From NCBI RefSeq assembly GCF_020804225.1, contig NZ_WJBI01000007.1:1-64000 (forward strand): a stretch of DNA of 64,000 nt, read 5' to 3'. Shown here in pieces: positions 1 to 64,000 of the stretch. Below the pieces are notes generated by a model that made no database searches, had not been told where the DNA came from, and worked only from the letters and a program-made list of their open reading frames with translations. Position numbers and translations under genes: made by a program. The first letter of the stretch is position 1; every line of letters begins with the position of its first letter. The DNA is from Methanosarcina sp. DH2 (GTDB taxonomy: Archaea > Halobacteriota > Methanosarcinia > Methanosarcinales > Methanosarcinaceae).

Positions 1-121
1 TCTGGCGGCCATAGCGGCAGGGAAACTCCTGTACCCATCCCGAACACAGAAGATAAGCCTGTCCACGTTCCTTACTGTACTGAAGTGTGCGAGCCTTCGG
101 GAACTCTGGATCGCTGCCAAA
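1..121 (+). rRNA. rrf: 5S ribosomal RNA
   Basis: The sequence has the archaeal 5S layout, including the internal block CCCATCCCGAACACAG and a closing terminal stem in which TGGCGGC at 3-9 pairs with GCTGCCA at 113-119. The RNA is a structural part of the large ribosomal subunit. The terminal stem closes almost at the window edge, so the gene is complete or lacks only a base or two at the 5' end. It is probably the last gene of an rRNA operon whose 16S and 23S genes lie to the left of the window. The pyrimidine-rich stretch immediately downstream would suit archaeal termination. Confidence 0.93.
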
Positions 122-662
122 CTCACCCTATACTACTTTCAAACCTATACTACTTTCAAACCTATTCTAATATTGTTTTCTAATATTGTTTTTCCTGAAT
201 ATTTTGTTTTCTGACGCTAGTTTTTAATAATGTTTTTTGAAACTGCTTTTTGATAATGTTTTTTGATATCGTTTCTTGACATCATTTTTTGACATCGTTT
301 CTTGACGTTGTTTTGCTATTTCAGTTGATTTTATTATTACTGTTGTTTTATTCTTTGAAGCTTCTTCTCTGTTTAGTACACTTTTTGTCTGTTGAGCGAA
401 GCTTAGTATCAGTATCTCTCTACATTAGCCTTCTTTTTGAGGCTGTAGAAGTACATGCTGCCGCCTTTTGCTGGTCTGGCAAACTTTATTAATCAATCTT
501 ACTGATTCTCGTAAAAAAATTCTAAAAGTATAATGTTTTTTTTCCCATTGGATAAATCTCTCTAGATATCCTGGGGCATTGGAAATTTTTACTCTTTACC
601 ATGGCTTTTCACAGGTGGCCCCAGGGATATCTCAAAAACAGAAGTACAGCAGTTATTAGTCC
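122..662. other. Intergenic region with T-rich degenerate repeats
   Basis: This 540-bp gap is very T-rich on the plus strand. It begins with a duplicated ACTACTTTCAAACCTAT unit near 130-165, followed by many degenerate copies of TTTTTTGATATCGTTT between about 215 and 310. A short open frame at 289-492 has a low-complexity hydrophobic translation and no Shine-Dalgarno site, so I do not call it a gene. The right part holds the inverted repeat listed separately at 564-632. The T-rich runs may help terminate the upstream rRNA transcript. Confidence 0.5.
564..632. repeat. Inverted repeat, 14-15 bp arms
   Basis: The left arm AGATATCCTGGGGC (564-577) is complementary to the right arm GCCCCAGGGATATCT (618-632) apart from one extra base. 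The arms enclose about 40 bases. The element sits some 30 bases beyond the stop codon of the bacterioferritin gene, which runs towards it on the minus strand. It could be a transcript-end hairpin or the ends of a small mobile-element relic. Neither reading is proven. Confidence 0.5.
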
Positions 663-1133
663 TTATTCATAGATCTGTTGCGCCAGATAGTTCTGGATAC
701 CGATCTGGTTGATCTGGTCGAGCTGCGCCTCAATCCAGTCTATATGTTCTTCTTCTTCCTTCAGGATCGCCTCGAGAAGCACTTTAGTGTTATTATCTCC
801 TATTTCTGATGCCAGGCGGATACTGTCGTTGTAGCCTTTAATGGCCCCATCTTCGGCCCTGCGATCACTTTCATGCATCTCCGGCACAAAGGAGCCGATA
901 GTCATTTCGTTTAAGTTGCTGACGATAGGCTTCCCTTCGAGGAAGAGGATACGCTCTATCAACTTTTCAGCGTGCTTCATCTCGACAATGGCGCGCTTTT
1001 CGATTTCTTCTCCCAGTCGCTTGTAATTCCAGTTTTCACACATTTCAGCATGAACAAAATACTGGTTGATAGCAGTCAATTCCTCAGTTAAACGAGCATT
1101 TAGATGTTCGACCATCTTTTCATTTCCTTTCAT
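663..1133 (-). CDS. bfr: Bacterioferritin
   Basis: This 156-residue protein is a full-length bacterioferritin, the 24-subunit haem-containing ferritin that oxidises Fe(II) and stores ferric mineral in the cytoplasm. All six di-iron ferroxidase ligands of the family are visible at their usual positions: Glu18, Glu51, His54, Glu94, Glu127 and His130. Met52, the haem ligand between subunits, is also present. The ATG start is supported by a GGGGG-type ribosome-binding site about 9 bases upstream. A TATA-like stretch lies near 1172-1190 on the minus strand. The gene stands alone between 5S rRNA and the divergent membrane-protein gene. In a strict anaerobe its likely role is iron storage and protection against oxygen-driven Fenton chemistry. 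Confidence 0.95.
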   Translation of the reverse strand: MKGNEKMVEHLNARLTEELTAINQYFVHAEMCENWNYKRLGEEIEKRAIVEMKHAEKLIERILFLEGKPIVSNLNEMTIGSFVPEMHESDRRAEDGAIKGYNDSIRLASEIGDNNTKVLLEAILKEEEEHIDWIEAQLDQINQIGIQNYLAQQIYE

Positions 1134-1491
1134 ACATAAACCCCCTATGCAAAGGAAATTATAGTTTGCACAATTTATAATTATACACTACAAAAATGCT
1201 TGAATACTTGATTATTTCTTGAAAACGTTGAGGTGATCGCTTTTCAGACTTCAAATTCCTTTCAGTCAACGGTATCGCTTCGTATAATTAATGGCCTCTG
1301 AGATGCGATCTGAAGATTGGATCTTAAGAGCATAGCTGAAAAAAGAGTCCAGACTGAACCCTGATTTATCCTGATTTGTTTTATCTCTAACTTGCTTTTT
1401 TGAATTCCCTTCTTAATCTGGGAACAAACTTTCATTCCTTCCTTACAAATCCTTTTATAAAGACTCTACCTATTTTTTATTGGGATAAACT
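1134..1491. promoter_or_regulatory. Divergent promoter region between bfr and the Yip1-type gene
   Basis: The 358-bp gap separates two divergent genes. A minus-strand TATA-like stretch (about 1172-1190) would serve bfr. A plus-strand TATA box, TTTTATAAAG, lies at about 1452-1461, roughly 35 bases before the ATG at 1492. This implies a very short leader for the plus-strand gene, which shows no clear Shine-Dalgarno site. I see no gene in the gap. Confidence 0.5.
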
Positions 1492-2061
1492 ATGGATTAC
1501 ATCGAAACCTGGAAAGAAGTTATACAAAAGCCATCTGATTTTTATAGAAAAATGCCAACGACTGGAGGGTATGCTGAGCCTCTCACGTTTGCAGCAATCA
1601 GCTATTTTATATACGGACTTTTGACCGCACTTTTTAACCGCGGAATGATGGGAGGCATGTACGGATATGGAATGATGGGTACTGGAAGATACGGTCTTTC
1701 TACTTCACTTATGGTCGCGATCATGATGCCCATTATGGGTATTATTTCTATCATTATCGGAGCTGCAATACTTTATATTATTTATAAAGTGCTTGGGGGC
1801 AAAGGAAGCTATGAAGGTACTGTGAGGTTCGTATCTTATGCGACTGCTGTGCTGCTGCTTTCCTGGATTCCATTTATCGGCTGGATCTTCGGGTTTTATG
1901 GAATATACCTCTATATTCTGGGCGGTATGATCGTACATGATGTAAGTATGGTTAAATCCGCGATGGCTGTACTCCTGCCTACTTTCCTGGTCATCCTGCT
2001 TGTCATAATTATGGTAGTTCTGGCAGGATCACTTGCATATACCATGATTTTTCCATCCTAA
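1492..2061 (+). CDS. Yip1-family integral membrane protein
   Basis: The 189-residue product has a soluble amino end with the pattern typical of archaeal Yip1-domain proteins (W-K-E-V-I-Q-K-P-S-D-F-Y). A glycine/methionine-rich loop follows around residues 48-65. Four or five hydrophobic segments then cover roughly residues 70-95, 115-130, 135-155 and 160-185. The family is common in Methanosarcina, and its molecular function in archaea is not established. The ATG at 1492 is preferred because a TATA box lies about 35 bases upstream, consistent with a nearly leaderless mRNA. Its neighbours give no functional hint. Confidence 0.75.
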   Translation: MDYIETWKEVIQKPSDFYRKMPTTGGYAEPLTFAAISYFIYGLLTALFNRGMMGGMYGYGMMGTGRYGLSTSLMVAIMMPIMGIISIIIGAAILYIIYKVLGGKGSYEGTVRFVSYATAVLLLSWIPFIGWIFGFYGIYLYILGGMIVHDVSMVKSAMAVLLPTFLVILLVIIMVVLAGSLAYTMIFPS

Positions 2062-2203
2062 TTTGGTTTTCTCCTTCTTGGAGATTACACTTTATTTTTT
2101 AATGTGTTTATCAAATTCTTTGAAATTTATTGCCGTAAGCTAAATATTTATATATAAGAAATTACTTTAATTGCATCTACACGACTAATACGTGCTCAAA
2201 AAT

Positions 2204-2275
2204 GCCAAGATGGCGGAGCGGCTACGCAATCGCCTGCAGAGCGATACCATTCCGGTTCGAATCCGGATCTTGGCT
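2204..2275 (+). tRNA. tRNA-Cys (GCA), copy 1
   Basis: A full cloverleaf folds. The acceptor GCCAAGA (2204-2210) pairs with TCTTGGC (2268-2274), and U at 2275 is the discriminator expected for tRNA-Cys. The anticodon stem ATCGC/GCGAT encloses the loop CTGCAGA, with anticodon GCA at 2236-2238. The T arm contains GGTTCGAATCC. The 3' CCA is not encoded and a T run follows directly, giving termination. A TATA box (TTATATATAAG) lies about 45 bases upstream. Confidence 0.95.
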
Positions 2276-2348
2276 TTTTTCTTCTATTATAACCGATTTG
2301 ACCTAAAACTATATATTCAATAAAGTGCTTTAAAAGAATCCACTTTGT

Positions 2349-2420
2349 GCCAAGGTGGCGGAGCGGCTACGCAATCGCCTGCAGAGCGATACCATTCCGG
2401 TTCGAATCCGGACCTTGGCT
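2349..2420 (+). tRNA. tRNA-Cys (GCA), copy 2
   Basis: This second copy begins 145 bases after the first and has the same anticodon GCA at 2381-2383. It differs from copy 1 only in the last acceptor base pair: GCCAAGG pairs with CCTTGGC instead of GCCAAGA with TCTTGGC. That is a compensatory A-U to G-C change, which indicates that both copies are under selection for folding. CCA is not encoded. A separate TATA-like stretch (CTATATATTC) lies at about 2309-2318. Confidence 0.95.
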
Positions 2421-2586
2421 TCTTAAGCACTTTCCACTTCTCTTTTAAAGTTCTTTTTCATTTCTTACCTTTTCTATATTTTTTATCTTTAACTCAGACC
2501 TCTCTAAAACGTCTGTTTTCGTTTTTTAAATTAATGAATTAATTATATCTTTAATCCTGTATTTTTATATTAAGAGAATACTAACT

Positions 2587-3210
2587 TTGGGCATGGATAT
2601 TGATGAACTCATGCAGAGACTTTTCGAACTTTATCCGGACGGTTGCACTGTAGACATAAGGGAACCCTTTTTCGCATTAATCTCAACTGTTATGTCCCAC
2701 AGGACCCGGGATGACGTAACCTATCCTGCAGCAAAAAGGTTTTTTGAAAAGTTCTCAACCCCTGAGGAAATGGTCGAGGCTAATGTTGAGGAGATTGAAG
2801 CACTCATAAGAGATGTGGGTTTTTATAGGGTCAAAGCCGGAAGGATAAAGGAAATCTCCAGAATTTTACTGGAGGAATACAATGGCAAGGTTCCGGATAA
2901 TATGGAGACTCTCCTTAAACTTCCCGGAGTCGGCAGGAAAACAGCTAACTGCGTACTTGCGCATGCATTCCTTAAAGAAGACGCACTTGCTGTCGATACG
3001 CACGTTCACAGGATTTCTAATAGGCTTGGGCTGGTAGTGACAAAGAATCCTGATGAGACCGAAATAGAGTTAAAAAAAGTCCTGCCGCAAAAGTACTGGA
3101 GGCACGTAAATATTTTGCTTGTAAAATTCGGGCAAAATGTCTGCCGGCCTATATCTCCAAGGTGTGGAATTTGCGTCCTGAACGATATGTGCCCTAAAAT
3201 TTTCCTCTGA
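2587..3210 (+). CDS. nth: Endonuclease III, DNA glycosylase/AP lyase
   Basis: The 207-residue protein is a full-length endonuclease III, which removes oxidised pyrimidines and cleaves the abasic site in base excision repair. The helix-hairpin-helix LPGVGRKTA carries the catalytic Lys118, and Asp137 lies in AVDTHVHR. The carboxyl end holds a [4Fe-4S] motif of Cys186, Cys193, Cys196 and Cys202 (C-x6-C-x2-C-x5-C). The frame opens at TTG 2587, and an ATG two codons later at 2593 is an equally good start. No clear Shine-Dalgarno site precedes either. An upstream AATTATATCT at about 2538-2547 could be a TATA box giving an almost leaderless mRNA. Confidence 0.93.
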   Translation: MGMDIDELMQRLFELYPDGCTVDIREPFFALISTVMSHRTRDDVTYPAAKRFFEKFSTPEEMVEANVEEIEALIRDVGFYRVKAGRIKEISRILLEEYNGKVPDNMETLLKLPGVGRKTANCVLAHAFLKEDALAVDTHVHRISNRLGLVVTKNPDETEIELKKVLPQKYWRHVNILLVKFGQNVCRPISPRCGICVLNDMCPKIFL

Positions 3211-3296
3211 TTGGGAGTTTCCCGAACTACTTTTAGTTATAGAATCGAATTCATAAGGCTCTGTACAGGGGTGAAAACCCTTATGGAGGATACGAG

Positions 3297-3312
3297 ATTA
3301 TTTATATAAAGC
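3297..3312 (+). promoter_or_regulatory. Probable TATA box of fae-hps
   Basis: TTATTTATATAAAG lies about 165 bases before the fae-hps start codon and matches the archaeal TATA consensus. Transcription would then begin near 3335, leaving a leader of roughly 140 bases. Leaders of this length are usual for highly expressed Methanosarcina genes. The leader ends in a GAGGT ribosome-binding site 6 bases before the ATG at 3475. Confidence 0.5.
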
Positions 3313-3474
3313 TGGCATTAAGCAGCAAAAGGGTTACTTTTAACCTGAATTCGATGACAGATTCATTTAAGGTACACAGCTATCATACTTTACATAGTAT
3401 ATATTCTCAATACTCTGCACAGTATATGTTATCAGTAATCTGCATCTCATATTTACCAATTTACGAGGTCAAAC

Positions 3475-4653
3475 ATGTTTCAGATAGGAGAAGCATTAAT
3501 GGGGCAGGGCTCAGAACTTGCCCATATTGATTTGATGATAGGAGACAAAGGAGGTCCTGTAGGGCAGGCTTTCGCAAACGGCCTTACGCAGCTTTCAGCC
3601 GGACATACTCCTCTCCTTTCCGTTATCAGGCCCAATCTGCCTCCAAAACCTTCTACTCTTATTATCCCGAAGGTTACGGTAAAGAATATGGACCAGGCAG
3701 CAAGGATTTTCGGACCTGCCCAGTCAGCTGTTGCAAAGGCGGTAGCAGACTCTGTAGAAGAAGGAGTTATCCCTAAGGATCAGGTTGAGGACATTGTCAT
3801 TGTAGTAAGTGTCTTTATTCACCCTGAAGCCCAGGATTACAATAAGATCTACAGGTACAACTACGGAGCCACAAAACTCGCAATCAAGAGAGCACTTGAA
3901 GGCTTCCCTGACATCGACACTGTGCTTGAAGAAAGCAACAAGTCCACACACGCTATCATGGGCTTCAAAGTCACAAGGCTCTGGGACCCACCATACCTGC
4001 AGATTGCTTTTGACAACCCTAACATCGAGTTCGTGCTTTCGGCTATCTCGGATATCCCTAAGAGCGACCACGTCATTATCGAGGCAGGCACGCCCCTTAT
4101 CAAGCGCTACGGCATGGATGTAATTTCCAAGATAAGGCAGGTAAGGCCAGATGCTTTCATTGTTGCTGACCTGAAGACTCTGGACACCGGAAATCTTGAA
4201 GCCAGAATGGTTGCAGATGCTGCAGGCGATGCTATTGTAGTCTCAGCCCTTGCCCCTATTAGCACCATTGACAAGCTCATTGAAGAAGCCCACAAGACAG
4301 GTATCTATGCGGTAATGGATACTCTCAACCAGCACGACCCGATTTCGGTCTTGAAGCAGCTTAAGGTCATGCCCGATGTCATCGAACTCCACCGTGGAAT
4401 TGATATCGAAGGCACAGAACATGCCTGGGGCAACATTGAAGAAATCAAAAAGATTGCTCCAAAGGCTCTGGTTGCAGTTGCAGGCGGAGTACGCCTTGAC
4501 AAGGTACCTGTTGCTCTTAGCCAGGGTGCTGACATCCTTGTGGTCGGACGCGCTATCACCAATGCAAAAGACATCAGGGAAATGGCTGAGCAGTTCATTA
4601 ATAGTCTTAACAAGCCAGAGATCGACCAGTTCAGGGTCATGACAGACTTCTGA
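3475..4653 (+). CDS. fae-hps: Bifunctional formaldehyde-activating enzyme / hexulose-6-phosphate synthase
   Basis: The 392-residue protein is the Fae-Hps fusion of Methanosarcina. Residues 1 to about 163 are the Fae domain, which condenses formaldehyde with tetrahydromethanopterin/sarcinapterin; its catalytic His17 is present in [10 protein letters not shown]. Residues from about 165 to 392 are the orotidine-decarboxylase-like Hps barrel, with DLKTLDTGN and VIELHRGID motifs. In methanogens the Hps domain is thought to run from hexulose 6-phosphate to ribulose 5-phosphate, releasing formaldehyde that the Fae domain captures. The codons are strongly biased, as for an abundant protein. A GAGGT site precedes the ATG, and a strong hairpin terminator follows before tpiA. 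Confidence 0.95.
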
Positions 4654-4784
4654 GCAGGTTTCGAATATTTCCTAAAAAGCTGCCGGAGAAACTGCTAAAA
4701 CGGCTGTTGTTAAAAGTGTTAGAAACAGCTAATAAACCGCTAATAACAAAGTTACGGCAAAACCTCCGGCAGAAACTCTCAACG

Positions 4785-4811
4785 AAAGTGTGGATTTCCA
4801 CGCTTTTTATT
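4785..4811 (+). terminator. Hairpin terminator after fae-hps
   Basis: AAAGTGTGGA (4785-4794) pairs with TCCACGCTTT (4797-4806) with one G-U pair. A T-rich run follows immediately. It lies just upstream of the tpiA ribosome-binding site, so it either separates the two transcripts or attenuates read-through into tpiA. Confidence 0.6.
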
Positions 4812-4848
4812 TTTCACTTTCTTTTCACTTCTCAGGAGGGTATCTTTC

Positions 4849-5517
4849 TTGAGTTCACCATTCATTTTACTGAACTATAAGACCTATATACAGGGCACAG
4901 GTCAGGGAGCAGTTGATATTGCAAAAGCCTGTAAAATCGTGTCCGAAGAATCAGGTATCGAGATTGCGGTAGCTCCTCAGCTCCCGGATATTTACAGGGT
5001 AGCTTCCGAGGTTGAGCTTCCAGTCTTTTCCCAGCATCTGGATGGAATAGGCGCAGGAAGCTTTACTGGCCATATCTTCGGAAAATGCATAAAAGAAGCA
5101 GGAGCTGTCGGGACTTTGATCAATCATTCCGAAAGGCGTCTGACTCTTGCAGAAATCGAAGCTTCTCTGAAAGCGGCAAAAGAATTCGGGCTCAGGACAG
5201 TGATATGTACGAATAACGTCCCTACAACAGCAGCAGCAGCAGTCCTTGGTCCGGATTATGTTGCAATCGAGCCTCCTGAACTTATAGGCAGCGGAATCCC
5301 GGTCTCAAAAGCCGACCCTGAAGTTGTTAGTGGTTCTGTTGAGGCAGTAGCAAAAGTCAATCATAAAGTAAAAGTGCTTTGTGGAGCCGGAATCTCAAAA
5401 GGTGAAGACCTCAGGGCAGCCCTTGACCTTGGCTCGGAAGGTGTGCTTCTGGCTTCTGGAATTGTTAAAGCTGCAGATCCAAAGGCTGCACTGGAAGATC
5501 TTATAAGTTTGATTTAA
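4849..5517 (+). CDS. tpiA: Triosephosphate isomerase
   Basis: The 222-residue product has the short archaeal form of triosephosphate isomerase, which interconverts dihydroxyacetone phosphate and glyceraldehyde 3-phosphate. The catalytic residues are visible as Lys11 (LLNYKTY), His93 (LINHSERR) and Glu141 (VAIEPPELIG). The phosphate-binding GAGI stretch lies near residue 180. The start is TTG at 4849, supported by a near-perfect AGGAGG at 4834-4839, 9 bases upstream. The gene follows fae-hps in the same direction, and both feed central sugar-phosphate metabolism. Confidence 0.95.
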   Translation: MSSPFILLNYKTYIQGTGQGAVDIAKACKIVSEESGIEIAVAPQLPDIYRVASEVELPVFSQHLDGIGAGSFTGHIFGKCIKEAGAVGTLINHSERRLTLAEIEASLKAAKEFGLRTVICTNNVPTTAAAAVLGPDYVAIEPPELIGSGIPVSKADPEVVSGSVEAVAKVNHKVKVLCGAGISKGEDLRAALDLGSEGVLLASGIVKAADPKAALEDLISLI

Positions 5518-5686
5518 ATTATTAACTTGTTTTAATTTTTTCTGAACCTTTGTTCTCAAAAAACACGGATAATCTAAAACATGCATAATCCCCGGATGAA
5601 AACATGAATAATCCGTATGGATGAAAACACCCGAGTAAAATACCAGAGTAAAATTCGAGTAAAGAATTATCTGAGTAAAAAAGAAT

Positions 5687-5709
5687 GCGGCTTTTTCAGC
5701 CGCTTTTTT
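5687..5709. terminator. Bidirectional terminator between tpiA and the HEAT-repeat gene
   Basis: GCGGCT (5687-5692) and AGCCGC (5698-5703) form a perfect 6-bp stem, followed by six T residues on the plus strand. The reverse strand reads the same hairpin followed by a T-rich run. The element lies between the convergent tpiA and HEAT-repeat genes, so it can end both transcripts. Confidence 0.75.
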
Positions 5710-5755
5710 GAGTTTTTTCAGGACTTTCAGGTTTTTGATTACTGATAGCTCTAAA

Positions 5756-7312
5756 TCACTGATAAGCCTGAATAAGGGGCTCAACTGCTCTCGGGTCCCC
5801 AATTTCAATAAGAATCAGGGCAGTTTCATCCTTAATTTTCAGGTCTTCGGTTTTCAGGTTTTCTATAAGAGGCTCAACCGCCGGTTCTCCCATATTTATA
5901 AGGGCTTCTCTAGCGCTAACTCCAAAGTCTTTATCTGCCAGTTTTTTTATGAAAAACCCTGCAGCTTCCTGATTTTTAGTTTTTCCAAGAGCAAGGAGGG
6001 CTCCGTTTCTTATGCCCATATTCATGGTCTGATTGTCAAACACCATTTTAAGGGTACTTACAGCTTCAGGGCTTCCTATATTTCCAAGAGCTGAGGCTGC
6101 AGCTACCCTTACTTCAACCATTTCCCCATCATCGGTTAGCACTCCGGTTAATGTTTCCGTAGCCTTTGGGCCTCCTATTCCTCCAAGGGCAAGGACAACA
6201 CTTTTTCGGACATCTGCATTTGCGTTCAGGTTATCTTTTCTTCTTCCTTCAGCTTCTTTTCCGCTCGCCAGAACGTCTATCAGCGGCTCTACTGCCGATT
6301 CATTTCCCATTCTACCAAGCGTAAGGGCTGCATTACTCCTTACCGAAGCCTTTGAGTCTCTCAGTCTCTCGATAAGATATGGTACAGCTTCTTCTGCTTC
6401 TAGTTTTCCAAGGGAGACTGCAATACTGCTCCTGATGTAATCTTTCTCGTTATTTTTTAATTCCATCATCAGGGTATCTACGGCTTTTTCATCTCCGAGT
6501 TCTCCAAGTGCCATAGATGCGCTATATTTTGCCAGAGGGTAGTCCCTGGTAAGCATTTTCAGTAAGGGGTCTGTTGCAGCTTTTTCCTTTTCTTGTCCAA
6601 GAGCCATTGCAGCTGCAACTCTTACGTATCCATTTTCGCTTTTAAGAGCGTTAAGGAGTTTTTCAGTTTCGTTCCCCGGTTCTTCAGGGTCAATTTTTGA
6701 AAGTGCAAAGGAAGTATAGAGCGTAGAATTCTGTTCTTCAGCTTTTAGAGCCTCTTCAAGAATATCCGTGTCATTTCCGTATTCCATATTAAGGGATCTT
6801 GCAAGGCTCTCTCGCATGGCTTTATCTTTTGTTTCTATAGCCTGCATAATATCTTTTGGAACTTCTCCCTGACTCTGTTTTCCGGCTTCATCAGCTGCAG
6901 TCCTATTTGAAGCCCCGTTCTCTTCAAAGTTTCCTGAAAGAGTACTTTCCGCTCTTTCATCTCCGGTTTCAAGAAGTGCGAGAAGCATATAACTTTTTAT
7001 TTCTCCCGAGCTTGAATTTCCGGCCTCAATCGATTCAACATTTTCAATCCTTTCAATGAGAGCGTTTGCTGCCAGCTTTCCGAATTTTCCAAGTTCAGCT
7101 ATTGAGTTTAATCTTGTTTCACGGTCACCAGTTTCCAGCCTATTTATGAGATATGTGACCTGATTTTCGCTTGAAACTCCAGCTACTGCTGTGGCGTTCG
7201 TTGCATTTCCATTGCTTTCAATAAACTTATCACCGCTTAAAAGAAGTGAAAAAAATATAGTAAGAGTGATAAGTGCAAATAAAAGAGAAATTTTCCATTT
7301 GACCTGAGACAT
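5756..7312 (-). CDS. HEAT-repeat (PBS-lyase-like) protein with N-terminal membrane anchor
   Basis: The 518-residue protein has a hydrophobic segment at residues 8-25 and a short low-complexity linker. From about residue 45 onward it consists of tandem HEAT-like units of about 31 residues. The repeats show the pattern A-x-x-A-L-G-x-L/I-G and D-x-x-A-V-x-x-L-I (for example ALGELGDEKAVDTL and ALGRMGNESAVEPLI). Such alpha-solenoids act as protein-binding scaffolds. No catalytic residues are evident, so PBS lyase activity is not implied. The amino-terminal segment is either an uncleaved anchor or a signal peptide, placing the solenoid outside the cell. The ATG is at 7312. The partner is unknown. 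Confidence 0.85.
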   Translation of the reverse strand: MSQVKWKISLLFALITLTIFFSLLLSGDKFIESNGNATNATAVAGVSSENQVTYLINRLETGDRETRLNSIAELGKFGKLAANALIERIENVESIEAGNSSSGEIKSYMLLALLETGDERAESTLSGNFEENGASNRTAADEAGKQSQGEVPKDIMQAIETKDKAMRESLARSLNMEYGNDTDILEEALKAEEQNSTLYTSFALSKIDPEEPGNETEKLLNALKSENGYVRVAAAMALGQEKEKAATDPLLKMLTRDYPLAKYSASMALGELGDEKAVDTLMMELKNNEKDYIRSSIAVSLGKLEAEEAVPYLIERLRDSKASVRSNAALTLGRMGNESAVEPLIDVLASGKEAEGRRKDNLNANADVRKSVVLALGGIGGPKATETLTGVLTDDGEMVEVRVAAASALGNIGSPEAVSTLKMVFDNQTMNMGIRNGALLALGKTKNQEAAGFFIKKLADKDFGVSAREALINMGEPAVEPLIENLKTEDLKIKDETALILIEIGDPRAVEPLIQAYQ

Positions 7313-7389
7313 TATGTTTTGTATTTATTTATTTATTGTTTATATCGGTTTCTCTGCTCATTAAGTCACAGTTTTAGGAAATATCTCTT

Positions 7390-8904
7390 TCATTTCTCAC
7401 GCTTCAGGTTTTTCTCTCTTATCCGGCACCCAAGCCCGCAAAGGAGGACTGTCACTTCAGTTTCGACATAATCTGCGTTACAGTCTCCAAAAATAGTTAT
7501 CCTATAAGTCACTCCTAGCTTTTTTGTCTCACTTAAGTTTTTTTCGGATACTGTCTCATTAGCCCAGTTATAGATATCACTGATTTGACAATCTGCAAGA
7601 TGCTTGTTTGTATTAACTGCTCCGAGAACTATCTCAGGGTCGGCACTTTCAGGGATGAGGACTGAAATATCCCGGATCGAATGTTTCAGATTTTTTCTTC
7701 TCCATTCCCTCAACTCGGACTCCGAAAGAAGTCGAAGGTTTTCAAGCTTGAGTTTTATGAATTTGTTTTTGATATTAGGAGCAGTACCTTTCGAAACCAG
7801 TTTTGTAAGAACTATCTCGTTCGGCCCCACCTTTTCCACTCTACCTACATGGACTTTTCCGGAGTAAATGTGAGAAAAACCGCAGACTTTTCCGACAGAG
7901 TTAAGGATAGTCTCGTATTCGGCTATCCTGGAATTAATAAGTTTGTCCGACCTGTGCAGGGCATGGGATGTATCATCATATTTTCGGGCAGCAGCCTTCA
8001 TTTTTCTTACAAAGCCCTCTTCATCATGAGCCCGTACAAGGCTGGATAGTTCCTCACATTCCTTTATAAATGCCTCATGCACTTCCGGAACACCCGGGTT
8101 TTCCATCTGAATCAGGGCGTAGAGGTAGGGATTCTGTCCAAGAATTCTGCCCACAAAGTCAAGCATTATACTGTAAACCGGGCTTACGAATTTTCTGGAT
8201 TTCTTGATGTCAAAGTCAAGCCTGTTAATAGTCGCCCCTATAGAGATATAAGCAAAATGAGTAAGACCCTGCACTACCGAGACCAGCCGGTCATGTTCGA
8301 CTGCGGTCGTGATTTCAACGTGTGCACCGTTTTCCTCAAAAAGCTGCCTGATTATCGGAAACCATTTTTCAGAACGCCCTTTTACCGGAACAAGGATTAC
8401 GGTTTGCCCCCGGATTGTGGGAATTGTGGGGCCGAACATAGGGTGTGTTCCAAGGATCTCAACATTTTCGGGTGCAAAGCTCTGCATAGCTTCTACAGGC
8501 TTTACCTTGATGGAGGTAAAGTCCATAAGAAGGCTGCCTGCTTTCATCTTTGGGGCAACCCCTGCAATAGTTTCTTCCGTTGCATTGATAGGGACGGATA
8601 CGATTACTATATCACTTTCAGGGATAACTGCTTCAAGGTCCGAAGCAAAAGGCACATCCAGTCTCCTGGCGACTTCCACCTTGCCCCCTTTTCCCCATAC
8701 AGTAACCTCATAGCCCTTTTCTTTAAAAAAACGAGTGAACCACTGCCCCATTTCTCCGGTTCCGCCAAGGATCAGAACCTTCGTTTTTCCGAAATTCTGT
8801 TTTTCCAGATCTGGGTTCCATATTTGGGTTCTTGTATGGTTTTGCAGCGCATGGCACTGATCTTTTTCGGCCTTCATTATTCCGGTCTCAAGATCCGTGT
8901 TCAA
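7390..8904 (-). CDS. tyrA: Prephenate dehydrogenase, long archaeal form
   Basis: The 504-residue protein oxidatively decarboxylates prephenate to 4-hydroxyphenylpyruvate in tyrosine synthesis. Residues 41-56 form the NAD(P)-binding loop (VLILGGTGEMGQW). GTHPMFGP and a later VVQGLTHF segment carry the conserved histidines of the TyrA fold. Beyond about residue 330 the protein has an archaeal extension with a beta-rich domain of unclear role. The frame begins at TTG 8904, overlapping the aroE stop as TTGA. An ATG at codon 10 (about 8877) is an alternative, and the first 35 residues look poorly conserved. The overlap indicates translational coupling in the aro operon. Confidence 0.9.
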   Translation of the reverse strand: MNTDLETGIMKAEKDQCHALQNHTRTQIWNPDLEKQNFGKTKVLILGGTGEMGQWFTRFFKEKGYEVTVWGKGGKVEVARRLDVPFASDLEAVIPESDIVIVSVPINATEETIAGVAPKMKAGSLLMDFTSIKVKPVEAMQSFAPENVEILGTHPMFGPTIPTIRGQTVILVPVKGRSEKWFPIIRQLFEENGAHVEITTAVEHDRLVSVVQGLTHFAYISIGATINRLDFDIKKSRKFVSPVYSIMLDFVGRILGQNPYLYALIQMENPGVPEVHEAFIKECEELSSLVRAHDEEGFVRKMKAAARKYDDTSHALHRSDKLINSRIAEYETILNSVGKVCGFSHIYSGKVHVGRVEKVGPNEIVLTKLVSKGTAPNIKNKFIKLKLENLRLLSESELREWRRKNLKHSIRDISVLIPESADPEIVLGAVNTNKHLADCQISDIYNWANETVSEKNLSETKKLGVTYRITIFGDCNADYVETEVTVLLCGLGCRIREKNLKREK

Positions 8905-9743
8905 GCCTGCAGAGCCTCCAGTATGGTTTTTTTCATGAGTTCTATTGGAGGTTCAACTCCTGTCCAGAGTTTGAAAGCTTCTGCTCCCTGATACACGAGC
9001 ATTAAAACCCCGCTTACGGTTTTTGCTCCGGCAGCCTTTGCTTCCCTTAAAAGCCTGGTCTCAAGCGGGTTATAAACGATGTCAAAAACAGTAAGGCTGC
9101 TGTGAAGTTCTTCTGCTGTTGCAATAGTTGTATCTGTGTTCGGGTGCATCCCGAGAGTTGTGGTATTGATCAGGATATCTGCATCCTGCAACAATTCTTT
9201 TAGCCCTGAAAGCCCGGCACCGTTTATTTTTCCCGGAAGGGTTTCAGCCGAGATCTCTTTTGCAAGTTCGAGTGCCCTTTCTTCGGTCCTGTTTATTACT
9301 GTGATATCGGCCCCATCGGCTGCAAGCTGAAAAGCGACCGCTCTTGCTGCTCCTCCTGCCCCTGCGATCACCACTCTGGACCCCTCAATTTCCACTGCAG
9401 CATTCAGGAGTGCTTGCCTTGCTCCCAATCCATCGGTGTTGTACCCCTGAATTTCTCCTGTTTTTTCAAAGATTACAGTATTTACTGCTCCAATTCTTTT
9501 TGCAAGGGGATCAGGCTTGATAAAGTCCAGTTTCAGAGCCTCCTCTTTTAATGGAACTGTCAGGTTAAGCCCTCCAAACCCCATAGCTTCTGCTCCGAGG
9601 ATTGCTTTTTCCAGTTTTTCCGGCCTGACTCTGAAAGCGTGATAGATGCAGTCCATTCCAAGGGCTGAAAACGCTGCATTATGCATGGCAGGGGAAAGGG
9701 AATGCCCTATAGGGTTTCCAAATACACCAAAAACTTGCTTCAT
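8901..9743 (-). CDS. aroE: Shikimate dehydrogenase
   Basis: The 280-residue enzyme reduces 3-dehydroshikimate to shikimate with NADPH. The substrate-binding motif GNPIGHSLSPAMHN is at residues 9-22. The catalytic pair is Lys66 (NLTVPLKE) and Asp104 (YNTDGLGA). The nucleotide-binding loop GAGGAARAV lies at about 128-136, and NRTEERA follows at the adenosine-phosphate site. Its start overlaps the aroD stop by 4 bases and its stop overlaps the tyrA start by 4 bases, so the three genes are translationally coupled. Confidence 0.96.
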   Translation of the reverse strand: MKQVFGVFGNPIGHSLSPAMHNAAFSALGMDCIYHAFRVRPEKLEKAILGAEAMGFGGLNLTVPLKEEALKLDFIKPDPLAKRIGAVNTVIFEKTGEIQGYNTDGLGARQALLNAAVEIEGSRVVIAGAGGAARAVAFQLAADGADITVINRTEERALELAKEISAETLPGKINGAGLSGLKELLQDADILINTTTLGMHPNTDTTIATAEELHSSLTVFDIVYNPLETRLLREAKAAGAKTVSGVLMLVYQGAEAFKLWTGVEPPIELMKKTILEALQA

Positions 9744-10483
9744 TTTAGCATTTCCATTATCTTCTTTACTTCATCCACAGGAAGCTGACCCGGGGCTGCG
9801 GCTGAATCCTTTTCCATCGAAGCATATGTCAGGACTGAACCGTAAAGAGGCGCAATTACTCTTGTATGTTTTCCTTGCTCCCCCATGGCAATAGTGCATA
9901 CTGACTTTCCCGCACCCCTGAAATCCAGCGTAACTCGCAAAAGATTAAGGACATCTTCCATTGACTGGGGCATCACTGCAAGTTTGGCAATATCTGCACC
10001 AGAAAGAAACATTTCTTCAAGAATTGCTTTCATTTCCTGAAGAGAAGGAGTTTTTAAAAAGTCATGGGAAGACACAATTACGGTTTTTCCGTACTCTTTT
10101 GCCACTTTTATAACTTTGTCTCTTTCCTCCCTATCTGCAAAGAGTTCGATATCAACTGCATCAGGTCCGTTTTTATCCGGTCCATCTTTAAAAGAAAGGA
10201 GCCCTGTAAGAAGTCCGGTTCTTTCTCTCTCTTTTCCTTCCCATTTTCCTCCTTCCTTCCTGGAACGGTTAGTAACGATTACAGGAAGCCCTGTTTCAGA
10301 CTTTATTTCCCTTACTGTTTCTGCAGCTCTCTCCAGGTCCTTGACTCCCAGCAAGTCCAACCGGACTTCAAGAATATCGGTTCCTTTTTCGGCTGCTTTT
10401 TTTGAGGAATCAATCGGTTTTTCGAGAATTACTGCAACAACCGCAGTTTTCTGTTCAAGGTCAAATGGGCCTATGTGGGTCAT
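9740..10483 (-). CDS. aroD: 3-dehydroquinate dehydratase, type I
   Basis: The 247-residue protein is a type I (Schiff-base) dehydroquinase, which converts 3-dehydroquinate to 3-dehydroshikimate. The active-site residues are visible as Glu39 and Arg41 (ILEVRLDLL), His140 (IVSSHDF) and the Schiff-base Lys167 (ADIAKLAVMPQS). The length is usual for archaea. The ATG is at 10483. The gene sits 140 bases downstream of the DHQ synthase II gene and overlaps aroE by 4 bases. Confidence 0.96.
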   Translation of the reverse strand: MTHIGPFDLEQKTAVVAVILEKPIDSSKKAAEKGTDILEVRLDLLGVKDLERAAETVREIKSETGLPVIVTNRSRKEGGKWEGKERERTGLLTGLLSFKDGPDKNGPDAVDIELFADREERDKVIKVAKEYGKTVIVSSHDFLKTPSLQEMKAILEEMFLSGADIAKLAVMPQSMEDVLNLLRVTLDFRGAGKSVCTIAMGEQGKHTRVIAPLYGSVLTYASMEKDSAAAPGQLPVDEVKKIMEMLK

Positions 10484-10623
10484 GCTTTCTCCGAATCCGG
10501 GAGCTGTTTATTTGTCTGTAACTGGGTATTTTGCCTGTAACCAGTGATTTACCTGTGTTGGATAATCTGCCTGTTTATCGAGCTTCTGCGTTTTAAGCTT
10601 TTGAATAAGAAGCTTATAATAAG

Positions 10624-11766
10624 TTACTTCTCTATGATTGTCTCCTGTATTTTTTTGCCGAAATGTCTGGCTCCTTCTTCGAGACGGACAAGGACCTCGT
10701 CTCCTTTCTTCAGTTTTGCAACTGAGATCGGGCTTCCATCCTTTCCTACAAGCTTGATGGTTTCGGCATTTTGCAGGATTGCAGTTAAAGTCCTGTCTCT
10801 GGCTCTTGCTTCAATTAACATTAGAGGGCGGCTTTCGATCTTGACTCTGCCAACTATACCTTCCCTCTGTTTTCCTTTCGAGTCTACAATAGTTACGGTA
10901 TCTCCGGTCTGGAGTTCCGAAAGATAGCGGGTTTTATCCCCTATTTTAATGTAAGAATGAACTGCACCTGCATTTACCCTGAAGGGGCGGGCTGCCACGT
11001 AAGGGCTCTCCTCGGATTCTGAATTTACCAGGAACATCCCGCTTGCCTGCGAACCTATAAGCATGCCTTCTCCGCGCTGCATGAGGTTGCAAGTATCCAC
11101 ACAAACCCGGTCTCCCATTCCAAGGGGTTCTACCCTGGTTACCACTGCAGCTTCAAGTTCGGCGCTTTCGCTTTCCTGTTCTCTTGCAGCCTTGATCGTA
11201 TCTTTTATTTCCTGAGGGTTTCCGCTGTCAAGGAGAACTCCATCAGCTCCTGCTTCAAGAGTCTGGAAGGCGAGCCTTGCTTCTTCAGCACTTTTTACCC
11301 CGAAGATAATCTTTACTTTCTCGCGCTGGAGATCGGCTATCAGGTTCTCGAGAGGAATAACTTTCCAGTCAGTGCCTGTCACAAGCAGATAATCGCAGAT
11401 CTTTCCCATTTCGGCTGCGAAGCGTTCATAGTGTTTATCCTTGATGACCACATATCCGCCTACGTTCACGCCTTTATCCATGAGCAGGGTTGCTGCGTTT
11501 ACATCAAAAGAACCCGGAAGCTCCGCGGGCAGGGGTTTTGTCCCGTCACCTTCTCCTCTCTTTCCCACTACCACGATATCAGCTCCGGACTTGTTGTCAC
11601 GGGCAAAGGCTGCTACTGTAATGTTTCCGAGTTCCCTGACTTTCTCTACATCTCCCGGATTTACAAGTACACAGTCGGCTCCGGATTCCAGGCCTGTCGT
11701 GATTCTCTCTTTCTGTTCTTCCCATCCGCCTTCATCGGCTTTTATCCAGACGCTTTTCTTTTTCAA
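10624..11766 (-). CDS. aroB': 3-dehydroquinate synthase II (archaeal type)
   Basis: The 380-residue protein belongs to the archaeal dehydroquinate synthase II family, typified by MJ1249. That family deaminates and cyclises the ADTH intermediate to 3-dehydroquinate using NAD, replacing bacterial AroB. The family signature begins KKKSVWIKADEGGWEEQKE, and the carboxyl half contains EPLGMGDRVCVDTCNL and NAGAVHSYI. The first codon is TTG at 11766, giving the expected family length. Its upstream neighbour makes its substrate, which confirms the assignment. Confidence 0.94.
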   Translation of the reverse strand: MKKKSVWIKADEGGWEEQKERITTGLESGADCVLVNPGDVEKVRELGNITVAAFARDNKSGADIVVVGKRGEGDGTKPLPAELPGSFDVNAATLLMDKGVNVGGYVVIKDKHYERFAAEMGKICDYLLVTGTDWKVIPLENLIADLQREKVKIIFGVKSAEEARLAFQTLEAGADGVLLDSGNPQEIKDTIKAAREQESESAELEAAVVTRVEPLGMGDRVCVDTCNLMQRGEGMLIGSQASGMFLVNSESEESPYVAARPFRVNAGAVHSYIKIGDKTRYLSELQTGDTVTIVDSKGKQREGIVGRVKIESRPLMLIEARARDRTLTAILQNAETIKLVGKDGSPISVAKLKKGDEVLVRLEEGARHFGKKIQETIIEK

Positions 11767-11893
11767 AGGCTTTCAACCCCGTTCATAAATTCTGTTTTTT
11801 ACTCCGGCCTTACTCCGGTACTTTCATTTTCGGTTTTTATTTTTTATTTCGGGCTTAGTTTTTGCTTCTCAGCACCCTTTTCTTAATGTCTCT

Positions 11894-12691
11894 TTACTTT
11901 AATTGCTCAAGAGCTTCTTCTACAGGCCTTCTATGGTGTACGATTTCGCAAATAGCCCTGGTCAGCCTGACCGGATCCCTGTGCTGGAACACATTTCTTC
12001 CGATTGCAGCTCCTCTAGCTCCGGCTTCCATTGCTCCGTCAATCATTTCAAGAAGCTCGAAGTCGGTTGAGGTCTTCGGTCCACCTGCAATTACTACAGG
12101 CACAGGGCAGCCCCTTACCACATCTCTGAAACTGTCAGGATCTCCGGTGTATACGGTTTTTACAACGTCAGCCCCGAGTTCGGCTCCAATCCTGGCAGCA
12201 TGTGCCACATTTACAGGGTCGTGAGGATTTGTGATTTTTTTGCCTCTGGGGTACATCATAGTAAGAAGAGGCATACCCCATTCCGTGCAGTCCCTGGAGA
12301 TTGTCCCTAGCTTTTCGAGCTGGTCGGTTTCCGTGTCGGACCCTACATTGATATGCATTGAAACTGCATCAGCTCCCATTTTTATCACTTCCTCAACAGT
12401 ACAGACCTGCACCTTAGCGTTGGGGTCGGGGCTCAGTATAGAAGAGGCACTGATATGCACAACAAGCCCGATATCATGACCGTATCCTCTATGTCCGTAC
12501 CTGACCATTCCTTTCTGCATAAGAACTGCGTTTGCTCCTCCTTCGGCAACCCTATTAACTGTATCGGTAATATTAATAAGCCCTTCAATGGGTCCGTCGG
12601 AGATCCCATGGTCCATGGGAATAATGACCATGTTTCTGCTCTCCCGATTCATCAGCCTTTCTATGCGTATTTTTTTGCCAATCTCTGACAT
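11894..12691 (-). CDS. aroA': 2-amino-3,7-dideoxy-D-threo-hept-6-ulosonate (ADTH) synthase
   Basis: The 265-residue protein is the class I aldolase-like ADTH synthase, typified by MJ0400. It starts the archaeal shikimate route by joining a 6-deoxy-5-ketofructose phosphate unit with aspartate semialdehyde. The family motifs [14 protein letters not shown] (from about residue 25), [11 protein letters not shown] with the Schiff-base lysine and VVIAGGPKT are present. The ATG at 12691 has an AGGGGA ribosome-binding site 8 bases upstream. It is the first gene of the minus-strand aro operon, and a near-perfect palindrome sits 75-105 bases upstream of its start. Confidence 0.94.
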
Positions 12692-13217
12692 GGTAGTTCC
12701 CCTAAGTTCTGAACTAATTTACTTTATTTGTAAGTTTTATTGATTTTATCAATTGATTCTTTCTAGCGTGCTAGTATGTCACATAGTAGCACGCATCTTA
12801 TATTTAAACTTATTCAAGCCCTGATCCTGTGCAGCTTCACAACTTCTTTGGGTTTAGATAACACCCATTGGACTAATTTGTACATCTATGTACTATAGTG
12901 CTCAGCTCTTAAAGTTTTCTCTTATTTGACAGTTCGTGGTTGGATAGTTCATTATAGTTAGATTGTCATGTCTGATTTCATTCCTTCGATAACTGCCCAT
13001 ACGTATTTTCTCTTTGTTGGGACACCTTCTCTTTGTTGGATGTATTTTCTCTTTTCTGAGATAGCTGCATGAACCTTGAAATGCGGATGTGAAGAATAAG
13101 AAAGTGCTGAAGCGAAGCCAGGAAGATACAAGAATTAAAATAGGATAACATGGGCTAATAGAATAAGCTTAGAGCGTAAGAACCATTTCACATTTGTAAA
13201 CAGGAACGGAAAAAACT
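12692..13217. other. Divergent intergenic region between the aro operon and guaAA
   Basis: This 526-bp gap separates the minus-strand aro operon from guaAA on the plus strand. It contains the palindrome listed separately, a plus-strand TATA-like CTTATATTTAAA at about 12797-12808 and a duplicated TTCTCTTTGTTGG near 13009 and 13029. The long AT-rich leader before guaAA has no evident gene. Confidence 0.45.
12766..12794. promoter_or_regulatory. 29-bp near-perfect palindrome, candidate aro operator
   Basis: The left half GCGTGCTA-G-TATGT and right half ACATA-G-TAGCACGC are exact reverse complements around C12780, except for a single G/G pair at 12774 and 12786. Thirteen of fourteen half-site positions match. 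It lies upstream of the ADTH synthase gene on one side and next to a TATA-like stretch facing guaAA on the other. A dimeric regulator binding here could control the aro operon, the divergent transcript or both. The regulator is not identified. Confidence 0.6.
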
Positions 13218-13787
13218 ATGAGAGAATTAAAAATCCTTGTTGTAAACAACTACGGACAGTTTTGCCACCTTATTCACAGGGCTGTTCGGGACCTTGACAT
13301 GGATACAAAGATTATTTCCAATATAACCCCTGTAGAGGATATTCTGGCGGAGAAGCCTGACGGGCTAATCCTGAGCGGAGGGCCGGATATGGAAAGGTCA
13401 GGCCTCTGCTCTGACTACATCCGGGAAATTGATATCCCTATTCTTGGAATCTGCCTCGGACACCAGGCAATTGCGCTTGCTTACGGAGGTCATGTCCATG
13501 CAGGAAAAAAAGGCGGGTATGCCGAGGTTGAAATAGAGGTCCTCGAAGAAGATGACATACTCAGGGGACTTGGCCCAAAAACAACTGTATGGGCTTCTCA
13601 TGCAGATGAGGTTGCCATTCTTCCTGAAGGGTTTATCCACCTTGCCCGCTCAGATGTTTGTGAAATTGAAGCCATGCGCCATCCCACAAAACCGATTTAT
13701 GGTGTCCAATGGCATCCTGAGGTTTCCCACACCGCGCAGGGAGAAAAGTTACTTATGAACTTCTTTGAGGTTTGTGATCAGTACTGA
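13218..13787 (+). CDS. guaAA: GMP synthase, glutamine amidotransferase subunit
   Basis: The 189-residue protein is the stand-alone class I glutaminase subunit of the split archaeal GMP synthase. It supplies ammonia to the separate ATP pyrophosphatase subunit, which converts XMP to GMP. The catalytic triad is visible as Cys79 (GICLGHQ), His166 and Glu168 (QWHPEVSH). The protein stops at the end of the amidotransferase domain, as expected for the two-subunit form; the partner gene is not in this window. Two TCAGTACTGA palindromes span its stop codon and the bases just after it. Confidence 0.95.
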
Positions 13788-13943
13788 TCAATCAGTACTG
13801 ACACTTCTGTAATTTAGAAAAAAATCTCTAAATCTCTAAAAAGAGTCGGGGTTATCTTAAAGAATCCTGTAAATTCTAAGAATTACATAAAAAGAGCAAA
13901 AATAATCAAAATATAAAAACGATAGAAAAAAGTCCCGGGATTA

Positions 13944-15275
13944 TTACATCCCGAGTTTTTTCTTCATCATCTTCTGAATATTGAATTTTCCGCCTCTGAA
14001 ACCTTTCAGAGCCGTCTGCATGGTTTTGTGGTACTTCAGAAGCTCTCTTACATCTTCGGGACTGCAGCCTGAGCCCCTCGAAATTCTTTTGATCCTTGAG
14101 CCGCCTATAAGTTTAGGATCTGTCATTTCCTCTTCTGTCATTGAGTCCATGATTATCTTGTAATTTTTCATCTTGTCACTGGTGGCCTGGAACATTTCAT
14201 CCGAGAACTTCGCGCCTCCCATTCCACCCATGCCCATAGGGAGCATTGACATAATCTGTTTCAGAGGTCCCATCTTATTCATTGCTTCGAGCTGCTTGTA
14301 CATATCCTTCAGGGTGAAGCGTCCCTGCATCAGGGCTTCAACATTTACGTCTTCTTCGCTCAGGCTCTCCTCTGCCTTTTCCATCAGGCTCTTGAGGTCT
14401 CCCATTCCGAGCAGCCTTGAAATAAACCTGTCAGCTTCGAACTTTTCAAAATCTTCCGGGGTTTCCCCAACTCCGATAAAAGCAATCGGAGCTTTTGTTT
14501 CGGAAACTGCCGAAAGCGCTCCACCACCTTTTGCTGTCCCGTCCAACTTTGTGATGATAACGCCTGTGATCCCTACAGAGTTGTTGAACGCGTGAGCCTG
14601 CTGGCTTGCCTGCTGCCCTATGCCTGCATCCAGAACCATGAACTTGTGGTCGGGTTTTGCGATAGCATGAATCCGTTCCATTTCTTCTATCAGGTCGGCT
14701 TCAAGGGCGTGTCTACCTGCAGTATCTACGATTTTTATATCATATTTATCAAGCGCTTTAAGCCCGTTTCTGGTGATCTCGACAGCATCAGGGTTTCCTT
14801 CTTCTCCGTAAAAAGCCACATTGAGTTTCTCAGAGAGAGTCTTAAGCTGGTGGTAAGCCCCAGGACGGAATGTATCTGCGGCAATAACTCCTGCTTTGAG
14901 CCCTTTTCTCTGGAAGTAGCGGGCGAGTTTTGCAGTGCTCGTGGTTTTTCCGCTTCCCTGTAGCCCCACCATCATGATTGTCTGGGGCTTGAGCTGAATT
15001 TCCGCTCCTTTCCCGATGATTTCCATCAGTTCCTGATATACGATGCGGATTACGTGCTCCCTCGGGTTCATACCCGCAGGAGGTTCTTCTTTCATTGCAC
15101 GCTCTTTGATTCTCTGGGACATCCCCATGACAAGTTTTACGTTAACATCGGCCTGGAGCAGAGCCCGCTGAATATCCTTTACTACTTCGTTGACCGTGCG
15201 CTCATCAATTCTCCCTGCGCCGATCAGTTTCTTGAGTGCCCCCTGTAAGGAGTCTCCGAGTTTTTCCATTACCAT
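13944..15275 (-). CDS. srp54: Signal recognition particle 54 kDa protein
   Basis: The 443-residue GTPase binds signal sequences on nascent chains together with 7S RNA and delivers ribosomes to the FtsY receptor at the membrane. An amino-terminal helical N domain is followed by the G domain with GLQGSGKTT (residues 104-112), DTFRPGA, DTAGRH and [11 protein letters not shown] methionine-rich M domain then includes a [16 protein letters not shown] stretch and an [14 protein letters not shown]-binding segment. The ATG at 15275 is used; Met3 is an alternative. Confidence 0.96.
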
Positions 15276-15630
15276 ATGAGAATCGTCCTGCTTAATTTTG
15301 AGAATGGATAAAAAGGTAGTTTAAGTTCCGTTTATTAGCCTATGCAAGGAGATTACTTTTTCTTGCGTTTATTTTTACCTTATAGGAAGGTGATCTTTTC
15401 TGAATTTATTTTAATCCTGTTAATCCTGTATAAGAAAGTGATCTTTACTTAATAAGCCTTTGAGTTTCTGACGCTTTAAAAAGGTACGATAGAAAGCATA
15501 AGATAGGATTGATTAACTGGATATTAATGAGTGCCCGGATATAAAAAATAGAGGTACGGTACAAAACCTGAGATAATACAAATTATCGGGTAAAGAAAAA
15601 TGAAACCAATATCTAAAAGAATTGTTTTGA
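15276..15630. other. Intergenic region upstream of srp54
   Basis: The 355-bp gap holds the srp54 promoter on the minus strand and, at its right end, the region downstream of the first initiator tRNA. It contains degenerate repeats of GGAAGGTGATCTTT and AATCCTGT near 15385-15445. I see no gene or clear RNA structure. Confidence 0.4.
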
Positions 15631-15705
15631 TAGCGGGGGATGGATTCGAACCATCGGTCTACGGGTTATGAGCCCGTCGGGATCTCCTGGCTACCCCACC
15701 CCGCT
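15631..15705 (-). tRNA. Initiator tRNA-Met (CAT), copy 1
   Basis: Read on the minus strand the molecule begins AGCGGGG and closes with CCCCGCT followed by discriminator A. The anticodon stem ACGGG/CCCGT encloses the loop CTCATAA with anticodon CAT. The three consecutive G-C pairs next to the anticodon loop (GGG/CCC) mark it as the initiator tRNA rather than elongator Met. CCA is not encoded. Length is 75 bases. Confidence 0.93.
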
Positions 15706-15774
15706 ACAGGGTTTTTGCTTTATTTTGTCCAAAAGGAAAATTATCAGGAAAAGAGTTATCTGAAAGTTCTCTGA

Positions 15775-15849
15775 TAGCGGGGGATGGATTCGAACCATCG
15801 GTCTACGGGTTATGAGCCCGTCGGGATCTCCTGGCTACCCCACCCCGCT
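15775..15849 (-). tRNA. Initiator tRNA-Met (CAT), copy 2
   Basis: This copy is identical to the one at 15631-15705 over the tRNA body and starts 144 bases away. Both are preceded on their own strand by the same short AAAACCCTGT flank, showing recent tandem duplication. A minus-strand TATA box (AAAAGTATATAAG, about 15906-15921) upstream of this copy would give one precursor for both genes. The GGG/CCC anticodon stem identifies it as initiator tRNA. Confidence 0.93.
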
Positions 15850-16061
15850 ACAGGGTTTTATAGGTCAGGCACCTTGCCTGAGACAACTACCTGAACATAC
15901 TAACGATTACTTATATACTTTTCGCTCGATCCATTAATCTTTCCGGAAAATCGGATAACTTTGCATCTGCTTTAGAAGCTTCACAGTTTCAATCCTACCT
16001 TTTTCAGGTTTTTATTCATTTCTAGTTTTGCTGGTTAACCTGGAATTTTCAGGAAAGATAT

Positions 16062-16280
16062 TTGAAAGCCGGAGACCCACATTATACTATGACCAGATGT
16101 TTGTTTTGCGGAGCCTATTGTGAAGTAAAATGCGGAGTCTACTGCGAAAGCTATTCCGGAAACCCCGAAGAAAAAGAACACAGGGAAGATGTAAATATAC
16201 TTGGGTGTACTCAGATAGGCACGTCGTATATCTGCGACAGTTGCCTTAAAGACTTAAAACAAGCCCTGGGGCTCCCGTGA
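16062..16280 (+). CDS. Small cysteine-rich protein, probable metal binding
   Basis: I do not recognise a named family. The 72-residue product has cysteines in the order C-x2-C, C-x3-C, C-x3-C, a lone C and C-x2-C, a pattern that suggests two zinc or iron sites. The frame opens with TTG at 16062, which has AGGA 7 bases upstream. An ATG at 16089 would give a 63-residue protein keeping all cysteines and has GGAG at 16071-16074. Codon use looks normal for the genome. It may be a small zinc-ribbon-like regulator or metal carrier. Confidence 0.6.
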   Translation: MKAGDPHYTMTRCLFCGAYCEVKCGVYCESYSGNPEEKEHREDVNILGCTQIGTSYICDSCLKDLKQALGLP

Positions 16281-16422
16281 GATCGCTGGAAAATGAGGTG
16301 ACTGCTGATAGGAAGTATTTTTTCATGCCCCATCTCTTAATTGGGATTCCTCCTAACTTGATATTTCTCTTACTTAATAAAAGATAAAAAGGAGGAAAAG
16401 GCATGAAAAGCAAGACTGCAGT

Positions 16423-17283
16423 TCAGACCACTTCGACACTAAGTGTAAATCTGTCTTCAGTGCCGGTTTCATTTTCCCAGGATCTTTTATATATTGCCAT
16501 TACTTGCTGGTTGCCCTCGGAATCGGCTTTGATTTCCCAAAGATGAACTCCTCCGGCACCAACAAGAGGCTCTTCACCTTCTTCAGACTCTGGAGTATAG
16601 TACTCATCCGAAACCAGACTGAGTCCCTGGCTCAGGTTAAGTTCCCAGGAATAGCCCGTGGTAGGGTTTTCTTGGAGCCTGAGATAAAATGTCTCTTCAT
16701 TTTCGAGGCTTATACTTGTTCCATTGCCAGCTTCGGTTACTACCTGCTGTCTCGGAGGCATGGGGCTCGGCAGTTCCTCTAATGTATTATCAACGGCAAG
16801 TTCAAATGATCCTGTTACCCCATTTACATTTACAGTATAGTTTCCGGCTTTGAGATCCTGCACGTCAAGTGGAATTGTTTTCTCAAAATCTTCTATAGCC
16901 TGGGTACACATTACATCTTTTGGGCGCTTTGTCGTGATATTGATATTGAAGACGTTTCCTTCCCTTTCAGTGTTTACTTCGTCGATTTCGGTGCATCCAT
17001 CAGGAAGATAGCCTTCTGCTATCACGTGTATCTGTACGGGAAAAGATTCGAGAGTCAGAATATCGATGCTTTCCACGTTTGCAGTACCGTATATGTATTC
17101 TTGTTCGCTGGTGTTCTGGCCGTCGGTTACTTGACCTTCTGTTTCGTTATCCGTATTGTTTTGTCCATCGTCAACACAGCCGGAAAGTGAAACTGTAAAG
17201 ATAACGAACAGGACTGCCATTAGTCTCACAGCTTTTACAGACCTGTGATTTATTACAGGCCTGCCATTTATTTTTTCTTTCAT
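16423..17283 (-). CDS. Lipoprotein with chagasin-like (I42) protease inhibitor domain
   Basis: The 286-residue precursor has a hydrophobic signal at about residues 18-35 ending in the lipobox LSGC, so Cys36 would be lipidated and the protein anchored outside the cell. A low-complexity Asn/Glu/Thr linker follows and then a middle beta-rich region (70-165). The last 95 residues match the chagasin/I42 cysteine-protease inhibitor fold: NPTTGYSW at 206-213, a G-A-G-G-V-H-L-W loop at about 242-249 and YKRSWE near the end. These three loops are the family's protease-contact loops. The ATG at 17283 has a GGGAG site. The target could be a surface or foreign papain-like protease; this is inference. Confidence 0.82.
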   Translation of the reverse strand: MKEKINGRPVINHRSVKAVRLMAVLFVIFTVSLSGCVDDGQNNTDNETEGQVTDGQNTSEQEYIYGTANVESIDILTLESFPVQIHVIAEGYLPDGCTEIDEVNTEREGNVFNINITTKRPKDVMCTQAIEDFEKTIPLDVQDLKAGNYTVNVNGVTGSFELAVDNTLEELPSPMPPRQQVVTEAGNGTSISLENEETFYLRLQENPTTGYSWELNLSQGLSLVSDEYYTPESEEGEEPLVGAGGVHLWEIKADSEGNQQVMAIYKRSWENETGTEDRFTLSVEVV

Positions 17284-17658
17284 TTATCTCCCTCTTGATT
17301 CTTCTAATATATAGATAAAAAGATAAGCCTGTTCGAATTTATCCTTTGCTTAAGCTTCAGTTCTGTTCGCAGCTTTAATAATATGTTTATTTTCTCTGTT
17401 ATTTTGAAATTATATGAACTACATCTTTCTCTTTATAGCGAATCGATTTTTGCCAAAAGGATTTAAAGAGTAAGTAGAGCGGCACTCAGGGAGTTTTTCG
17501 ATTTGAGTTAGTAAAAAGCGGCTAAGATTGGCACGAAGTGCAGTTGAAAGAAAGGTTGAAAGAAAGGTTGAAAGAAAGGTTTAAAGGAAGGTTCAAAGAA
17601 GTGCCTGTAGAGGTTTTGTTTTCATCTGGTATCCGATAAAATTTTAGGTGGGATTCTA
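17284..17658. other. Divergent intergenic region with a 12-bp tandem repeat
   Basis: This 375-bp gap lies between the divergent lipoprotein and formyltransferase genes. Its right half carries the 12-bp tandem repeat listed at 17543-17602. An AGGTGGG ribosome-binding site lies at 17646-17652. I see no gene. Confidence 0.45.
17543..17602. repeat. Five tandem 12-bp repeats
   Basis: GTTGAAAGAAAG occurs three times without change at 17543-17554, 17555-17566 and 17567-17578. Two degenerate copies follow (GTTTAAAGGAAG and GTTCAAAGAAGT). The array ends about 55 bases before the formyltransferase start and would lie in its leader. Such arrays change copy number by slippage. Confidence 0.8.
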
Positions 17659-18615
17659 TTGAGGGTTGTGGTTATTACACAGGGCATTCCGCAAATTCTT
17701 CAAGCCATTATAGAATCAAAACATAAAGTTGTGGGAATTGTTGATTGTGCCCCAGCAAACGAACCAGATAAGTTTCTCAAAGCAGCAGGAAGGTTCCTTA
17801 CAGGTGTTCACTACTCGCTGACTTCAAATCCTTTGAGCCTGAGACTTTTTTCCCGAAAACTGCAAATCCCTTACTATTATCTTAGAAAAGAGAACAGTAA
17901 GGATCTGGAAAAATGGGTCAGGAGTGTGGAACCTGATCTTATTGTCATATATTCCATGTCTCACCTGTTGAAAGAGAATGTTTTCAGTATTCCTTTACAT
18001 GGTACTATTAATATCCATTATTCGTACCTTCCGGAGTACAGAGGGCCCAATCCGCTGTTCTGGGAATACTATGATCATATACTCAATCCCGGTGTAACCC
18101 TTCACTGCGTGGATAAGGGAGAAGATACGGGAGATATCATCTGCCAGGAACGTGTCCTTATAAATTCTGGAGAGGCACTCGAAGAAACCGGTCAAAAGCT
18201 GGTCTCTACCGGAATTAAACTGCTCTCAGAGGCGATGGATGTTCTTGAAAACGGGAGTGTCAGAATTAAACAGCAGCCTATTGGCACTCCAACAGTAAGG
18301 GCCAGAAAAATCAAGCCCGAAGAATATGATAAACTGGTAAAGTGGGACGATTGGAGTGTTGAGAGAGTCTTCCATTTTTTAAACGGTACCCCGAAGTATC
18401 ACTCCGCTCTGCTGAAGAAAAATAGCTTTTACAGGCTGGGATTCAGTATCAGGATTCTGGATTACGAAGAATGCAATACTTCAGGATATGAGACCGGCAA
18501 CCTCTATAAAGAAAAATCAGGGCATTTTTTCGCCTGTAGAGACGGGAAAATATATGTTGAAATAAAACCTTCTCTTGATAACTTTTTTGTCCGAATTTAT
18601 CCTTTTATCTCCTGA
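17659..18615 (+). CDS. Formyltransferase-family protein (methionyl-tRNA formyltransferase-like fold)
   Basis: The 318-residue protein has the formyl-transferase catalytic pattern: Asn118 and His120 in NIHYSYLPEYRGPNP, and Asp156 in DKGEDTGDI. This catalytic trio is shared by Fmt, PurN and sugar formyltransferases. Archaea start with unformylated methionine, so a role as Fmt is unlikely. The substrate is more probably a nucleotide sugar, an amino sugar or another amine. The start is TTG at 17659 with AGGTGGG upstream. Its last 19 bases overlap the convergent regulator gene. Confidence 0.75.
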   Translation: MRVVVITQGIPQILQAIIESKHKVVGIVDCAPANEPDKFLKAAGRFLTGVHYSLTSNPLSLRLFSRKLQIPYYYLRKENSKDLEKWVRSVEPDLIVIYSMSHLLKENVFSIPLHGTINIHYSYLPEYRGPNPLFWEYYDHILNPGVTLHCVDKGEDTGDIICQERVLINSGEALEETGQKLVSTGIKLLSEAMDVLENGSVRIKQQPIGTPTVRARKIKPEEYDKLVKWDDWSVERVFHFLNGTPKYHSALLKKNSFYRLGFSIRILDYEECNTSGYETGNLYKEKSGHFFACRDGKIYVEIKPSLDNFFVRIYPFIS

Positions 18616-19388
18616 GCCTTGTCTTTGTAATGGAGAATAAGGTCTTCAGTCCATTTCAAAGGGGCGAGTTCAAAACTTATAATACTTTCCTGGTCATAAG
18701 CTCCTTTCCAAGTAAGGAAATCAGCCATCATGAAATGTTCAGTTTTCGTCAACATAGCTATTTTTATTTCGTCAGTGCAAACAAAAAGCCGCCTGTTTTT
18801 TCTGGCCAGATAAAGTTTCAGTTCTTTCTCGAAGTCGTTTTTTAATCTTTCATAAATTCTTTTTGTTACTACAAGAGTAATTTCAGTATTTTTATCTGCA
18901 GTTCTGAGAAATACCCCTGGAAGTGCCGGATGGAATATTGAAGACAGAGAAAGCAGGTTTTTTGACTTTTCTATATTTTTTAGAAACACTGCAGGAGTCT
19001 CGAAAATTTTATCAGGATCGGGTTTTACAAGAGAATATGGTTTTAGTTCGTTAAGTCTCTCAAGGAAGGCTGGAGACAAACCACTCAGATCACGCTCCTG
19101 CCAGAATTCTTTATGTTCCTCGATGACTTCAAGAATGTCAAGCAGGGGCTGCATTTTTTCAACCAGAATTTCTGCAAGAGGGGTAAGCCGGTATTCTCTA
19201 TCATCCTGCAAAACCAGAAAATCCTCCTTTAACTTTTTGATCTGGGGAAGCATCCCTGTAGGGGTAACATTCAGGAGATCTACGATTTCTTCTATCGTTT
19301 TTCCTCCCTCCTTGAGGAGGAGCAAAAGGTCCTTTCTTTTCTGGGACATAAAGAGCAGGTCTATCAACATTTTGTCCATTGTTTTCAC
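18597..19388 (-). CDS. Winged-helix transcriptional regulator with DUF1724-type effector domain
   Basis: The 263-residue protein has an amino-terminal winged helix (about residues 8-75; KTIEEIVDLLNVTPTGMLPQIKKL is the helix-turn-helix region, here quoted only as its boundaries K30-L53). A carboxyl-terminal domain (about 110-255) is of the DUF1724 type found in many Methanosarcina regulators, including methyltransferase-specific regulators. It ends in the FELAPLKWTEDLILHYKD pattern seen in that family. The gene converges on the formyltransferase gene and overlaps its 3' end by 19 bases. Its regulon cannot be read from this window. Confidence 0.8.
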   Translation of the reverse strand: MKTMDKMLIDLLFMSQKRKDLLLLLKEGGKTIEEIVDLLNVTPTGMLPQIKKLKEDFLVLQDDREYRLTPLAEILVEKMQPLLDILEVIEEHKEFWQERDLSGLSPAFLERLNELKPYSLVKPDPDKIFETPAVFLKNIEKSKNLLSLSSIFHPALPGVFLRTADKNTEITLVVTKRIYERLKNDFEKELKLYLARKNRRLFVCTDEIKIAMLTKTEHFMMADFLTWKGAYDQESIISFELAPLKWTEDLILHYKDKAQEIKG

Positions 19389-19665
19389 TATCCAGATTCA
19401 CTTCTCTGCGGAAAAATTATTTTTGATCCTTTCTGCTTTCTGGAAGATCTCTTGAGCCTTTTATTTCCGGCAGCAGTAATCAAATATCTTTAGCTTTAAG
19501 GCTTTTTTCAAATAATATCTTAACTGCATCAAAATATGCCAGTAAGGTTTTCAAATTTGCCTTAAAGTGTTTCTTTTTAGTCCTTTTCCGAACTATTTTT
19601 TAACAAGATAAGAAAACTTAAAGTCTATGGTCTGAATTATATGATCTCGAAGGTGGAGCCTGGAC
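19389..19665. other. Divergent intergenic region upstream of the phosphoribosyltransferase
   Basis: The 277-bp gap separates the minus-strand regulator from the plus-strand phosphoribosyltransferase unit. An AGGTGG ribosome-binding site at 19651-19656 serves a short upstream ORF. No strong TATA box stands out and there is no further gene. Confidence 0.35.
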
Positions 19666-19746
19666 ATGAGTGCTCCTGAAATAATTAATTTCCTGACCAA
19701 TGCACCGGGTTTCGGATCCGGGAGGGTTTTTCATAGAATCGTTTAG
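19666..19746 (+). CDS. Possible 26-codon upstream ORF (leader peptide)
   Basis: An ATG at 19666 is preceded by AGGTGG at 19651-19656, a good ribosome-binding position, and opens 26 codons ending with TAG at 19744-19746. It overlaps the start region of the phosphoribosyltransferase gene in another frame and ends 4 bases before an in-frame GTG of that gene. It could couple translation to the downstream gene or act as a leader peptide. No homologue is recognised. Confidence 0.35.
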   Translation: MSAPEIINFLTNAPGFGSGRVFHRIV

Positions 19747-20425
19747 ATGTGTGCTTACTAATTGGGATTACATTTACAACCTGTGCCGAAACATTTCAAG
19801 AGAAATCAAAAGCTCCGGATATGAGCCGGATGTTATTATCGCACTTGCCAGGGGAGGCTGGTTTGCGGGACGTGTGCTGTGTGATTTTCTTGGGCTCGAT
19901 GACCTGTCCAGCCTTAAAATCGAACATTACATAGGGTCTGCAGCTATTGACACCGGAGAACCTTATATACGGTATCCTCTCTCAGACAATGTAATCGAAG
20001 GCAAAAAAGTGCTTATCGTTGATGACATTGTGGATACAGGGGAGAGTATGATCAGTGCTAAAACCTACATAGAAGGCAGGAATCCCAAAGAGGTTCGAAC
20101 CGCTTCCTTACAATACCTGGGAAGCTCGAAAATTGATCCTGATTATGTAGGAGAGCGGCTTGAAGATTGGGCATGGATTGTCTATCCCTGGAATTTTATG
20201 GAAGACATGATAAGTATTCTGACAAAAAACATGAGAAAAGACCCTAAGAAGCTCTGGACTCTTGAAGACCTTAAACACAGCCTTTACATAAACCACGCCC
20301 TTGATCCGGTAGTTTTTGAAATTACCCAACCTGGCAGGCTCCAGGAAGTCATGGAAGAGATGGACCGAGTCCGTAGAACCCGTTCTGAGGTTATTGACGG
20401 GAAGGAGTATTGGAAACTTTTATAA
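19733..20425 (+). CDS. Phosphoribosyltransferase (purine PRTase-like)
   Basis: The protein carries the PRPP-binding motif VLIVDDIVDTGESM and an amino-terminal ALARGGWFAGR loop, as in archaeal hypoxanthine/xanthine phosphoribosyltransferase-like proteins. Such enzymes attach a purine base to PRPP in salvage. The frame is open from ATG 19700, but homologous starts and the ribosome-binding site point elsewhere. GGAGGG at 19721-19726 lies 6 bases before ATA 19733, which would give I/M-E-S-F-R-C-V-L-T-N-W. GTG at 19751 is the next standard codon. I set the start at 19733 as the best-supported position and mark it uncertain. Confidence 0.82.
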   Translation: MESFRCVLTNWDYIYNLCRNISREIKSSGYEPDVIIALARGGWFAGRVLCDFLGLDDLSSLKIEHYIGSAAIDTGEPYIRYPLSDNVIEGKKVLIVDDIVDTGESMISAKTYIEGRNPKEVRTASLQYLGSSKIDPDYVGERLEDWAWIVYPWNFMEDMISILTKNMRKDPKKLWTLEDLKHSLYINHALDPVVFEITQPGRLQEVMEEMDRVRRTRSEVIDGKEYWKLL

Positions 20426-20968
20426 AAATATTTATTGCTTGTTTGTGTGTCGATAGTCTGTGCACCAGTAATCTGGCATCAGTAGTTTGCATTTCAAGGT
20501 TACACTCGATACCGGGAAAACTAGACATAATCTCCCCAGAAATTACCTGCTGAAAGCAGGACTACTGAAAGCAGGAGGTTTGCAGCCGATAAGGGCAGGA
20601 AGCCCTCCGGTTAAAACAAATCTTTTGTTAAAATCACTATATAAAAAAATTGTAAATACAAATATACATATTTATTAAAGGTATTTACTTAAGATATTAT
20701 TTAATGTATACTGATGTACGTATCAATGTATACTGATGTTGATGTCAATTTCTTATAAGAATCAATCTCATACTCAATCCAATTGCCTGTTTAAGTTGCC
20801 AATTTAATGATCAGTTTAAGATCTCTATCTAAGTAAATACGTATTTAAGAAGTATCTTAGATATACATATCTAAGAAGTATCTAAGTGCGCAGATCTAGT
20901 AAGATATCCATTATAAGATTATAGATCCTGCAGCAATTAAGTTTGTATTATCAATTACCGGTGAACTC
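20426..20968. other. AT-rich intergenic region with short duplications
   Basis: The 543-bp gap holds a tandem duplication CTGCTGAAAGCAGG/CTACTGAAAGCAGG near 20550-20577, repeated TGTATACTGATG units near 20704-20740 and several AGTATCTAAG or AGATATAC units near 20850-20885. An open frame at 20487-20678 translates to a segment ending L-Q-P-I-R-A-G-S-P-P-V, which resembles the tails of degraded transposase genes but is too short to assign. No gene is called. Confidence 0.4.
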
Positions 20969-21427
20969 ATGCCCCATAGATGTACCAGATGCGGAACCAT
21001 TTTTGAAGACGGAGATTCTGTAGTCCTTAGCGGCTGCCCGAACTGCGGCTGGAATAAGTTCCTCTATGTGAAAAAAGAGCCAGAAGGTTTGGAAAACCAG
21101 GGAAGGCCCGCTCTGGAAGAACAAAAACTGGATCTTGAAGCCTCTCTGGACGAGGTTGTCAGGAATATTGACGAGGCCCTTGCATCCGGAGAAAAAGACA
21201 GGGGTCAACAATTAGGAAACGAAAGTAAAACTGATGAGAACAGGGTAGAGTCCGTAAGGATTCTCGGCCCCGGCTCTTACGAACTTAATCTGGATTCTCT
21301 TTTAGAGCGAAAAGAACTTGTTATGGCAATCAGGGAAGAAGGTTCATATGCTCTCCATCTGCCCTCCGTTTTTAACCAGCAGAAGGAAAGGCAAAAAGAA
21401 AAATCAAAATCAAAGAAGCAGAGATAA
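20969..21427 (+). CDS. Zinc-ribbon protein of the archaeal COG3364 type
   Basis: The 152-residue protein begins with a zinc ribbon, C5-x2-C8 (RCTRCG) paired with C-x2-C in SGCPNCGW (about residues 23-26). An acidic variable linker follows, then a conserved carboxyl-terminal segment (about 92-135) with the pattern S-V-R-I-L-G-P-G-S-Y-E-L-N-L, repeated in spirit by E-E-G-S-Y-A-L-H-L-P-S. The last 18 residues are lysine rich. I place it in the COG3364 zinc-ribbon family of euryarchaea from memory; its biochemical role is not established. The ATG at 20969 follows GGTGA. Confidence 0.7.
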   Translation: MPHRCTRCGTIFEDGDSVVLSGCPNCGWNKFLYVKKEPEGLENQGRPALEEQKLDLEASLDEVVRNIDEALASGEKDRGQQLGNESKTDENRVESVRILGPGSYELNLDSLLERKELVMAIREEGSYALHLPSVFNQQKERQKEKSKSKKQR

Positions 21428-21690
21428 CCTCTGACCTTTATCTTTTTCATCAAGCCTTCTGCTTTAAATTCATCTGCAGAACTCCTTCTCTTTTCTTCAT
21501 TATACAGCTTTTAAGCATAATTTTCTATAGTTATCTTTAGTGACCTGCCTTTTCTTTATTCTTTTTATTGGCATCAGGGCACAAACCCACAAAAGAATGA
21601 AGTAATAGAACAAAGTTCTTCTAGAAAGAGTGCAGATCTATATTTGATTGGAGAGTTTGTTATTTATTATTTCCGAGTTGGGGGATTCGA

Positions 21691-23067
21691 ATGAAATTAA
21701 GTAGTACAGAAAGAGTACTTGCTGCCTTTCTGATTCTGGCTGCTCTCTCAGGATTTCTTGTTTTAACTGATGATAATAGTAAAGTTAAAACTCCTGAAGG
21801 TCCTGGAGCGCAACCCGATAAAATTGCTTCAGGTGAAAGGTCGCTCCGGGAACTTTCAGGGACCTCTGGTAATAATATCATTCAGAGGATTGAGGTTCAG
21901 GATATTCCATTTGAGTCCCATGAATATTGGGATGGTTTTGAAACTATTACAATAGACGTTGAAGAATTCGAGAACTCTGCTGCAAACGGGAGTGTAAATC
22001 TCAGGTTATTAGAGAGAAATTTTGAAGTAGAAATCGAGGAGATTTCCAGACTTAATGGGGGGAAATCACATCGCTACTCGGGGCATATTAAAGAAATACC
22101 TCAAAGTAAGGCAACCTTCTACGTATGCGGTGATTTACTTAGCGGCTCCATAGAGTTTGAAGACCTGATGTATAATATTGCAGTTACCTCTGAGGTATCT
22201 GACGGGAAAACTGTTCACACTGTATTTATAATGGACTGGGAAAAAGACAGAGAGAGACTGAAACACTCGTTAAATCCACTTAGATTCATTTTTGCCTCCG
22301 GTTCCGCAGGAAGTTCTTCAGAGATTAAAAGCTGCATGATCGATGAGAATAGCGTATTTGAAGAACTGGTGTTTGATAGACATTCTTTCGAGGTCCCTGT
22401 GGCTTGTGAGGATTTTGAAACCGTGATAGTAAACCCTCAAAGATTCAGGGAGTCCGCTTCAAACGGGAGTGTAAATCTAAGCCTGATGGGAAAGCACTTA
22501 AAACTGAAACTGAAAGAAACCAATACTACCAACTCACAAACAACCTATGCCGGATACATTGTCGGAAAGCCGGAAAGCAGTGCAGTTTTTGCAGTAGGCA
22601 ACGATACAATTGACGGCTTAATTAATATTGACTTTTACACACTCTCCTATGGAGTTGCAGCTACGGATCAAAAATATGATGGAAAAGTTGTCCATCTTAT
22701 ATGCAGATACTATAACGAAGATACCGAAGAAAAATTAGAGCAGAAATTTTCTCCAGACTCTTTTCAGTTCTTTCTGAAAAATGAAGATAAGAAAACACAT
22801 GAGATAGGTATCGAAATCCTGGACTTCTATAAGGAACCGATGTTCTGCAAGACTTATTCGTTGAATCCTCTCAATGAAATTTCTTTTTCTGAGATTAGAG
22901 CTGAACCCGGAATTTACATGTATGAAATTACTTTGGATAGAAACCTTACTTTCGAACAGGAAGTAAGGGCTAACTATGCTACCGGGCCTGGTTCTTCTGA
23001 AAAACTGCATATCGACCTCATAGACCATTCGGAATATCCTATCGCAATCGGGATTGAATCTGCCTAG
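21691..23067 (+). CDS. Secreted or membrane-anchored protein with an internal duplication, function unknown
   Basis: I do not recognise the family. The 458-residue protein has a hydrophobic amino end (residues 8-25) typical of a signal or anchor. It then contains two related domains of about 115 residues (about 70-190 and 235-350). Both contain F-E-T-I/V-x-V/I ... N-G-S-V-N-L-x-L-x, then a Y-x-G-x-I ... P-x-S-x-A-x-F segment and D-G-K-x-V-H. A carboxyl-terminal beta-rich domain (about 365-455) follows. The start is ATG 21691. The downstream gene's AGGAGG overlaps its TAG stop, indicating one operon. Confidence 0.65.
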   Translation: MKLSSTERVLAAFLILAALSGFLVLTDDNSKVKTPEGPGAQPDKIASGERSLRELSGTSGNNIIQRIEVQDIPFESHEYWDGFETITIDVEEFENSAANGSVNLRLLERNFEVEIEEISRLNGGKSHRYSGHIKEIPQSKATFYVCGDLLSGSIEFEDLMYNIAVTSEVSDGKTVHTVFIMDWEKDRERLKHSLNPLRFIFASGSAGSSSEIKSCMIDENSVFEELVFDRHSFEVPVACEDFETVIVNPQRFRESASNGSVNLSLMGKHLKLKLKETNTTNSQTTYAGYIVGKPESSAVFAVGNDTIDGLINIDFYTLSYGVAATDQKYDGKVVHLICRYYNEDTEEKLEQKFSPDSFQFFLKNEDKKTHEIGIEILDFYKEPMFCKTYSLNPLNEISFSEIRAEPGIYMYEITLDRNLTFEQEVRANYATGPGSSEKLHIDLIDHSEYPIAIGIESA

Positions 23068-23081
23068 GAGGTTTAATACAT

Positions 23082-23750
23082 ATGCAGAAAAAAGTAAAAA
23101 CTGTAATTCTAATCATTATTGGCATGGCAGTATTATACTATGCTGCTCTGCCTTTATTCTATGAATCTTTTAATTATTATCCACCCATGAAAGAGGATAT
23201 GCCTTATAAAGGGACTGTACGGATATGGAGCATCCTTACAAACCAAAGAATAACTCTTGATACTGAAGTTCCTTCAATACCTGTAAATCAGTTCCCTGTG
23301 TATCAAGGTAGATCTTCTTCCAGCGCCCTGAATGTCAGTTTTATTAACTCCGATGAGTATTATAATGAGTCTCATAATAACAGATATACCGGGGAAATTT
23401 GTTTCCTTGTTGCTAATAATGGAATTGCGGAAAGCATGTTTAACTTAACCGGTCATGCTACAGATCTTGAACCCAGACAAATAGAAAGTTCCCAAATGAT
23501 GGGTTTTAATGATTCGGGTAAATACATAATCCAGCAGGTAAGTAACCGAAATTTTGTCACTCAGAAAGGTAATTTGCCAATGTTTTCACTGGGAAGGACC
23601 AGAATCACTGATGTCAAATTTATTTACTTCAACGGTTTTGACACTTATCCCTGCGAATATAAAGGCCAAACTACATATTATCCTGCCTGGAAAATCACTG
23701 CTGAAACCTCAAATTACGGGAATGAAATTTTGATAATTAAAGCGATTTAA
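23082..23750 (+). CDS. Membrane-anchored protein of unknown function
   Basis: The 222-residue product has one transmembrane segment at about residues 6-28 and a soluble, probably external, domain rich in Tyr, Asn and Ser with several N-x-S/T sites. No known domain is recognised. It starts 14 bases after the preceding gene, and its AGGAGG ribosome-binding site overlaps that gene's stop codon, so the two are almost certainly co-transcribed and translationally coupled. Together they may form a surface complex; this is inference from arrangement only. Confidence 0.65.
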   Translation: MQKKVKTVILIIIGMAVLYYAALPLFYESFNYYPPMKEDMPYKGTVRIWSILTNQRITLDTEVPSIPVNQFPVYQGRSSSSALNVSFINSDEYYNESHNNRYTGEICFLVANNGIAESMFNLTGHATDLEPRQIESSQMMGFNDSGKYIIQQVSNRNFVTQKGNLPMFSLGRTRITDVKFIYFNGFDTYPCEYKGQTTYYPAWKITAETSNYGNEILIIKAI

Positions 23751-24287
23751 CGATGAAGCTTTTTAACGAATAAGGTTTTTAATAACCTATTCTTTTTTCA
23801 TTCACTTTTTTAGCAAACAACCTCTTCTCTGTGCAGACCTGGATTTTTCTATATATATGCCGATAACCCTGAACAAATCCAGGTCCTGATAATGCTGAAC
23901 AAGTCTGCACTGCTGGAAAATTTCTGATAAATTTTCGGGTAATTTCTGACATTACCAGTTTAACAGAAAACTTTATATAATAATATTGATAACTAATGGT
24001 TACTAACTATTGCGCACGTATAATAGTTAGTGTTCTGGCCAGGGGTTCCAGGAAGATTTTTCTGTGTAACTGCTTCCATACGGATCGTGAATTCTCTTTA
24101 CCGGAGATTGGGTAGCAGGAAGACAACAACTCAAACGAACTGCAGAAAAAGCCTGGGTCACTATTAAATCTGTGTCAAATATAAAACATGTATTATAATA
24201 ATTATGGCTAAAATATATAAAAAATAAGATTCAAAACTTATAGCTAATTATACATCATAACATTTCGATAATTACCAGAGGGAAAAA
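23751..24287 (+). promoter_or_regulatory. Long promoter/leader region of the SurR-like/cdc48 operon
   Basis: This 537-bp gap contains a strong TATA stretch CTTTATATAATAAT at about 23971-23984, followed 20-45 bases later by the inverted repeat at 24002-24031. A second AT-rich stretch at about 24190-24230 could hold another promoter. If the first promoter is used the leader is about 285 bases. No coding gene is seen. Confidence 0.5.
24002..24031. promoter_or_regulatory. Inverted repeat near the predicted transcription start
   Basis: ACTAACTATT (24002-24011) and AATAGTTAGT (24022-24031) are exact reverse complements with a 10-base spacer. The dyad sits just downstream of a TATA box at about 23971-23984, a typical place for an archaeal repressor site. 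It could equally be a hairpin in the leader RNA. The regulator gene immediately downstream is a plausible binder. Confidence 0.55.
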
Positions 24288-24980
24288 ATGGACCCAGCAA
24301 AACTACTTGACATCCTGGGGAATGAAAACCGCAGGAAGATTATTCAGCTTCTTGCAAACCGCCCATGCTATGTCAGTGAAATCTCAGGCAGGCTGGGGGT
24401 AGGGCCAAAGGCGATTATCAGTCATCTGAGCCTGTTAGAACAGTCAGGGCTGATCGAATGCAGTGTGGATGAGCAGAGGCGCAAGTACTTCAATATTGCA
24501 AATAATATGAGACTTGAGGTGTCCGTATCACCTTATGCATATACAGTGTCTCTTCAGGACATTAATTTTGACAGGGAAAAAAAAGGGGAAGGATCTGCTG
24601 TCGAGAAGAAAGAAAATATTGCTAGGAATGAATCGTCCTGCTTCTTCCTGAAACTAAGTAACAGGCTCCAGGAACTCAAAGCAAGGCAGGAAGAGCTTGT
24701 GCAAATGCAAAAACAGCTGCAGGTTGAATATATGGAATTGATGGACAAATGCCTGGACTCAATTGAAGGGGCTGCCAGAAATCCTGTAGAATGTGAGCTT
24801 CTGTTCGAGCTTCTTAAAAATGAAGCTACATCGGCTGTCCTCTGCTATAATCTGCGTCTTCATCCGAGCGTTATAATGTCTAATCTTATGGACCTTGCAG
24901 AAAGGGGTTTTGTTGAATATACGATTAAAAATAATCAGCAGTACTGGAAAATATGTGAGACCGGGGTTGAAAATAAATGA
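24288..24980 (+). CDS. ArsR/SurR-like winged-helix regulator
   Basis: The 230-residue protein begins with a winged-helix domain (residues 3-75: [17 protein letters not shown], then a recognition helix around [14 protein letters not shown]). A coiled coil follows (about 120-165), then a second small helical/winged region (about 170-225). This order is like that of Pyrococcus SurR and related archaeal ArsR-type regulators. No cysteine pair like SurR's redox switch is visible in the helix-turn-helix. An AGAGGG site precedes the ATG. Its stop overlaps the cdc48 start by 4 bases (ATGA), so the two proteins are translationally coupled. Confidence 0.82.
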
Positions 24981-27262
24981 CTGAAGAAATGAATCTGAGA
25001 GTAGCTGAGGCTTATCATAAAGATGTGGGCAGGGGAATTGCAAGAATTGATACCCGCCTGATGCAGGAAATGGAGCTTGTAAGCGGGGATATAATTGAAA
25101 TTTCGGGCAAATCCAAGACTTATGCAATTGTCTGGCCGAATGTCGAGCGCGGACAGGAGAACAGGATCAGAATCGACGGAAACCTGCGCAGCAATGCGAA
25201 GGTTGGAATTGATGATAGGGTTACGATTCAGAAAGTCCAGGCAAAACACGCTCAGAGGGTTACACTTGCTCCATCCCAGCCTGTAAGGCTTGTGGGCGGG
25301 GCTCATTATATCCTGAGAATAATCGAGGGCAGACCTCTGAACAAAGGCCAGCAGATAAGGGTTGAAACTGTAAATAACCCTCTGACTTTTGTCGTAGCAT
25401 CTACAAGACCTGCAGGCCCGGTTGTTGTTACCAAAGATACTGAAATTATCATTAAAGAAAAATCCATTGAAGAAATTAAGACGCCTGAAGGTGTATCGTA
25501 CGAAGATATAGGTGGGCTCAGGCGTGAAATCCAGCTTGTCAGGGAAATGATCGAGCTGCCAATGAGGCACCCTGAACTCTTCCAGAAGTTGGGGGTCGAG
25601 CCTCCCAAAGGTGTCCTTCTCCGTGGGCCACCCGGAACGGGCAAGACAATGATTGCAAAGGCAGTTGCAAGCGAAACCGATGCCAATTTTATCACCATCA
25701 GCGGTCCTGAAATCGTTTCCAAATACTATGGAGAAAGTGAACAGAAGCTCCGAGAGATCTTCGAAGAGGCTGAAAAGGACGCACCTTCCATTATCTTTAT
25801 AGACGAAATCGATTCCATTGCTCCCAAACGCAGTGAAGTCACCGGAGAAATGGAAAGAAGGGTCGTTGCCCAGCTACTTTCCCTGATGGATGGGCTCAAG
25901 TCCAGAGGTGAAGTGGTGGTAATCGCTGCCACAAACCGTCCTAACTCCATTGACGAGGCTCTCCGCCGCGGCGGAAGGTTTGACCGGGAGATCGAAATCG
26001 GAATTCCTGACCGGAACGGCAGAAAGCAGATTCTCCTGATCCACACACGAGGCATGCCTCTTGAAGATGAAGTGAGCCTTGGCGAAATTGCAGATGTAAC
26101 CCATGGTTTTGTAGGAGCTGACCTGTCCTCTCTCTGTAAGGAAGCTGCAATGCATGCTCTCAGGAGAATCACTCCTGAAATCGATATCGAAGAGGAGATC
26201 CCGCAGGAAATCATTGACAACCTCATGGTCACCAGGGAAGACTTCAGAGAAGCCCTGAAGAACATCGAACCTTCGGCAATGAGGGAAGTCTACATTGAAG
26301 TTTCGCATGTGGGCTGGGATGATATAGGTGGACTTGAAAAAGCAAAACAGGAACTTATCGAGTCTGTGGAATGGCCCCTCAAGTATCCTGAAATGTTCAA
26401 GATTGTCAGTATAAAACCTCCAAGAGGTATACTTCTGTTCGGACCTCCGGGTACGGGCAAGACCCTGCTTGCAAAAGCCGTTGCAAGCGAAAGTGAGGCT
26501 AACTTCATCAGCATTAAGGGCCCCGAACTACTCAGCAAGTATGTGGGAGAATCCGAGCGTGCAATCAGGGAAACATTCAGGAAAGCAAAGCAGGCTGCTC
26601 CGACTGTAATCTTCTTTGACGAGATTGACTCGATTGCTCCTCAAAGAAGCTCCGTTTCCGACACTCACGTTTCCGAAAGGGTGGTCAGCCAGATCCTTAC
26701 GGAACTTGATGGGATAGAGGAACTCAAGGATGTAATCATAGTCGCTGCTACAAATCGGCCGGACATGGTAGATCCTGCTCTCCTCAGACCTGGCCGCTTT
26801 GACAGGCTTATTTACATCAAGCCTCCTGGAAAAGAAGGCAGGGAGAAGATCTTTGAGATCCACACAAAAGAAAAACCCCTTGCAGAAGATGTAAAGCTCT
26901 CAGAACTTGCTGATATGACCGAGGGATATGTGGGTGCAGATATCGAAGGCATCTGCAGGGAAGCTGCAATGCTCGCCCTCAGGGAAATAGTTACTCCGGG
27001 TATCGACCGAAAGGGCATTCAGGAGAGAGCAGGAGATGTTCGGCTTTCCAAAAAACACTTCGAAAAAGCAATTCGCCGTGTAAAGCCTACAACCTCCAGA
27101 GAAACACTGAATGCGTATGAAAAGAGTGCCGAACTCTTTGCCAGGTATGCAACTGAGTTTGAGGAAGAAGCTTCCGAAGTAAAACAAGAGAAGTCTGAAT
27201 CAAAAGAACAGGAAAATAAAATAGAGGGAAAAGAAATCCCAAGTTTTCTGCAGGCTGAGTGA
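24977..27262 (+). CDS. cdc48: Cdc48/VAT-type AAA+ ATPase
   Basis: The 761-residue protein is the archaeal Cdc48/p97 (VAT) unfoldase, a hexameric ring that extracts and unfolds proteins, often for the proteasome. Residues 1 to about 165 form the double-psi barrel N domain. The D1 ATPase has Walker A GPPGTGKT at 217-224 and Walker B IIFIDEID at 272-279. The D2 ATPase repeats both (GPPGTGKT and VIFFDEID). The carboxyl tail is acidic and lysine rich, ending IPSFLQAE. It overlaps the upstream regulator gene by 4 bases, and a hairpin terminator follows. Confidence 0.95.
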
Positions 27263-27285
27263 GACTTTGCCTGAAATGCCGAAGT

Positions 27286-27307
27286 GCCGGTAAATGCCGG
27301 CTTTTTT
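27286..27307 (+). terminator. Terminator after cdc48
   Basis: GCCGG (27286-27290) pairs with CCGGC (27297-27301) across a 6-base loop and is followed by six T residues. It lies 24 bases after the cdc48 stop and marks the end of the regulator-cdc48 operon. Confidence 0.65.
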
Positions 27308-27432
27308 AATTTTTATTAAAAAGAGTAATCATTTCAATTAATAGCCTCTTGATTTCAATTAATGGTCTTATTGATTTGAGTAGTACTCATTTAAGAAACT
27401 CAAGACGCATAACTTAATAATGATGTGATGAG

Positions 27433-27957
27433 ATGGACAGAGACAGGAGAAAAAGAAGTTTTTTCGATGAAATATTCGGAATTGATCCCCTGAAGGATAT
27501 GGAAGAAATATTTGAGCGCCTTAGCACAGCTATGGGAATGAGCATGGATAACTTCGGGCAGCATCCCTTTGTTTACGGTTTTTCCGTAACCCAGCGTCCA
27601 GGGGAAGAGCCTGAAATCCGGGAATTCGGAAATATTCCGATGTTTGAGCAGACGGAGACCGGAGAAAAACGGTACCTTGACATAAGAAAACCCCTTATTG
27701 ATGTACTGGAAACCGAGGAAACAGTCCATGTGATTGCCGAGATGCCGGGCATCGAGAAAGAAAATATTCAACTGAACGCAACTGATTTAATACTTGACAT
27801 CGAAACATTAGATGGGAATCCAAAATATTCCGAGCGTGTGGAACTGCCCATAAAGGTGGACCCCCAGAGCGCTAAAGCCACATATAAGAATGGTGTGCTG
27901 GAAGTTACCTTTAACCGGCTGGAATCCAGTTCCCGAACTTCGATCAATATAGAGTGA
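27433..27957 (+). CDS. Hsp20/GvpH-like small heat-shock protein, copy 1
   Basis: The 174-residue protein has an amino-terminal region with the F-V-Y-G-F-S-V-T-Q-R-P-G-E-E-P motif of archaeal GvpH-like proteins. An alpha-crystallin domain follows (about residues 92-172) with V-I-A-E-M-P-G-I-E-K-E-N-I and Y-K-N-G-V-L-E-V-T-F. These proteins are ATP-independent holdase chaperones, and gas-vesicle GvpH is a member, although no other gas-vesicle gene occurs here. The ATG is at 27433. A closely related second copy follows after 31 bases. Confidence 0.87.
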   Translation: MDRDRRKRSFFDEIFGIDPLKDMEEIFERLSTAMGMSMDNFGQHPFVYGFSVTQRPGEEPEIREFGNIPMFEQTETGEKRYLDIRKPLIDVLETEETVHVIAEMPGIEKENIQLNATDLILDIETLDGNPKYSERVELPIKVDPQSAKATYKNGVLEVTFNRLESSSRTSINIE

Positions 27958-27988
27958 TTCGGGAGCGAGAGGAAAATAAGAGGTAATA

Positions 27989-28486
27989 ATGGTGGGCACA
28001 AAAAAAAGAAAGGATTTCTTTGAAGATTTTGGGTCTGAACTTTTTGACAACCTGGAAGAGATGATCGAAGCCCTCCTGGAAGAAATGGGAGAGTCCGTCC
28101 CCTTTGTTTACGGATTTTCGATCATTCACCGCCCGGGGGAAGATCCTGAACTCCGGGAATTCGGAAACGTTCCGGAATACTCTCAAAACGAAGAGAACTT
28201 CTTTACCCCAGAAACAAAAGAACCTTTAATTGACATATTTGAAAATGAGGACATGGTGCATGTACTTGCAGAATTCCCGGAGACTGAAAAGGAAAATCTC
28301 CTGCTGCACGCTACATCTCAACACCTTGAAATTAAAGTCCTTGGGCTTTCTGAATATTCCGAAGACGTAGAACTCCCCGTCCTTGTGGATCCGAAGAGTG
28401 CAAAAGCAAGTTACAAAAATGGGGTGCTTGAGATCACCTTCAGGCGTTGCCCCGAAGAAAGTCCTGTAGCAATAGAGATCAATTAA
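27989..28486 (+). CDS. Hsp20/GvpH-like small heat-shock protein, copy 2
   Basis: The 165-residue product is a paralogue of the preceding gene. It keeps F-V-Y-G-F-S-I-I-H-R-P-G-E-D-P in the amino half and Y-K-N-G-V-L-E-I-T-F at the end of the alpha-crystallin domain. The pair arose by tandem duplication and has diverged considerably. An AGAGGT site precedes the ATG at 27989, and the short 31-base gap indicates one transcript. The two proteins may form mixed oligomers and pass clients to the Cdc48 unfoldase encoded just upstream; that functional link is inference. Confidence 0.87.
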   Translation: MVGTKKRKDFFEDFGSELFDNLEEMIEALLEEMGESVPFVYGFSIIHRPGEDPELREFGNVPEYSQNEENFFTPETKEPLIDIFENEDMVHVLAEFPETEKENLLLHATSQHLEIKVLGLSEYSEDVELPVLVDPKSAKASYKNGVLEITFRRCPEESPVAIEIN

Positions 28487-30038
28487 TTATAGAAAAGACA
28501 GAGAACCCCTTTCAGGGTGAAGGACAGGAAACAAAGCCTGAACCCTGATAAATATGCTCATTATAACCAGCAATACAGAAGATTATTGTTTTTCTCCTCT
28601 TTACTATGAAAGAGAAACAATTATGAACCTCTTTTAGCCATTTTTAATTATAAAAGAGAAAATAATTCTGGACTTTTTTATCAGCAGTTTCTACTAATGG
28701 CATTTTACGGATCTTTGTATTTTAATTCACTATACCTTTTTATCTTTGACCTAGAATGTAGTTTGTTGGTTCGCATAGATCTTTGTGTTAATTACCAAAA
28801 CGGTTGCAAAGATCTGTCTGATGATAGATATGCTGTACTCTATCGACCTTTTACTGATCGGTGGGAACAGGTCTGGCGAAGGTTTCATTGGCGGCGTACT
28901 CTGTGCTTGCGGAATTGGGCTCATCTATGTAGCGGTTCACTGCGCCTTTTTATCTGGCACATGTACTTTTTAAATATACGTCGTTTTATAATAGCTATGG
29001 AGTTTTTAAAGTCCGCCAGGTAAATTTTGTAATTATCATTCATTATCAGGAACCTATTCCTGAAAACATTTTCAGAACACTTCACTGACAGTTTCAGACA
29101 GAAAGTTTCGAAGAATTATGTTAGATATACTCTTTTCCTTTTTGTGAACTTTTTTTGTCAATCATTTCTTTTTTTTGACAAAAAACTTTTTTTCGAGTTT
29201 CTTTCTATTTTGATTTTTTTTACTTTCAATGCGCACAATTCTCTTTTTTATCTATTTAATTCATTTTATCTGCAAGTTTCATTTTTTTGGTATACAATCA
29301 TATATATTTAAATATAGAATTAATTCAAACGAGCCTGCTACTGAATCATTCTCTGTTGCTTTCTCAAACTAAATCTTCTGATTCACAGTTTTAATGATTT
29401 AAATAAATTATACTGATCGAGGGGGTAACTTATCAATTAATTTAGTTAACTTTTCTGATCAAATTGCTACTCAAAAAGGAAAAAAAATTTCTCTGACCTT
29501 TATTTTTCATATTTTTTTCTCGAAATTGCTGTTTTTCTTTATAGTGTTTTTTGGAAATATTCAAATATTTGAGAATCCACATGGAAATTAGTGAACCTTA
29601 TGCTATCGATTTAGTCCTTCATATTTATTTAGTTCTAATTTGGAGTACTTCGCATACATTCCATTAAACCTCTATCAAGATAGAATCGGTAGCATTAAGA
29701 ACTGAGTATATCTAAAATTTCAATCAGGAAAGCGGGATGTACTTTAAATTATCTAATAAATCTGAAGTTCTGAAAGGGAGGTATCTACTGTAATAATGGA
29801 ATAATTTGGGAAGATTTCGTGTGCAATTTTGGACGCAAAATAGTTTGCTTGATACTGAAGATGTGTCCAGTAAAAACCGAAACATTTTTACTATATGACA
29901 AAAGAGTATACGCGAGGAAATATAAGATTACATTATATCTTTATTTTCTATGTGGATTGAATTCTGGATTGAAACTTTTGAACCTGACTAGTATTCACTA
30001 TTAATAACCAAAAACTACAGAGGTTGGGTTGATGATTA
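28487..30038. other. 1.55-kb AT-rich intergenic region upstream of mrp
   Basis: This is the longest gene-free stretch of the window. It contains a 146-bp relic of mrpB (listed separately). It also holds a strong TATA-like TATATATTTAAATATAG at about 29306-29322, many poly-T and poly-A runs, and another TATA-like ACATTATATC at about 29929-29938, roughly 100 bases before mrpA. The short open frame at 29819-30004 has no ribosome-binding site and is not called. A long mrp leader, an unlisted small RNA or decayed DNA are all possible. Confidence 0.5.
28789..28934 (+). pseudogene. Relic of mrpB (5' third of the gene)
   Basis: Bases 28789-28934 align without gaps to 32457-32602, the first 49 codons of the intact mrpB. 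There are 7 differences in 146 positions, by my count. Five of the seven are synonymous and two change residues (Pro to Ser and Gly to Glu). Homology starts just inside the mrpB start codon and ends abruptly at GTAGCG, after which the sequence is unrelated. The copy has no full reading frame for a functional subunit. Confidence 0.85.
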
Positions 30039-32450
30039 ATGGATCCATTTAATGCAATAGTAATAGCTGTCTTTTTACCATTTATACTCGCATGGACATT
30101 ACCTGTATTATATCGCGTATTCAAACAGAGGATTGGCTGGATTTCGGCACTTATCGCATTTACGTGTTTTGTGCTGAATGCTCAGGTAATCCCGTACGCT
30201 ATGGCAGGCACTCCTGTAAAGGGTTCGTGGGACTGGATGCCGACAGCTGGTCTATCCTTAGACTTTTACGGAGACGGCATGGCTGTTCTCCTGGCATTAA
30301 TCGTTTCAGGCGTTGGTGTTATCATCATGTCCTATTCAAACGGTTATATGTCCACAAAGGAAGATCTGCCAAGGTACTACCAGTGGCTCTTACTCTTTAT
30401 GGGTGCAATGCTGGGCATTGCCTATACAGATAATACGATCCAGATGTTTGTTTTCTGGGAACTGACTAGTATAACATCTTTCATGCTTATCGGATACTGG
30501 AGAGAAAGACCGGAATCCGTATACGGCGCAACCAAGGCTTTTCTGATAACTGCCGGTGGCGGACTTCTAATGTTCGCAGGTTTCCTGATGCTCAGGGTTG
30601 TTACAGGCACCTATGGAATCTCTGAAGTCGCTCAGAACTCCGAAATCCTTTCAACATTCCATGGAAGTCCGTTTTATGTTGCAATCCTTGTTCTGATCTT
30701 CCTGGGAGCCGCTTCCAAATCTGCTCAGGGACCGTTCTATATATGGCTGCCCAATGCAATGGAAGCTCCGACCCCTGTCAGTGCTTTCCTGCACTCGGCT
30801 ACAATGGTCAAGGCTGGTGTCTATCTGGTTGCAAGGATGCACCCCATCCTTTCGGGTACTCCCGAATGGTTGATTCTGGTTTCAGGAACAGGTATGATAA
30901 CCATGGTGATGGCAGGTTTCCTGGCTTTCAGGCAGACCGACATCAAAGCTATTCTGGCTTACTCAACAATTAGCCAGCTGGCCTATCTGATGACTATGTA
31001 TGGTTACAGTACTGCAGAACACCCGGGATTGGGCTTTGCTGCAGCAACCTTCCACCTGTTGAACCACTCAACCTTCAAAGCTACCCTCTTCCTGGTAGCA
31101 GGTATTGTGGCTCACGAGGCGACAACCAGAGATATCAGAAAACTGGGCGGTTTGCGTAAAGAAATGCCAAAAACGTTTATAGTTGCGGTGATCGCAGCGG
31201 CCTCAATGGCAGGTGTCCCCCCACTTAACGGGTTCTTGAGCAAGGAAATGTTCTATGAGACATCCGTTGAGATCGGGGCGCTGGTTTCGGAAACTTATGG
31301 AGGTCCATGGGCTATTGTCTTCCCGGCTGTCGCAGTGCTCGGTGGTGTATTTACTCTTATGTACTCTATCAAACTGATAGACGGGATATTCCTTGGGCAT
31401 AGGACCCACGACCATGATGTCCCTCACCACATTCACGATGCTCCCTGGGTCATGCTAGCTCCTGCAGTTTTCCTTGCAGGTCTGATCATCTTCTTCGGGC
31501 TCTATCCCAAATTCCCGGTTGAAACCCTGATTCAGCCTGCCTACAGCGGCCTTGTCCCGCATGCAGAACACCTTCATATACAGCTCTGGCATGGAATTAC
31601 CACACCGCTTCTGATGACGATAGCAACCTTTGCCATCGGTATTGTGCTTTACAAGTTCTATGACTCAATAGCTGCCTGGCAGAACAGCTTCAATGCAAAG
31701 CTTCCCTGGGTTAGCGTGAACTACTGGTATGACGCAACCGTAAACAATGCAAAAGGCATAGCTGCCAAGTTCGGAGCAGTTACTCAGCCAGGACCTATCG
31801 GAGGTTATATCAAAGCCGCAATGCTTTTCATGATCTTCCTGATCCTGTGGCCGGTGTATACCCAGGGTATAAGCCTGGGAAGTATCTTCCCTGCAGGGCT
31901 GAATTTCAATTCACAGCCTTATGAGATCGTACTTTATGCTCTGATGATTGTAGCAGCGCTCGGTGCTACGGTAATCCCGAGATATTTGCCTGCAGTCCTG
32001 TCTCTCTCGGCTCTGGGTTTCCTGGTGTCCCTGCTTTACATGTACCTGAAGGCTCCTGACCTTGCAATGACACAGGTTTGTGTAGAAACACTGTCAACCA
32101 TTATCTTCATCCTGGCAATCATTAAGATTCCTCAAAAATTCAAGGAACCCATGCCAGCGGGTAAGGTTATGGTGAATTTTGCAATCTCGGCAGTAGTTAC
32201 ATTTGCGGTTTTTGCCTTAATGGTAAATGCAAATGCTGGAATGCTGGCACCGTTTGAGTCCTTCTCTCACTATTTCATAGATAAGAGCCTGCAAATGACA
32301 GGTGGACTTAACGTCGTCAACGTGATAGTCGTGGACTTCAGAGGGTATGATACCATAGGAGAAATTTCAGTCCTTTCCCTTGCAGCCCTTGGTGTCTATA
32401 ACCTGATCCTGAGCAGAGCTGGAAAAGCTGAGGGAGGTGAAGAAGAGTGA
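30039..32450 (+). CDS. mrpA: Na+/H+ antiporter subunit MrpA
   Basis: The 803-residue, strongly hydrophobic protein is the large subunit of the multisubunit Mrp antiporter, homologous to NuoL of complex I. It has about 20 membrane helices. The core antiporter region (about 110-420) contains the conserved charged helices WELTSITSFMLIGYW, GPFYIWLPNAMEAPTPVSAFLHSATMVKAG and LAYSTISQLAYL. The carboxyl third carries the MrpA-specific extension with KAPDLAMTQVCVETL. The ATG at 30039 is the only possible start, since an in-frame TGA lies two codons upstream. A GGG at about 30026 is a weak ribosome-binding site. In acetate-grown marine methanosarcinas, Mrp adjusts the Na+/H+ ratio for ATP synthase. 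Confidence 0.95.
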   Translation: MDPFNAIVIAVFLPFILAWTLPVLYRVFKQRIGWISALIAFTCFVLNAQVIPYAMAGTPVKGSWDWMPTAGLSLDFYGDGMAVLLALIVSGVGVIIMSYSNGYMSTKEDLPRYYQWLLLFMGAMLGIAYTDNTIQMFVFWELTSITSFMLIGYWRERPESVYGATKAFLITAGGGLLMFAGFLMLRVVTGTYGISEVAQNSEILSTFHGSPFYVAILVLIFLGAASKSAQGPFYIWLPNAMEAPTPVSAFLHSATMVKAGVYLVARMHPILSGTPEWLILVSGTGMITMVMAGFLAFRQTDIKAILAYSTISQLAYLMTMYGYSTAEHPGLGFAAATFHLLNHSTFKATLFLVAGIVAHEATTRDIRKLGGLRKEMPKTFIVAVIAAASMAGVPPLNGFLSKEMFYETSVEIGALVSETYGGPWAIVFPAVAVLGGVFTLMYSIKLIDGIFLGHRTHDHDVPHHIHDAPWVMLAPAVFLAGLIIFFGLYPKFPVETLIQPAYSGLVPHAEHLHIQLWHGITTPLLMTIATFAIGIVLYKFYDSIAAWQNSFNAKLPWVSVNYWYDATVNNAKGIAAKFGAVTQPGPIGGYIKAAMLFMIFLILWPVYTQGISLGSIFPAGLNFNSQPYEIVLYALMIVAALGATVIPRYLPAVLSLSALGFLVSLLYMYLKAPDLAMTQVCVETLSTIIFILAIIKIPQKFKEPMPAGKVMVNFAISAVVTFAVFALMVNANAGMLAPFESFSHYFIDKSLQMTGGLNVVNVIVVDFRGYDTIGEISVLSLAALGVYNLILSRAGKAEGGEEE

Positions 32451-32893
32451 CCACAATAATTACCAAAACGGTTGCAAAGATCTGTCTGATGATAGATATG
32501 CTGTACTCTATCGACCTTTTGCTGATCGGTGGAAACAGGCCTGGCGGAGGTTTCATTGGTGGTGTACTCTGTGCTTGCGGAATCGGGCTCATCTATGTAG
32601 CGTATGGGCTAGATGATATCAAGAAAATCTGGAACCCTGACTGGCATACCTGGTTTGGCTACGGACTCCTGTTTGCAAGCATTACAGCATGGTCTCCTTT
32701 ATTTGCAGGCCACAACTACTTCAGAAGTGCATTTGATTTCATTCCTGTAGTAGTGGGAGGTATTCATCTTGGTGAGCTTGAACTGGTTTCTTCCATGTTC
32801 TTTGACCTTGGTGTGTACTTTGTGGTGGTCGGAGGACTGCTGTTTATCGTGACTAAAGTAGGAACTGACAAAGCTTCGGAGGGTGGAAAATGA
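32447..32893 (+). CDS. mrpB: Na+/H+ antiporter subunit MrpB
   Basis: The 148-residue membrane protein has about four helices and the MrpB pattern P-G-G-G-F-I-G-G-V. It starts inside the mrpA stop (4-base overlap, GTGA) and ends inside the mrpC start. The first codon is GTG at 32447. It is needed for assembly of the seven-subunit antiporter. A 146-bp copy of its 5' part occurs as a relic upstream of the operon. Confidence 0.93.
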   Translation: MTTIITKTVAKICLMIDMLYSIDLLLIGGNRPGGGFIGGVLCACGIGLIYVAYGLDDIKKIWNPDWHTWFGYGLLFASITAWSPLFAGHNYFRSAFDFIPVVVGGIHLGELELVSSMFFDLGVYFVVVGGLLFIVTKVGTDKASEGGK

Positions 32894-33315
32894 ATAACAC
32901 TCTTCTCGCACTTACCATTTCCCTGCTCTTTGGAATCGGAACTTTCCTGATTTTCCGCAGGGATATGATGAAAGTTATCATCGGTTTCGGGATCATATCC
33001 CATGCCATAAACCTTTACATAGTTGCAGGCGGTGTCTTCACCGACGGTACACTTGTGCCGATTCTGGAGCACCATCAAGCTGTTGAGGGTCTTAATCAGG
33101 GCCTTATCTATAATGATAACCTGACAGCTGGAATAATCGGGCCAATGACAACCAATCCGTATATGGACTTCGTGGATCCTCTTGTGCAAGCTCTCGTGCT
33201 CACTGCAATCGTAATCGGGCTTGCAACCACTGCTTTCGTATTGACCCTTGCATACCGCATTAATGAAGAATACGGTACTGTTGATGTCGGGGAACTCAGG
33301 AGGTTATGGGGATGA
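32890..33315 (+). CDS. mrpC: Na+/H+ antiporter subunit MrpC
   Basis: The 141-residue protein is the NuoK-like MrpC subunit, with three membrane helices (about residues 4-20, 28-48 and 95-118). The pattern GFGIISHAINLYIVAGG and the D-P-L-V-Q-A-L-V-L-T-A-I-V-I-G segment are typical. Its loop between helices two and three is expanded, as in other MrpC proteins. It overlaps mrpB by 4 bases and mrpD by 10 bases. Confidence 0.93.
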   Translation: MNNTLLALTISLLFGIGTFLIFRRDMMKVIIGFGIISHAINLYIVAGGVFTDGTLVPILEHHQAVEGLNQGLIYNDNLTAGIIGPMTTNPYMDFVDPLVQALVLTAIVIGLATTAFVLTLAYRINEEYGTVDVGELRRLWG

Positions 33316-34880
33316 GCTTTTTAATGCAGCATCTGCCCATGTTCCTGATTGCCATACCTTTGCTAATGGCTCCTCTTACTATCCTGAGTAAGAGTTACCC
33401 GGGATTCCAAAAGGCTCTTGATATAATAGTGAGTCTCGGTCTGCTGGCTTTAAGCGGACTACTTATCTATACTGTCTGGAACGATGGAATCATAGTATAT
33501 GAGGTCGGTGAGTTCGGAAAGTACGGAATCGTGCTTGTAGCCGATCTTTTAAGTTCAAGTATGGTTGTCCTGAGTTGCCTTATAGGCTGTATGGGTCTGA
33601 TTTATTCCTATGATTACATAGAGAGTAAATCCCTGAACCTGACCTACCATTCTCTGTACAACCTTATGCTTGCAGGCATCAACGGAATCTTCCTGACAGG
33701 CGACATTTTCAACCTGTTTGTCTTCTTCGAGATCATGCTGCTTTCTTCAGGAGCTTTGATCGTTGCAAACGAAACCTCAAAGGTTACGAAGATCTCGGAT
33801 AAGATGGAAGCTACAATGAAGTACATTGTCCTGAACATGCTCGGTTCAAACGCGATGCTGCTTGCAGTTACTTCCCTGTATGCATCCGTTGGTTCCCTGA
33901 ACATGGCTGACATTGCACTTAAGGTCAGGATTCTTGCTGAAGCAGGTACAATGCCCTGGCACATGTACGCTATTGGTCTGCTCTTCATCATCGTATTCGC
34001 TGGAAAAGCAGCAGTCTTTCCTCTGCACTACTGGCTTCCTGATGTTCACCCAACAGCACCGTCCCCGATCAGTGCGATGCTCAGTGGTGTGATTATCAAA
34101 ATCGGAGCCTATGGTATACTCAGGATCCTGTTTGTTATCTTTGCACCTCTCAAAGGAGTGTACGGACCGATCATTTTACTGCTCGCTCTTATCACTATAG
34201 GACTTGGAGCTACATCTGCAATAGGACAGAATGACGTCAAACGTTTGCTGGCTTATTCCAGTGTATCGCAGATAGGATATGTTTTCCTGGGTTTCGGAAT
34301 GGGAGCGATTGCACTCGATGCAGGTGAAATTGCAGGCGGGACTTTAATTGTTGCGGCATCCTTTGTCTACATGGTAAACCATGCCATCGCCAAGAGTATG
34401 TTATTCCTTACTTCGGGTGGAATTATTCACCATGCAGAAACCAGGGACATGCGTAAGATGGGAGGTATGATCAACAGCAATCCCTTAATGGCTTTTTCCT
34501 TCCTCGTAGGGGCCATGTCCATTGGCGGAGTACCCCCGATGGGCGGATTTATTGGTAAGTTCTCCCTCTTCGATGCAGGACTCAGATCGGCATTCTATCT
34601 CCCTATCGCTATTGCGTTACTATTTGCAGTCTTTACTCTGTTCTATATGTTCAGAGGCTGGATGCTTATGTTCTGGGGAGAAAGGGACCCGCAGTATGGG
34701 GAATACTCCCATCACAAACTGTCCATGTTGATCGTAGGTCCGATCATGCTTCTGGCAGCTCTTGTGTTCATTCTCGGACTATTTGCCAACCCGGTCCTTG
34801 ACATTGCACAGACGATAGCGATGCAGGTCACTGATCCGCAGCCGTATATTGATGCAGTATTATTGAGGGTGATTAGATGA
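33306..34880 (+). CDS. mrpD: Na+/H+ antiporter subunit MrpD
   Basis: The 524-residue protein is the second antiporter-like subunit, homologous to NuoM/NuoN, with about 14 helices. It has the conserved proton-channel elements F-N-L-F-V-F-F-E-I-M-L-L, K-A-A-V-F-P-L-H-Y-W-L-P-D-V-H-P-T-A-P and A-Y-S-S-V-S-Q-I-G-Y. The frame opens at ATG 33306 inside mrpC (GGAGG lies just upstream); the next ATG, codon 3, is an alternative. Its stop overlaps mrpE by 4 bases. Confidence 0.94.
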   Translation: MGMSFLMQHLPMFLIAIPLLMAPLTILSKSYPGFQKALDIIVSLGLLALSGLLIYTVWNDGIIVYEVGEFGKYGIVLVADLLSSSMVVLSCLIGCMGLIYSYDYIESKSLNLTYHSLYNLMLAGINGIFLTGDIFNLFVFFEIMLLSSGALIVANETSKVTKISDKMEATMKYIVLNMLGSNAMLLAVTSLYASVGSLNMADIALKVRILAEAGTMPWHMYAIGLLFIIVFAGKAAVFPLHYWLPDVHPTAPSPISAMLSGVIIKIGAYGILRILFVIFAPLKGVYGPIILLLALITIGLGATSAIGQNDVKRLLAYSSVSQIGYVFLGFGMGAIALDAGEIAGGTLIVAASFVYMVNHAIAKSMLFLTSGGIIHHAETRDMRKMGGMINSNPLMAFSFLVGAMSIGGVPPMGGFIGKFSLFDAGLRSAFYLPIAIALLFAVFTLFYMFRGWMLMFWGERDPQYGEYSHHKLSMLIVGPIMLLAALVFILGLFANPVLDIAQTIAMQVTDPQPYIDAVLLRVIR

Positions 34881-35374
34881 AGCGTCGTTTGATTACTTAC
34901 ATGGCACTCCCGGTCGTCTGGTGTCTGGTCAGTGGGTATGTAACCATCGGCAGTCTGTTTCTTGGCCTCATCTTCGGAATGATAGTTGTAGAGCCTTTCA
35001 GCAAACTTTACAGGCTGGATGAAGTGGTACACCCGACAGGAGATTGGCTTGCAAAGATTCCCAAGAAAATCAAGTACTTTTATGTACTGATCAAAGAAAT
35101 CATAAAAGCCAATATTGTTGTCGCAAAGATTGTTCTCAGCCCTACAATCAACATCAAACCCGGAATTATCGCGGTTCCCATAAGGGCCAAGACCAATATA
35201 GGCATCACCGGGATTGCAAACACGATTACGTTGACTCCCGGAACCCTGACCGTGGATATATCGGATGACCAATCCATTCTTTATGTCCATTCAATCGATG
35301 CAACCAATCCACAGGGAATCCGTGATTCCATCAGGGATGATCTTGAAAAATATGTTCTGGAGGCATTCGAATGA
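34877..35374 (+). CDS. mrpE: Na+/H+ antiporter subunit MrpE
   Basis: The 165-residue protein has two amino-terminal helices (about 8-45) and a soluble carboxyl domain with the MrpE pattern T-P-G-T-L-T-V-D-I and L-Y-V-H-S-I-D-A. It stabilises the antiporter complex. The start overlaps the mrpD stop as ATGA, and its stop overlaps mrpF by 4 bases. Confidence 0.93.
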   Translation: MKRRLITYMALPVVWCLVSGYVTIGSLFLGLIFGMIVVEPFSKLYRLDEVVHPTGDWLAKIPKKIKYFYVLIKEIIKANIVVAKIVLSPTINIKPGIIAVPIRAKTNIGITGIANTITLTPGTLTVDISDDQSILYVHSIDATNPQGIRDSIRDDLEKYVLEAFE

Positions 35375-35646
35375 TAATCTCACTGGAACAGGCAGATTTC
35401 CTGGCATTGATTGTGCTGGTAGTTGCCACAGCGCCCTGTATTTACAGAGTTCTGTACGGCCCGACCCTTGCTGACAGGATTGCGGCAGAAGACGCCATGG
35501 GTAATGCCCTGTGTGTTATTTTTGCGCTTTACGCCTATCAGGCAAGCTCGATCTTCCTGATGGACGTAGCCATGCTTCTTGCAATCATTTCCTTCGTAGG
35601 GACGGTCATAGTGGCAAAATACCTTGATAAAGGGGAGGTGCTCTGA
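35371..35646 (+). CDS. mrpF: Na+/H+ antiporter subunit MrpF
   Basis: The 91-residue protein has three helices and the MrpF pattern R-V-L-Y-G-P-T-L-A-D-R-I, with a conserved Asp in the middle helix region. The start codon overlaps the mrpE stop (ATGA), and its last base overlaps the first base of mrpG. The size is usual for the family. Confidence 0.93.
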   Translation: MIISLEQADFLALIVLVVATAPCIYRVLYGPTLADRIAAEDAMGNALCVIFALYAYQASSIFLMDVAMLLAIISFVGTVIVAKYLDKGEVL

Positions 35647-35996
35647 TGGCTGGTGAACTGGCGCTAGTTGCAGACATTCTGAGTATCATCAGTCTCATAA
35701 TAGGGATCTTTTTCCTATCTCTGGGTATGATTGGCCTCCTTCGCCTGCCTGATGTCTATAACAGGCTGCATGCAACTACCAAGGTCGGCACCCTGGGAGC
35801 TTTCGGAGTTCTCCTGAGTATAATTCTTCAGGAGGGTGCTACCCCGATGGGCATTAAAGCCCTTACAGTCGCACTTTTCATCCTCCTTACCTCCCCAATC
35901 TCCGGGCACATGATAGCTCGGGCGGCTTACAGGATGGGAGTAAAATGCTGCGAAGGCACTTGCATGGATGAATATGCAGGAAAGAGAAGAAAGTAA
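35646..35996 (+). CDS. mrpG: Na+/H+ antiporter subunit MrpG
   Basis: The 116-residue protein has three helices and the MrpG signature G-L-L-R-L-P-D-V-Y-N-R-L-H-A-T-T-K-V-G-T-L-G, read here as single residues from about position 32. It is the last gene of the operon, and a strong hairpin terminator begins 7 bases after its stop. A short Cys-containing tail (K-C-C-E-G-T-C) at the carboxyl end is unusual for MrpG and may be species specific. Confidence 0.93.
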   Translation: MAGELALVADILSIISLIIGIFFLSLGMIGLLRLPDVYNRLHATTKVGTLGAFGVLLSIILQEGATPMGIKALTVALFILLTSPISGHMIARAAYRMGVKCCEGTCMDEYAGKRRK

Positions 35997-36002
35997 AGAT
36001 TA

Positions 36003-36043
36003 AATGAGTGTGTTTCCCAAACACATTCATTTTTTTATTTTTA
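36003..36043 (+). terminator. Terminator of the mrp operon
   Basis: AATGAGTGTGTTT (36003-36015) pairs with AAACACATTCATT (36019-36031) around a CCC loop, giving a 13-bp stem with one G-U pair. TTTTTTATTTTT follows at once. This is the strongest terminator hairpin in the window and ends the seven-gene mrp transcript. Confidence 0.82.
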
Positions 36044-36197
36044 CTGGATCTCCGATCTTTTTATCGTCGGGTTTTAGTTCCGGATTTCTGGTTCAATCTC
36101 ATTTTTTCTGTTTTCTGTCTCATCTGATTTTTCATATTTTCTGGCTCTAAACTCAATCTTTTGCTTTTTTTCTTCAGGGGGCCTTCGGATTTTTCTC

Positions 36198-36253
36198 TTA
36201 TTCAATTTTCCTTATTCAATTTTCCTTATTCAATTTTCCTTATTCAGCTTTTC
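36198..36253. repeat. Four tandem 14-bp repeats
   Basis: TTATTCAATTTTCC occurs three times without change at 36198-36211, 36212-36225 and 36226-36239. A degenerate fourth copy follows at 36240-36253. The array is about 200 bases upstream of the phosphoesterase gene and has no obvious function. Confidence 0.82.
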
Positions 36254-36453
36254 AAGTTAGGTTTCTTGATTTAATAGGGCTCTATTTTTAAACACTGGGG
36301 AAGTATATATTAAATATAGATCATTTGCTTATTATTTATCTATTGTTTAATACATAGACTAAATCGAATAACTATATATTATACTCTGCGAATTCTAATC
36401 CTGAAAAGTCAGAAATATGAACAAACAGGCATAGAGGAATAGATATTATAAGA

Positions 36454-37188
36454 ATGGTACATCTTTCAGACATCCATTTCTCAGAGGCATACTATATTCC
36501 TGAGATTGCAGATTCAATGCTTGAAAAAATAAATCAGGATAACCCTGATATTGTTGTAATTACAGGAGACCTTACGGAAAACGGGCTCGCAGCCGAGTAT
36601 AACGGGGCAAAAAACTTCATTGATAGGATCGAATGCAGAAACAAAGTGATAGTTCCCGGAAACCATGATTCCAGAAATGCGGGTTACCTTTTTTTTGAGG
36701 ATATTTTTGAAGCCAGGACTTCTTCAGGTCGTTTTGGTGAGGTCACGATTGTAGGGCTTGATTCTTCCCAGCCGGAACTTGAAGAAGGGCACATCGGAAG
36801 GGAAAACTATGGCTGGATAGAGAATGCTTTCTCAGAAGACGGTTTTAAGGTTTTTGCCCTTCACCACCACCTGATTCCAATTCCCAGGACAGGCAGGGGA
36901 AATAATGTACTCGTGGACGCAGGAGACGTTCTTGAGCTTCTGGACCGTTCAGGTGTGAACCTTGTGCTTTGCGGGCACTGGCATATTCCCTGGGTCTGGA
37001 GATTAAACGACATGCTTGTTGTCAGTGCAGGAACAGTCTGCTCGTCCAAAATCCGGGGAAAAGCCTTGCAATGTTACAACTACATAGAGCTTGAAGTGCC
37101 TGAGCCCGAATGTACGCGCTGGCATCTGCAGGTTCACAGAGTTTTCTCCTCCGGAGAAAAAGAGCGGGTTGTGGATAGTATAATTTAA
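36454..37188 (+). CDS. Calcineurin-like metallophosphoesterase
   Basis: The protein carries all metal-binding motifs of the family in order: D-I-H near the start, T-G-D-L-T-E-N-G (about residue 37), G-N-H-D (about 69), an L-H-H-H segment (about 136) and G-H-W-H (about 174). It hydrolyses phosphoesters with a two-metal centre; the natural substrate is unknown. The first ATG is 36454, but family members begin M-R-x-V-H-L-S-D. Here that R is encoded just before the ATG, and a GAGGA site at 36434-36438 fits ATT 36445 or ATA 36448 better than the ATG. The true start may therefore be one of those codons. Confidence 0.88.
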   Translation: MVHLSDIHFSEAYYIPEIADSMLEKINQDNPDIVVITGDLTENGLAAEYNGAKNFIDRIECRNKVIVPGNHDSRNAGYLFFEDIFEARTSSGRFGEVTIVGLDSSQPELEEGHIGRENYGWIENAFSEDGFKVFALHHHLIPIPRTGRGNNVLVDAGDVLELLDRSGVNLVLCGHWHIPWVWRLNDMLVVSAGTVCSSKIRGKALQCYNYIELEVPEPECTRWHLQVHRVFSSGEKERVVDSII

Positions 37189-37443
37189 TAGTATAATATG
37201 ACAGGCGGGTTAAGAATACAAAAAGTCCTGAGAACTTCAGATTTCTTTTACCTGCATTCTCCGTATTACCTGTTTTTCTTTTTCACTGCTTCCTTCCCTG
37301 TTGCCTGCATTGTTCTTTTCTTTCAATATTTTGCCCCCTCTATTATTTCATACCCCTTAATATTTTACCCTCCTGCAGAATCTTATGCTCTTACAAAATC
37401 CTGATCGGCTATGTTATATTTTTTTGAAAATAAATTATAAACC

Positions 37444-39402
37444 ATGAAACTTGGTTTAGGAATTGATACTGGTGGAACATACACAGATGCTGTTTTAATG
37501 GATCTTTCAGAAGGCCGGATTCTTGATTTTAACAAGGCATTAACAACGCATTCCAATCTGGTTGAAGGGATAGAAAATGTAGTTGCAGGCTTAAAGCAGG
37601 AGTATCTGGGCAATATAAAACTTGTTTCGGTATCCACAACTCTTTCTACAAACTCCACACTGGAGGGTAAAGGTCATCCTGCAGGGCTGATTCTGACAGG
37701 CTATACGGTAAACGGAGGTATTCCGGCACGTGAAACAATTTCCATAGGTGGCGGCCATGATTCAAAAGGAAACGAAGTTAGCTGCCTTGACCTTAAAGCT
37801 GCGGAACAATTCGTTAACGACACCAGAGGCAGGCTCTTTTCATATGCTGTATCTTCTTATTTTTCCGCGAGGAACCCGGAACACGAGCTTTCAGTAAAAA
37901 AAACAATAGAACAGCTGACCGATAAACCCGTGGTTTGCGGGCACGAACTTTCCCTGAGCCTTGGAGCTTATGAAAGGGCAGTAACTGCAGTTCTGAACGC
38001 TCGCTTGATCCCGATAACTTCTCAGTTCATCCGGGCTGTTTTATCGGTGATGGAAGCGAGAAATATCAAAGCTCCCATGATGGTAATGAAATGCGATGGC
38101 TCTCTTGCACACATAGAAGAAGCGCTCGAAAAACCTGTGGAGTCCATTTTTTCAGGCCCTGCCGCAAGCCTTGTAGGGGCTGCCCATATAAGCGGCTTGA
38201 AAACCTGCGTGGCTGTGGATGTTGGAGGCACAAGCACTGATATTGCTCTGATAGAAGACGGAGTTCCCGAAATAAGTGAAAACGGAGCTGTAGTGGGAAA
38301 CTGGAAAACCATGGTCAGGGCGGTCAGGATCAGAACTTCGGCTATGGGAGGAGATAGCCACATCTGGGTACAGAGACAACTTTATATTGGCCCTAACAGG
38401 GTTATCCCCCTCTGCTTTGCAGCTTCAGATTATCCTTCCATCGAAGATAAGTTGAGGAAAGCCGAAAAAGTTTCGGACAGGATAATGAATGATATCTTCC
38501 AGCCAGCTAGTTTCTTTGTCAGGAGCGGGAGTCCTGAATCTGATGATGATATACAGGCACTTAATTACTCTATTGAATTTGAACTGGAAAACCATGAACG
38601 TCAGATTTTCGATGCTATAGGATATGAGCCAGTTTCAGTATCCGATATTGCAGAAATAGTTAAAAAACATCCACTGCAGTTCGTAAAGGCTCTGCGCTCC
38701 CTGGTCCAGAAGCGCTGCATTTGCCACATAGGTTTTACACCTACTGACGCCCTGCATGTGCTTGGAGAGTATGAGGCATGGAACAGCACTGCCTCATTGT
38801 TGGGAGCAGAACTTCTTGGCAGCTATCTCGGGCTGGACCCTGAAAGCTTTTCCAGGGAAATAAAAAAGACTTTTGCAAGGAATATTGCTCTTGACCTGCT
38901 GACGTTCTTTGCAAAAGATTTCAAACGGGAATACCTTGAAAAACTACTGACAAGCTCTCGTTTCACAAAGTTCAAAATCAATATTCCCGTCGTAATGATA
39001 GGGGCTCCTGTCAAAGCTTACGTACCCGAACTCAGAGAATTTATCGATGCAGATATCCGTATTCCGGAATTTCATGAAGTGGGCAATGCCGCAGGGTCCC
39101 TGGCTGGCAACATTGTCAAAAGAAGCGAAATTCTAATCCGTCCGGCAGGTCACGGGACCGAGCAGTATCACGTGTTCTCTGAAATGGAACGGAAGGTTGC
39201 AGATAATTATCATGAGGCTGTGGACTATGGGCTGGGACTTATGGAAAAACTGATTTTCGACCATATGGACGGGTACGGGCTTCAGAAAGAGCAGGTCCGT
39301 TTTGACCTTGAAAGAAAGGACTTTAATCCGGGTTTCGGAGCCCAGAAAGAAACCCGCCTGGTGGGCCTTGGTATCGGAAACCCTTTGAAACTGGAGCAAT
39401 AA
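37444..39402 (+). CDS. Hydantoinase/oxoprolinase-family protein (HyuA-like)
   Basis: The 652-residue protein has the actin-like ATPase fold of HyuA/oxoprolinase. Phosphate-binding loops are GIDTGGTYTDAVLMD at residues 6-20 and VAVDVGGTSTDIALI near residues 257-271, with GPAASLVGAAH between them. Such enzymes cleave cyclic amides with ATP, but the partner HyuB subunit is absent here, so the substrate is open. A C-H-I-G-F-T-P-T-D segment near residue 422 is typical of methanogen members. No Shine-Dalgarno site precedes the ATG at 37444, and AT-rich sequence ends close to it, so the mRNA may be nearly leaderless. Confidence 0.82.
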   Translation: MKLGLGIDTGGTYTDAVLMDLSEGRILDFNKALTTHSNLVEGIENVVAGLKQEYLGNIKLVSVSTTLSTNSTLEGKGHPAGLILTGYTVNGGIPARETISIGGGHDSKGNEVSCLDLKAAEQFVNDTRGRLFSYAVSSYFSARNPEHELSVKKTIEQLTDKPVVCGHELSLSLGAYERAVTAVLNARLIPITSQFIRAVLSVMEARNIKAPMMVMKCDGSLAHIEEALEKPVESIFSGPAASLVGAAHISGLKTCVAVDVGGTSTDIALIEDGVPEISENGAVVGNWKTMVRAVRIRTSAMGGDSHIWVQRQLYIGPNRVIPLCFAASDYPSIEDKLRKAEKVSDRIMNDIFQPASFFVRSGSPESDDDIQALNYSIEFELENHERQIFDAIGYEPVSVSDIAEIVKKHPLQFVKALRSLVQKRCICHIGFTPTDALHVLGEYEAWNSTASLLGAELLGSYLGLDPESFSREIKKTFARNIALDLLTFFAKDFKREYLEKLLTSSRFTKFKINIPVVMIGAPVKAYVPELREFIDADIRIPEFHEVGNAAGSLAGNIVKRSEILIRPAGHGTEQYHVFSEMERKVADNYHEAVDYGLGLMEKLIFDHMDGYGLQKEQVRFDLERKDFNPGFGAQKETRLVGLGIGNPLKLEQ

Positions 39403-39648
39403 AAAGGGTTACATAAAGACTTTTACTTTCGAGAACTTTCTTAGCCATTTTTCCACATAGAGCAGCCAAATCTCTGGCTCCTTTTTTTATTTTTTCATTT
39501 CAGTCAAGATTTCAATTAAGGCCTTGTTAATACGAGTAAACAAATCTTATTAATGTTCAGTTACTTCCTTCAACGAAGACGATTATTGTATTTACTGGAT
39601 TTTTACTGAATTCGATTCTAAAATGATTATTAATCAGGAGAAGACAAC

Positions 39649-40935
39649 ATGCGCAGGGACTACATAGATATTGGCTACAGCCCTAAAGATACGGATCTGA
39701 TCTGTGAATTCCACATAGAACCGTCAGCAGGAGTGAATTTTGAGGAAGCTGCTACCCATATGGCAGGGGAAAGTTCCATAGACTCCTGGACTGAGATTGC
39801 TACACTGAGTCCCGAACTTGCAGAGAAATTGAAGCCCCATGTTTTTTACGCGAATGAGAAAGCACAGACTGTAAGGGTGGCTTATTCGGAAGACCTCTTT
39901 GAACTGGGCTCTGTCCCTCAGGTTCTCAGTGCTGTTGCAGGAAATATACTGAGCATGAAAGTCGTTGACAACCTCAGGCTGCAGGACATCGCCTTCTCTA
40001 GTTCAATGCTCCGTGAGTTTAAAGGTCCGAATTTCGGGCTGCAGGGAATCAGGAAATTTGTTGGTGTGCAGGACCGGCCGCTTATAGGGACTATTGTCAA
40101 GCCTAAAGTTGGCCTGAACTCCGAAAAACATGCGGAGGTTGCTTACAATTCCTTTGCCGGGGGCTGTGACCTCGTTAAAGATGATGAGAACCTGACCGAC
40201 CAGAAATTTAACGGTTTTGAAAAGAGAGCCGAACTCACCCTTAAGCTCGCAGAAAAGGCAGAATCGGAAACCGGGGAGCGAAAAATGTACCTCTGTAATG
40301 TTACTGCCCCGACCTGTAAAGAGATGATCCGCCGCATGAATGTCCTTAAAGACCTGGGTGCAAGCTATGCAATGGTTGACATCGTGCCTGCGGGCTGGAC
40401 TGCCATTCAGACCCTGCGCGAAGAGGCTGAGAACGCAGGCTTGGCTCTTCATGCTCACCGCTGCATGCATTCAGCCTATACCCGAAACCCACGCCACGGG
40501 ATAAGCATGCTAGTAGTTGCCAAACTCTGCAGACTGGTAGGGCTTGACCAGCTCCACATAGGCACTGTAGTCGGAAAGATGCACGGAGAAAAGCATGAAG
40601 TTCTGAATCTCAGAGATCAGTGTGTGCTCGATAAAGTGCCTGCGGATGAAAGCCAGCACGTCCTTGACCAGGACTGGGGAGGGCTAAAGCCTATGTTCCC
40701 GGTAGCATCCGGAGGGCTTGCCCCTACAATGATTCCGGACCTTTATTCTATCTTCGGAAAAGATGTTATTATGCAGTTCGGTGGTGGAATTCATGCGCAC
40801 CCGATGGGCACGGCAGCTGGAGCCACTGCCTGCAGGCAGGCCCTTGAAGCAAGCCTTGAAGGAGTCAGCTTGCAGGACTATTCGAAGGACCACAAAGAAC
40901 TTGAAGTCGCTCTCGGAAAATGGCTGAAGAAATAA
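39649..40935 (+). CDS. rbcL: Ribulose-1,5-bisphosphate carboxylase, form III
   Basis: The 428-residue protein is an archaeal form III RuBisCO large subunit, which fixes CO2 on ribulose 1,5-bisphosphate to give two 3-phosphoglycerate. The catalytic base region is GTIVKPKVGL (Lys151). The carbamylated Lys177 and metal ligands Asp179 and Glu180 are in CDLVKDDE. Further active-site motifs are LHAHRCMH and HIGTVVGKMHG. In archaea this enzyme usually serves AMP/nucleoside degradation with AMP phosphorylase and ribose-bisphosphate isomerase, not a Calvin cycle; no phosphoribulokinase is in the window. AGGAG precedes the ATG. Confidence 0.96.
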   Translation: MRRDYIDIGYSPKDTDLICEFHIEPSAGVNFEEAATHMAGESSIDSWTEIATLSPELAEKLKPHVFYANEKAQTVRVAYSEDLFELGSVPQVLSAVAGNILSMKVVDNLRLQDIAFSSSMLREFKGPNFGLQGIRKFVGVQDRPLIGTIVKPKVGLNSEKHAEVAYNSFAGGCDLVKDDENLTDQKFNGFEKRAELTLKLAEKAESETGERKMYLCNVTAPTCKEMIRRMNVLKDLGASYAMVDIVPAGWTAIQTLREEAENAGLALHAHRCMHSAYTRNPRHGISMLVVAKLCRLVGLDQLHIGTVVGKMHGEKHEVLNLRDQCVLDKVPADESQHVLDQDWGGLKPMFPVASGGLAPTMIPDLYSIFGKDVIMQFGGGIHAHPMGTAAGATACRQALEASLEGVSLQDYSKDHKELEVALGKWLKK

Positions 40936-41049
40936 GCTTCTAAGTAACAACCAGACTGGATAACCGGAACCAACTACAGGCAGAAACAGTTACAGATGTA
41001 AAAGGCAGAAACAATAGCAGGATAGTAATCAGCAAGGGGTTTACTTCTG

Positions 41050-42141
41050 GTGAAAGCAGAAAACGGAAATAAAAGAGAGACCCGATTTTTCCGGGTATCC
41101 GAAGAGAACTTTGACGATATTCTTGACAAGGCTGCAGAAATTATCAAAAGGGGCGGGACAGTTGCCTTCCCCACGGAAACCGTTTATGGGCTTGGAGCTG
41201 ATGGGCTCGACCCTGACGCTGTCCGGAAAATTTTTAAGGCAAAGGAACGCCCGCCCGGCAACCCTCTCAGCCTGCTCGTCCATTCCAGGGAAGACCTTGG
41301 AAAAGTCGCAAAAAATGTCCCTGAAAAAGCTTTCAGGCTTATGGATGCTTTCTGGCCTGGTCCACTTACGATCGTTCTTGAAAAAAATGGCATTGTCCCG
41401 GAAATTACCTCAGGGAACCTGCCTTCGATAGGACTCCGCATGCCTGATCACAGGATTCCTCTGGAGCTTGTAAAAAGGGCAGGCACTCCTCTGGCTGCTC
41501 CGAGCGCGAACCTTTCGGGAAAGCCCAGTCCCAGTCTGGCAGCCCATGTCCTTGCTGACCTTGCAGGCAGGATTGATGTAATTATTGACGGGGGAGGGAC
41601 AGCCATAGGGCTTGAGTCAACCGTGATTGATATGACAGTAGAACCTCCTGTGGTTCTACGACTCGGAGCCGTGGGAATTGACGAGCTCGAGAACGTTATA
41701 GGTAAAGTCAGGCCCACATACATGGGAGCTGAAGCCAAAGATGGAGAGGCTATATCTGAGAAACAGGCAGGCCAGAAGTACAGTCACTATACTCCTGATA
41801 CGCAGGTTGTGCTTGTAGAAGGAGAAAGAAAAAAAGTTTCTGAAAAGATTGGTACCCTGCTTGAAAATTACCTGCTCGAAGGAAAGAAAGTAGGGCTTTT
41901 AATTAGTAATGAGACCGCAGGCTTTTTTGCTTCTGAAGGACTGAGTGCCCACGGATGCTTTTTACTGGGGCCTTACGAAGAGCCGGAAGAAGCTGCCAGA
42001 AAACTTTTTGAAGGGCTAAGAACTCTGGACGCGAAAAGTCTGGATGTAATTCTGGCTGATGGTTCTTTTAACCCTTCAGGACTTGGAGCTGCACTTCTTA
42101 ATCGGTTAAGAGAAGCCGCGTCCATAAGGCACGCTGTTTGA
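41050..42141 (+). CDS. sua5: L-threonylcarbamoyladenylate synthase, Sua5 type
   Basis: The 363-residue enzyme makes threonylcarbamoyl-AMP from threonine, bicarbonate and ATP, the first step of tRNA t6A37 synthesis. The YrdC domain (about residues 10-210) has GGTVAFPTETVYGLG and KERPPGNPLSLLVH. The linker and a Sua5 domain follow (about 235-360), with YSHYTPDTQVVLVEG. The start is GTG at 41050 with AAGGGG about 10 bases upstream. Confidence 0.94.
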   Translation: MKAENGNKRETRFFRVSEENFDDILDKAAEIIKRGGTVAFPTETVYGLGADGLDPDAVRKIFKAKERPPGNPLSLLVHSREDLGKVAKNVPEKAFRLMDAFWPGPLTIVLEKNGIVPEITSGNLPSIGLRMPDHRIPLELVKRAGTPLAAPSANLSGKPSPSLAAHVLADLAGRIDVIIDGGGTAIGLESTVIDMTVEPPVVLRLGAVGIDELENVIGKVRPTYMGAEAKDGEAISEKQAGQKYSHYTPDTQVVLVEGERKKVSEKIGTLLENYLLEGKKVGLLISNETAGFFASEGLSAHGCFLLGPYEEPEEAARKLFEGLRTLDAKSLDVILADGSFNPSGLGAALLNRLREAASIRHAV

Positions 42142-42247
42142 ATCGGGAATGCCGGTTAAATTGCGATAGTATAAGTGAGAGTTTGACAGTCAGATTTGAC
42201 AGTCATATATGATAGTTATTTTTGTAGTATACTGGAGAGAGATTTTC

Positions 42248-42493
42248 TTGAAGGCGGAAAAAAGAGAACAGATGGAAAAAATGCGGGCTTATAAAAAAGT
42301 CCGGAAGCAGAACAAAAAAACAACAGGAGTAAGCCTTGCGATCCTGGCTGCAGGTCTACTTTTGAAGACTCTCAATATAAATATTCTTGGTATTGATATC
42401 GGGTATTATCTTCTTTGGGCAGGAGTTTTTGTCTTCTTTGTAACTTCTATGTCGGGCCTCTTCGCTGCGGGATCTCTACGCAAGCAGAGATAA
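42248..42493 (+). CDS. Small two-helix membrane protein, unknown function
   Basis: The frame is open from ATG 42209, but GGAGAGA at 42234-42240 correctly places a TTG start at 42248, giving 81 residues. The amino end is highly basic ([20 protein letters not shown]). Two hydrophobic helices follow, and a short basic tail ends the protein, so both termini probably face the cytoplasm. The gene ends 37 bases before polC and may be co-transcribed with it. I do not recognise a family. Confidence 0.6.
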
Positions 42494-42530
42494 TCTTTTT
42501 TCTTTCTTCTCCAAAAAGGGGCTTTTCAAG

Positions 42531-45500
42531 ATGGGTGAAACGATTGCAAGTGAGGAAATGCATGAATACTTTAATGGGCTTGAGGCGAGGCTAAAAAAGG
42601 CAATTGATGTTGCAAACAGGGCCCGGGCCCGGGGCGGAGATCCGAAACCCTTTGTAGAAATTCCCCTTGCCAAAGACCTTGCAGATAGGGTCGAAAACCT
42701 TATTGGAGTCCAGGGGGTTGCTGCAAAGATCCGGGAACTTGAGGTCAAGATGTCCAGGGAAGAAGCTGCCCTTGAAATCGGGAAACAGGTTGCCGAAGGG
42801 ATTGTAGGAAGTTTTCCAACAAAAAAAGATGCAGTGGAAGCTGCTATCCGTGTTTCCATGGCAGTCCTGACCGAAGGGGTGGTTGCAGCTCCTATAGAAG
42901 GAATAGATAAGGTAGATCTCGGGAAAAATGACGACGGATCTCAGTATATCCGGATCTTTTATTCCGGGCCCATCCGAAGCGCAGGAGGGACTGCGCAGGC
43001 TCTTTCCGTGCTTGTCGGCGACTATGTGAGGCGTGGGATCGGGATTGACCGCTACAAGCCAAGAGATGAGGAAGTAGAGCGCTATGTGGAAGAAATCCTG
43101 CTTTACAAGAGGGTTGCAAGCCTGCAATACATGCCTTCCGAAGATGAAATCCGCCTTATAGTCCGGAACTGCCCTGTTTGCATTGATGGGGACCCTACTG
43201 AAGAGGCAGAGGTCGAAGGGCACAGGAATCTAGAGAGGATAGGGACAAACCGTGTTCGTGGGGGGATGTGCCTCGTGCTTGCCGAAGGTCTCGCCCTCAA
43301 GGCCCCCAAAGTCAAGAAGCATGTTAACAAGTTGAAGATGGACGGATGGGACTGGCTGGAGACACTCATCGGAGGCGCTAAAAGCGGAGAGAGTGCTGAA
43401 GATGAGCAGAAAAATAAGATCAAGCCAAAGGACAAATATATTCGTGACCTGATCGCCGGAAGGCCTGTGTTCTCTCACCCTTCGAGGCCGGGAGGTTTCA
43501 GGCTGCGATACGGGCGGTCAAGAAACACTTCATTTGCTTCTGCAGGAATCAGTCCTGCCAGTATGGTCTTGCTTGACGATTTTATAGCTAACGGCACCCA
43601 GCTCAAGGTTGAAAGGCCCGGAAAAGCGGCAGCCATGTCTGCCGTGGACTCAATAGAAGGACCTACGGTAAGACTTTTTTCTGGAGACCTTATCCGTATA
43701 GATAATATAAAGGAGGCATATGAACTCCGCCCACAGGTTGAAGTAATTGTTGATATCGGGGAAATTCTTATCAATTACGGTGACTTCCTGGAAAATAATC
43801 ACCCTCTTATGCCTTCACCCTATGTTTTTGAATGGTGGCAGTACGATTATCAGGCAGTCTGCCCTGAAAAAATTCCCGAGGATGAGCTGAAAAACCCATC
43901 TGTTGCCCTTGCTCTCAGGCTTGCAGAGGGATTTAATGTGCCATTGCACCCGAAATTCACCTATCTCTGGCACGACATAAACCGGAACGAATTTGAAGCT
44001 CTGAGAAAATTCGTGGCTGAAAAAGGGATCTTTCTGGCAGATGAGTCAACCGGCGCAGGAGTCCTTAAACTGCCCCTGGAAACTTCCCTTGAAGAAGGTA
44101 TAAAATGGGTGCTTGAAAAGCTCCTTGTACTGCACAGGGTAAAAAAAGGTGAAATTTTTATTGAAGAGGCTCTTCCGTTTATTTTATGCCTCGGGCTTGA
44201 ACGTTCCCTCAAAGAAAAAGCCAGTATGCCAGATACTGATAATATGGTGGAAGCTGCAGGTATTCTTAGCGGGTTTAAGGTATACCCGAGAGCTCCTTCA
44301 AGAATAGGGGCAAGGATGGGAAGGCCGGAAAAATCCGACCTGCGCAAGATGTCCCCTGCAGCCCAGGTTCTCTTTCCAATAAACAATTCCGGGGGAATTA
44401 CGCGAAATCTTGTCTCTGCCTCCGACTACACATCCTGCATGAATGGAAAGATAGGAGAAATTGAAGTGGAACTGGGGCTTAGAGAATGCCCTGCCTGCGG
44501 GAAAGAGGCTTATTTCTGGCGCTGCGAATGCGGCGAATTTACGAATCCCAAACTTTCCTGCCCTCGCTGTAAAATCGATGTACGGGGTGCTGAGACCTGC
44601 CCCAAGTGCGGGAGAAAGCCGACTTCAGTTGCAAATGTAAAACTGGATTTTCGTTCTATTTACAAGCAGGCTTTTGAGAATGTAGGGGAAAGAGAAAAAA
44701 TGGATCTGATCAAGGGAGTAAAGCGGCTCATGAACGGGCAGATGACTCCCGAGCCTCTGGAAAAAGGAATCCTGCGCGCAAAACATGATGTTTACATTTT
44801 TAAGGATGGGACCGTACGCTATGATATGTCAGATATCCCCCTTACCCACATCCGGGCTGATGAACTGGGAATTACGGCAGCCAAACTCCGGGAACTCGGC
44901 TATATGGAGGATATTTATGGAAATCCCCTTGAGAGGGATGACCAGGTTACCTGCCTGAAAGTTCAGGATCTTGTGATATCTTATGACGGGGGCGAGTATA
45001 TGCTGCGTACTGCAAAATACGTGGATGACCTTCTTGTGAAGTATTATAAGATTGAGCCCTATTACAATGCCGAAACTATTCAGGACCTTGTAGGGGCACT
45101 GCTCATAGGGCTTGCTCCTCATACTTCCGCAGGAGTACTCGGGCGCCTCATAGGGTTTACGAAAGCTTCCGTAGGATACGCCCATCCTTTTTTCCATGCT
45201 TCAAAACGCAGGAATTGTGATGGAGATGAAGACTGCATAATGCTCCTTATGGATGGAATCCTCAATTTTTCAAGGTCATATTTGCCAGACAAAAGGGGTG
45301 GAAAGATGGATGCTCCTCTCGTGCTAACTACGAGGATCGACCCCAAGGAAGTGGATAAGGAAGCCCATAATATCGATGTTCTTGCGCACTATCCTCTCGA
45401 ATTTTACAGGGCTACGCAGGAGATCAGAAACCCCACTGATCTTGAAAGTATTATGGACCTGGTTAGCAGCCGGCTTGGGACGCCCGAACAGTATGAACAT

Positions 45501-45983
45501 TTCATGTTTACACATGATACCTCGAATATTGCTGCAGGCCCTCTTAATTCCTCATATAAGACTCTTGGGAGTATGATTGAAAAAATGGAGGCCCAGCTTA
45601 CTCTGGCTAACAGGATAAGGGCAGTGGATGCGCCGGATGTAGCTGAAAGGGTGCTCAAGTCCCATTTCCTTCCGGATCTGATAGGGAACCTTCGCTCTTT
45701 TTCCAGACAGCGGATGCGCTGCATCAAATGTGCAGAGAAATTCAGGCGCCCACCCCTTACCGGAACCTGTCCGAAATGCGGAGGCAATGTGATACTGACC
45801 GTGCACGAGGGATCCGTCCGCAAATACCTTGAAATTTCAAAAGAGATCGGAGAGAGGTATGGGGTCTCGAGCTATACCAGACAGAGAATCGAGCTTCTGG
45901 ATTATGATATCTGCTCTCTGTTTGAAAACCACAAGGTTAAGCAGCTGGGACTTTCAGATTTTATGTCCGGGTCTGCGCGTTGA
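42531..45983 (+). CDS. polC: DNA polymerase D large subunit (DP2)
   Basis: The 1150-residue protein is the catalytic polymerase subunit of family D replicative DNA polymerase. The amino domain includes [16 protein letters not shown]. The catalytic acidic cluster is in N-C-D-G-D-E-D-C, followed by [10 protein letters not shown] and [16 protein letters not shown] zinc-binding block with repeated C-x2-C pairs occurs at about residues 645-695 and another near the carboxyl end (C-I-K-C ... C-P-K-C). The frame is uninterrupted, with no intein in the catalytic motif where inteins occur in some euryarchaea. AAGGGG precedes the ATG. The small subunit DP1 is not in the window. Confidence 0.96.
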
Positions 45984-46342
45984 GCTAAAGTGCAGAGAGC
46001 GTTAAGAATATGAAAAAACTTCTTACGACTGGTAGGAAGGAGATAGGGCAGTCTGAAAGTTGGAAGAAATCGGAATGTTTATAAATTATGTCTCCAAACT
46101 TCCCAGCAGAATTTTTTTTCTTCTGGAAAAGAGGTCTTTTCATTTTCTAGCTCTTTTTTACTGACAAAGACTTTACTATTGAACTGGATTATTTTCTATT
46201 GATTTTTTTCACAATTATATAATTTATTCTGGATTTATATAGTATCTGTTTTAATATCTATACTTACATCTGTATGTTTTTTTTATCAATGTTTGGGTCT
46301 CTTCAGAGTTCGACCCTATTGACTCTCGGGCAGGGTCAGATT
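45984..46342. other. Convergent intergenic region between polC and mmp10
   Basis: The 359-bp gap lies between two convergent genes. It is T-rich on the plus strand beyond 46110, which suits termination of polC. No strong hairpin or gene is seen. Confidence 0.4.
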
Positions 46343-47596
46343 TTACTTTACAGGCAGCCCTAGCGAGTTAATCTGGTTAATAAGCTCAGTAAAGTTCTCT
46401 ATTTCCAGTTCCAGAACTTCTTCCCTGGTCATACCTATAGACATTTCTCCATCTACGGAAAGGCACTCAGGTCCTCTGCGTACAAGCCTGTCTACCCCGT
46501 CTCTTTTGAGGGCTTCCTTGACTTCCATATCATGGACAAAAGCTCTTCCCGGAATAAACACAGTTTCAGTCACCTGGGAGAGGTCAAGGATTTTGAAATC
46601 GTCAATAGTAATAAGGCATCCAATATCCTTTTTCAGTGGAACTACGTTTACAGTCCCTCCAAGGGCATCAAATATTTCAGTAAGCCTGGAGGATGCTACC
46701 TGTCCTGTAATGACAGTTGCTCTTCCGGTTACTCTGGGAAGTTTTGAAAGGGCTTCAGGAATGTTGCGGATTGCAAAAGGTGAGCCAATTAAGGGGTCTT
46801 CCAGTGGTGTTCCTGTGATCCTCATAGAAGGATGTTTTGCTGCTGAACTGCGCACAATTTCAGTAAATTCAGAGACTGTATGTGGAGTTATCCCTGGCAT
46901 GATAGGTGAATTGTCAAGGATCAGGCCGTTTTCCTGGAAGTTTGCAAATCTCATAAAAATAGCTCCCTTTGCACCCATAGCTTCCAGGTCACTGAGGGTC
47001 TTTTCAAGAACCTCTCCATCATTTATTCCCGGAAGGAGAACTATTGCTCCGTAAACTTCACAGTGGGCACAGAAGTCCCGAAGAACCTGAATTGAAGCTT
47101 CGGGTTCAGGGTCTTTCATGTATTCGGCTCTCAACGCCGGGTCTGTTGCAAAGACCGTGAAACTCACTTCTGTAACCCCATGCTCTATGTAGAAAAGAGC
47201 ATCATCGGGTTTACTGAAACCTTTCCCACTGGTATATCCAAGATGTATCGGGACGCCGAACTGAGATAGAAAAGTAACAAGATTCTTTAGTTCGGGATAA
47301 CAGCTTAAGTCCCCTCCTCCGCTGACCGTGAATTTTTTCACCTCTCCGGTCGTGAAGTAAAGTTTTTTTGCAGTCTCTTCGAGTACCATCTGGAGGGACT
47401 TGAAGCCTGAGTACGATTCTTTTACACTGCGTGTACAGTAATCACACCCTTTTTTAAAAGGGAGGCAATACTTGCAGCCCAGGGGCTGAACGTCTTTGAC
47501 CTTCTTAAAATAGCAATATTTGCAAAAGCCTTTGCAGTCTACCCCGGGATTTCCGCCTACGTCGACAACTACTTCCATATTAAAGTTTCGTATCAC
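46343..47596 (-). CDS. mmp10: Radical SAM McrA arginine C-methyltransferase (Mmp10/MamA)
   Basis: The 417-residue protein is methanogenesis marker protein 10, the B12-dependent radical SAM enzyme that installs 5-methylarginine near the McrA active site. Residues 18-28 hold the radical SAM cluster motif as C-K-G-F-C-K-Y-C, and further cysteines follow in GCKYCLPF and [16 protein letters not shown] is the downstream SAM-binding stretch. The gene is divergent from mcrB and shares the 403-bp intergenic region. Known M. acetivorans work names this gene mamA (MA4551). The target, Arg285 of McrA, is present in this window. Confidence 0.93.
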
Positions 47597-47999
47597 GAGG
47601 ATATTACTAAATCTTTTTGGTATGATTTTTGTGGTTAGATTTAAACATTTAAAAAAAAATTATATGATATTAGTCTTTTCTAGGAAAAATACTTAAATAA
47701 GTGATCCCGGAAATTTCCGCCGATTTTAAGCGACCTTTAAAATTCATTTTTCTATTGATGCTGGTTTTTTATATAATCATAGAAAAATACATTTCATCTT
47801 AATAAAATGAATTTTAAAAAAATACATGAATTCATCTAGCGGAGAACACAAAAGATTTAAGTACCTTCTAAACGAATGAGATTTCATTGGGAAAGTGGAC
47901 ACTTAAAAACGACGCGGTACTTGATTTGTGAGTGCTTTTTGCACTCGAGTAGGTGACCAGTCCCAAAATGATTTTAATAAATTAAGGAGGAAATTATAA
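47597..47999 (+). promoter_or_regulatory. mcr promoter and structured leader
   Basis: A TATA box TTTTATATAAT at about 47769-47779 implies transcription from about 47805 and a leader near 195 bases. The leader contains a perfect hairpin, GAGTGC (47930-47935), TTTTT loop, GCACTC (47941-47946). AAGGAGG at 47984-47990 lies 9 bases before the GTG start of mcrB. The other side of the gap must hold the divergent mmp10 promoter. Confidence 0.6.
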
Positions 48000-49304
48000 G
48001 TGTCTGACACAGTAGACATCTACGACGACAGAGGAAAACTGCTCGAGAGCAATGTCGATATAATGAACCTTGCTCCAACAAGAAACGCAGCAATTAAAAA
48101 GATTATCTTGGACACCAAGAGGTCAGTTGCAGTCTCCCTCGCAGGTATTCAGGGCGCACTTGCCAGCGGCAAGATGGGCGGCAAGGGCCGTCAGATCTTA
48201 GGCCGTGGGCTTAACTACGATATCGTAGGCAACGTTGATGCAATTGCAGAGAATGTAAAGAAGCTCGTCCAGGTCGATGAAGGCGACGACACCAACGTCA
48301 AGATCCTTAAGGGCGGAAAGAGCCTTCTTATCCAGGCCCCAGAGTCCAGGATGGCCGCTGGTGCTGACTACATGTCCGCAACCACAGTCGGTGCAGCAGC
48401 AGTCACCCAGAGCATCATGGACATGTTCGGAACCGACATGTACGATGCACCTATCGTAAAGGCAGCTGTCTGGGGAAGCTACCCACAGACAATGGACCTC
48501 ATGGGCGGACAGGTTCAGGGCATTCTGAGCATCCCCCAGAACAACGAAGGTCTCGGCTTCTCCCTCAGGAACATCATGGCCAACCACGTTGCAGCAATCA
48601 CCAACCGTGGTGCAATGAACGCAGCAGCTCTCTCCTCAATCTATGAGCAGGCCGGTATCTTTGAGATGGGCGGCGCAGTCGGTATGTTCGAGAGGCACCA
48701 GCTCCTCGGTCTTGCCTGCCAGGGCCTTAACGCCAACAACGTTGTATACGACCTTGTAAAGGAAAACGGCAAGGAAGGTACTATCGGAACCGTTATTCAG
48801 TCCATTGTCGGCAGGGCAGTTGAAGACGGCGTTATTTCCGTTGACAAAGCAGCACCCTCCGGATACAAGTTCTACAAGGCAAACGATGTTCCAATGTGGA
48901 ATGCTTACGCCGCAGCCGGTACCCTTGCAGCCACTCTCGTGAACTGTGGTGCAGGCCGTGCAGCCCAGAACGTCTCCTCAACACTTCTGTACTTCAACGA
49001 CATCCTTGAGAAGGAAACCGGTCTCCCAGGATGCGACTATGGTAAAGTACAGGGTGTAGCAGTAGGATTCTCATTCTTCAGCCACTCAATCTATGGTGGC
49101 GGTGGACCCGGTGTCTTCAACGGTAACCACGTCGTTACCAGGCACTCCAGAGGATTCGCAATTCCCTGCGTATGCGCAGCAGTAGCCCTGGATGCAGGTA
49201 CTCAGATGTTCACAATCGAATCAACATCCGGCCTCATCGGCGATGTGTTCGGATCGATTGAGGAATTCCGCCAGCCAATTAAGGCAGTTGCAGGAGCGCT
49301 CTAA
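48000..49304 (+). CDS. mcrB: Methyl-coenzyme M reductase, beta subunit
   Basis: The 434-residue protein is the beta subunit of Mcr, the (alpha-beta-gamma)2 nickel enzyme that releases methane from methyl-CoM and coenzyme B. It starts with GTG at 48000 after a strong AAGGAGG. The conserved [18 protein letters not shown] segment (quoted by its ends, about residues 368-385) belongs to the subunit face near coenzyme B. Codon use is extremely biased, with mostly C-ending codons, as expected for one of the cell's most abundant proteins. It is the first gene of mcrBDCGA. Confidence 0.98.
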
Positions 49305-49328
49305 ACAAATTATTTAAAAGGTCTAACG

Positions 49329-49841
49329 ATGTCAGACTCTGCTTCAAATACGGAAGATTCTATCCAAATCGAAATCTTTCCCAGTAGAATCCTGTCTCCT
49401 GAAACCGCTCAGAAACTTATTACTGAGCTCTATCGGGTTGACGGGATAATCCGCGTTATGGTCCAGGGCTCGAGGCTCCCCGAAAAGGTGTCTTCAGGCC
49501 CGGGTACCGGGGAAAAGGTGGAACACCCCCTAAGGAAGCCTATTCAGATCGGAGATCAGGTTATTGAGCTTAAGATCAGTGTAGGCAGGATCAGGCTTGA
49601 AATCTCAAATGCCGAAACTAAAGAAAAGGTCAGGGCAGTATGCGATAAAGTGCTCCCGTTCTCTTTTGAATTCAGGGAAGGACATTTCTTCAGGAAAAAG
49701 CCCACAGTGACTGATTATGCAAAATATGGTCCTGAAACCGACCCTCGCTTGCTTGGCATGGTGGATCCCAAAGCCAAGGTAAACCAGCTCGTCTTCATCG
49801 AGAAACAAGAAGAAGAAGATGACAAAGACAAAGATGAGTGA
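49329..49841 (+). CDS. mcrD: Methyl-coenzyme M reductase operon protein D
   Basis: The 170-residue McrD is not part of the mature enzyme but binds it and is thought to help assembly or cofactor F430 handling. It has the family start I-Q-I-E-I-F-P-S-R-I-L-S and F-R-E-G-H-F-F-R-K-K-P-T-V-T-D-Y in the carboxyl half, with a very acidic tail. AAAAGG precedes the ATG. Codon bias is clearly weaker than in mcrB, mcrG and mcrA, in line with lower expression. Confidence 0.95.
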   Translation: MSDSASNTEDSIQIEIFPSRILSPETAQKLITELYRVDGIIRVMVQGSRLPEKVSSGPGTGEKVEHPLRKPIQIGDQVIELKISVGRIRLEISNAETKEKVRAVCDKVLPFSFEFREGHFFRKKPTVTDYAKYGPETDPRLLGMVDPKAKVNQLVFIEKQEEEDDKDKDE

Positions 49842-49847
49842 AAGGAT

Positions 49848-50468
49848 ATGATGATCGATCGGGAAACACAGGTAGTTGACTGCCGATGCGGCGGAGGACT
49901 CGGCAAAGGAGGAGGGCTTGCTCAAAGAGGCACTCTTTCGGAAGCTGGTCGTGCCGATGTGGTAGCTATTGCTATGAGTCCCGGCCAGAGGCATATCACA
50001 AAACCGGTATGCGAGATTACATACGGGATGAGGAAGGAAAACATTCAGGTGAGTGTGCTTGTACTCTACTCAGGTTCAGGGATACCTGAATCCGGCATGA
50101 GGACAGGATCGTTTGTACTGAGTCCGGTAGAAGTCGCACAGATTGAAATGCACAAGCTGGCTGTTATTCACCTCGGAAATATTAAGGATCACGTGATTAG
50201 AAAAACCAGGGAGATCCTGAGCCAGGCTGATATCCCGGCAATTGTTGTCAGCCAGATTCCGGTGGATTTTGAAGATTTTGCAGAAGCAGGGATAAAGACG
50301 AGATTAGTGATGCCAAGGGATGAAAATATTCGTACGAAGGGAATTGTAATGGATATGGTAAGTGGAGTTACACGTGGTGACTTCTGTCCCAGGGATAAAC
50401 TAAATTCAATCGTAAAATACGTCAAGACGACATTAGACCAGTTAGAAGATCATAAAGGAGTTGCATGA
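49848..50468 (+). CDS. mcrC: Methyl-coenzyme M reductase operon protein C
   Basis: The 206-residue McrC is part of the ATP-dependent Mcr activation machinery in methanogens, which reduces the nickel of F430. The family pattern DCRCGGGLGKGGGLAQRGT is near residues 12-30. The first ATG is 49848, but AAGG at 49842-49845 leaves almost no spacing to it; the second ATG at 49851 is better placed. Codon bias is moderate. Its stop TGA is just upstream of the mcrG start. Confidence 0.95.
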   Translation: MMIDRETQVVDCRCGGGLGKGGGLAQRGTLSEAGRADVVAIAMSPGQRHITKPVCEITYGMRKENIQVSVLVLYSGSGIPESGMRTGSFVLSPVEVAQIEMHKLAVIHLGNIKDHVIRKTREILSQADIPAIVVSQIPVDFEDFAEAGIKTRLVMPRDENIRTKGIVMDMVSGVTRGDFCPRDKLNSIVKYVKTTLDQLEDHKGVA

Positions 50469-50469
50469 G

Positions 50470-51216
50470 ATGGCATACGAACCACAATTTTATCCAGGCG
50501 CTACATCAGTTGGCGCTAACAGAAGAAAGCACATGTCCGGAAAACTTGAGAAACTCAGGGAAATTTCCGACGAAGACTTAACTGCAGTCCTCGGACACCG
50601 TGCCCCAGGGAGCGACTACCCAAGCACCCACCCACCACTTGCAGAAATGGGAGAGCCCGCATGTTCCGTCCGTGAGGCTGTAGCAGCAACACCCGGTGCA
50701 GCAGCAGGAGACAGGGTCAGGTACGTTCAGTTCGCTGACTCAATGTACAACGCTCCGGCTACCCCTTACTTCAGATCATACTTCGCAGCAATTAACTTTA
50801 GAGGTGTAGACCCAGGTACCCTTTCCGGTCGTCAGATCGTTGAAGCTCGTGAGAGGGACATGGAAAAGTGCGCAAAGGTCCAGCTGGAAACTGAAATGAG
50901 CTGCCCTGCACTTTCCGGTATGCGCGGTTCAACTGTGCATGGTCACTCAGTCCGTCTTCAGGAAGACGGCGTAATGTTTGACATGGTCGACAGGAGAAGA
51001 CTCGAAAACGGCACTATCATTATGGACAAGGACCAGGTTGCAATTCCACTCGACAGGAAAGTAGACCTCGGTAAACCCATGTCTGAAGAAGAAGCCGCAA
51101 AGAGGACAACCATCTACCGTGTGGACAATGTGGCTTTCAGGGACGATTCAGAAGTCGTCGAATGGGTACACAGAATATTCGATAAGAGGACTACCTACGG
51201 ATTCCAGCCGAAATGA
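50470..51216 (+). CDS. mcrG: Methyl-coenzyme M reductase, gamma subunit
   Basis: The 248-residue gamma subunit begins [10 protein letters not shown] at ATG 50470, with AAGGAG at 50455-50460 nine bases upstream. A longer frame from TTG 50461 would overlap mcrC and is not supported. Conserved stretches include [18 protein letters not shown] and [16 protein letters not shown]. It completes the (alpha-beta-gamma)2 enzyme and helps bind F430. The codon bias is extreme. Confidence 0.98.
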
Positions 51217-51226
51217 GGTGACCATA

Positions 51227-52942
51227 ATGGCAGCAGATATTTTCTCTAAATTTAAGAAGTCAATGGAAGTCAAGTTCACACAGGAATTTGGTTCAAACCA
51301 GCAGTCCACCACGGACATCACCGGCAAGACCGAGAAGTTCCTGAGACTTGGGCCTGAGCAGGACGCAAGAAAGGCCGAAATGATTAAGGCCGGAAAAGAG
51401 ATCGCAGAGAAGAGAGGCATTGCATTCTACAACCCGATGATGCACACCGGTGCACCCCTCGGTCAGCGTGCAATTACCCCTTACGTCATTTCTGGAACTG
51501 ACATTGTTGCAGAACCAGACGACCTGCACTACGTGAACAACGCTGCAATGCAGCAGATGTGGGACGACATCAGGAGAACCTGTATTGTCGGTCTTGACAT
51601 GGCTCACGAGACCCTCGAGAAGAGGCTGGGTAAGGAAGTTACCCCTGAAACCATCAACCACTACCTTGAGACCCTCAACCACGCAATGCCCGGTGCAGCA
51701 GTGGTTCAGGAAATGATGGTCGAAACCCACCCCGCTCTTGTCGACGACTGCTACGTCAAGATCTTCACAGGTGACGACGAGCTTGCAGATGAAATCGACA
51801 AGCAGTACCTCATTAACATCAACAAGATGTTCACTGAGGAACAGGCAGCCCAGCTTAAAGCCTCCATCGGCAAGACCTCCTGGCAGGCAATTCACATCCC
51901 AACAATTGTCTCCAGAACAACTGACGGTGCTCAGACTTCCAGATGGGCAGCCATGCAGATCGGTATGTCCTTCATCTCCGCATACGCAATGTGCGCCGGT
52001 GAAGCAGCAGTTGCTGACCTGTCCTTCGCTGCAAAGCACGCAGCCCTCGTCTCCATGGGTGAAATGCTCCCCGCAAGGCGTGCACGTGGACCCAACGAGC
52101 CCGGTGGACTTTCCTTCGGTCACCTCTCAGACATCGTCCAGACAAGCCGCACAGTGACTGACGACCCCGCAAAGGTTGCCCTCGAAGTCGTAGGTGCAGG
52201 CTGCATGCTTTACGACCAGATCTGGCTCGGATCCTACATGTCCGGTGGTGTCGGGTTCACACAGTATGCAACAGCTGCATACACCGATGACATCCTCGAC
52301 AACAACGTGTACTATGACGTAGACTACATCAACGACAAGTACAACGGTGCTGCAAACATCGGCAAGGACAACAAGGTAAAAGCCACCCTCGAAGTCGTAA
52401 AGGACATCGCAACCGAGTCCACACTCTACGGTATCGAGACATACGAGAAGTTCCCAACTGCCCTTGAAGACCACTTCGGTGGATCCCAGAGAGCAACCGT
52501 GCTCGCAGCTGCAGCCGGTGTTGCAACTGCCCTCGGAACTGCAAACGCCAACGCTGGTCTTTCCGGCTGGTACCTCTCCATGTACCTGCACAAGGAAGCA
52601 TGGGGCCGTCTCGGCTTCTTCGGTTTCGACCTGCAGGACCAGTGCGGTGCCACAAACGTTCTGTCCTACCAGGGCGACGAAGGTCTCCCAGACGAACTCC
52701 GTGGTCCAAACTACCCCAACTATGCAATGAACGTCGGTCACCAGGGTGGATACGCAGGTATCGCTCAGGCAGCCCACGCAGGCCGCGGAGACGCATTCAC
52801 CGTGAACCCACTCATCAAGGTCTGCTTCGCTGACGACCTCATGCCGTTCAACTTTGCAGAACCCAGGAGAGAGTTCGGCCGCGGTGCCATCAGAGAGTTC
52901 GTGCCTGCTGGTGAGAGATCCCTCATCATCCCGGCAAAATAA
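51227..52942 (+). CDS. mcrA: Methyl-coenzyme M reductase, alpha subunit
   Basis: The alpha subunit (571 residues by my count) starts at ATG 51227, with GAGGTG just upstream, overlapping the mcrG stop. Gln161 is at the position that ligates the F430 nickel. The sites known to be modified in Methanosarcina are present: His271 (KHAALVS), Arg285 (LPARRARG), the thioglycine site Gly466 and the S-methylcysteine Cys473 ([14 protein letters not shown]). From Gly466 onward the numbering is one higher than in M. barkeri because of an extra residue in the [11 protein letters not shown] stretch. It catalyses methane release. Codon bias is extreme. Confidence 0.98.
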
Positions 52943-52971
52943 ACTCTATAAATTAAACACTTTAAAACAGA

Positions 52972-52996
52972 GTAGGCCTTCTGGCCTGCTTTTTTC
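52972..52996 (+). terminator. Terminator of the mcr operon
   Basis: GTAGGCC (52972-52978) and GGCCTGC (52983-52989) form a 7-bp stem with one G-U pair around a TTCT loop, followed by TTTTTTC. It begins 30 bases after the mcrA stop and ends the mcr transcript. Confidence 0.8.
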
Positions 52997-53003
52997 TCTT
53001 TTT

Positions 53004-53051
53004 CCCGAATTGCGCCTCGCCCGAATTGCGCCTCGCCCGAATTGCGCCTCG
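53004..53051. repeat. Three tandem 16-bp repeats
   Basis: CCCGAATTGCGCCTCG occurs three times without change at 53004-53019, 53020-53035 and 53036-53051. Directly after it, GTCCTTTT (53062-53069) and AAGAGGAC (53080-53087) form a hairpin around CGCTTCGCTC. The block separates the convergent mcrA and mcmA genes and could end the mcmA transcript. Confidence 0.82.
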
Positions 53052-53178
53052 GGAGTACGCGGTCCTTTTCGCTTCGCTCAAGAGGACTAATTTTACGTGA
53101 AATTGCTTCTTTTCTCTCATTCAAAAAATGTAGATGTGTTAACAGTATTCCTTCCATTCCAAATTCATATAATTCCCT

Positions 53179-54159
53179 TCAAATCACGACAAGTTTTTTG
53201 CCTATTTTGTCTGCGGCTTCTACAAATTCTGTTGTATCTACACCAGGAAATGTATCTATAATACAAATGTCAAATTTTTCATCTAAACAATCCGTTAATT
53301 CTCTTATATCCATATTATAAACTTCAAATTTGCCTCCAGATGCTATTAATTCTTCTTTACTGCCTGGAAGTTTGACTGGAAATCCATTAGCTTCTAAATT
53401 AAGCAAAGTAGTTTCTATTGCAGGATTCCATATATCATTAAAAACAACTTTTCGCGCGCCGGCTTTAAGGCATGCGATTCCTAAAGTCCCAGGACCACAT
53501 GTACAATCAAGAACAGTAGGCTCATCATTATCTTCTAAAGCTTTTTCAAGTATCTCTATTTTCGGCGATTTCACCGTCGGAAACTCTATATGAATTTCAT
53601 GCTGATATTTGTATATTCCTAAAGCACCGTAAGGAGTCTGTATAATATCACATCTTAAATCGCATCCAGCAAGAAGTTCATATACGTGAGGATTAGAATC
53701 GGAATCCCTTATACCCACAGTTTTTCTTATATCTCCCTTTAAAACCCCTTTAACTTCCTCAACTTCCTTTACAATGGTCTCAGCACATTTTTTATCCACT
53801 TCATTAGATAATATCACTAAAGAATCTTCAGGCAAATAGGGAACAGAATTAGCTGGATAGCCAGGAGTCACAAGAGGGACACATGCATTCCTTAAATTAG
53901 CTTTTTTATCTTTTATTCCTTCATCCATCATTATTTTTAACACGTGAGATATTACAGTATCAAGTTGTCTCTTACCACATTTACAACTTCCAAAATGGTT
54001 ATCTATTTCATCTAAATTAATCTGTTCTGCTAGAGGAGAGAATTTTTTTATTTTTTCGGTTTTGCAATCGTTGCAAGGTTTGTAGAATGATTCAATGTCT
54101 TTTAGTGCTTCTGAAACAGGCCTTATGCACGTATCTCCACACCTACATCTTATTTCCAT
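53179..54159 (-). CDS. mcmA: SAM-dependent McrA cysteine methyltransferase (McmA)
   Basis: The 326-residue protein has an amino-terminal cysteine-rich region with C-R-C-G-D-T-C, C-N-D-C and C-K-C-G-K, probably a zinc site. A Rossmann methyltransferase domain follows, with the SAM loop VLDCTCGPGTLGIAC at about 217-231 and VVFNDIWNPA. It lies directly downstream of mcrA and converges on it, the position of MA4545 (mcmA) in M. acetivorans. Genetics there showed it is needed for S-methylation of the McrA cysteine, which is Cys473 in this window. Its codon use is AT-rich and quite unlike the neighbouring mcr genes. Confidence 0.85.
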   Translation of the reverse strand: MEIRCRCGDTCIRPVSEALKDIESFYKPCNDCKTEKIKKFSPLAEQINLDEIDNHFGSCKCGKRQLDTVISHVLKIMMDEGIKDKKANLRNACVPLVTPGYPANSVPYLPEDSLVILSNEVDKKCAETIVKEVEEVKGVLKGDIRKTVGIRDSDSNPHVYELLAGCDLRCDIIQTPYGALGIYKYQHEIHIEFPTVKSPKIEILEKALEDNDEPTVLDCTCGPGTLGIACLKAGARKVVFNDIWNPAIETTLLNLEANGFPVKLPGSKEELIASGGKFEVYNMDIRELTDCLDEKFDICIIDTFPGVDTTEFVEAADKIGKKLVVI

Positions 54160-54344
54160 GTACTTAAATATGGATATTCCATGTAAAAGTACTATTCCAT
54201 TTTTTTATTATTCCTGAACTTTGGTTCAGATTCATCAGAATATAGGTGGTTTCTTTGACTGATTGGAGGTTAATTCAAAAAAGAGAATACTGAAAGTTTG
54301 AGGGTCCATCTCATGATCAGTTATCAAAATTAAGTGAACTATTC

Positions 54345-54394
54345 CTCCCTTTCGCTTACGTTCCGAGGAAGGAGTCATCTCGCCTTATCGAGAT
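54345..54394. repeat. Pair of adjacent stem-loops between aroA and mcmA
   Basis: ATCTCG (54377-54382) and CGAGAT (54389-54394) form a perfect 6-bp stem. Just to the left an imperfect stem joins CTCC at 54345-54348 with GGAG at 54371-54374 and extends inward with mismatches. They lie 60-110 bases after the aroA stop on the minus strand and may mark its transcript end or be a dispersed palindromic element. Confidence 0.45.
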
Positions 54395-54453
54395 AGAACC
54401 CGTATTCAGTCTGCATCTAATCTGCACTTAGAAATTTAGATTTTATTTTCAAC

Positions 54454-55746
54454 TTATTCTTCTGAAACTTCTTCAATTTTTGCTCCAAGGTTGCGCATAT
54501 CTTTAAAAAAATCAGGATAAGATATCGATACTGATTCAGTGGTGTCAATTGTCGTGTTTCCCGCAACCATCCCTGCTATTGAAAGAGCCATAACAATCCT
54601 GTGGTCATCCCAACCGTGGACTTCGGCTCCTTTAAGGGTTCCTCCGGTAATTGTCAGGCTGTCCTTTTCTTCTTTGAGGCAAACTCCCAGTTTCGGAAGT
54701 TCGGTTGCAAGGGCTCGAAGCCGGTCAGTTTCCTTGTAGCGCACATGTTCGGCATTTTCTATCCTGCTAGTTCCTTCGGCAACAGCTGCCAGGACGGCAA
54801 CAGTCGGGACAAGGTCAGGAGTTGCTCCGGCATCAAACGTAATGGCTTTTAATTTTCTTCCTCCTCTGACGGTCACAGTACCGGCTTCTCTGTTCCATAT
54901 GATATCTGCTCCCATCTGTTTCAGAGTTTCAATAATTGCCCTATCTCCCTGTTTTGAGGGGAAAAGGTTTTTAACCGTTATTTCGGCTCCTTCGAGCATG
55001 GCTGCAGCTGCGAGCAGGTAAGATGCAGACGAGAAGTCTCCTGGAATGGTATATTCTTTAAGGTCATATTTCTGTTTTCCAGGAATGATGAACCTGGTAC
55101 CGTTTTTATCGTCCGTATGTATTTTGACTCCTGCCAGTTCAAGCATCTCGATGGTTACATCCACGTAAGGTCTTGATTTCAGTTTTCCTGTAATGGAGAG
55201 CGTGGTGCTGTTTTCTGCAAGAGGGCAGGCTATAAGGAGAGCAGAAATAAACTGAGAACTGATTGAGCCATTAATTTCTATTTCAGATCCTTCAAGCCCG
55301 CCTTTGACAACAATAGGAGCTTTTTCGTTCCCTCTCGTAGAGCAGGCTTTTACTCCCAGTCTGTTGAGGGCTTCAAGAAGAGGCCCGTTTGGCCGCGTTC
55401 GAAGGGAAGCGTCTCCTGTAAGCACCGTGATTCCGTCAGTGAGAGCTGCAATTGCTGTCATGAAGCGGAGGGTTGTTCCTGAGTTTGCGGCATCAATTAC
55501 ATCGTCCGGAACACCGGGTTTTCCATTCATACCGTGGATGATGAGATTCTCTTCCTCTCTTTTAACCGAGGCTCCGAACATCTCAGAAGCTCTGATTGTA
55601 GCAAAGGTATCGGCGGAGAGCAGGGGACGGCGAACGATCGATTCTTTTGAAAGGGCTGCCAGGGTTATAGCCCGGTGGGTGTAACTCTTTGAAGGGGGGG
55701 CAAAGACTTCCCCTGTAACTGAGGATTTGCTGATAGAGATGCGCAT
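54454..55746 (-). CDS. aroA: 3-phosphoshikimate 1-carboxyvinyltransferase (EPSP synthase)
   Basis: The 430-residue enzyme transfers the enolpyruvyl group of PEP to shikimate 3-phosphate, the penultimate step to chorismate. The substrate-binding start APPSKSYTHRA (residues 17-27), GNSGT-like AANSGTTLRFM and the RYKETDRLRAL signature near residue 335 are present. It lies about 42 kb from the main aro operon of the window. The ATG is at 55746. Three copies of TTCTGAATACGGTTA-like sequence lie just upstream. Confidence 0.96.
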   Translation of the reverse strand: MRISISKSSVTGEVFAPPSKSYTHRAITLAALSKESIVRRPLLSADTFATIRASEMFGASVKREEENLIIHGMNGKPGVPDDVIDAANSGTTLRFMTAIAALTDGITVLTGDASLRTRPNGPLLEALNRLGVKACSTRGNEKAPIVVKGGLEGSEIEINGSISSQFISALLIACPLAENSTTLSITGKLKSRPYVDVTIEMLELAGVKIHTDDKNGTRFIIPGKQKYDLKEYTIPGDFSSASYLLAAAAMLEGAEITVKNLFPSKQGDRAIIETLKQMGADIIWNREAGTVTVRGGRKLKAITFDAGATPDLVPTVAVLAAVAEGTSRIENAEHVRYKETDRLRALATELPKLGVCLKEEKDSLTITGGTLKGAEVHGWDDHRIVMALSIAGMVAGNTTIDTTESVSISYPDFFKDMRNLGAKIEEVSEE

Positions 55747-55809
55747 GTGTATCAGAGCTCTTCGATTTTTTATTCCTGACTTTTTCCTGTCAACTGCTTG
55801 CTTTTGGCT

Positions 55810-55847
55810 TTCTGAATACGGTTATTCTGAATACGGTTATTCTGAAT
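55810..55847. repeat. Tandem 15-bp repeat between aroA and thyA
   Basis: TTCTGAATACGGTTA occurs at 55810-55824 and 55825-55839, with a partial third copy TTCTGAAT at 55840-55847. It lies between the stop of thyA and the start of aroA, both on the minus strand, and so upstream of aroA. Confidence 0.75.
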
Positions 55848-55861
55848 TTGATTAAAAACTC

Positions 55862-56515
55862 TCAGTTTATGCCTTTCACGATATTTTCTACCATATCCCA
55901 GTCGTGGTCGTAAACATGGGCTGAAATGCTGACCGTGGTGATTGTTCCCGGTTCGACTCCTACCCTTTCGGCAACATATTCAAGTAACCTGGAAAGCCCG
56001 TAAAGGTTTGCAGGGTAGGCTCCTCCGAAATCGTGGCTCCTGAATAGAGTAGTAAGGTGGACCTTCCCATTCCTGATTTTGAAGTCATCGAGTATCATGC
56101 AGGGAACTTCATTGACTTTAGTATCCACAGGCGGTATCCAGGTAACAGCTGTAGCTCGTCTGGAAGTGGGGCTCTCCTGCAGCTTTTCGATTACATATTC
56201 GATCTGATCCACTTCTCCATTCCAGTTCCTGAGGCGCTGACCGTAGGTGTATTCAAAGTCCTGCACGTTTTCGCCCGAGATCAGCTGTTTTGCATATTCT
56301 TCGAGCCGTTCTTCATTCCAGGCAGTATCTTCGGGAATTCTATCCGTATAGGGGTCTTCGATTACCACCATCAAGTCCATGAATTCCCTGATCTGGCTCC
56401 CCCTTTCGTCGGTAATCACCTGCCCGTGATTCCAGATAATATTAAGCCCGCGGTACCATGCATCAGAGATATTCTTTGCCCTGATAATCCTGCCAATCTC
56501 AAACTTGTCTTCCAT
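55862..56515 (-). CDS. thyA: Thymidylate synthase, archaeal ThyA-like
   Basis: The 217-residue protein is the short archaeal thymidylate synthase, which methylates dUMP to dTMP. In methanogens it is thought to use a pterin related to tetrahydromethanopterin rather than folate. The nucleophile Cys139 is in E-V-P-C-M. The phosphate-binding SRRATAV and the nucleotide-binding SHDFGGAYPANLYGL stretch (about 168-182) follow the family. The ATG is at 56515. The length fits archaeal members, which lack the large-domain insert of bacterial ThyA. Confidence 0.93.
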   Translation of the reverse strand: MEDKFEIGRIIRAKNISDAWYRGLNIIWNHGQVITDERGSQIREFMDLMVVIEDPYTDRIPEDTAWNEERLEEYAKQLISGENVQDFEYTYGQRLRNWNGEVDQIEYVIEKLQESPTSRRATAVTWIPPVDTKVNEVPCMILDDFKIRNGKVHLTTLFRSHDFGGAYPANLYGLSRLLEYVAERVGVEPGTITTVSISAHVYDHDWDMVENIVKGIN

Positions 56516-57075
56516 AGAAAATTCCCCATTCAGGTTAAGGTAGGGTGTGGATAATCAACGTAATAATTTATTATTGAGAAAGTGCTTTTCAGCCCGATTT
56601 ATTAATTTGCCTTTTCGAACGTTTTCTACAAATGGCAAGTAAAAACTCTAAATAAGAGCCAGTAAATATGCTGTTTTGGCGGGCTGGGTTCTTACTTCTT
56701 GTCAGTAAGTTCGTCATAAACTGATTCGTTTACTGACTTTTATTGTCTTTTATTAACAATTTGTCCTTCCTATTTTATCTATCACTTTCTTTTATAAGTG
56801 TTTTTTCTCCTGCAAAGCCCGGTATTTCTCTATGCAATTTGATAACATATAGCATGCAAAATTTAAAAGAATACCGGATAAACTTTCAGAGAGAAAGTAA
56901 AGCGAGAGAAATGAGTACAATCGTTGCGGAGAATGAAAATAATTGTGAAACGTTAAAGAAGTAAAGAAAAATAGAGAACAAATACATCAGTAAATAAAGG
57001 TTGAAAATAAGAATAAAAAGAAAAAATACAAAAAGGAAAGTTAAAATTAAATAAAAAATGTTTTTTCAGAGAGCT
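56516..57075. other. AT-rich intergenic region between htpX and thyA
   Basis: The 560-bp gap is upstream of thyA and downstream of htpX, both on the minus strand. It contains repeated AAAGAAAAAATAGAGAA-like sequence near 56960-57060. A 73-codon frame at 56743-56964 on the plus strand has no ribosome-binding site and low complexity, so it is not called. Confidence 0.4.
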
Positions 57076-57936
57076 TTAGAATCTCATTGCCCTCAGGCGC
57101 TTTACACGTTCATCGGTTACAGGGTGAGTCCTGAAAAGGGACTGAATAGTTCCACCTTTGAGAGGGTTGACGATAAACATGTGGGCTGTGGTCTCTTTTG
57201 CCTGTACGTCCCTGATGCTTGGCTGGAAGTGGGAGTTTCCATATTCCAGTTTTTCCAGGGCATTTGCAAGTGCCCAGGGTTTTTTGCACATCCTGGCGCC
57301 TTCGTAATCCGCGGCAAATTCCCTTGAACGGGAGATTGCGAGCTGGATCAGAGTTGCAGCCAGCGGGGCAAGCACAGCCATTACGATAAAGCCTACGATT
57401 CCGCCGTTGTCGTCATCCCTGCCACCAAAACCGCCAAAGATTGCAGCCCAGCGGGCCCAGGTAGCAAGCATTGTGATGACACCGGCAATGGTTGCAGCCA
57501 CCGCACTGATAAGGGTATCACGGTTTTTGACATGAGCCAGCTCGTGTGCCAGCACCCCTTCGATCTCCTCACTCGAAAGCAGGTTGAGAATCCCGGTTGT
57601 AACCGCTACAGCTGCATGTTTTGGGTTCCTGCCTGTTGCAAATGCATTTGGCATCCCGGACTCAACAATATAAACTTTAGGTTTCGGAAGTCCTCCTTTC
57701 ATTGCAAGGTCACTCACGATCCTGTGCAGGTTCGGAGACTCTGCCGGGGTAACTTCCCTTGCTCTGTACATTTTCAGCACGAGCTTATCGCTGTACCAGT
57801 AACTCCCAAAGTTTAGGATGACCGCAAATAAGAATGCGATTATCATTCCGCCCGTCCCACCGAAGTAGTTTCCGATAAGGACCAGAAGCCCTGTAAGGGA
57901 AGCGAGTAGAATTGTGGTTTTAAACATGTTCTTCAT
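57076..57936 (-). CDS. htpX: HtpX-family membrane zinc metalloprotease (M48)
   Basis: The 286-residue protease degrades damaged membrane proteins. The zinc motif H-E-L-A-H places His131, Glu132 and His135 at the active site, and the third ligand is the Glu of [11 protein letters not shown] near residue 207. Two helices precede the catalytic domain (about 5-25 and 29-47) and two follow the zinc motif (about 148-168 and 181-203), the standard HtpX topology. The ATG is at 57936; an alternative ATG three codons later also exists. Confidence 0.94.
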
Positions 57937-58385
57937 GACTTCTCACACGACATCCTCCCAGGCTAACGTCTGGGTTTTCAGTCTTTGATTTCTATATTCT
58001 GGACTTATTTTATTAAGTTCAATCAAGTAGAATCAATAATAAGTATTCTGATTACAGATATATATTTCTTATCTAGCATAAGGTGGACTTTCCTTTTTGT
58101 GTCATTTTTGTTTCCCTGATTATCCAAATAATACTCTCAAATTCTATAAAATGGAGAGTTTATTCCCCAAACCGGAAATTTCAATTTTTATACAAAAAGT
58201 TCTATCCTGTCTTCTGCTGCAATCCCCAGATTTTAAATTCACAGCATTCATTAAAATATCGGTTTAGATATATTTATATTTAGTATGTCTTTGGATGCTG
58301 ACATTAGTTTGATTTCAAACTATTATATGGGGACTTCAAGTATATATTTTTTATTGAAAGAAGGCTTTTGTGGAATTTCCAATTC
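57937..58385. other. AT-rich intergenic region between the Mrr-like gene and htpX
   Basis: The 449-bp gap upstream of htpX (minus strand) contains several TATA-like stretches such as AGATATATATTTCTTA at about 58056-58071. A 66-codon frame at 58083-58283 has no supporting signals. Nothing else is seen. Confidence 0.4.
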
Positions 58386-59306
58386 TCAGACTACCTCTTC
58401 TTCAAAATAATCCGTATCCATCTTTTTAACATCGTAAGATTTTACTTTTGAAACTCCCACTCCATACTCGATCATCAGCTTTGCAAGCATTTCCCCATCA
58501 ATCAGGACAATATTCCCTGTAAAATCGGCATATTCTAGAGCCTCTTTTGAAAAACCTGAAGTCGTTATGAAAACTCCTTTCTTTGCCTTTTTTCCTATAA
58601 GAGCTCCGGCAAATTTCTGGATTTCAGGTCTTGTGACCGTGCCTTCCCATCTTTTTGCCTGTATGTAGATGACATCGAGCCCGAGCCTGTCTTCTTTTAT
58701 GATTCCGTCGATTCCACCATCATGACTTCTGCCAACCGCTTTTCCGGCATCGGCTCTTGAACCTCCATAGCCCATTTTTGTCAGGACATCAACGACCAAC
58801 GACTCGAAAAAACCGGCTGAGCATTTCTTTATGATAGAGAGAATTTCGGAAACGAGTTCGTTATGGAGTTTCTGATACGCGATCTCAAGGGACTCTTCGG
58901 GATCGAGGGCTTTTGTTCCTTCTATTTCAGGAACATCTGGTTTATCGATTAAAGTCAGTTTGTCCTTATTGCAAAACTCATTAAATTCTTTATATCGTTT
59001 CAAAAAATTGACATCAATGGAGGCAGGTTTTTCTTTAATGACATCCGATCCTCTTCGGGTGATGGAAAAATATCCTTTTTTTCTGGAATCCAGTAATCCG
59101 GCTTTTTTCAGGTAAGTACACGCCCATCCAACCCGGTTATTAAAAATAGCCTGCCGCCCGCTCGGTAACAGTTCTTTTCTTTCTTCTTCACTTAGCCTGA
59201 ATTCTTCGGCTAACTGTTCCACTGCATTACGGATTCGATGCTCTTTACCGTCTCCTGCATATTTTATCAGAGGGAGCATTATAGATTGATAATCTGGAAT
59301 TACCAT
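58386..59306 (-). CDS. Mrr-like restriction endonuclease
   Basis: The 306-residue protein has an amino-terminal winged-helix region (about 10-90; Mrr_N type) and a carboxyl-terminal Mrr catalytic domain (about 160-285). The PD-(D/E)XK-type active site is visible as Glu169 in F-F-E-S-L-V, Asp200 in G-G-I-D-G and Gln216-Ala-Lys218. Mrr enzymes cut modified DNA (type IV restriction) or act in stress responses. No modification methylase is adjacent, which supports a type IV role. The ATG is at 59306. Confidence 0.9.
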   Translation of the reverse strand: MVIPDYQSIMLPLIKYAGDGKEHRIRNAVEQLAEEFRLSEEERKELLPSGRQAIFNNRVGWACTYLKKAGLLDSRKKGYFSITRRGSDVIKEKPASIDVNFLKRYKEFNEFCNKDKLTLIDKPDVPEIEGTKALDPEESLEIAYQKLHNELVSEILSIIKKCSAGFFESLVVDVLTKMGYGGSRADAGKAVGRSHDGGIDGIIKEDRLGLDVIYIQAKRWEGTVTRPEIQKFAGALIGKKAKKGVFITTSGFSKEALEYADFTGNIVLIDGEMLAKLMIEYGVGVSKVKSYDVKKMDTDYFEEEVV

Positions 59307-59386
59307 TGGATCACTCGAAAGCTGGATTAATTTTGTTAAGAACTTTGAGCGATCTTCTTTTTATGGTTTGCTATTTTTTTCTTATG

Positions 59387-59932
59387 TCACCCTCTAACTA
59401 TATACTCCAACCTTACCAACCCACTCTCATATCTCTCTGTATTAATTATCCTGAGCTTAATTTCTTTCCCGATCCGGTCAAATAGTGGGATTCCACTCCC
59501 TAAAATGATCGGAACCACAAAAACAATCATATCCTCCACCAGATTTTCTTCGAGAAATACCTTGATAAGCTGCGACCCACCCACAAGCCAGATATCCTCT
59601 TCAGTATTTTCTTTTAGCCGGCGCGCAAATTCCCCTACGTCCCCGGAAACAAATTCTACGTTTTTTTCTCGACGCAGGGGTTCGTTTTGTCTTGTAAAAA
59701 CATATGCCTTTTTCTCCCCGTAAGGCCAGTCTCCAAATTCCAGGACCTGCTCATAGGTTTTTCTGCCCATAAGGACTGTGCCGATTGATCCATAGAATTC
59801 GGAATAGCCATAGTCTGTTTCTGGGTTATTTTCGTATTTAGTTAACCAGTCGATGCTGCCGTCTTCTCGGGCGATGAAGCCGTCAAGGCTGCAGGCGATG
59901 TAGAGTTTTATTCTGGGCTTGTTTTCTTTCAT
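59387..59932 (-). CDS. RibD-C/dihydrofolate reductase-like protein
   Basis: The 181-residue protein has the RibD carboxyl-terminal (DHFR-like) fold. It begins K-L-Y-I-A-C-S-L-D-G-F-I-A, has M-G-R-K-T-Y-E in the middle and W-L-V-G-G-S-Q-L at the nucleotide-binding stretch. Members of this YwjB/YyaP-like group reduce pterins or related compounds with NADPH. Methanosarcina uses sarcinapterin rather than folate, so the physiological substrate is uncertain. The ATG is at 59932. Confidence 0.88.
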   Translation of the reverse strand: MKENKPRIKLYIACSLDGFIAREDGSIDWLTKYENNPETDYGYSEFYGSIGTVLMGRKTYEQVLEFGDWPYGEKKAYVFTRQNEPLRREKNVEFVSGDVGEFARRLKENTEEDIWLVGGSQLIKVFLEENLVEDMIVFVVPIILGSGIPLFDRIGKEIKLRIINTERYESGLVRLEYIVRG

Positions 59933-60272
59933 TATCCCTTCCCCTTTTAGTGATTGTTACTTGATTTTATGTGATTTTGCTTCTTATTTATTGTTTCATT
60001 TCAGTTTTTTTATGGTTCAGACCGTTCGCTTGTGAACATGACAAGACAGACGGGGATAAGCTATTCACGCAGCCTGGGTGATGTATTTGCTCCGGGTTTT
60101 TCTTCTGCCTTTTACTGAATTAAGTTAAGAAACACAGGATTTCTCTCACACTGGTCTCTTATAGAGGACCAGAATATGGCAAAATTGGTCTCCTATATAA
60201 GACCAAATTTTAAGTAAAATGGTCTCCTATATAAGACCAAATTTTAAGTAAAATGGTCTCCTATAGAAGACC
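59933..60272. other. Divergent region between the RibD-C gene and the DUF4143 ATPase
   Basis: The 340-bp gap contains, over its right third, the palindrome array listed at 60152-60273. The left part serves as promoter for the minus-strand RibD-C gene. A short imperfect dyad at about 60021-60036 (GACCGTTCGCTTGTGA) is of unclear meaning. No gene is seen. Confidence 0.5.
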
Positions 60273-60273
60273 A
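60152..60273. promoter_or_regulatory. Four palindromic repeats at 34-bp period overlapping the ATPase start
   Basis: Four 20-bp units start at 60152, 60186, 60220 and 60254, exactly 34 bases apart. Each has TGGTCT at the left and, in units 2-4, AGACCA at the right; unit 1 ends GGACCA. Units 2 and 3 carry CCTATATA in the centre, a TATA box; units 1 and 4 have TATAGA instead. The 14-base spacers after units 2 and 3 are identical (AATTTTAAGTAAAA). The last base of unit 4 is the first base of the ATG at 60273. The layout suggests multiple operator sites built around the promoter. Confidence 0.85.
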
Positions 60274-61553
60274 TGGAAAAAAAGGAGCTTTTCAAATACT
60301 TCATAAAGGAGTTCCACGAAAGGAAGCTCCCTGAAATTTATCCTCGTGCCCTTGAAATTCCGCAGACCAGGAAAATTGTAAGTCTGATAGGGGCGAGGAG
60401 GATAGGGAAGACTTCTTACTTTTTCCAGATGATAGGGGAGCTTGAAGCGAGTGTGGGGAGAGAACGGATTCTTTACATCAACTTCGAGGACGAGAGGATC
60501 CTGCCTCTGGATGTTAAGGACCTGAACTCGATCCTTGAGGCGTATTATGAGCTCTACCCTGAAAATGCGGGCCGGGAGCTGTATCTCTTTTTTGACGAGG
60601 TGCAGAATGTTCCGGGCTGGGAAGTCTATGTGCGCAGGCTCTATGACAGAGGGGATTTGAAGCTCTTTCTTACGGGCTCGAGTTCGAAGATGCTCTCAAA
60701 GGAGCTTGCAACAAGCCTTAGAGGTCGAACTCTTTCTTTTTACCTCTACCCCCTGGATTTTCGGGAGTACCTTGCTTTTCGGGGAGTTGAGCCTGTTAGG
60801 GATTTCGAGTACTCGAAGCAGCGTTTTGAACTCAAGAAACTCTTTGAGGAATACCTCTATAATGGTGGCTTTCCCGAAGTCGTGCTCGAAGCTCCAGAGC
60901 TCCGGAAGAAGATTGTTCAGGATTACTTTGAAATGATGATATACAGGGATCTTGTGGAACGCTTTTCCGTCCGGAACACCACCCTGCTCAAAGCTCTGAC
61001 AAAATACCTGATCACAAACATCGGGAATCCTTTCAGTGTAACTTCCTACTATAAGGCGATAAAGCAGGATCAGGAAGTCTCAAAAGGTACTCTTCTGGAA
61101 TACCTTTCCCATCTTGAGGATATCTCTCTGGTTTATTTTCTGCCCCTTTTCAGCTATTCTTTAAAGTCCCAGTCAATCAACCCGAAAAAGGTTTACTGTC
61201 TCGATAATGGACTTCGGAACGCCGTATCTTTTTCCTTTTCAAAGGACGAAGGCAGGCTTGCCGAAAACCTGGTTTTCCTTGAGCTCATGCGCCGGGAAAA
61301 AGAGGTATATTACTGGAAAAACGGGGGCGAGGTGGATTTCGTGGTGAAGGAAGAGGATAATTCGCTGACCGCAATCAATGTCACGTACAACGACAGTATT
61401 GATGAAAGAGAGGTAAGTGCTCTAAAGAAGTTCTCTGAAGAAGAGGAATTTGCTTCTCGCATAAATGAACTCATCCTGCTGACAAAAGACACTGAAAAGA
61501 CAGAAAATGGGATCACGTACATTCCACTCTGGATGTGGATGCTTGAGAAGTAA
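60273..61553 (+). CDS. AAA ATPase with DUF4143 domain (COG1373 type)
   Basis: The 426-residue protein has an amino-terminal ATPase with Walker A G-A-R-R-I-G-K-T at 40-47 and Walker B LFFDEVQN with Asp108 and Glu109. A middle winged-helix region and a carboxyl-terminal DUF4143 domain (about 215-395) end with a nuclease-like E-V-D-F-V-V segment. The family is abundant in archaea and has been linked by others to toxin or defence roles, but no function is proven. The start codon overlaps the last palindrome of the upstream array, so binding there would block both transcription and any short leader. No Shine-Dalgarno site is present. Confidence 0.88.
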   Translation: MEKKELFKYFIKEFHERKLPEIYPRALEIPQTRKIVSLIGARRIGKTSYFFQMIGELEASVGRERILYINFEDERILPLDVKDLNSILEAYYELYPENAGRELYLFFDEVQNVPGWEVYVRRLYDRGDLKLFLTGSSSKMLSKELATSLRGRTLSFYLYPLDFREYLAFRGVEPVRDFEYSKQRFELKKLFEEYLYNGGFPEVVLEAPELRKKIVQDYFEMMIYRDLVERFSVRNTTLLKALTKYLITNIGNPFSVTSYYKAIKQDQEVSKGTLLEYLSHLEDISLVYFLPLFSYSLKSQSINPKKVYCLDNGLRNAVSFSFSKDEGRLAENLVFLELMRREKEVYYWKNGGEVDFVVKEEDNSLTAINVTYNDSIDEREVSALKKFSEEEEFASRINELILLTKDTEKTENGITYIPLWMWMLEK

Positions 61554-61612
61554 TATAGACACTTGAGAGGCAAACATAACCTTTTTACTCTTTCTCCCCC
61601 AAAAACTCCTTC

Positions 61613-62686
61613 ATGTCCTCCCCCTGCATCCCGCTTCCCCTTAAAACAGAACATTCTGCTAGAGACCGCCTCTACTGGAACTTCTTTAATATGATTCCTT
61701 TTCTGATCGGTTCAATAGCAATTGCCAGGGATTCGCTCAAATGGGTCGCAGTTTACATAGGAATAGCCCTTTTTTTCTTCCTGATCATCGAATTCCGGTT
61801 CGCATGCACTCACTGCCTTTACTACATTAGGAGCAAAGGCTGCGTAAAATGCATGATGCTTTCGGGAGTACCCAAGATTTTCAAAGCCCGTCCCGGCCCT
61901 CACAGCCCTTTTGAAAAAGCGATGACAGCTCTGGGAGCTTTACCTATGTTTCTTTTTCCTGTTTACTGGCTTATCAGGGATCCTCTGCTGCTGGGGGCTT
62001 ATATAGTTGCTTGGGCATTATTCTTTCTGACCGCCCGCCGTTACGAATGTATAAGGTGCCTTAACTTCGAGTGTCCTATGAACCGGGTGCCGGCAGGCGT
62101 AAAAGATGAGTTTGAGAAAAGCGATGACCGTTCAGAGAAGATTGAACTTTCAGGAAAGGAGCTTCTGGTATCAGGCTCAGGCAGATGTTCTTCCTTTAAA
62201 ATGGAACACAAATTCAAAGACTTCCTCTACTGGAACTTTGTAACTCTAACTATTTTGTTTTCGGCTGGACTTGCTATCGGCATCAGTTCAACCGGGTGGC
62301 TGCTTGCCTATATTTTCACAGTCTTTTTCCACTTCAATGTTCTGGAGCAGCGTTTTTTCTGTACTCACTGCCCTTATTTTCCCACGGAAGGAAAAAAATT
62401 GGGGTGCATGATGAACCGAGGCTGGCCGAAACACTTCAGATCCAGACCGTGCCCTCCGGGCAAATTCTATCTTGCTATTACGTCTCTGGGATTCCTGATT
62501 GTGATTTTCTTCCCACTTCCATGGCTTTTGGAAGAGCCATTCCTTCTGGGAACTTACTCAGTTTCCATCTTGCTTTTTTTACTGACAATATGGCGGTATG
62601 AATGTTCCCGCTGTATTTATTTTGGGTGCCCTTTTAACAGGGTGCCGGCTGAAGTGAGGAAAGAGTTTGGGAATAATGGGAGTTAA
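61613..62686 (+). CDS. Duplicated membrane protein with cysteine motifs, unknown function
   Basis: I do not recognise the family. The 357-residue protein is two related halves (about 15-160 and 200-350). Each half has D-R/F-L-Y-W-N-F, a pair of hydrophobic helices, R-F-x-C-T-H-C with a further G-C-x-x-C-M-M or G-C-M-M, then two more helices and R-Y-E-C-x-R-C ... C-P-x-N-R-V-P. Each half thus has two membrane hairpins flanked by about six to eight cysteines close to the membrane face. Metal or Fe-S binding is plausible. No Shine-Dalgarno site precedes the ATG; it lies 59 bases after the ATPase gene. Confidence 0.7.
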   Translation: MSSPCIPLPLKTEHSARDRLYWNFFNMIPFLIGSIAIARDSLKWVAVYIGIALFFFLIIEFRFACTHCLYYIRSKGCVKCMMLSGVPKIFKARPGPHSPFEKAMTALGALPMFLFPVYWLIRDPLLLGAYIVAWALFFLTARRYECIRCLNFECPMNRVPAGVKDEFEKSDDRSEKIELSGKELLVSGSGRCSSFKMEHKFKDFLYWNFVTLTILFSAGLAIGISSTGWLLAYIFTVFFHFNVLEQRFFCTHCPYFPTEGKKLGCMMNRGWPKHFRSRPCPPGKFYLAITSLGFLIVIFFPLPWLLEEPFLLGTYSVSILLFLLTIWRYECSRCIYFGCPFNRVPAEVRKEFGNNGS

Positions 62687-63355
62687 CTCAAAATTCTGAT
62701 TTTTGCGTTTAGCTTCTTTTTGGCTCAGCTTGTCCGGTGCTTTTATCTATCTTCTTCAAATTAAGAGAAAATTATTTATAGGTTGATACGGTAATAGGAT
62801 TCCGGACATCCTGTAGTGAACGGGAAACCGCAATATAAGAAACGGAGATCCAGGATATGAAAGAAAAAGTAGAGATAAAGGCTCCAAAACCCGTTTTGCA
62901 TGGGTTTTTGTTCGGCAATGGTACGTTTATCACCCCGGCGGAAATGAGAATCATGGAAAGCCTTGGGGTCATTCCAGCAACAAGAGCATGAACTCGAAAG
63001 TGAACCGGAAAAAGCGCATTGTAAACGGGTCAGGGAATTGGTTAATAAACAATCTACAACTATTCTACAAAATATCTAGCTATTTGTTAAGCTAACCTCC
63101 AAAAATCCAACAAACCAACCTTCCAAGTATTAAATCGACCTTCCCACTACCAGTGATTTGCTCCAGCTCATTCTTAAGCTCAAAAGATGACGATGGAAGT
63201 CAAATTACCTGAAAAGTGAATATTTACAGAAAATTATCTCTTGACCCATAAGCTCTGTGCTTTTCCTGAGCTCCAATTCTTTCATTTCTTTCTTTTTTTT
63301 ACTCCTTTTATTGTTTTTTAGTAACGTAAATAAACAGGATACTCCTGTACCTGAA
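62687..63355. other. Intergenic region with one small ORF
   Basis: The 669-bp region holds the 44-codon ORF listed at 62857-62991. The rest, especially 63000-63355, is AT-rich and without recognisable genes. TATTTATAGGTTG at about 62774 is a weak TATA candidate for the small ORF. Confidence 0.4.
62857..62991 (+). CDS. 44-residue small protein, unknown
   Basis: ATG 62857 is preceded by GGAG at 62844-62847 with 9 bases of spacing, among the better ribosome-binding sites of the window. The frame of 44 codons ends at TGA 62989-62991. The protein begins with a charged M-K-E-K-V-E-I-K and has a central H-G-F-L-F-G-N-G-T-F-I-T-P-A-E-M segment that looks like a folded unit rather than random translation. 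A TATA-like stretch lies about 80 bases upstream. I do not recognise the family. Confidence 0.45.
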   Translation: MKEKVEIKAPKPVLHGFLFGNGTFITPAEMRIMESLGVIPATRA

Positions 63356-63964
63356 TCAACTACTGTCCTTTTTAAAGGAATATGTCCTTTTGCCTTTCTT
63401 TTTCAGCTTGAATAACCTCTTCCGGGTTGCACTTTCCATGATTTCTTCCTCTTTCATGTGATGGTCGCTAAAAGAAAGGGTTCCTTCAGGTTTCAGGATC
63501 CTGTGCAACTCTTTCATGACAAGTTCCGGCTTGTTCAGGGTGTGATAGGTATCATAGAAGAGAACAACATCCAGGCTCGCGCTGGGCAGGCCCGTATCGT
63601 AGTCAGAAAGGATAGTCTCTATGTTTTTTAGTTGTTTTATAGTAGTCAGGTGCCGAACCATCTCAATAGCAACAGGGTTGATATCCAGGGCATAGACTTT
63701 TCCTGAGGGGCCCACCATTTCGGAAGCATCACGAATATAAGAACCTGATCCGCAGCCGTAATCCAGAATTTTGAAACCGGGTTTTATTCCGGCTTCTTCC
63801 AGGATTTTCCTGCGGGGGAAAAAGAAGTCCCGGAACTTGAAGATAAGTGTCGTTGCGTGGAATCGAAAATCAGAAACTGGTTCTTCCGTGGTGTTTTCCT
63901 CCTCTATGGTCGGTCTTCTGGTTAGTAATGGTTCAGGCCTTTCTCTTGCAGGCAGCTTTTTCCT
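63356..63964 (-). CDS. Class I SAM-dependent methyltransferase, 5' end disturbed
   Basis: An open frame on the minus strand from 63964 to the stop at 63356 encodes a Rossmann methyltransferase. The SAM loop I-L-D-Y-G-C-G-S-G-S is followed by V-Y-A-L-D-I-N-P and then V-V-L-F-Y-D-T-Y-H. The first ATG in frame (63718) lies after the SAM loop and so cannot be the true start. No ATG, GTG or TTG occurs between the upstream stop at 63965 and the loop. Removing one base from the run of five A (T on the plus strand, 63957-63961) would join the frame to TTG at 63968. The gene is either frameshifted, uses an unusual start or contains a sequence error. The substrate is unknown. Confidence 0.7.
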   Translation of the reverse strand, partial: RKKLPARERPEPLLTRRPTIEEENTTEEPVSDFRFHATTLIFKFRDFFFPRRKILEEAGIKPGFKILDYGCGSGSYIRDASEMVGPSGKVYALDINPVAIEMVRHLTTIKQLKNIETILSDYDTGLPSASLDVVLFYDTYHTLNKPELVMKELHRILKPEGTLSFSDHHMKEEEIMESATRKRLFKLKKKGKRTYSFKKDSS

Positions 63965-64000
63965 TCAAGCTATTTTGAGATTCACATATCTTATATTTTG

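Follow-up and report, generated by a model that had tools for sequence, protein, structure and literature searches.

Disabled native duplications are listed among the origins of prokaryotic pseudogenes in PMC522871, where the screen applied requires frameshifts or stops. A second kind of event that leaves a piece of a gene in a new place is templated insertion, through microhomology-mediated end joining (MMEJ) or template switching, which is marked by a short insert, a nearby source on the same strand, a small local duplication and the loss of few bases, with microhomology expected at the junctions. Archaea can join ends via microhomology by primase-mediated MMEJ, according to PMC12019639. Besides, M. 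acetivorans is reported to lack non-homologous end joining (NHEJ), and three of five edited strains showed intrachromosomal translocations, for which MMEJ is among the proposed causes (PMC10750270). The gene concerned here, mrpB, encodes a membrane subunit of approximately 130-150 aa (MrpB/MnhB, PF04039) with an invariant NRPGGGF motif.

The mrpB fragment described here lies in a window of 64,000 nucleotides (positions 1 to 64,000 of contig NZ_WJBI01000007.1 of Methanosarcina sp. DH2). With the partial gene duplications treated in PMC522871 it shares that it is a piece of a native gene, that it is intergenic and without the gene start, and that invariant residues are changed; it differs from the pseudogenes covered there in being too short and too young to have acquired frameshifts or stops, and would thus be missed by such a screen. 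The first four of these marks of templated insertion are also present at this locus; no experimental break is involved, and the mechanism has to be read from the final sequence alone. We propose, with a probability of roughly 0.7, that the fragment arose by local, templated copying of 146 bp from the mrpB of its own lineage and is now drifting. Among the papers listed in our literature searches, we found none on this fragment.

The fragment is an ordinary genomic scar, real and above chance. The repeat search aligned it to the resident mrpB over 146 nt without gaps and with 139/146 identical positions (95%), on the same strand and at a start-to-start spacing of 3668 (Table 1). This match cannot be attributed to chance since it has an E value of 4.9e-62 in the whole genome. 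Re-alignment reproduced exactly the ungapped match to the 5' part of mrpB, with seven differences and five of them synonymous, that had been noticed from the letters, and the label of a truncated mrpB copy was right: the copied part spans nt 11-156 of the gene, and the GTG start (32447) and the region before it are missing from the fragment. All differences (28853, 28865, 28872, 28879, 28892, 28895 and 28916) are transitions, of which two are nonsynonymous (P32S and G34E). None of them lies in the first 64 bases, which are the same as in the resident gene; they are confined to the final 82.

Table 1. Positions (window coordinates) of the mrpB fragment, its insertion site and the neighbouring genes.
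Feature	Position	Strand	Basis
Hsp20-family gene, upstream neighbour	27989..28486	+	ORF and Pfam
AT-rich spacer; ~28600-29060 an indel hot-spot, most of the remainder conserved without the fragment	28487..30038		Alignments with relatives
First copy (A) of a short, degenerate duplication in tandem, single in G029	28710..28764	+	Local alignment
Copy B, left half, immediately 5' of the fragment	28778..28788	+	Local alignment
Decaying mrpB fragment, its invariant NRPGGGF motif altered by P32S and G34E	28789..28934	+	Repeat match, tree, Pfam MnhB
Copy B, right half, immediately 3' of the fragment	28935..28969	+	Local alignment
mrpA (803 aa), separating the fragment from mrpB	30039..32450	+	ORF and Pfam
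Resident mrpB, 148 aa	32447..32893	+	Pfam MnhB
Donor-like stretch within resident mrpB	32457..32602	+	Repeat match, tree

The fragment was compared with 13 other mrpB alleles, drawn from nine genomes, of which eight belong to the same genus and the ninth to a different genus in the family, and from four further loci. An origin from another species' allele, as put forward in the sequence-only reading, did not survive alignment with mrpB of other Methanosarcina: the fragment clusters with no different species, and in the phylogeny it is closest to the resident mrpB, as its sister with a support of 94/92, just below the starred level of 95/80. It differs from the resident at seven sites, from the G010 allele at 23 and from the other 12 of the 13 alleles at 25-35. 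Over the first 64 bases, where the resident is identical, every one of the 13 differs at 5-12 sites. G029 agrees with the resident at all of the differing positions (7/7) and G010 at 6/7, and the changes therefore most likely occurred on the branch of the fragment, whose end branch measures 0.051 against 0 for the resident. The reverse case, in which the synonymous differences arose in the resident mrpB under selection, was rejected on this agreement with G029 at 7/7 and on the zero-length end branch. On these comparisons, the sampled species are excluded as donors, and a strain of the same species may have been the source.

Such a source within the species is the alternative that fares best, even if we consider it unlikely. 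The template for the fragment would have been an mrpB allele of the same species or allele class with small differences from the resident, either on DNA from another strain or an allele since replaced in this genome; approximately four to five synonymous differences would have come with it, and the two disabling changes would have followed later. The preference for synonymous sites on which the sequence-only reading built its argument is there, but it is weak as proof of a functional-allele source. In the fragment frame 49 of 144 transitions are synonymous, and at least five synonymous changes out of seven have P = 0.043 when transitions are drawn at random and 0.054 when the observed base changes are redistributed randomly. 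The confinement of the changes to the last 82 bases has P ~0.03, counted for a 64-base gap at either end, and synonymous excess and clustering jointly give P 0.002, for a combination that was picked after seeing the data. The lack of changes on the resident side is itself a slight surprise, with P = 0.03 for a 7:0 split and P = 0.17 for at least six of the seven. A mixed-origin model, in which some changes precede the copying and 92% of these are synonymous (an assumed value), fits best with approximately five earlier changes and has a rough Bayes factor of 5 over a pure relic on the synonymous and nonsynonymous counts alone. An earlier exchange of the mrp operon between lineages, which is probable (see below), also speaks for this source. 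On the other hand, the Bayes factor falls to 2.3 once the one-sided polarity is added, which is too little to outweigh the local source suggested by the closeness of the fragment to mrpB on the same strand. Also against it, one synonymous state of the fragment, the C at 28895, is present in 0/13 other alleles; the other four are found in 1, 1, 10 and 2 of the 13. Mostly synonymous differences in a fragment of 146 bp are thus, taken alone, no evidence of a foreign functional source.

In all six genus relatives with both flanks aligned (G029, G003, G013, G002, G024 and G026), the fragment matches only their own mrpB, so that relatives keep the flanks without the copy, and the intact closest parent, the resident mrpB, lies in the same genome as the fragment. 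The gap between the aligned flanks measures 45 bp in G029 and 298 bp in the window. Copies A and B align to each other with a local score of 41, against a control maximum of 30, with 0/418 control pieces reaching 41; against the single G029 site, copy A scores 52 and copy B, with the fragment removed, scores 60, the control maximum being 40 (418 pieces). Since both copies resemble one G029 site, a tandem duplication took place and the fragment sits inside its second copy. When copy B without the fragment is aligned to G029, approximately three bases are missing at the insertion point. No genome with a fragment-free copy B, from which microhomology at the junctions could be read, was found, and the pre-insertion site is approximated by copy A and G029 only. 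The region 28600-29060 differs in length among relatives, which carry different inserts and tandem runs (the runs in G013 and G024), and is therefore regarded as indel-prone; this comparison rests on pairwise and local alignments, the five-way alignment being unreliable there.

The suggestion that the AT-rich stretch around the fragment is the scar of the event has to be abandoned, because relatives without the fragment conserve most of it: the spacer from ~28967 to 30039 aligns with the fragment-free G003, G013 and G002 at 86-87%. The low GC content of the surroundings is real, at 0.27-0.37 per 500-bp window between 28500 and 30249. The 200 bp that precede mrpA reach 92-97% identity in six relatives and are recognisable in other genera. 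Within this end of the spacer, the non-coding stretch 29820-30038 is conserved across genera, with 13/13 sequences aligned, and contains AAACCGAAACATTTTTACTATATG upstream of mrpA, which we take to resemble an archaeal BRE/TATA promoter. The consensus RNA fold of the conserved stretch had no covariation support, with 1/41 pairs changed on both sides. At the other end of the spacer, Hsp20-family genes at 27433-27957 and 27989-28486 stand in tandem behind a gene for a CDC48-like AAA ATPase, and this pair and the CDC48-like gene are kept upstream of mrp in relatives.

The insertion site also speaks against a larger rearrangement, which we rate as a little less likely again than a conspecific donor. 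In that scenario, a tandem duplication of 3.67 kb, from 28935 to 32602 and comprising the promoter, mrpA and the start of mrpB, would have been followed by a near-total deletion that left only the mrpB end. It predicts the right junction between mrpB and spacer exactly as it is found, and the spacing of 3668 equals the unit length. However, it needs two large events, leaves the match of 28778-28788 to copy A unexplained and does not sit well with a spacer that, minus the fragment, is continuous with G029 to approximately three bases. Nothing resembling a second mrpA end was found: a query of mrpA to mrpG matches, besides itself and the fragment, only 94 bp at 77% in the own genome.

A local templated copy would have arisen as follows. 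In the lineage of this genome, after its split from that of G029, approximately 146 bp of the own mrpB may have been copied 3.67 kb upstream, in the same orientation, into the AT-rich and indel-prone spacer. The target would have been a tandem duplication of approximately 65 bp (copies A and B), with the fragment placed within copy B and approximately three bases lost. Copying during repair or replication is the likely mechanism, by template switching or by microhomology-mediated end joining with a templated insert, and it could have involved two chromosome copies or stayed within a single one; both this repair mechanism and the order of duplication and insertion are our reconstruction. The fragment would then have drifted, taking up seven substitutions, two of them at invariant residues. 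It has diverged by 4.8%, half of what the spacer shows per lineage in comparison with G029 (9.6%), which would be expected for an origin about halfway along the branch since G029. For Methanosarcina, reported to lack NHEJ (PMC10750270), the fragment adds a natural case to the question of how non-homologous joins come about.

The amino acid changes point to decay. P32 and G34 are kept in 22/22 intact MrpB (the resident and 21 of 22 loci, L052 being omitted as its match begins at residue 39), and the fragment has S and E there, at the P and the second G of the NRPGGGF motif. Both changes thus hit invariant residues, and we consider the fragment to be decaying. As to coding constraint, two of seven changes are nonsynonymous (P 0.043-0.054), and both lie at these residues. 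In B. pseudofirmus, the Mrp complex was undetectable with MrpB-P37G (PMC5703873), a change at a proline that may or may not be the counterpart of P32. The short ORF over the fragment (28785-28973, 62 aa) is recognised as MnhB by Pfam (E 2.1e-9) over profile positions 1-49 of 127, that is, approximately one third of the protein, with the start region of the gene absent.

That this ORF or the fragment has a function, be it as a shortened MrpB, as regulatory RNA or in recombination with mrpB, is very improbable. A function would agree with the open frame and with the largely synonymous changes, but the frame is uninformative because 0/144 transitions in it create a stop codon, and the two invariant residues are altered. 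No Rfam family matched 28400-30100 with an E value of 1 or below, and none of the other mrp-bearing relatives searched carries the fragment. A promoter scan of 28480-29100, for bacterial-type promoters only, returned three promoter-like sites against 2.1 expected, none of them clear. We infer that the fragment is a partial gene duplication without a function. As a piece of a native gene that pseudogene screens would overlook, it makes a neat example, and it is otherwise of little consequence.

MrpB is encoded by 9 of the 30 genus genomes, this one included, and DNA matches to the fragment occur in 10 of 59 relatives; in both searches, only the own genome has two matches. The check for a second mrp cluster or the fragment in related genomes thus came back empty, with neither a second mrpB nor the fragment in any of the 29 other genus genomes. 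A mobile vehicle was rejected as well: plasmid records had no match to 28487-30100, the left junction was absent from viral contigs, and no inverted repeats of at least 25 bp were found in 26000-36000, so that the terminal inverted repeats of an insertion sequence or MITE are lacking at that length. In the repeat pairs of diversity-generating retroelements, differences lie at template adenines. The fragment and mrpB are no such pair, since only one of the seven changes falls at an A of the resident.

The mrp operon itself is a mosaic. From ~31800 to 35996, i.e., from the 3' third of mrpA through mrpG, the own genome, G029 and G010 have a divergent allele block in common. Upstream of ~31800, identity to G003, G013, G002, G024 and G026 is mostly 80-97%; over the remainder, as far as the end of mrpG, it is mostly 68-84%, with single 200-bp windows up to 88%; G029 keeps 85-98% per 200-bp window over the block. 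In the tree of the 3' block, the own genome (G000), G029 and G010 stand apart with a support of 100/100 and G025 joins the five others. Trees of upstream genes place G025 outside; the tree of the CDC48 gene is without any starred branch. On these comparisons, the block from the mrpA 3' part to mrpG was probably exchanged between lineages, with a breakpoint inside mrpA.

It is hardly credible that the fragment is a leftover of the mrp cluster displaced at such an exchange, whether a lost second cluster or that of another species. The strong unlikeness of the block in the own genome and G029 to six other genus members would provide the occasion, but a leftover of that kind should fall with G013, G002, G003, G024, G025 and G026. 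The fragment groups with the resident type and is therefore no remnant of a displaced one, and none of the 30 genus genomes searched holds a second cluster. It is equally far-fetched that the fragment and mrpB, as 146-bp direct repeats with 95% identity and no difference over the first 64 bp that flank the mrp promoter region and mrpA, form a reversible switch of mrpA dosage, in which recombination between them would, in a polyploid methanogen, delete or amplify mrpA and its promoter in some chromosome copies and so change antiporter dosage reversibly. The repeat is decaying, which speaks against selection for such a switch.

Other repeats are present on the contig. A stretch of 128 bp is repeated at 100% identity, 476 bp apart (L065:5617-5744 and 6093-6220; C31 69617-69744 and 70093-70220), with the first copy intergenic and the second covering the 3' terminus of a minus-strand FrhB-like gene (L065:6171-7334); it is a second, younger local gene-end copy, in line with a local origin of the mrpB fragment. 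A 61-bp intergenic repeat (92%) links 53033-53093 of the window with C31 69742-69802, where it adjoins the 128-bp copy at 69744, and repeated CCCGAATTGCGCCTCG units occur beside it at ~53005-53050. In a self-scan, nine off-diagonal matches passed the filter in 114 kb of the own contig, against two in 97 kb of G029 and six in 110 kb of G013; no rate is claimed from these counts. Two of the nine are between tRNA pairs, which stand in tandem at 2204-2420 and 15629-15850 and comprise tRNA-Cys (gca) twice and tRNA-Met (cat) twice.
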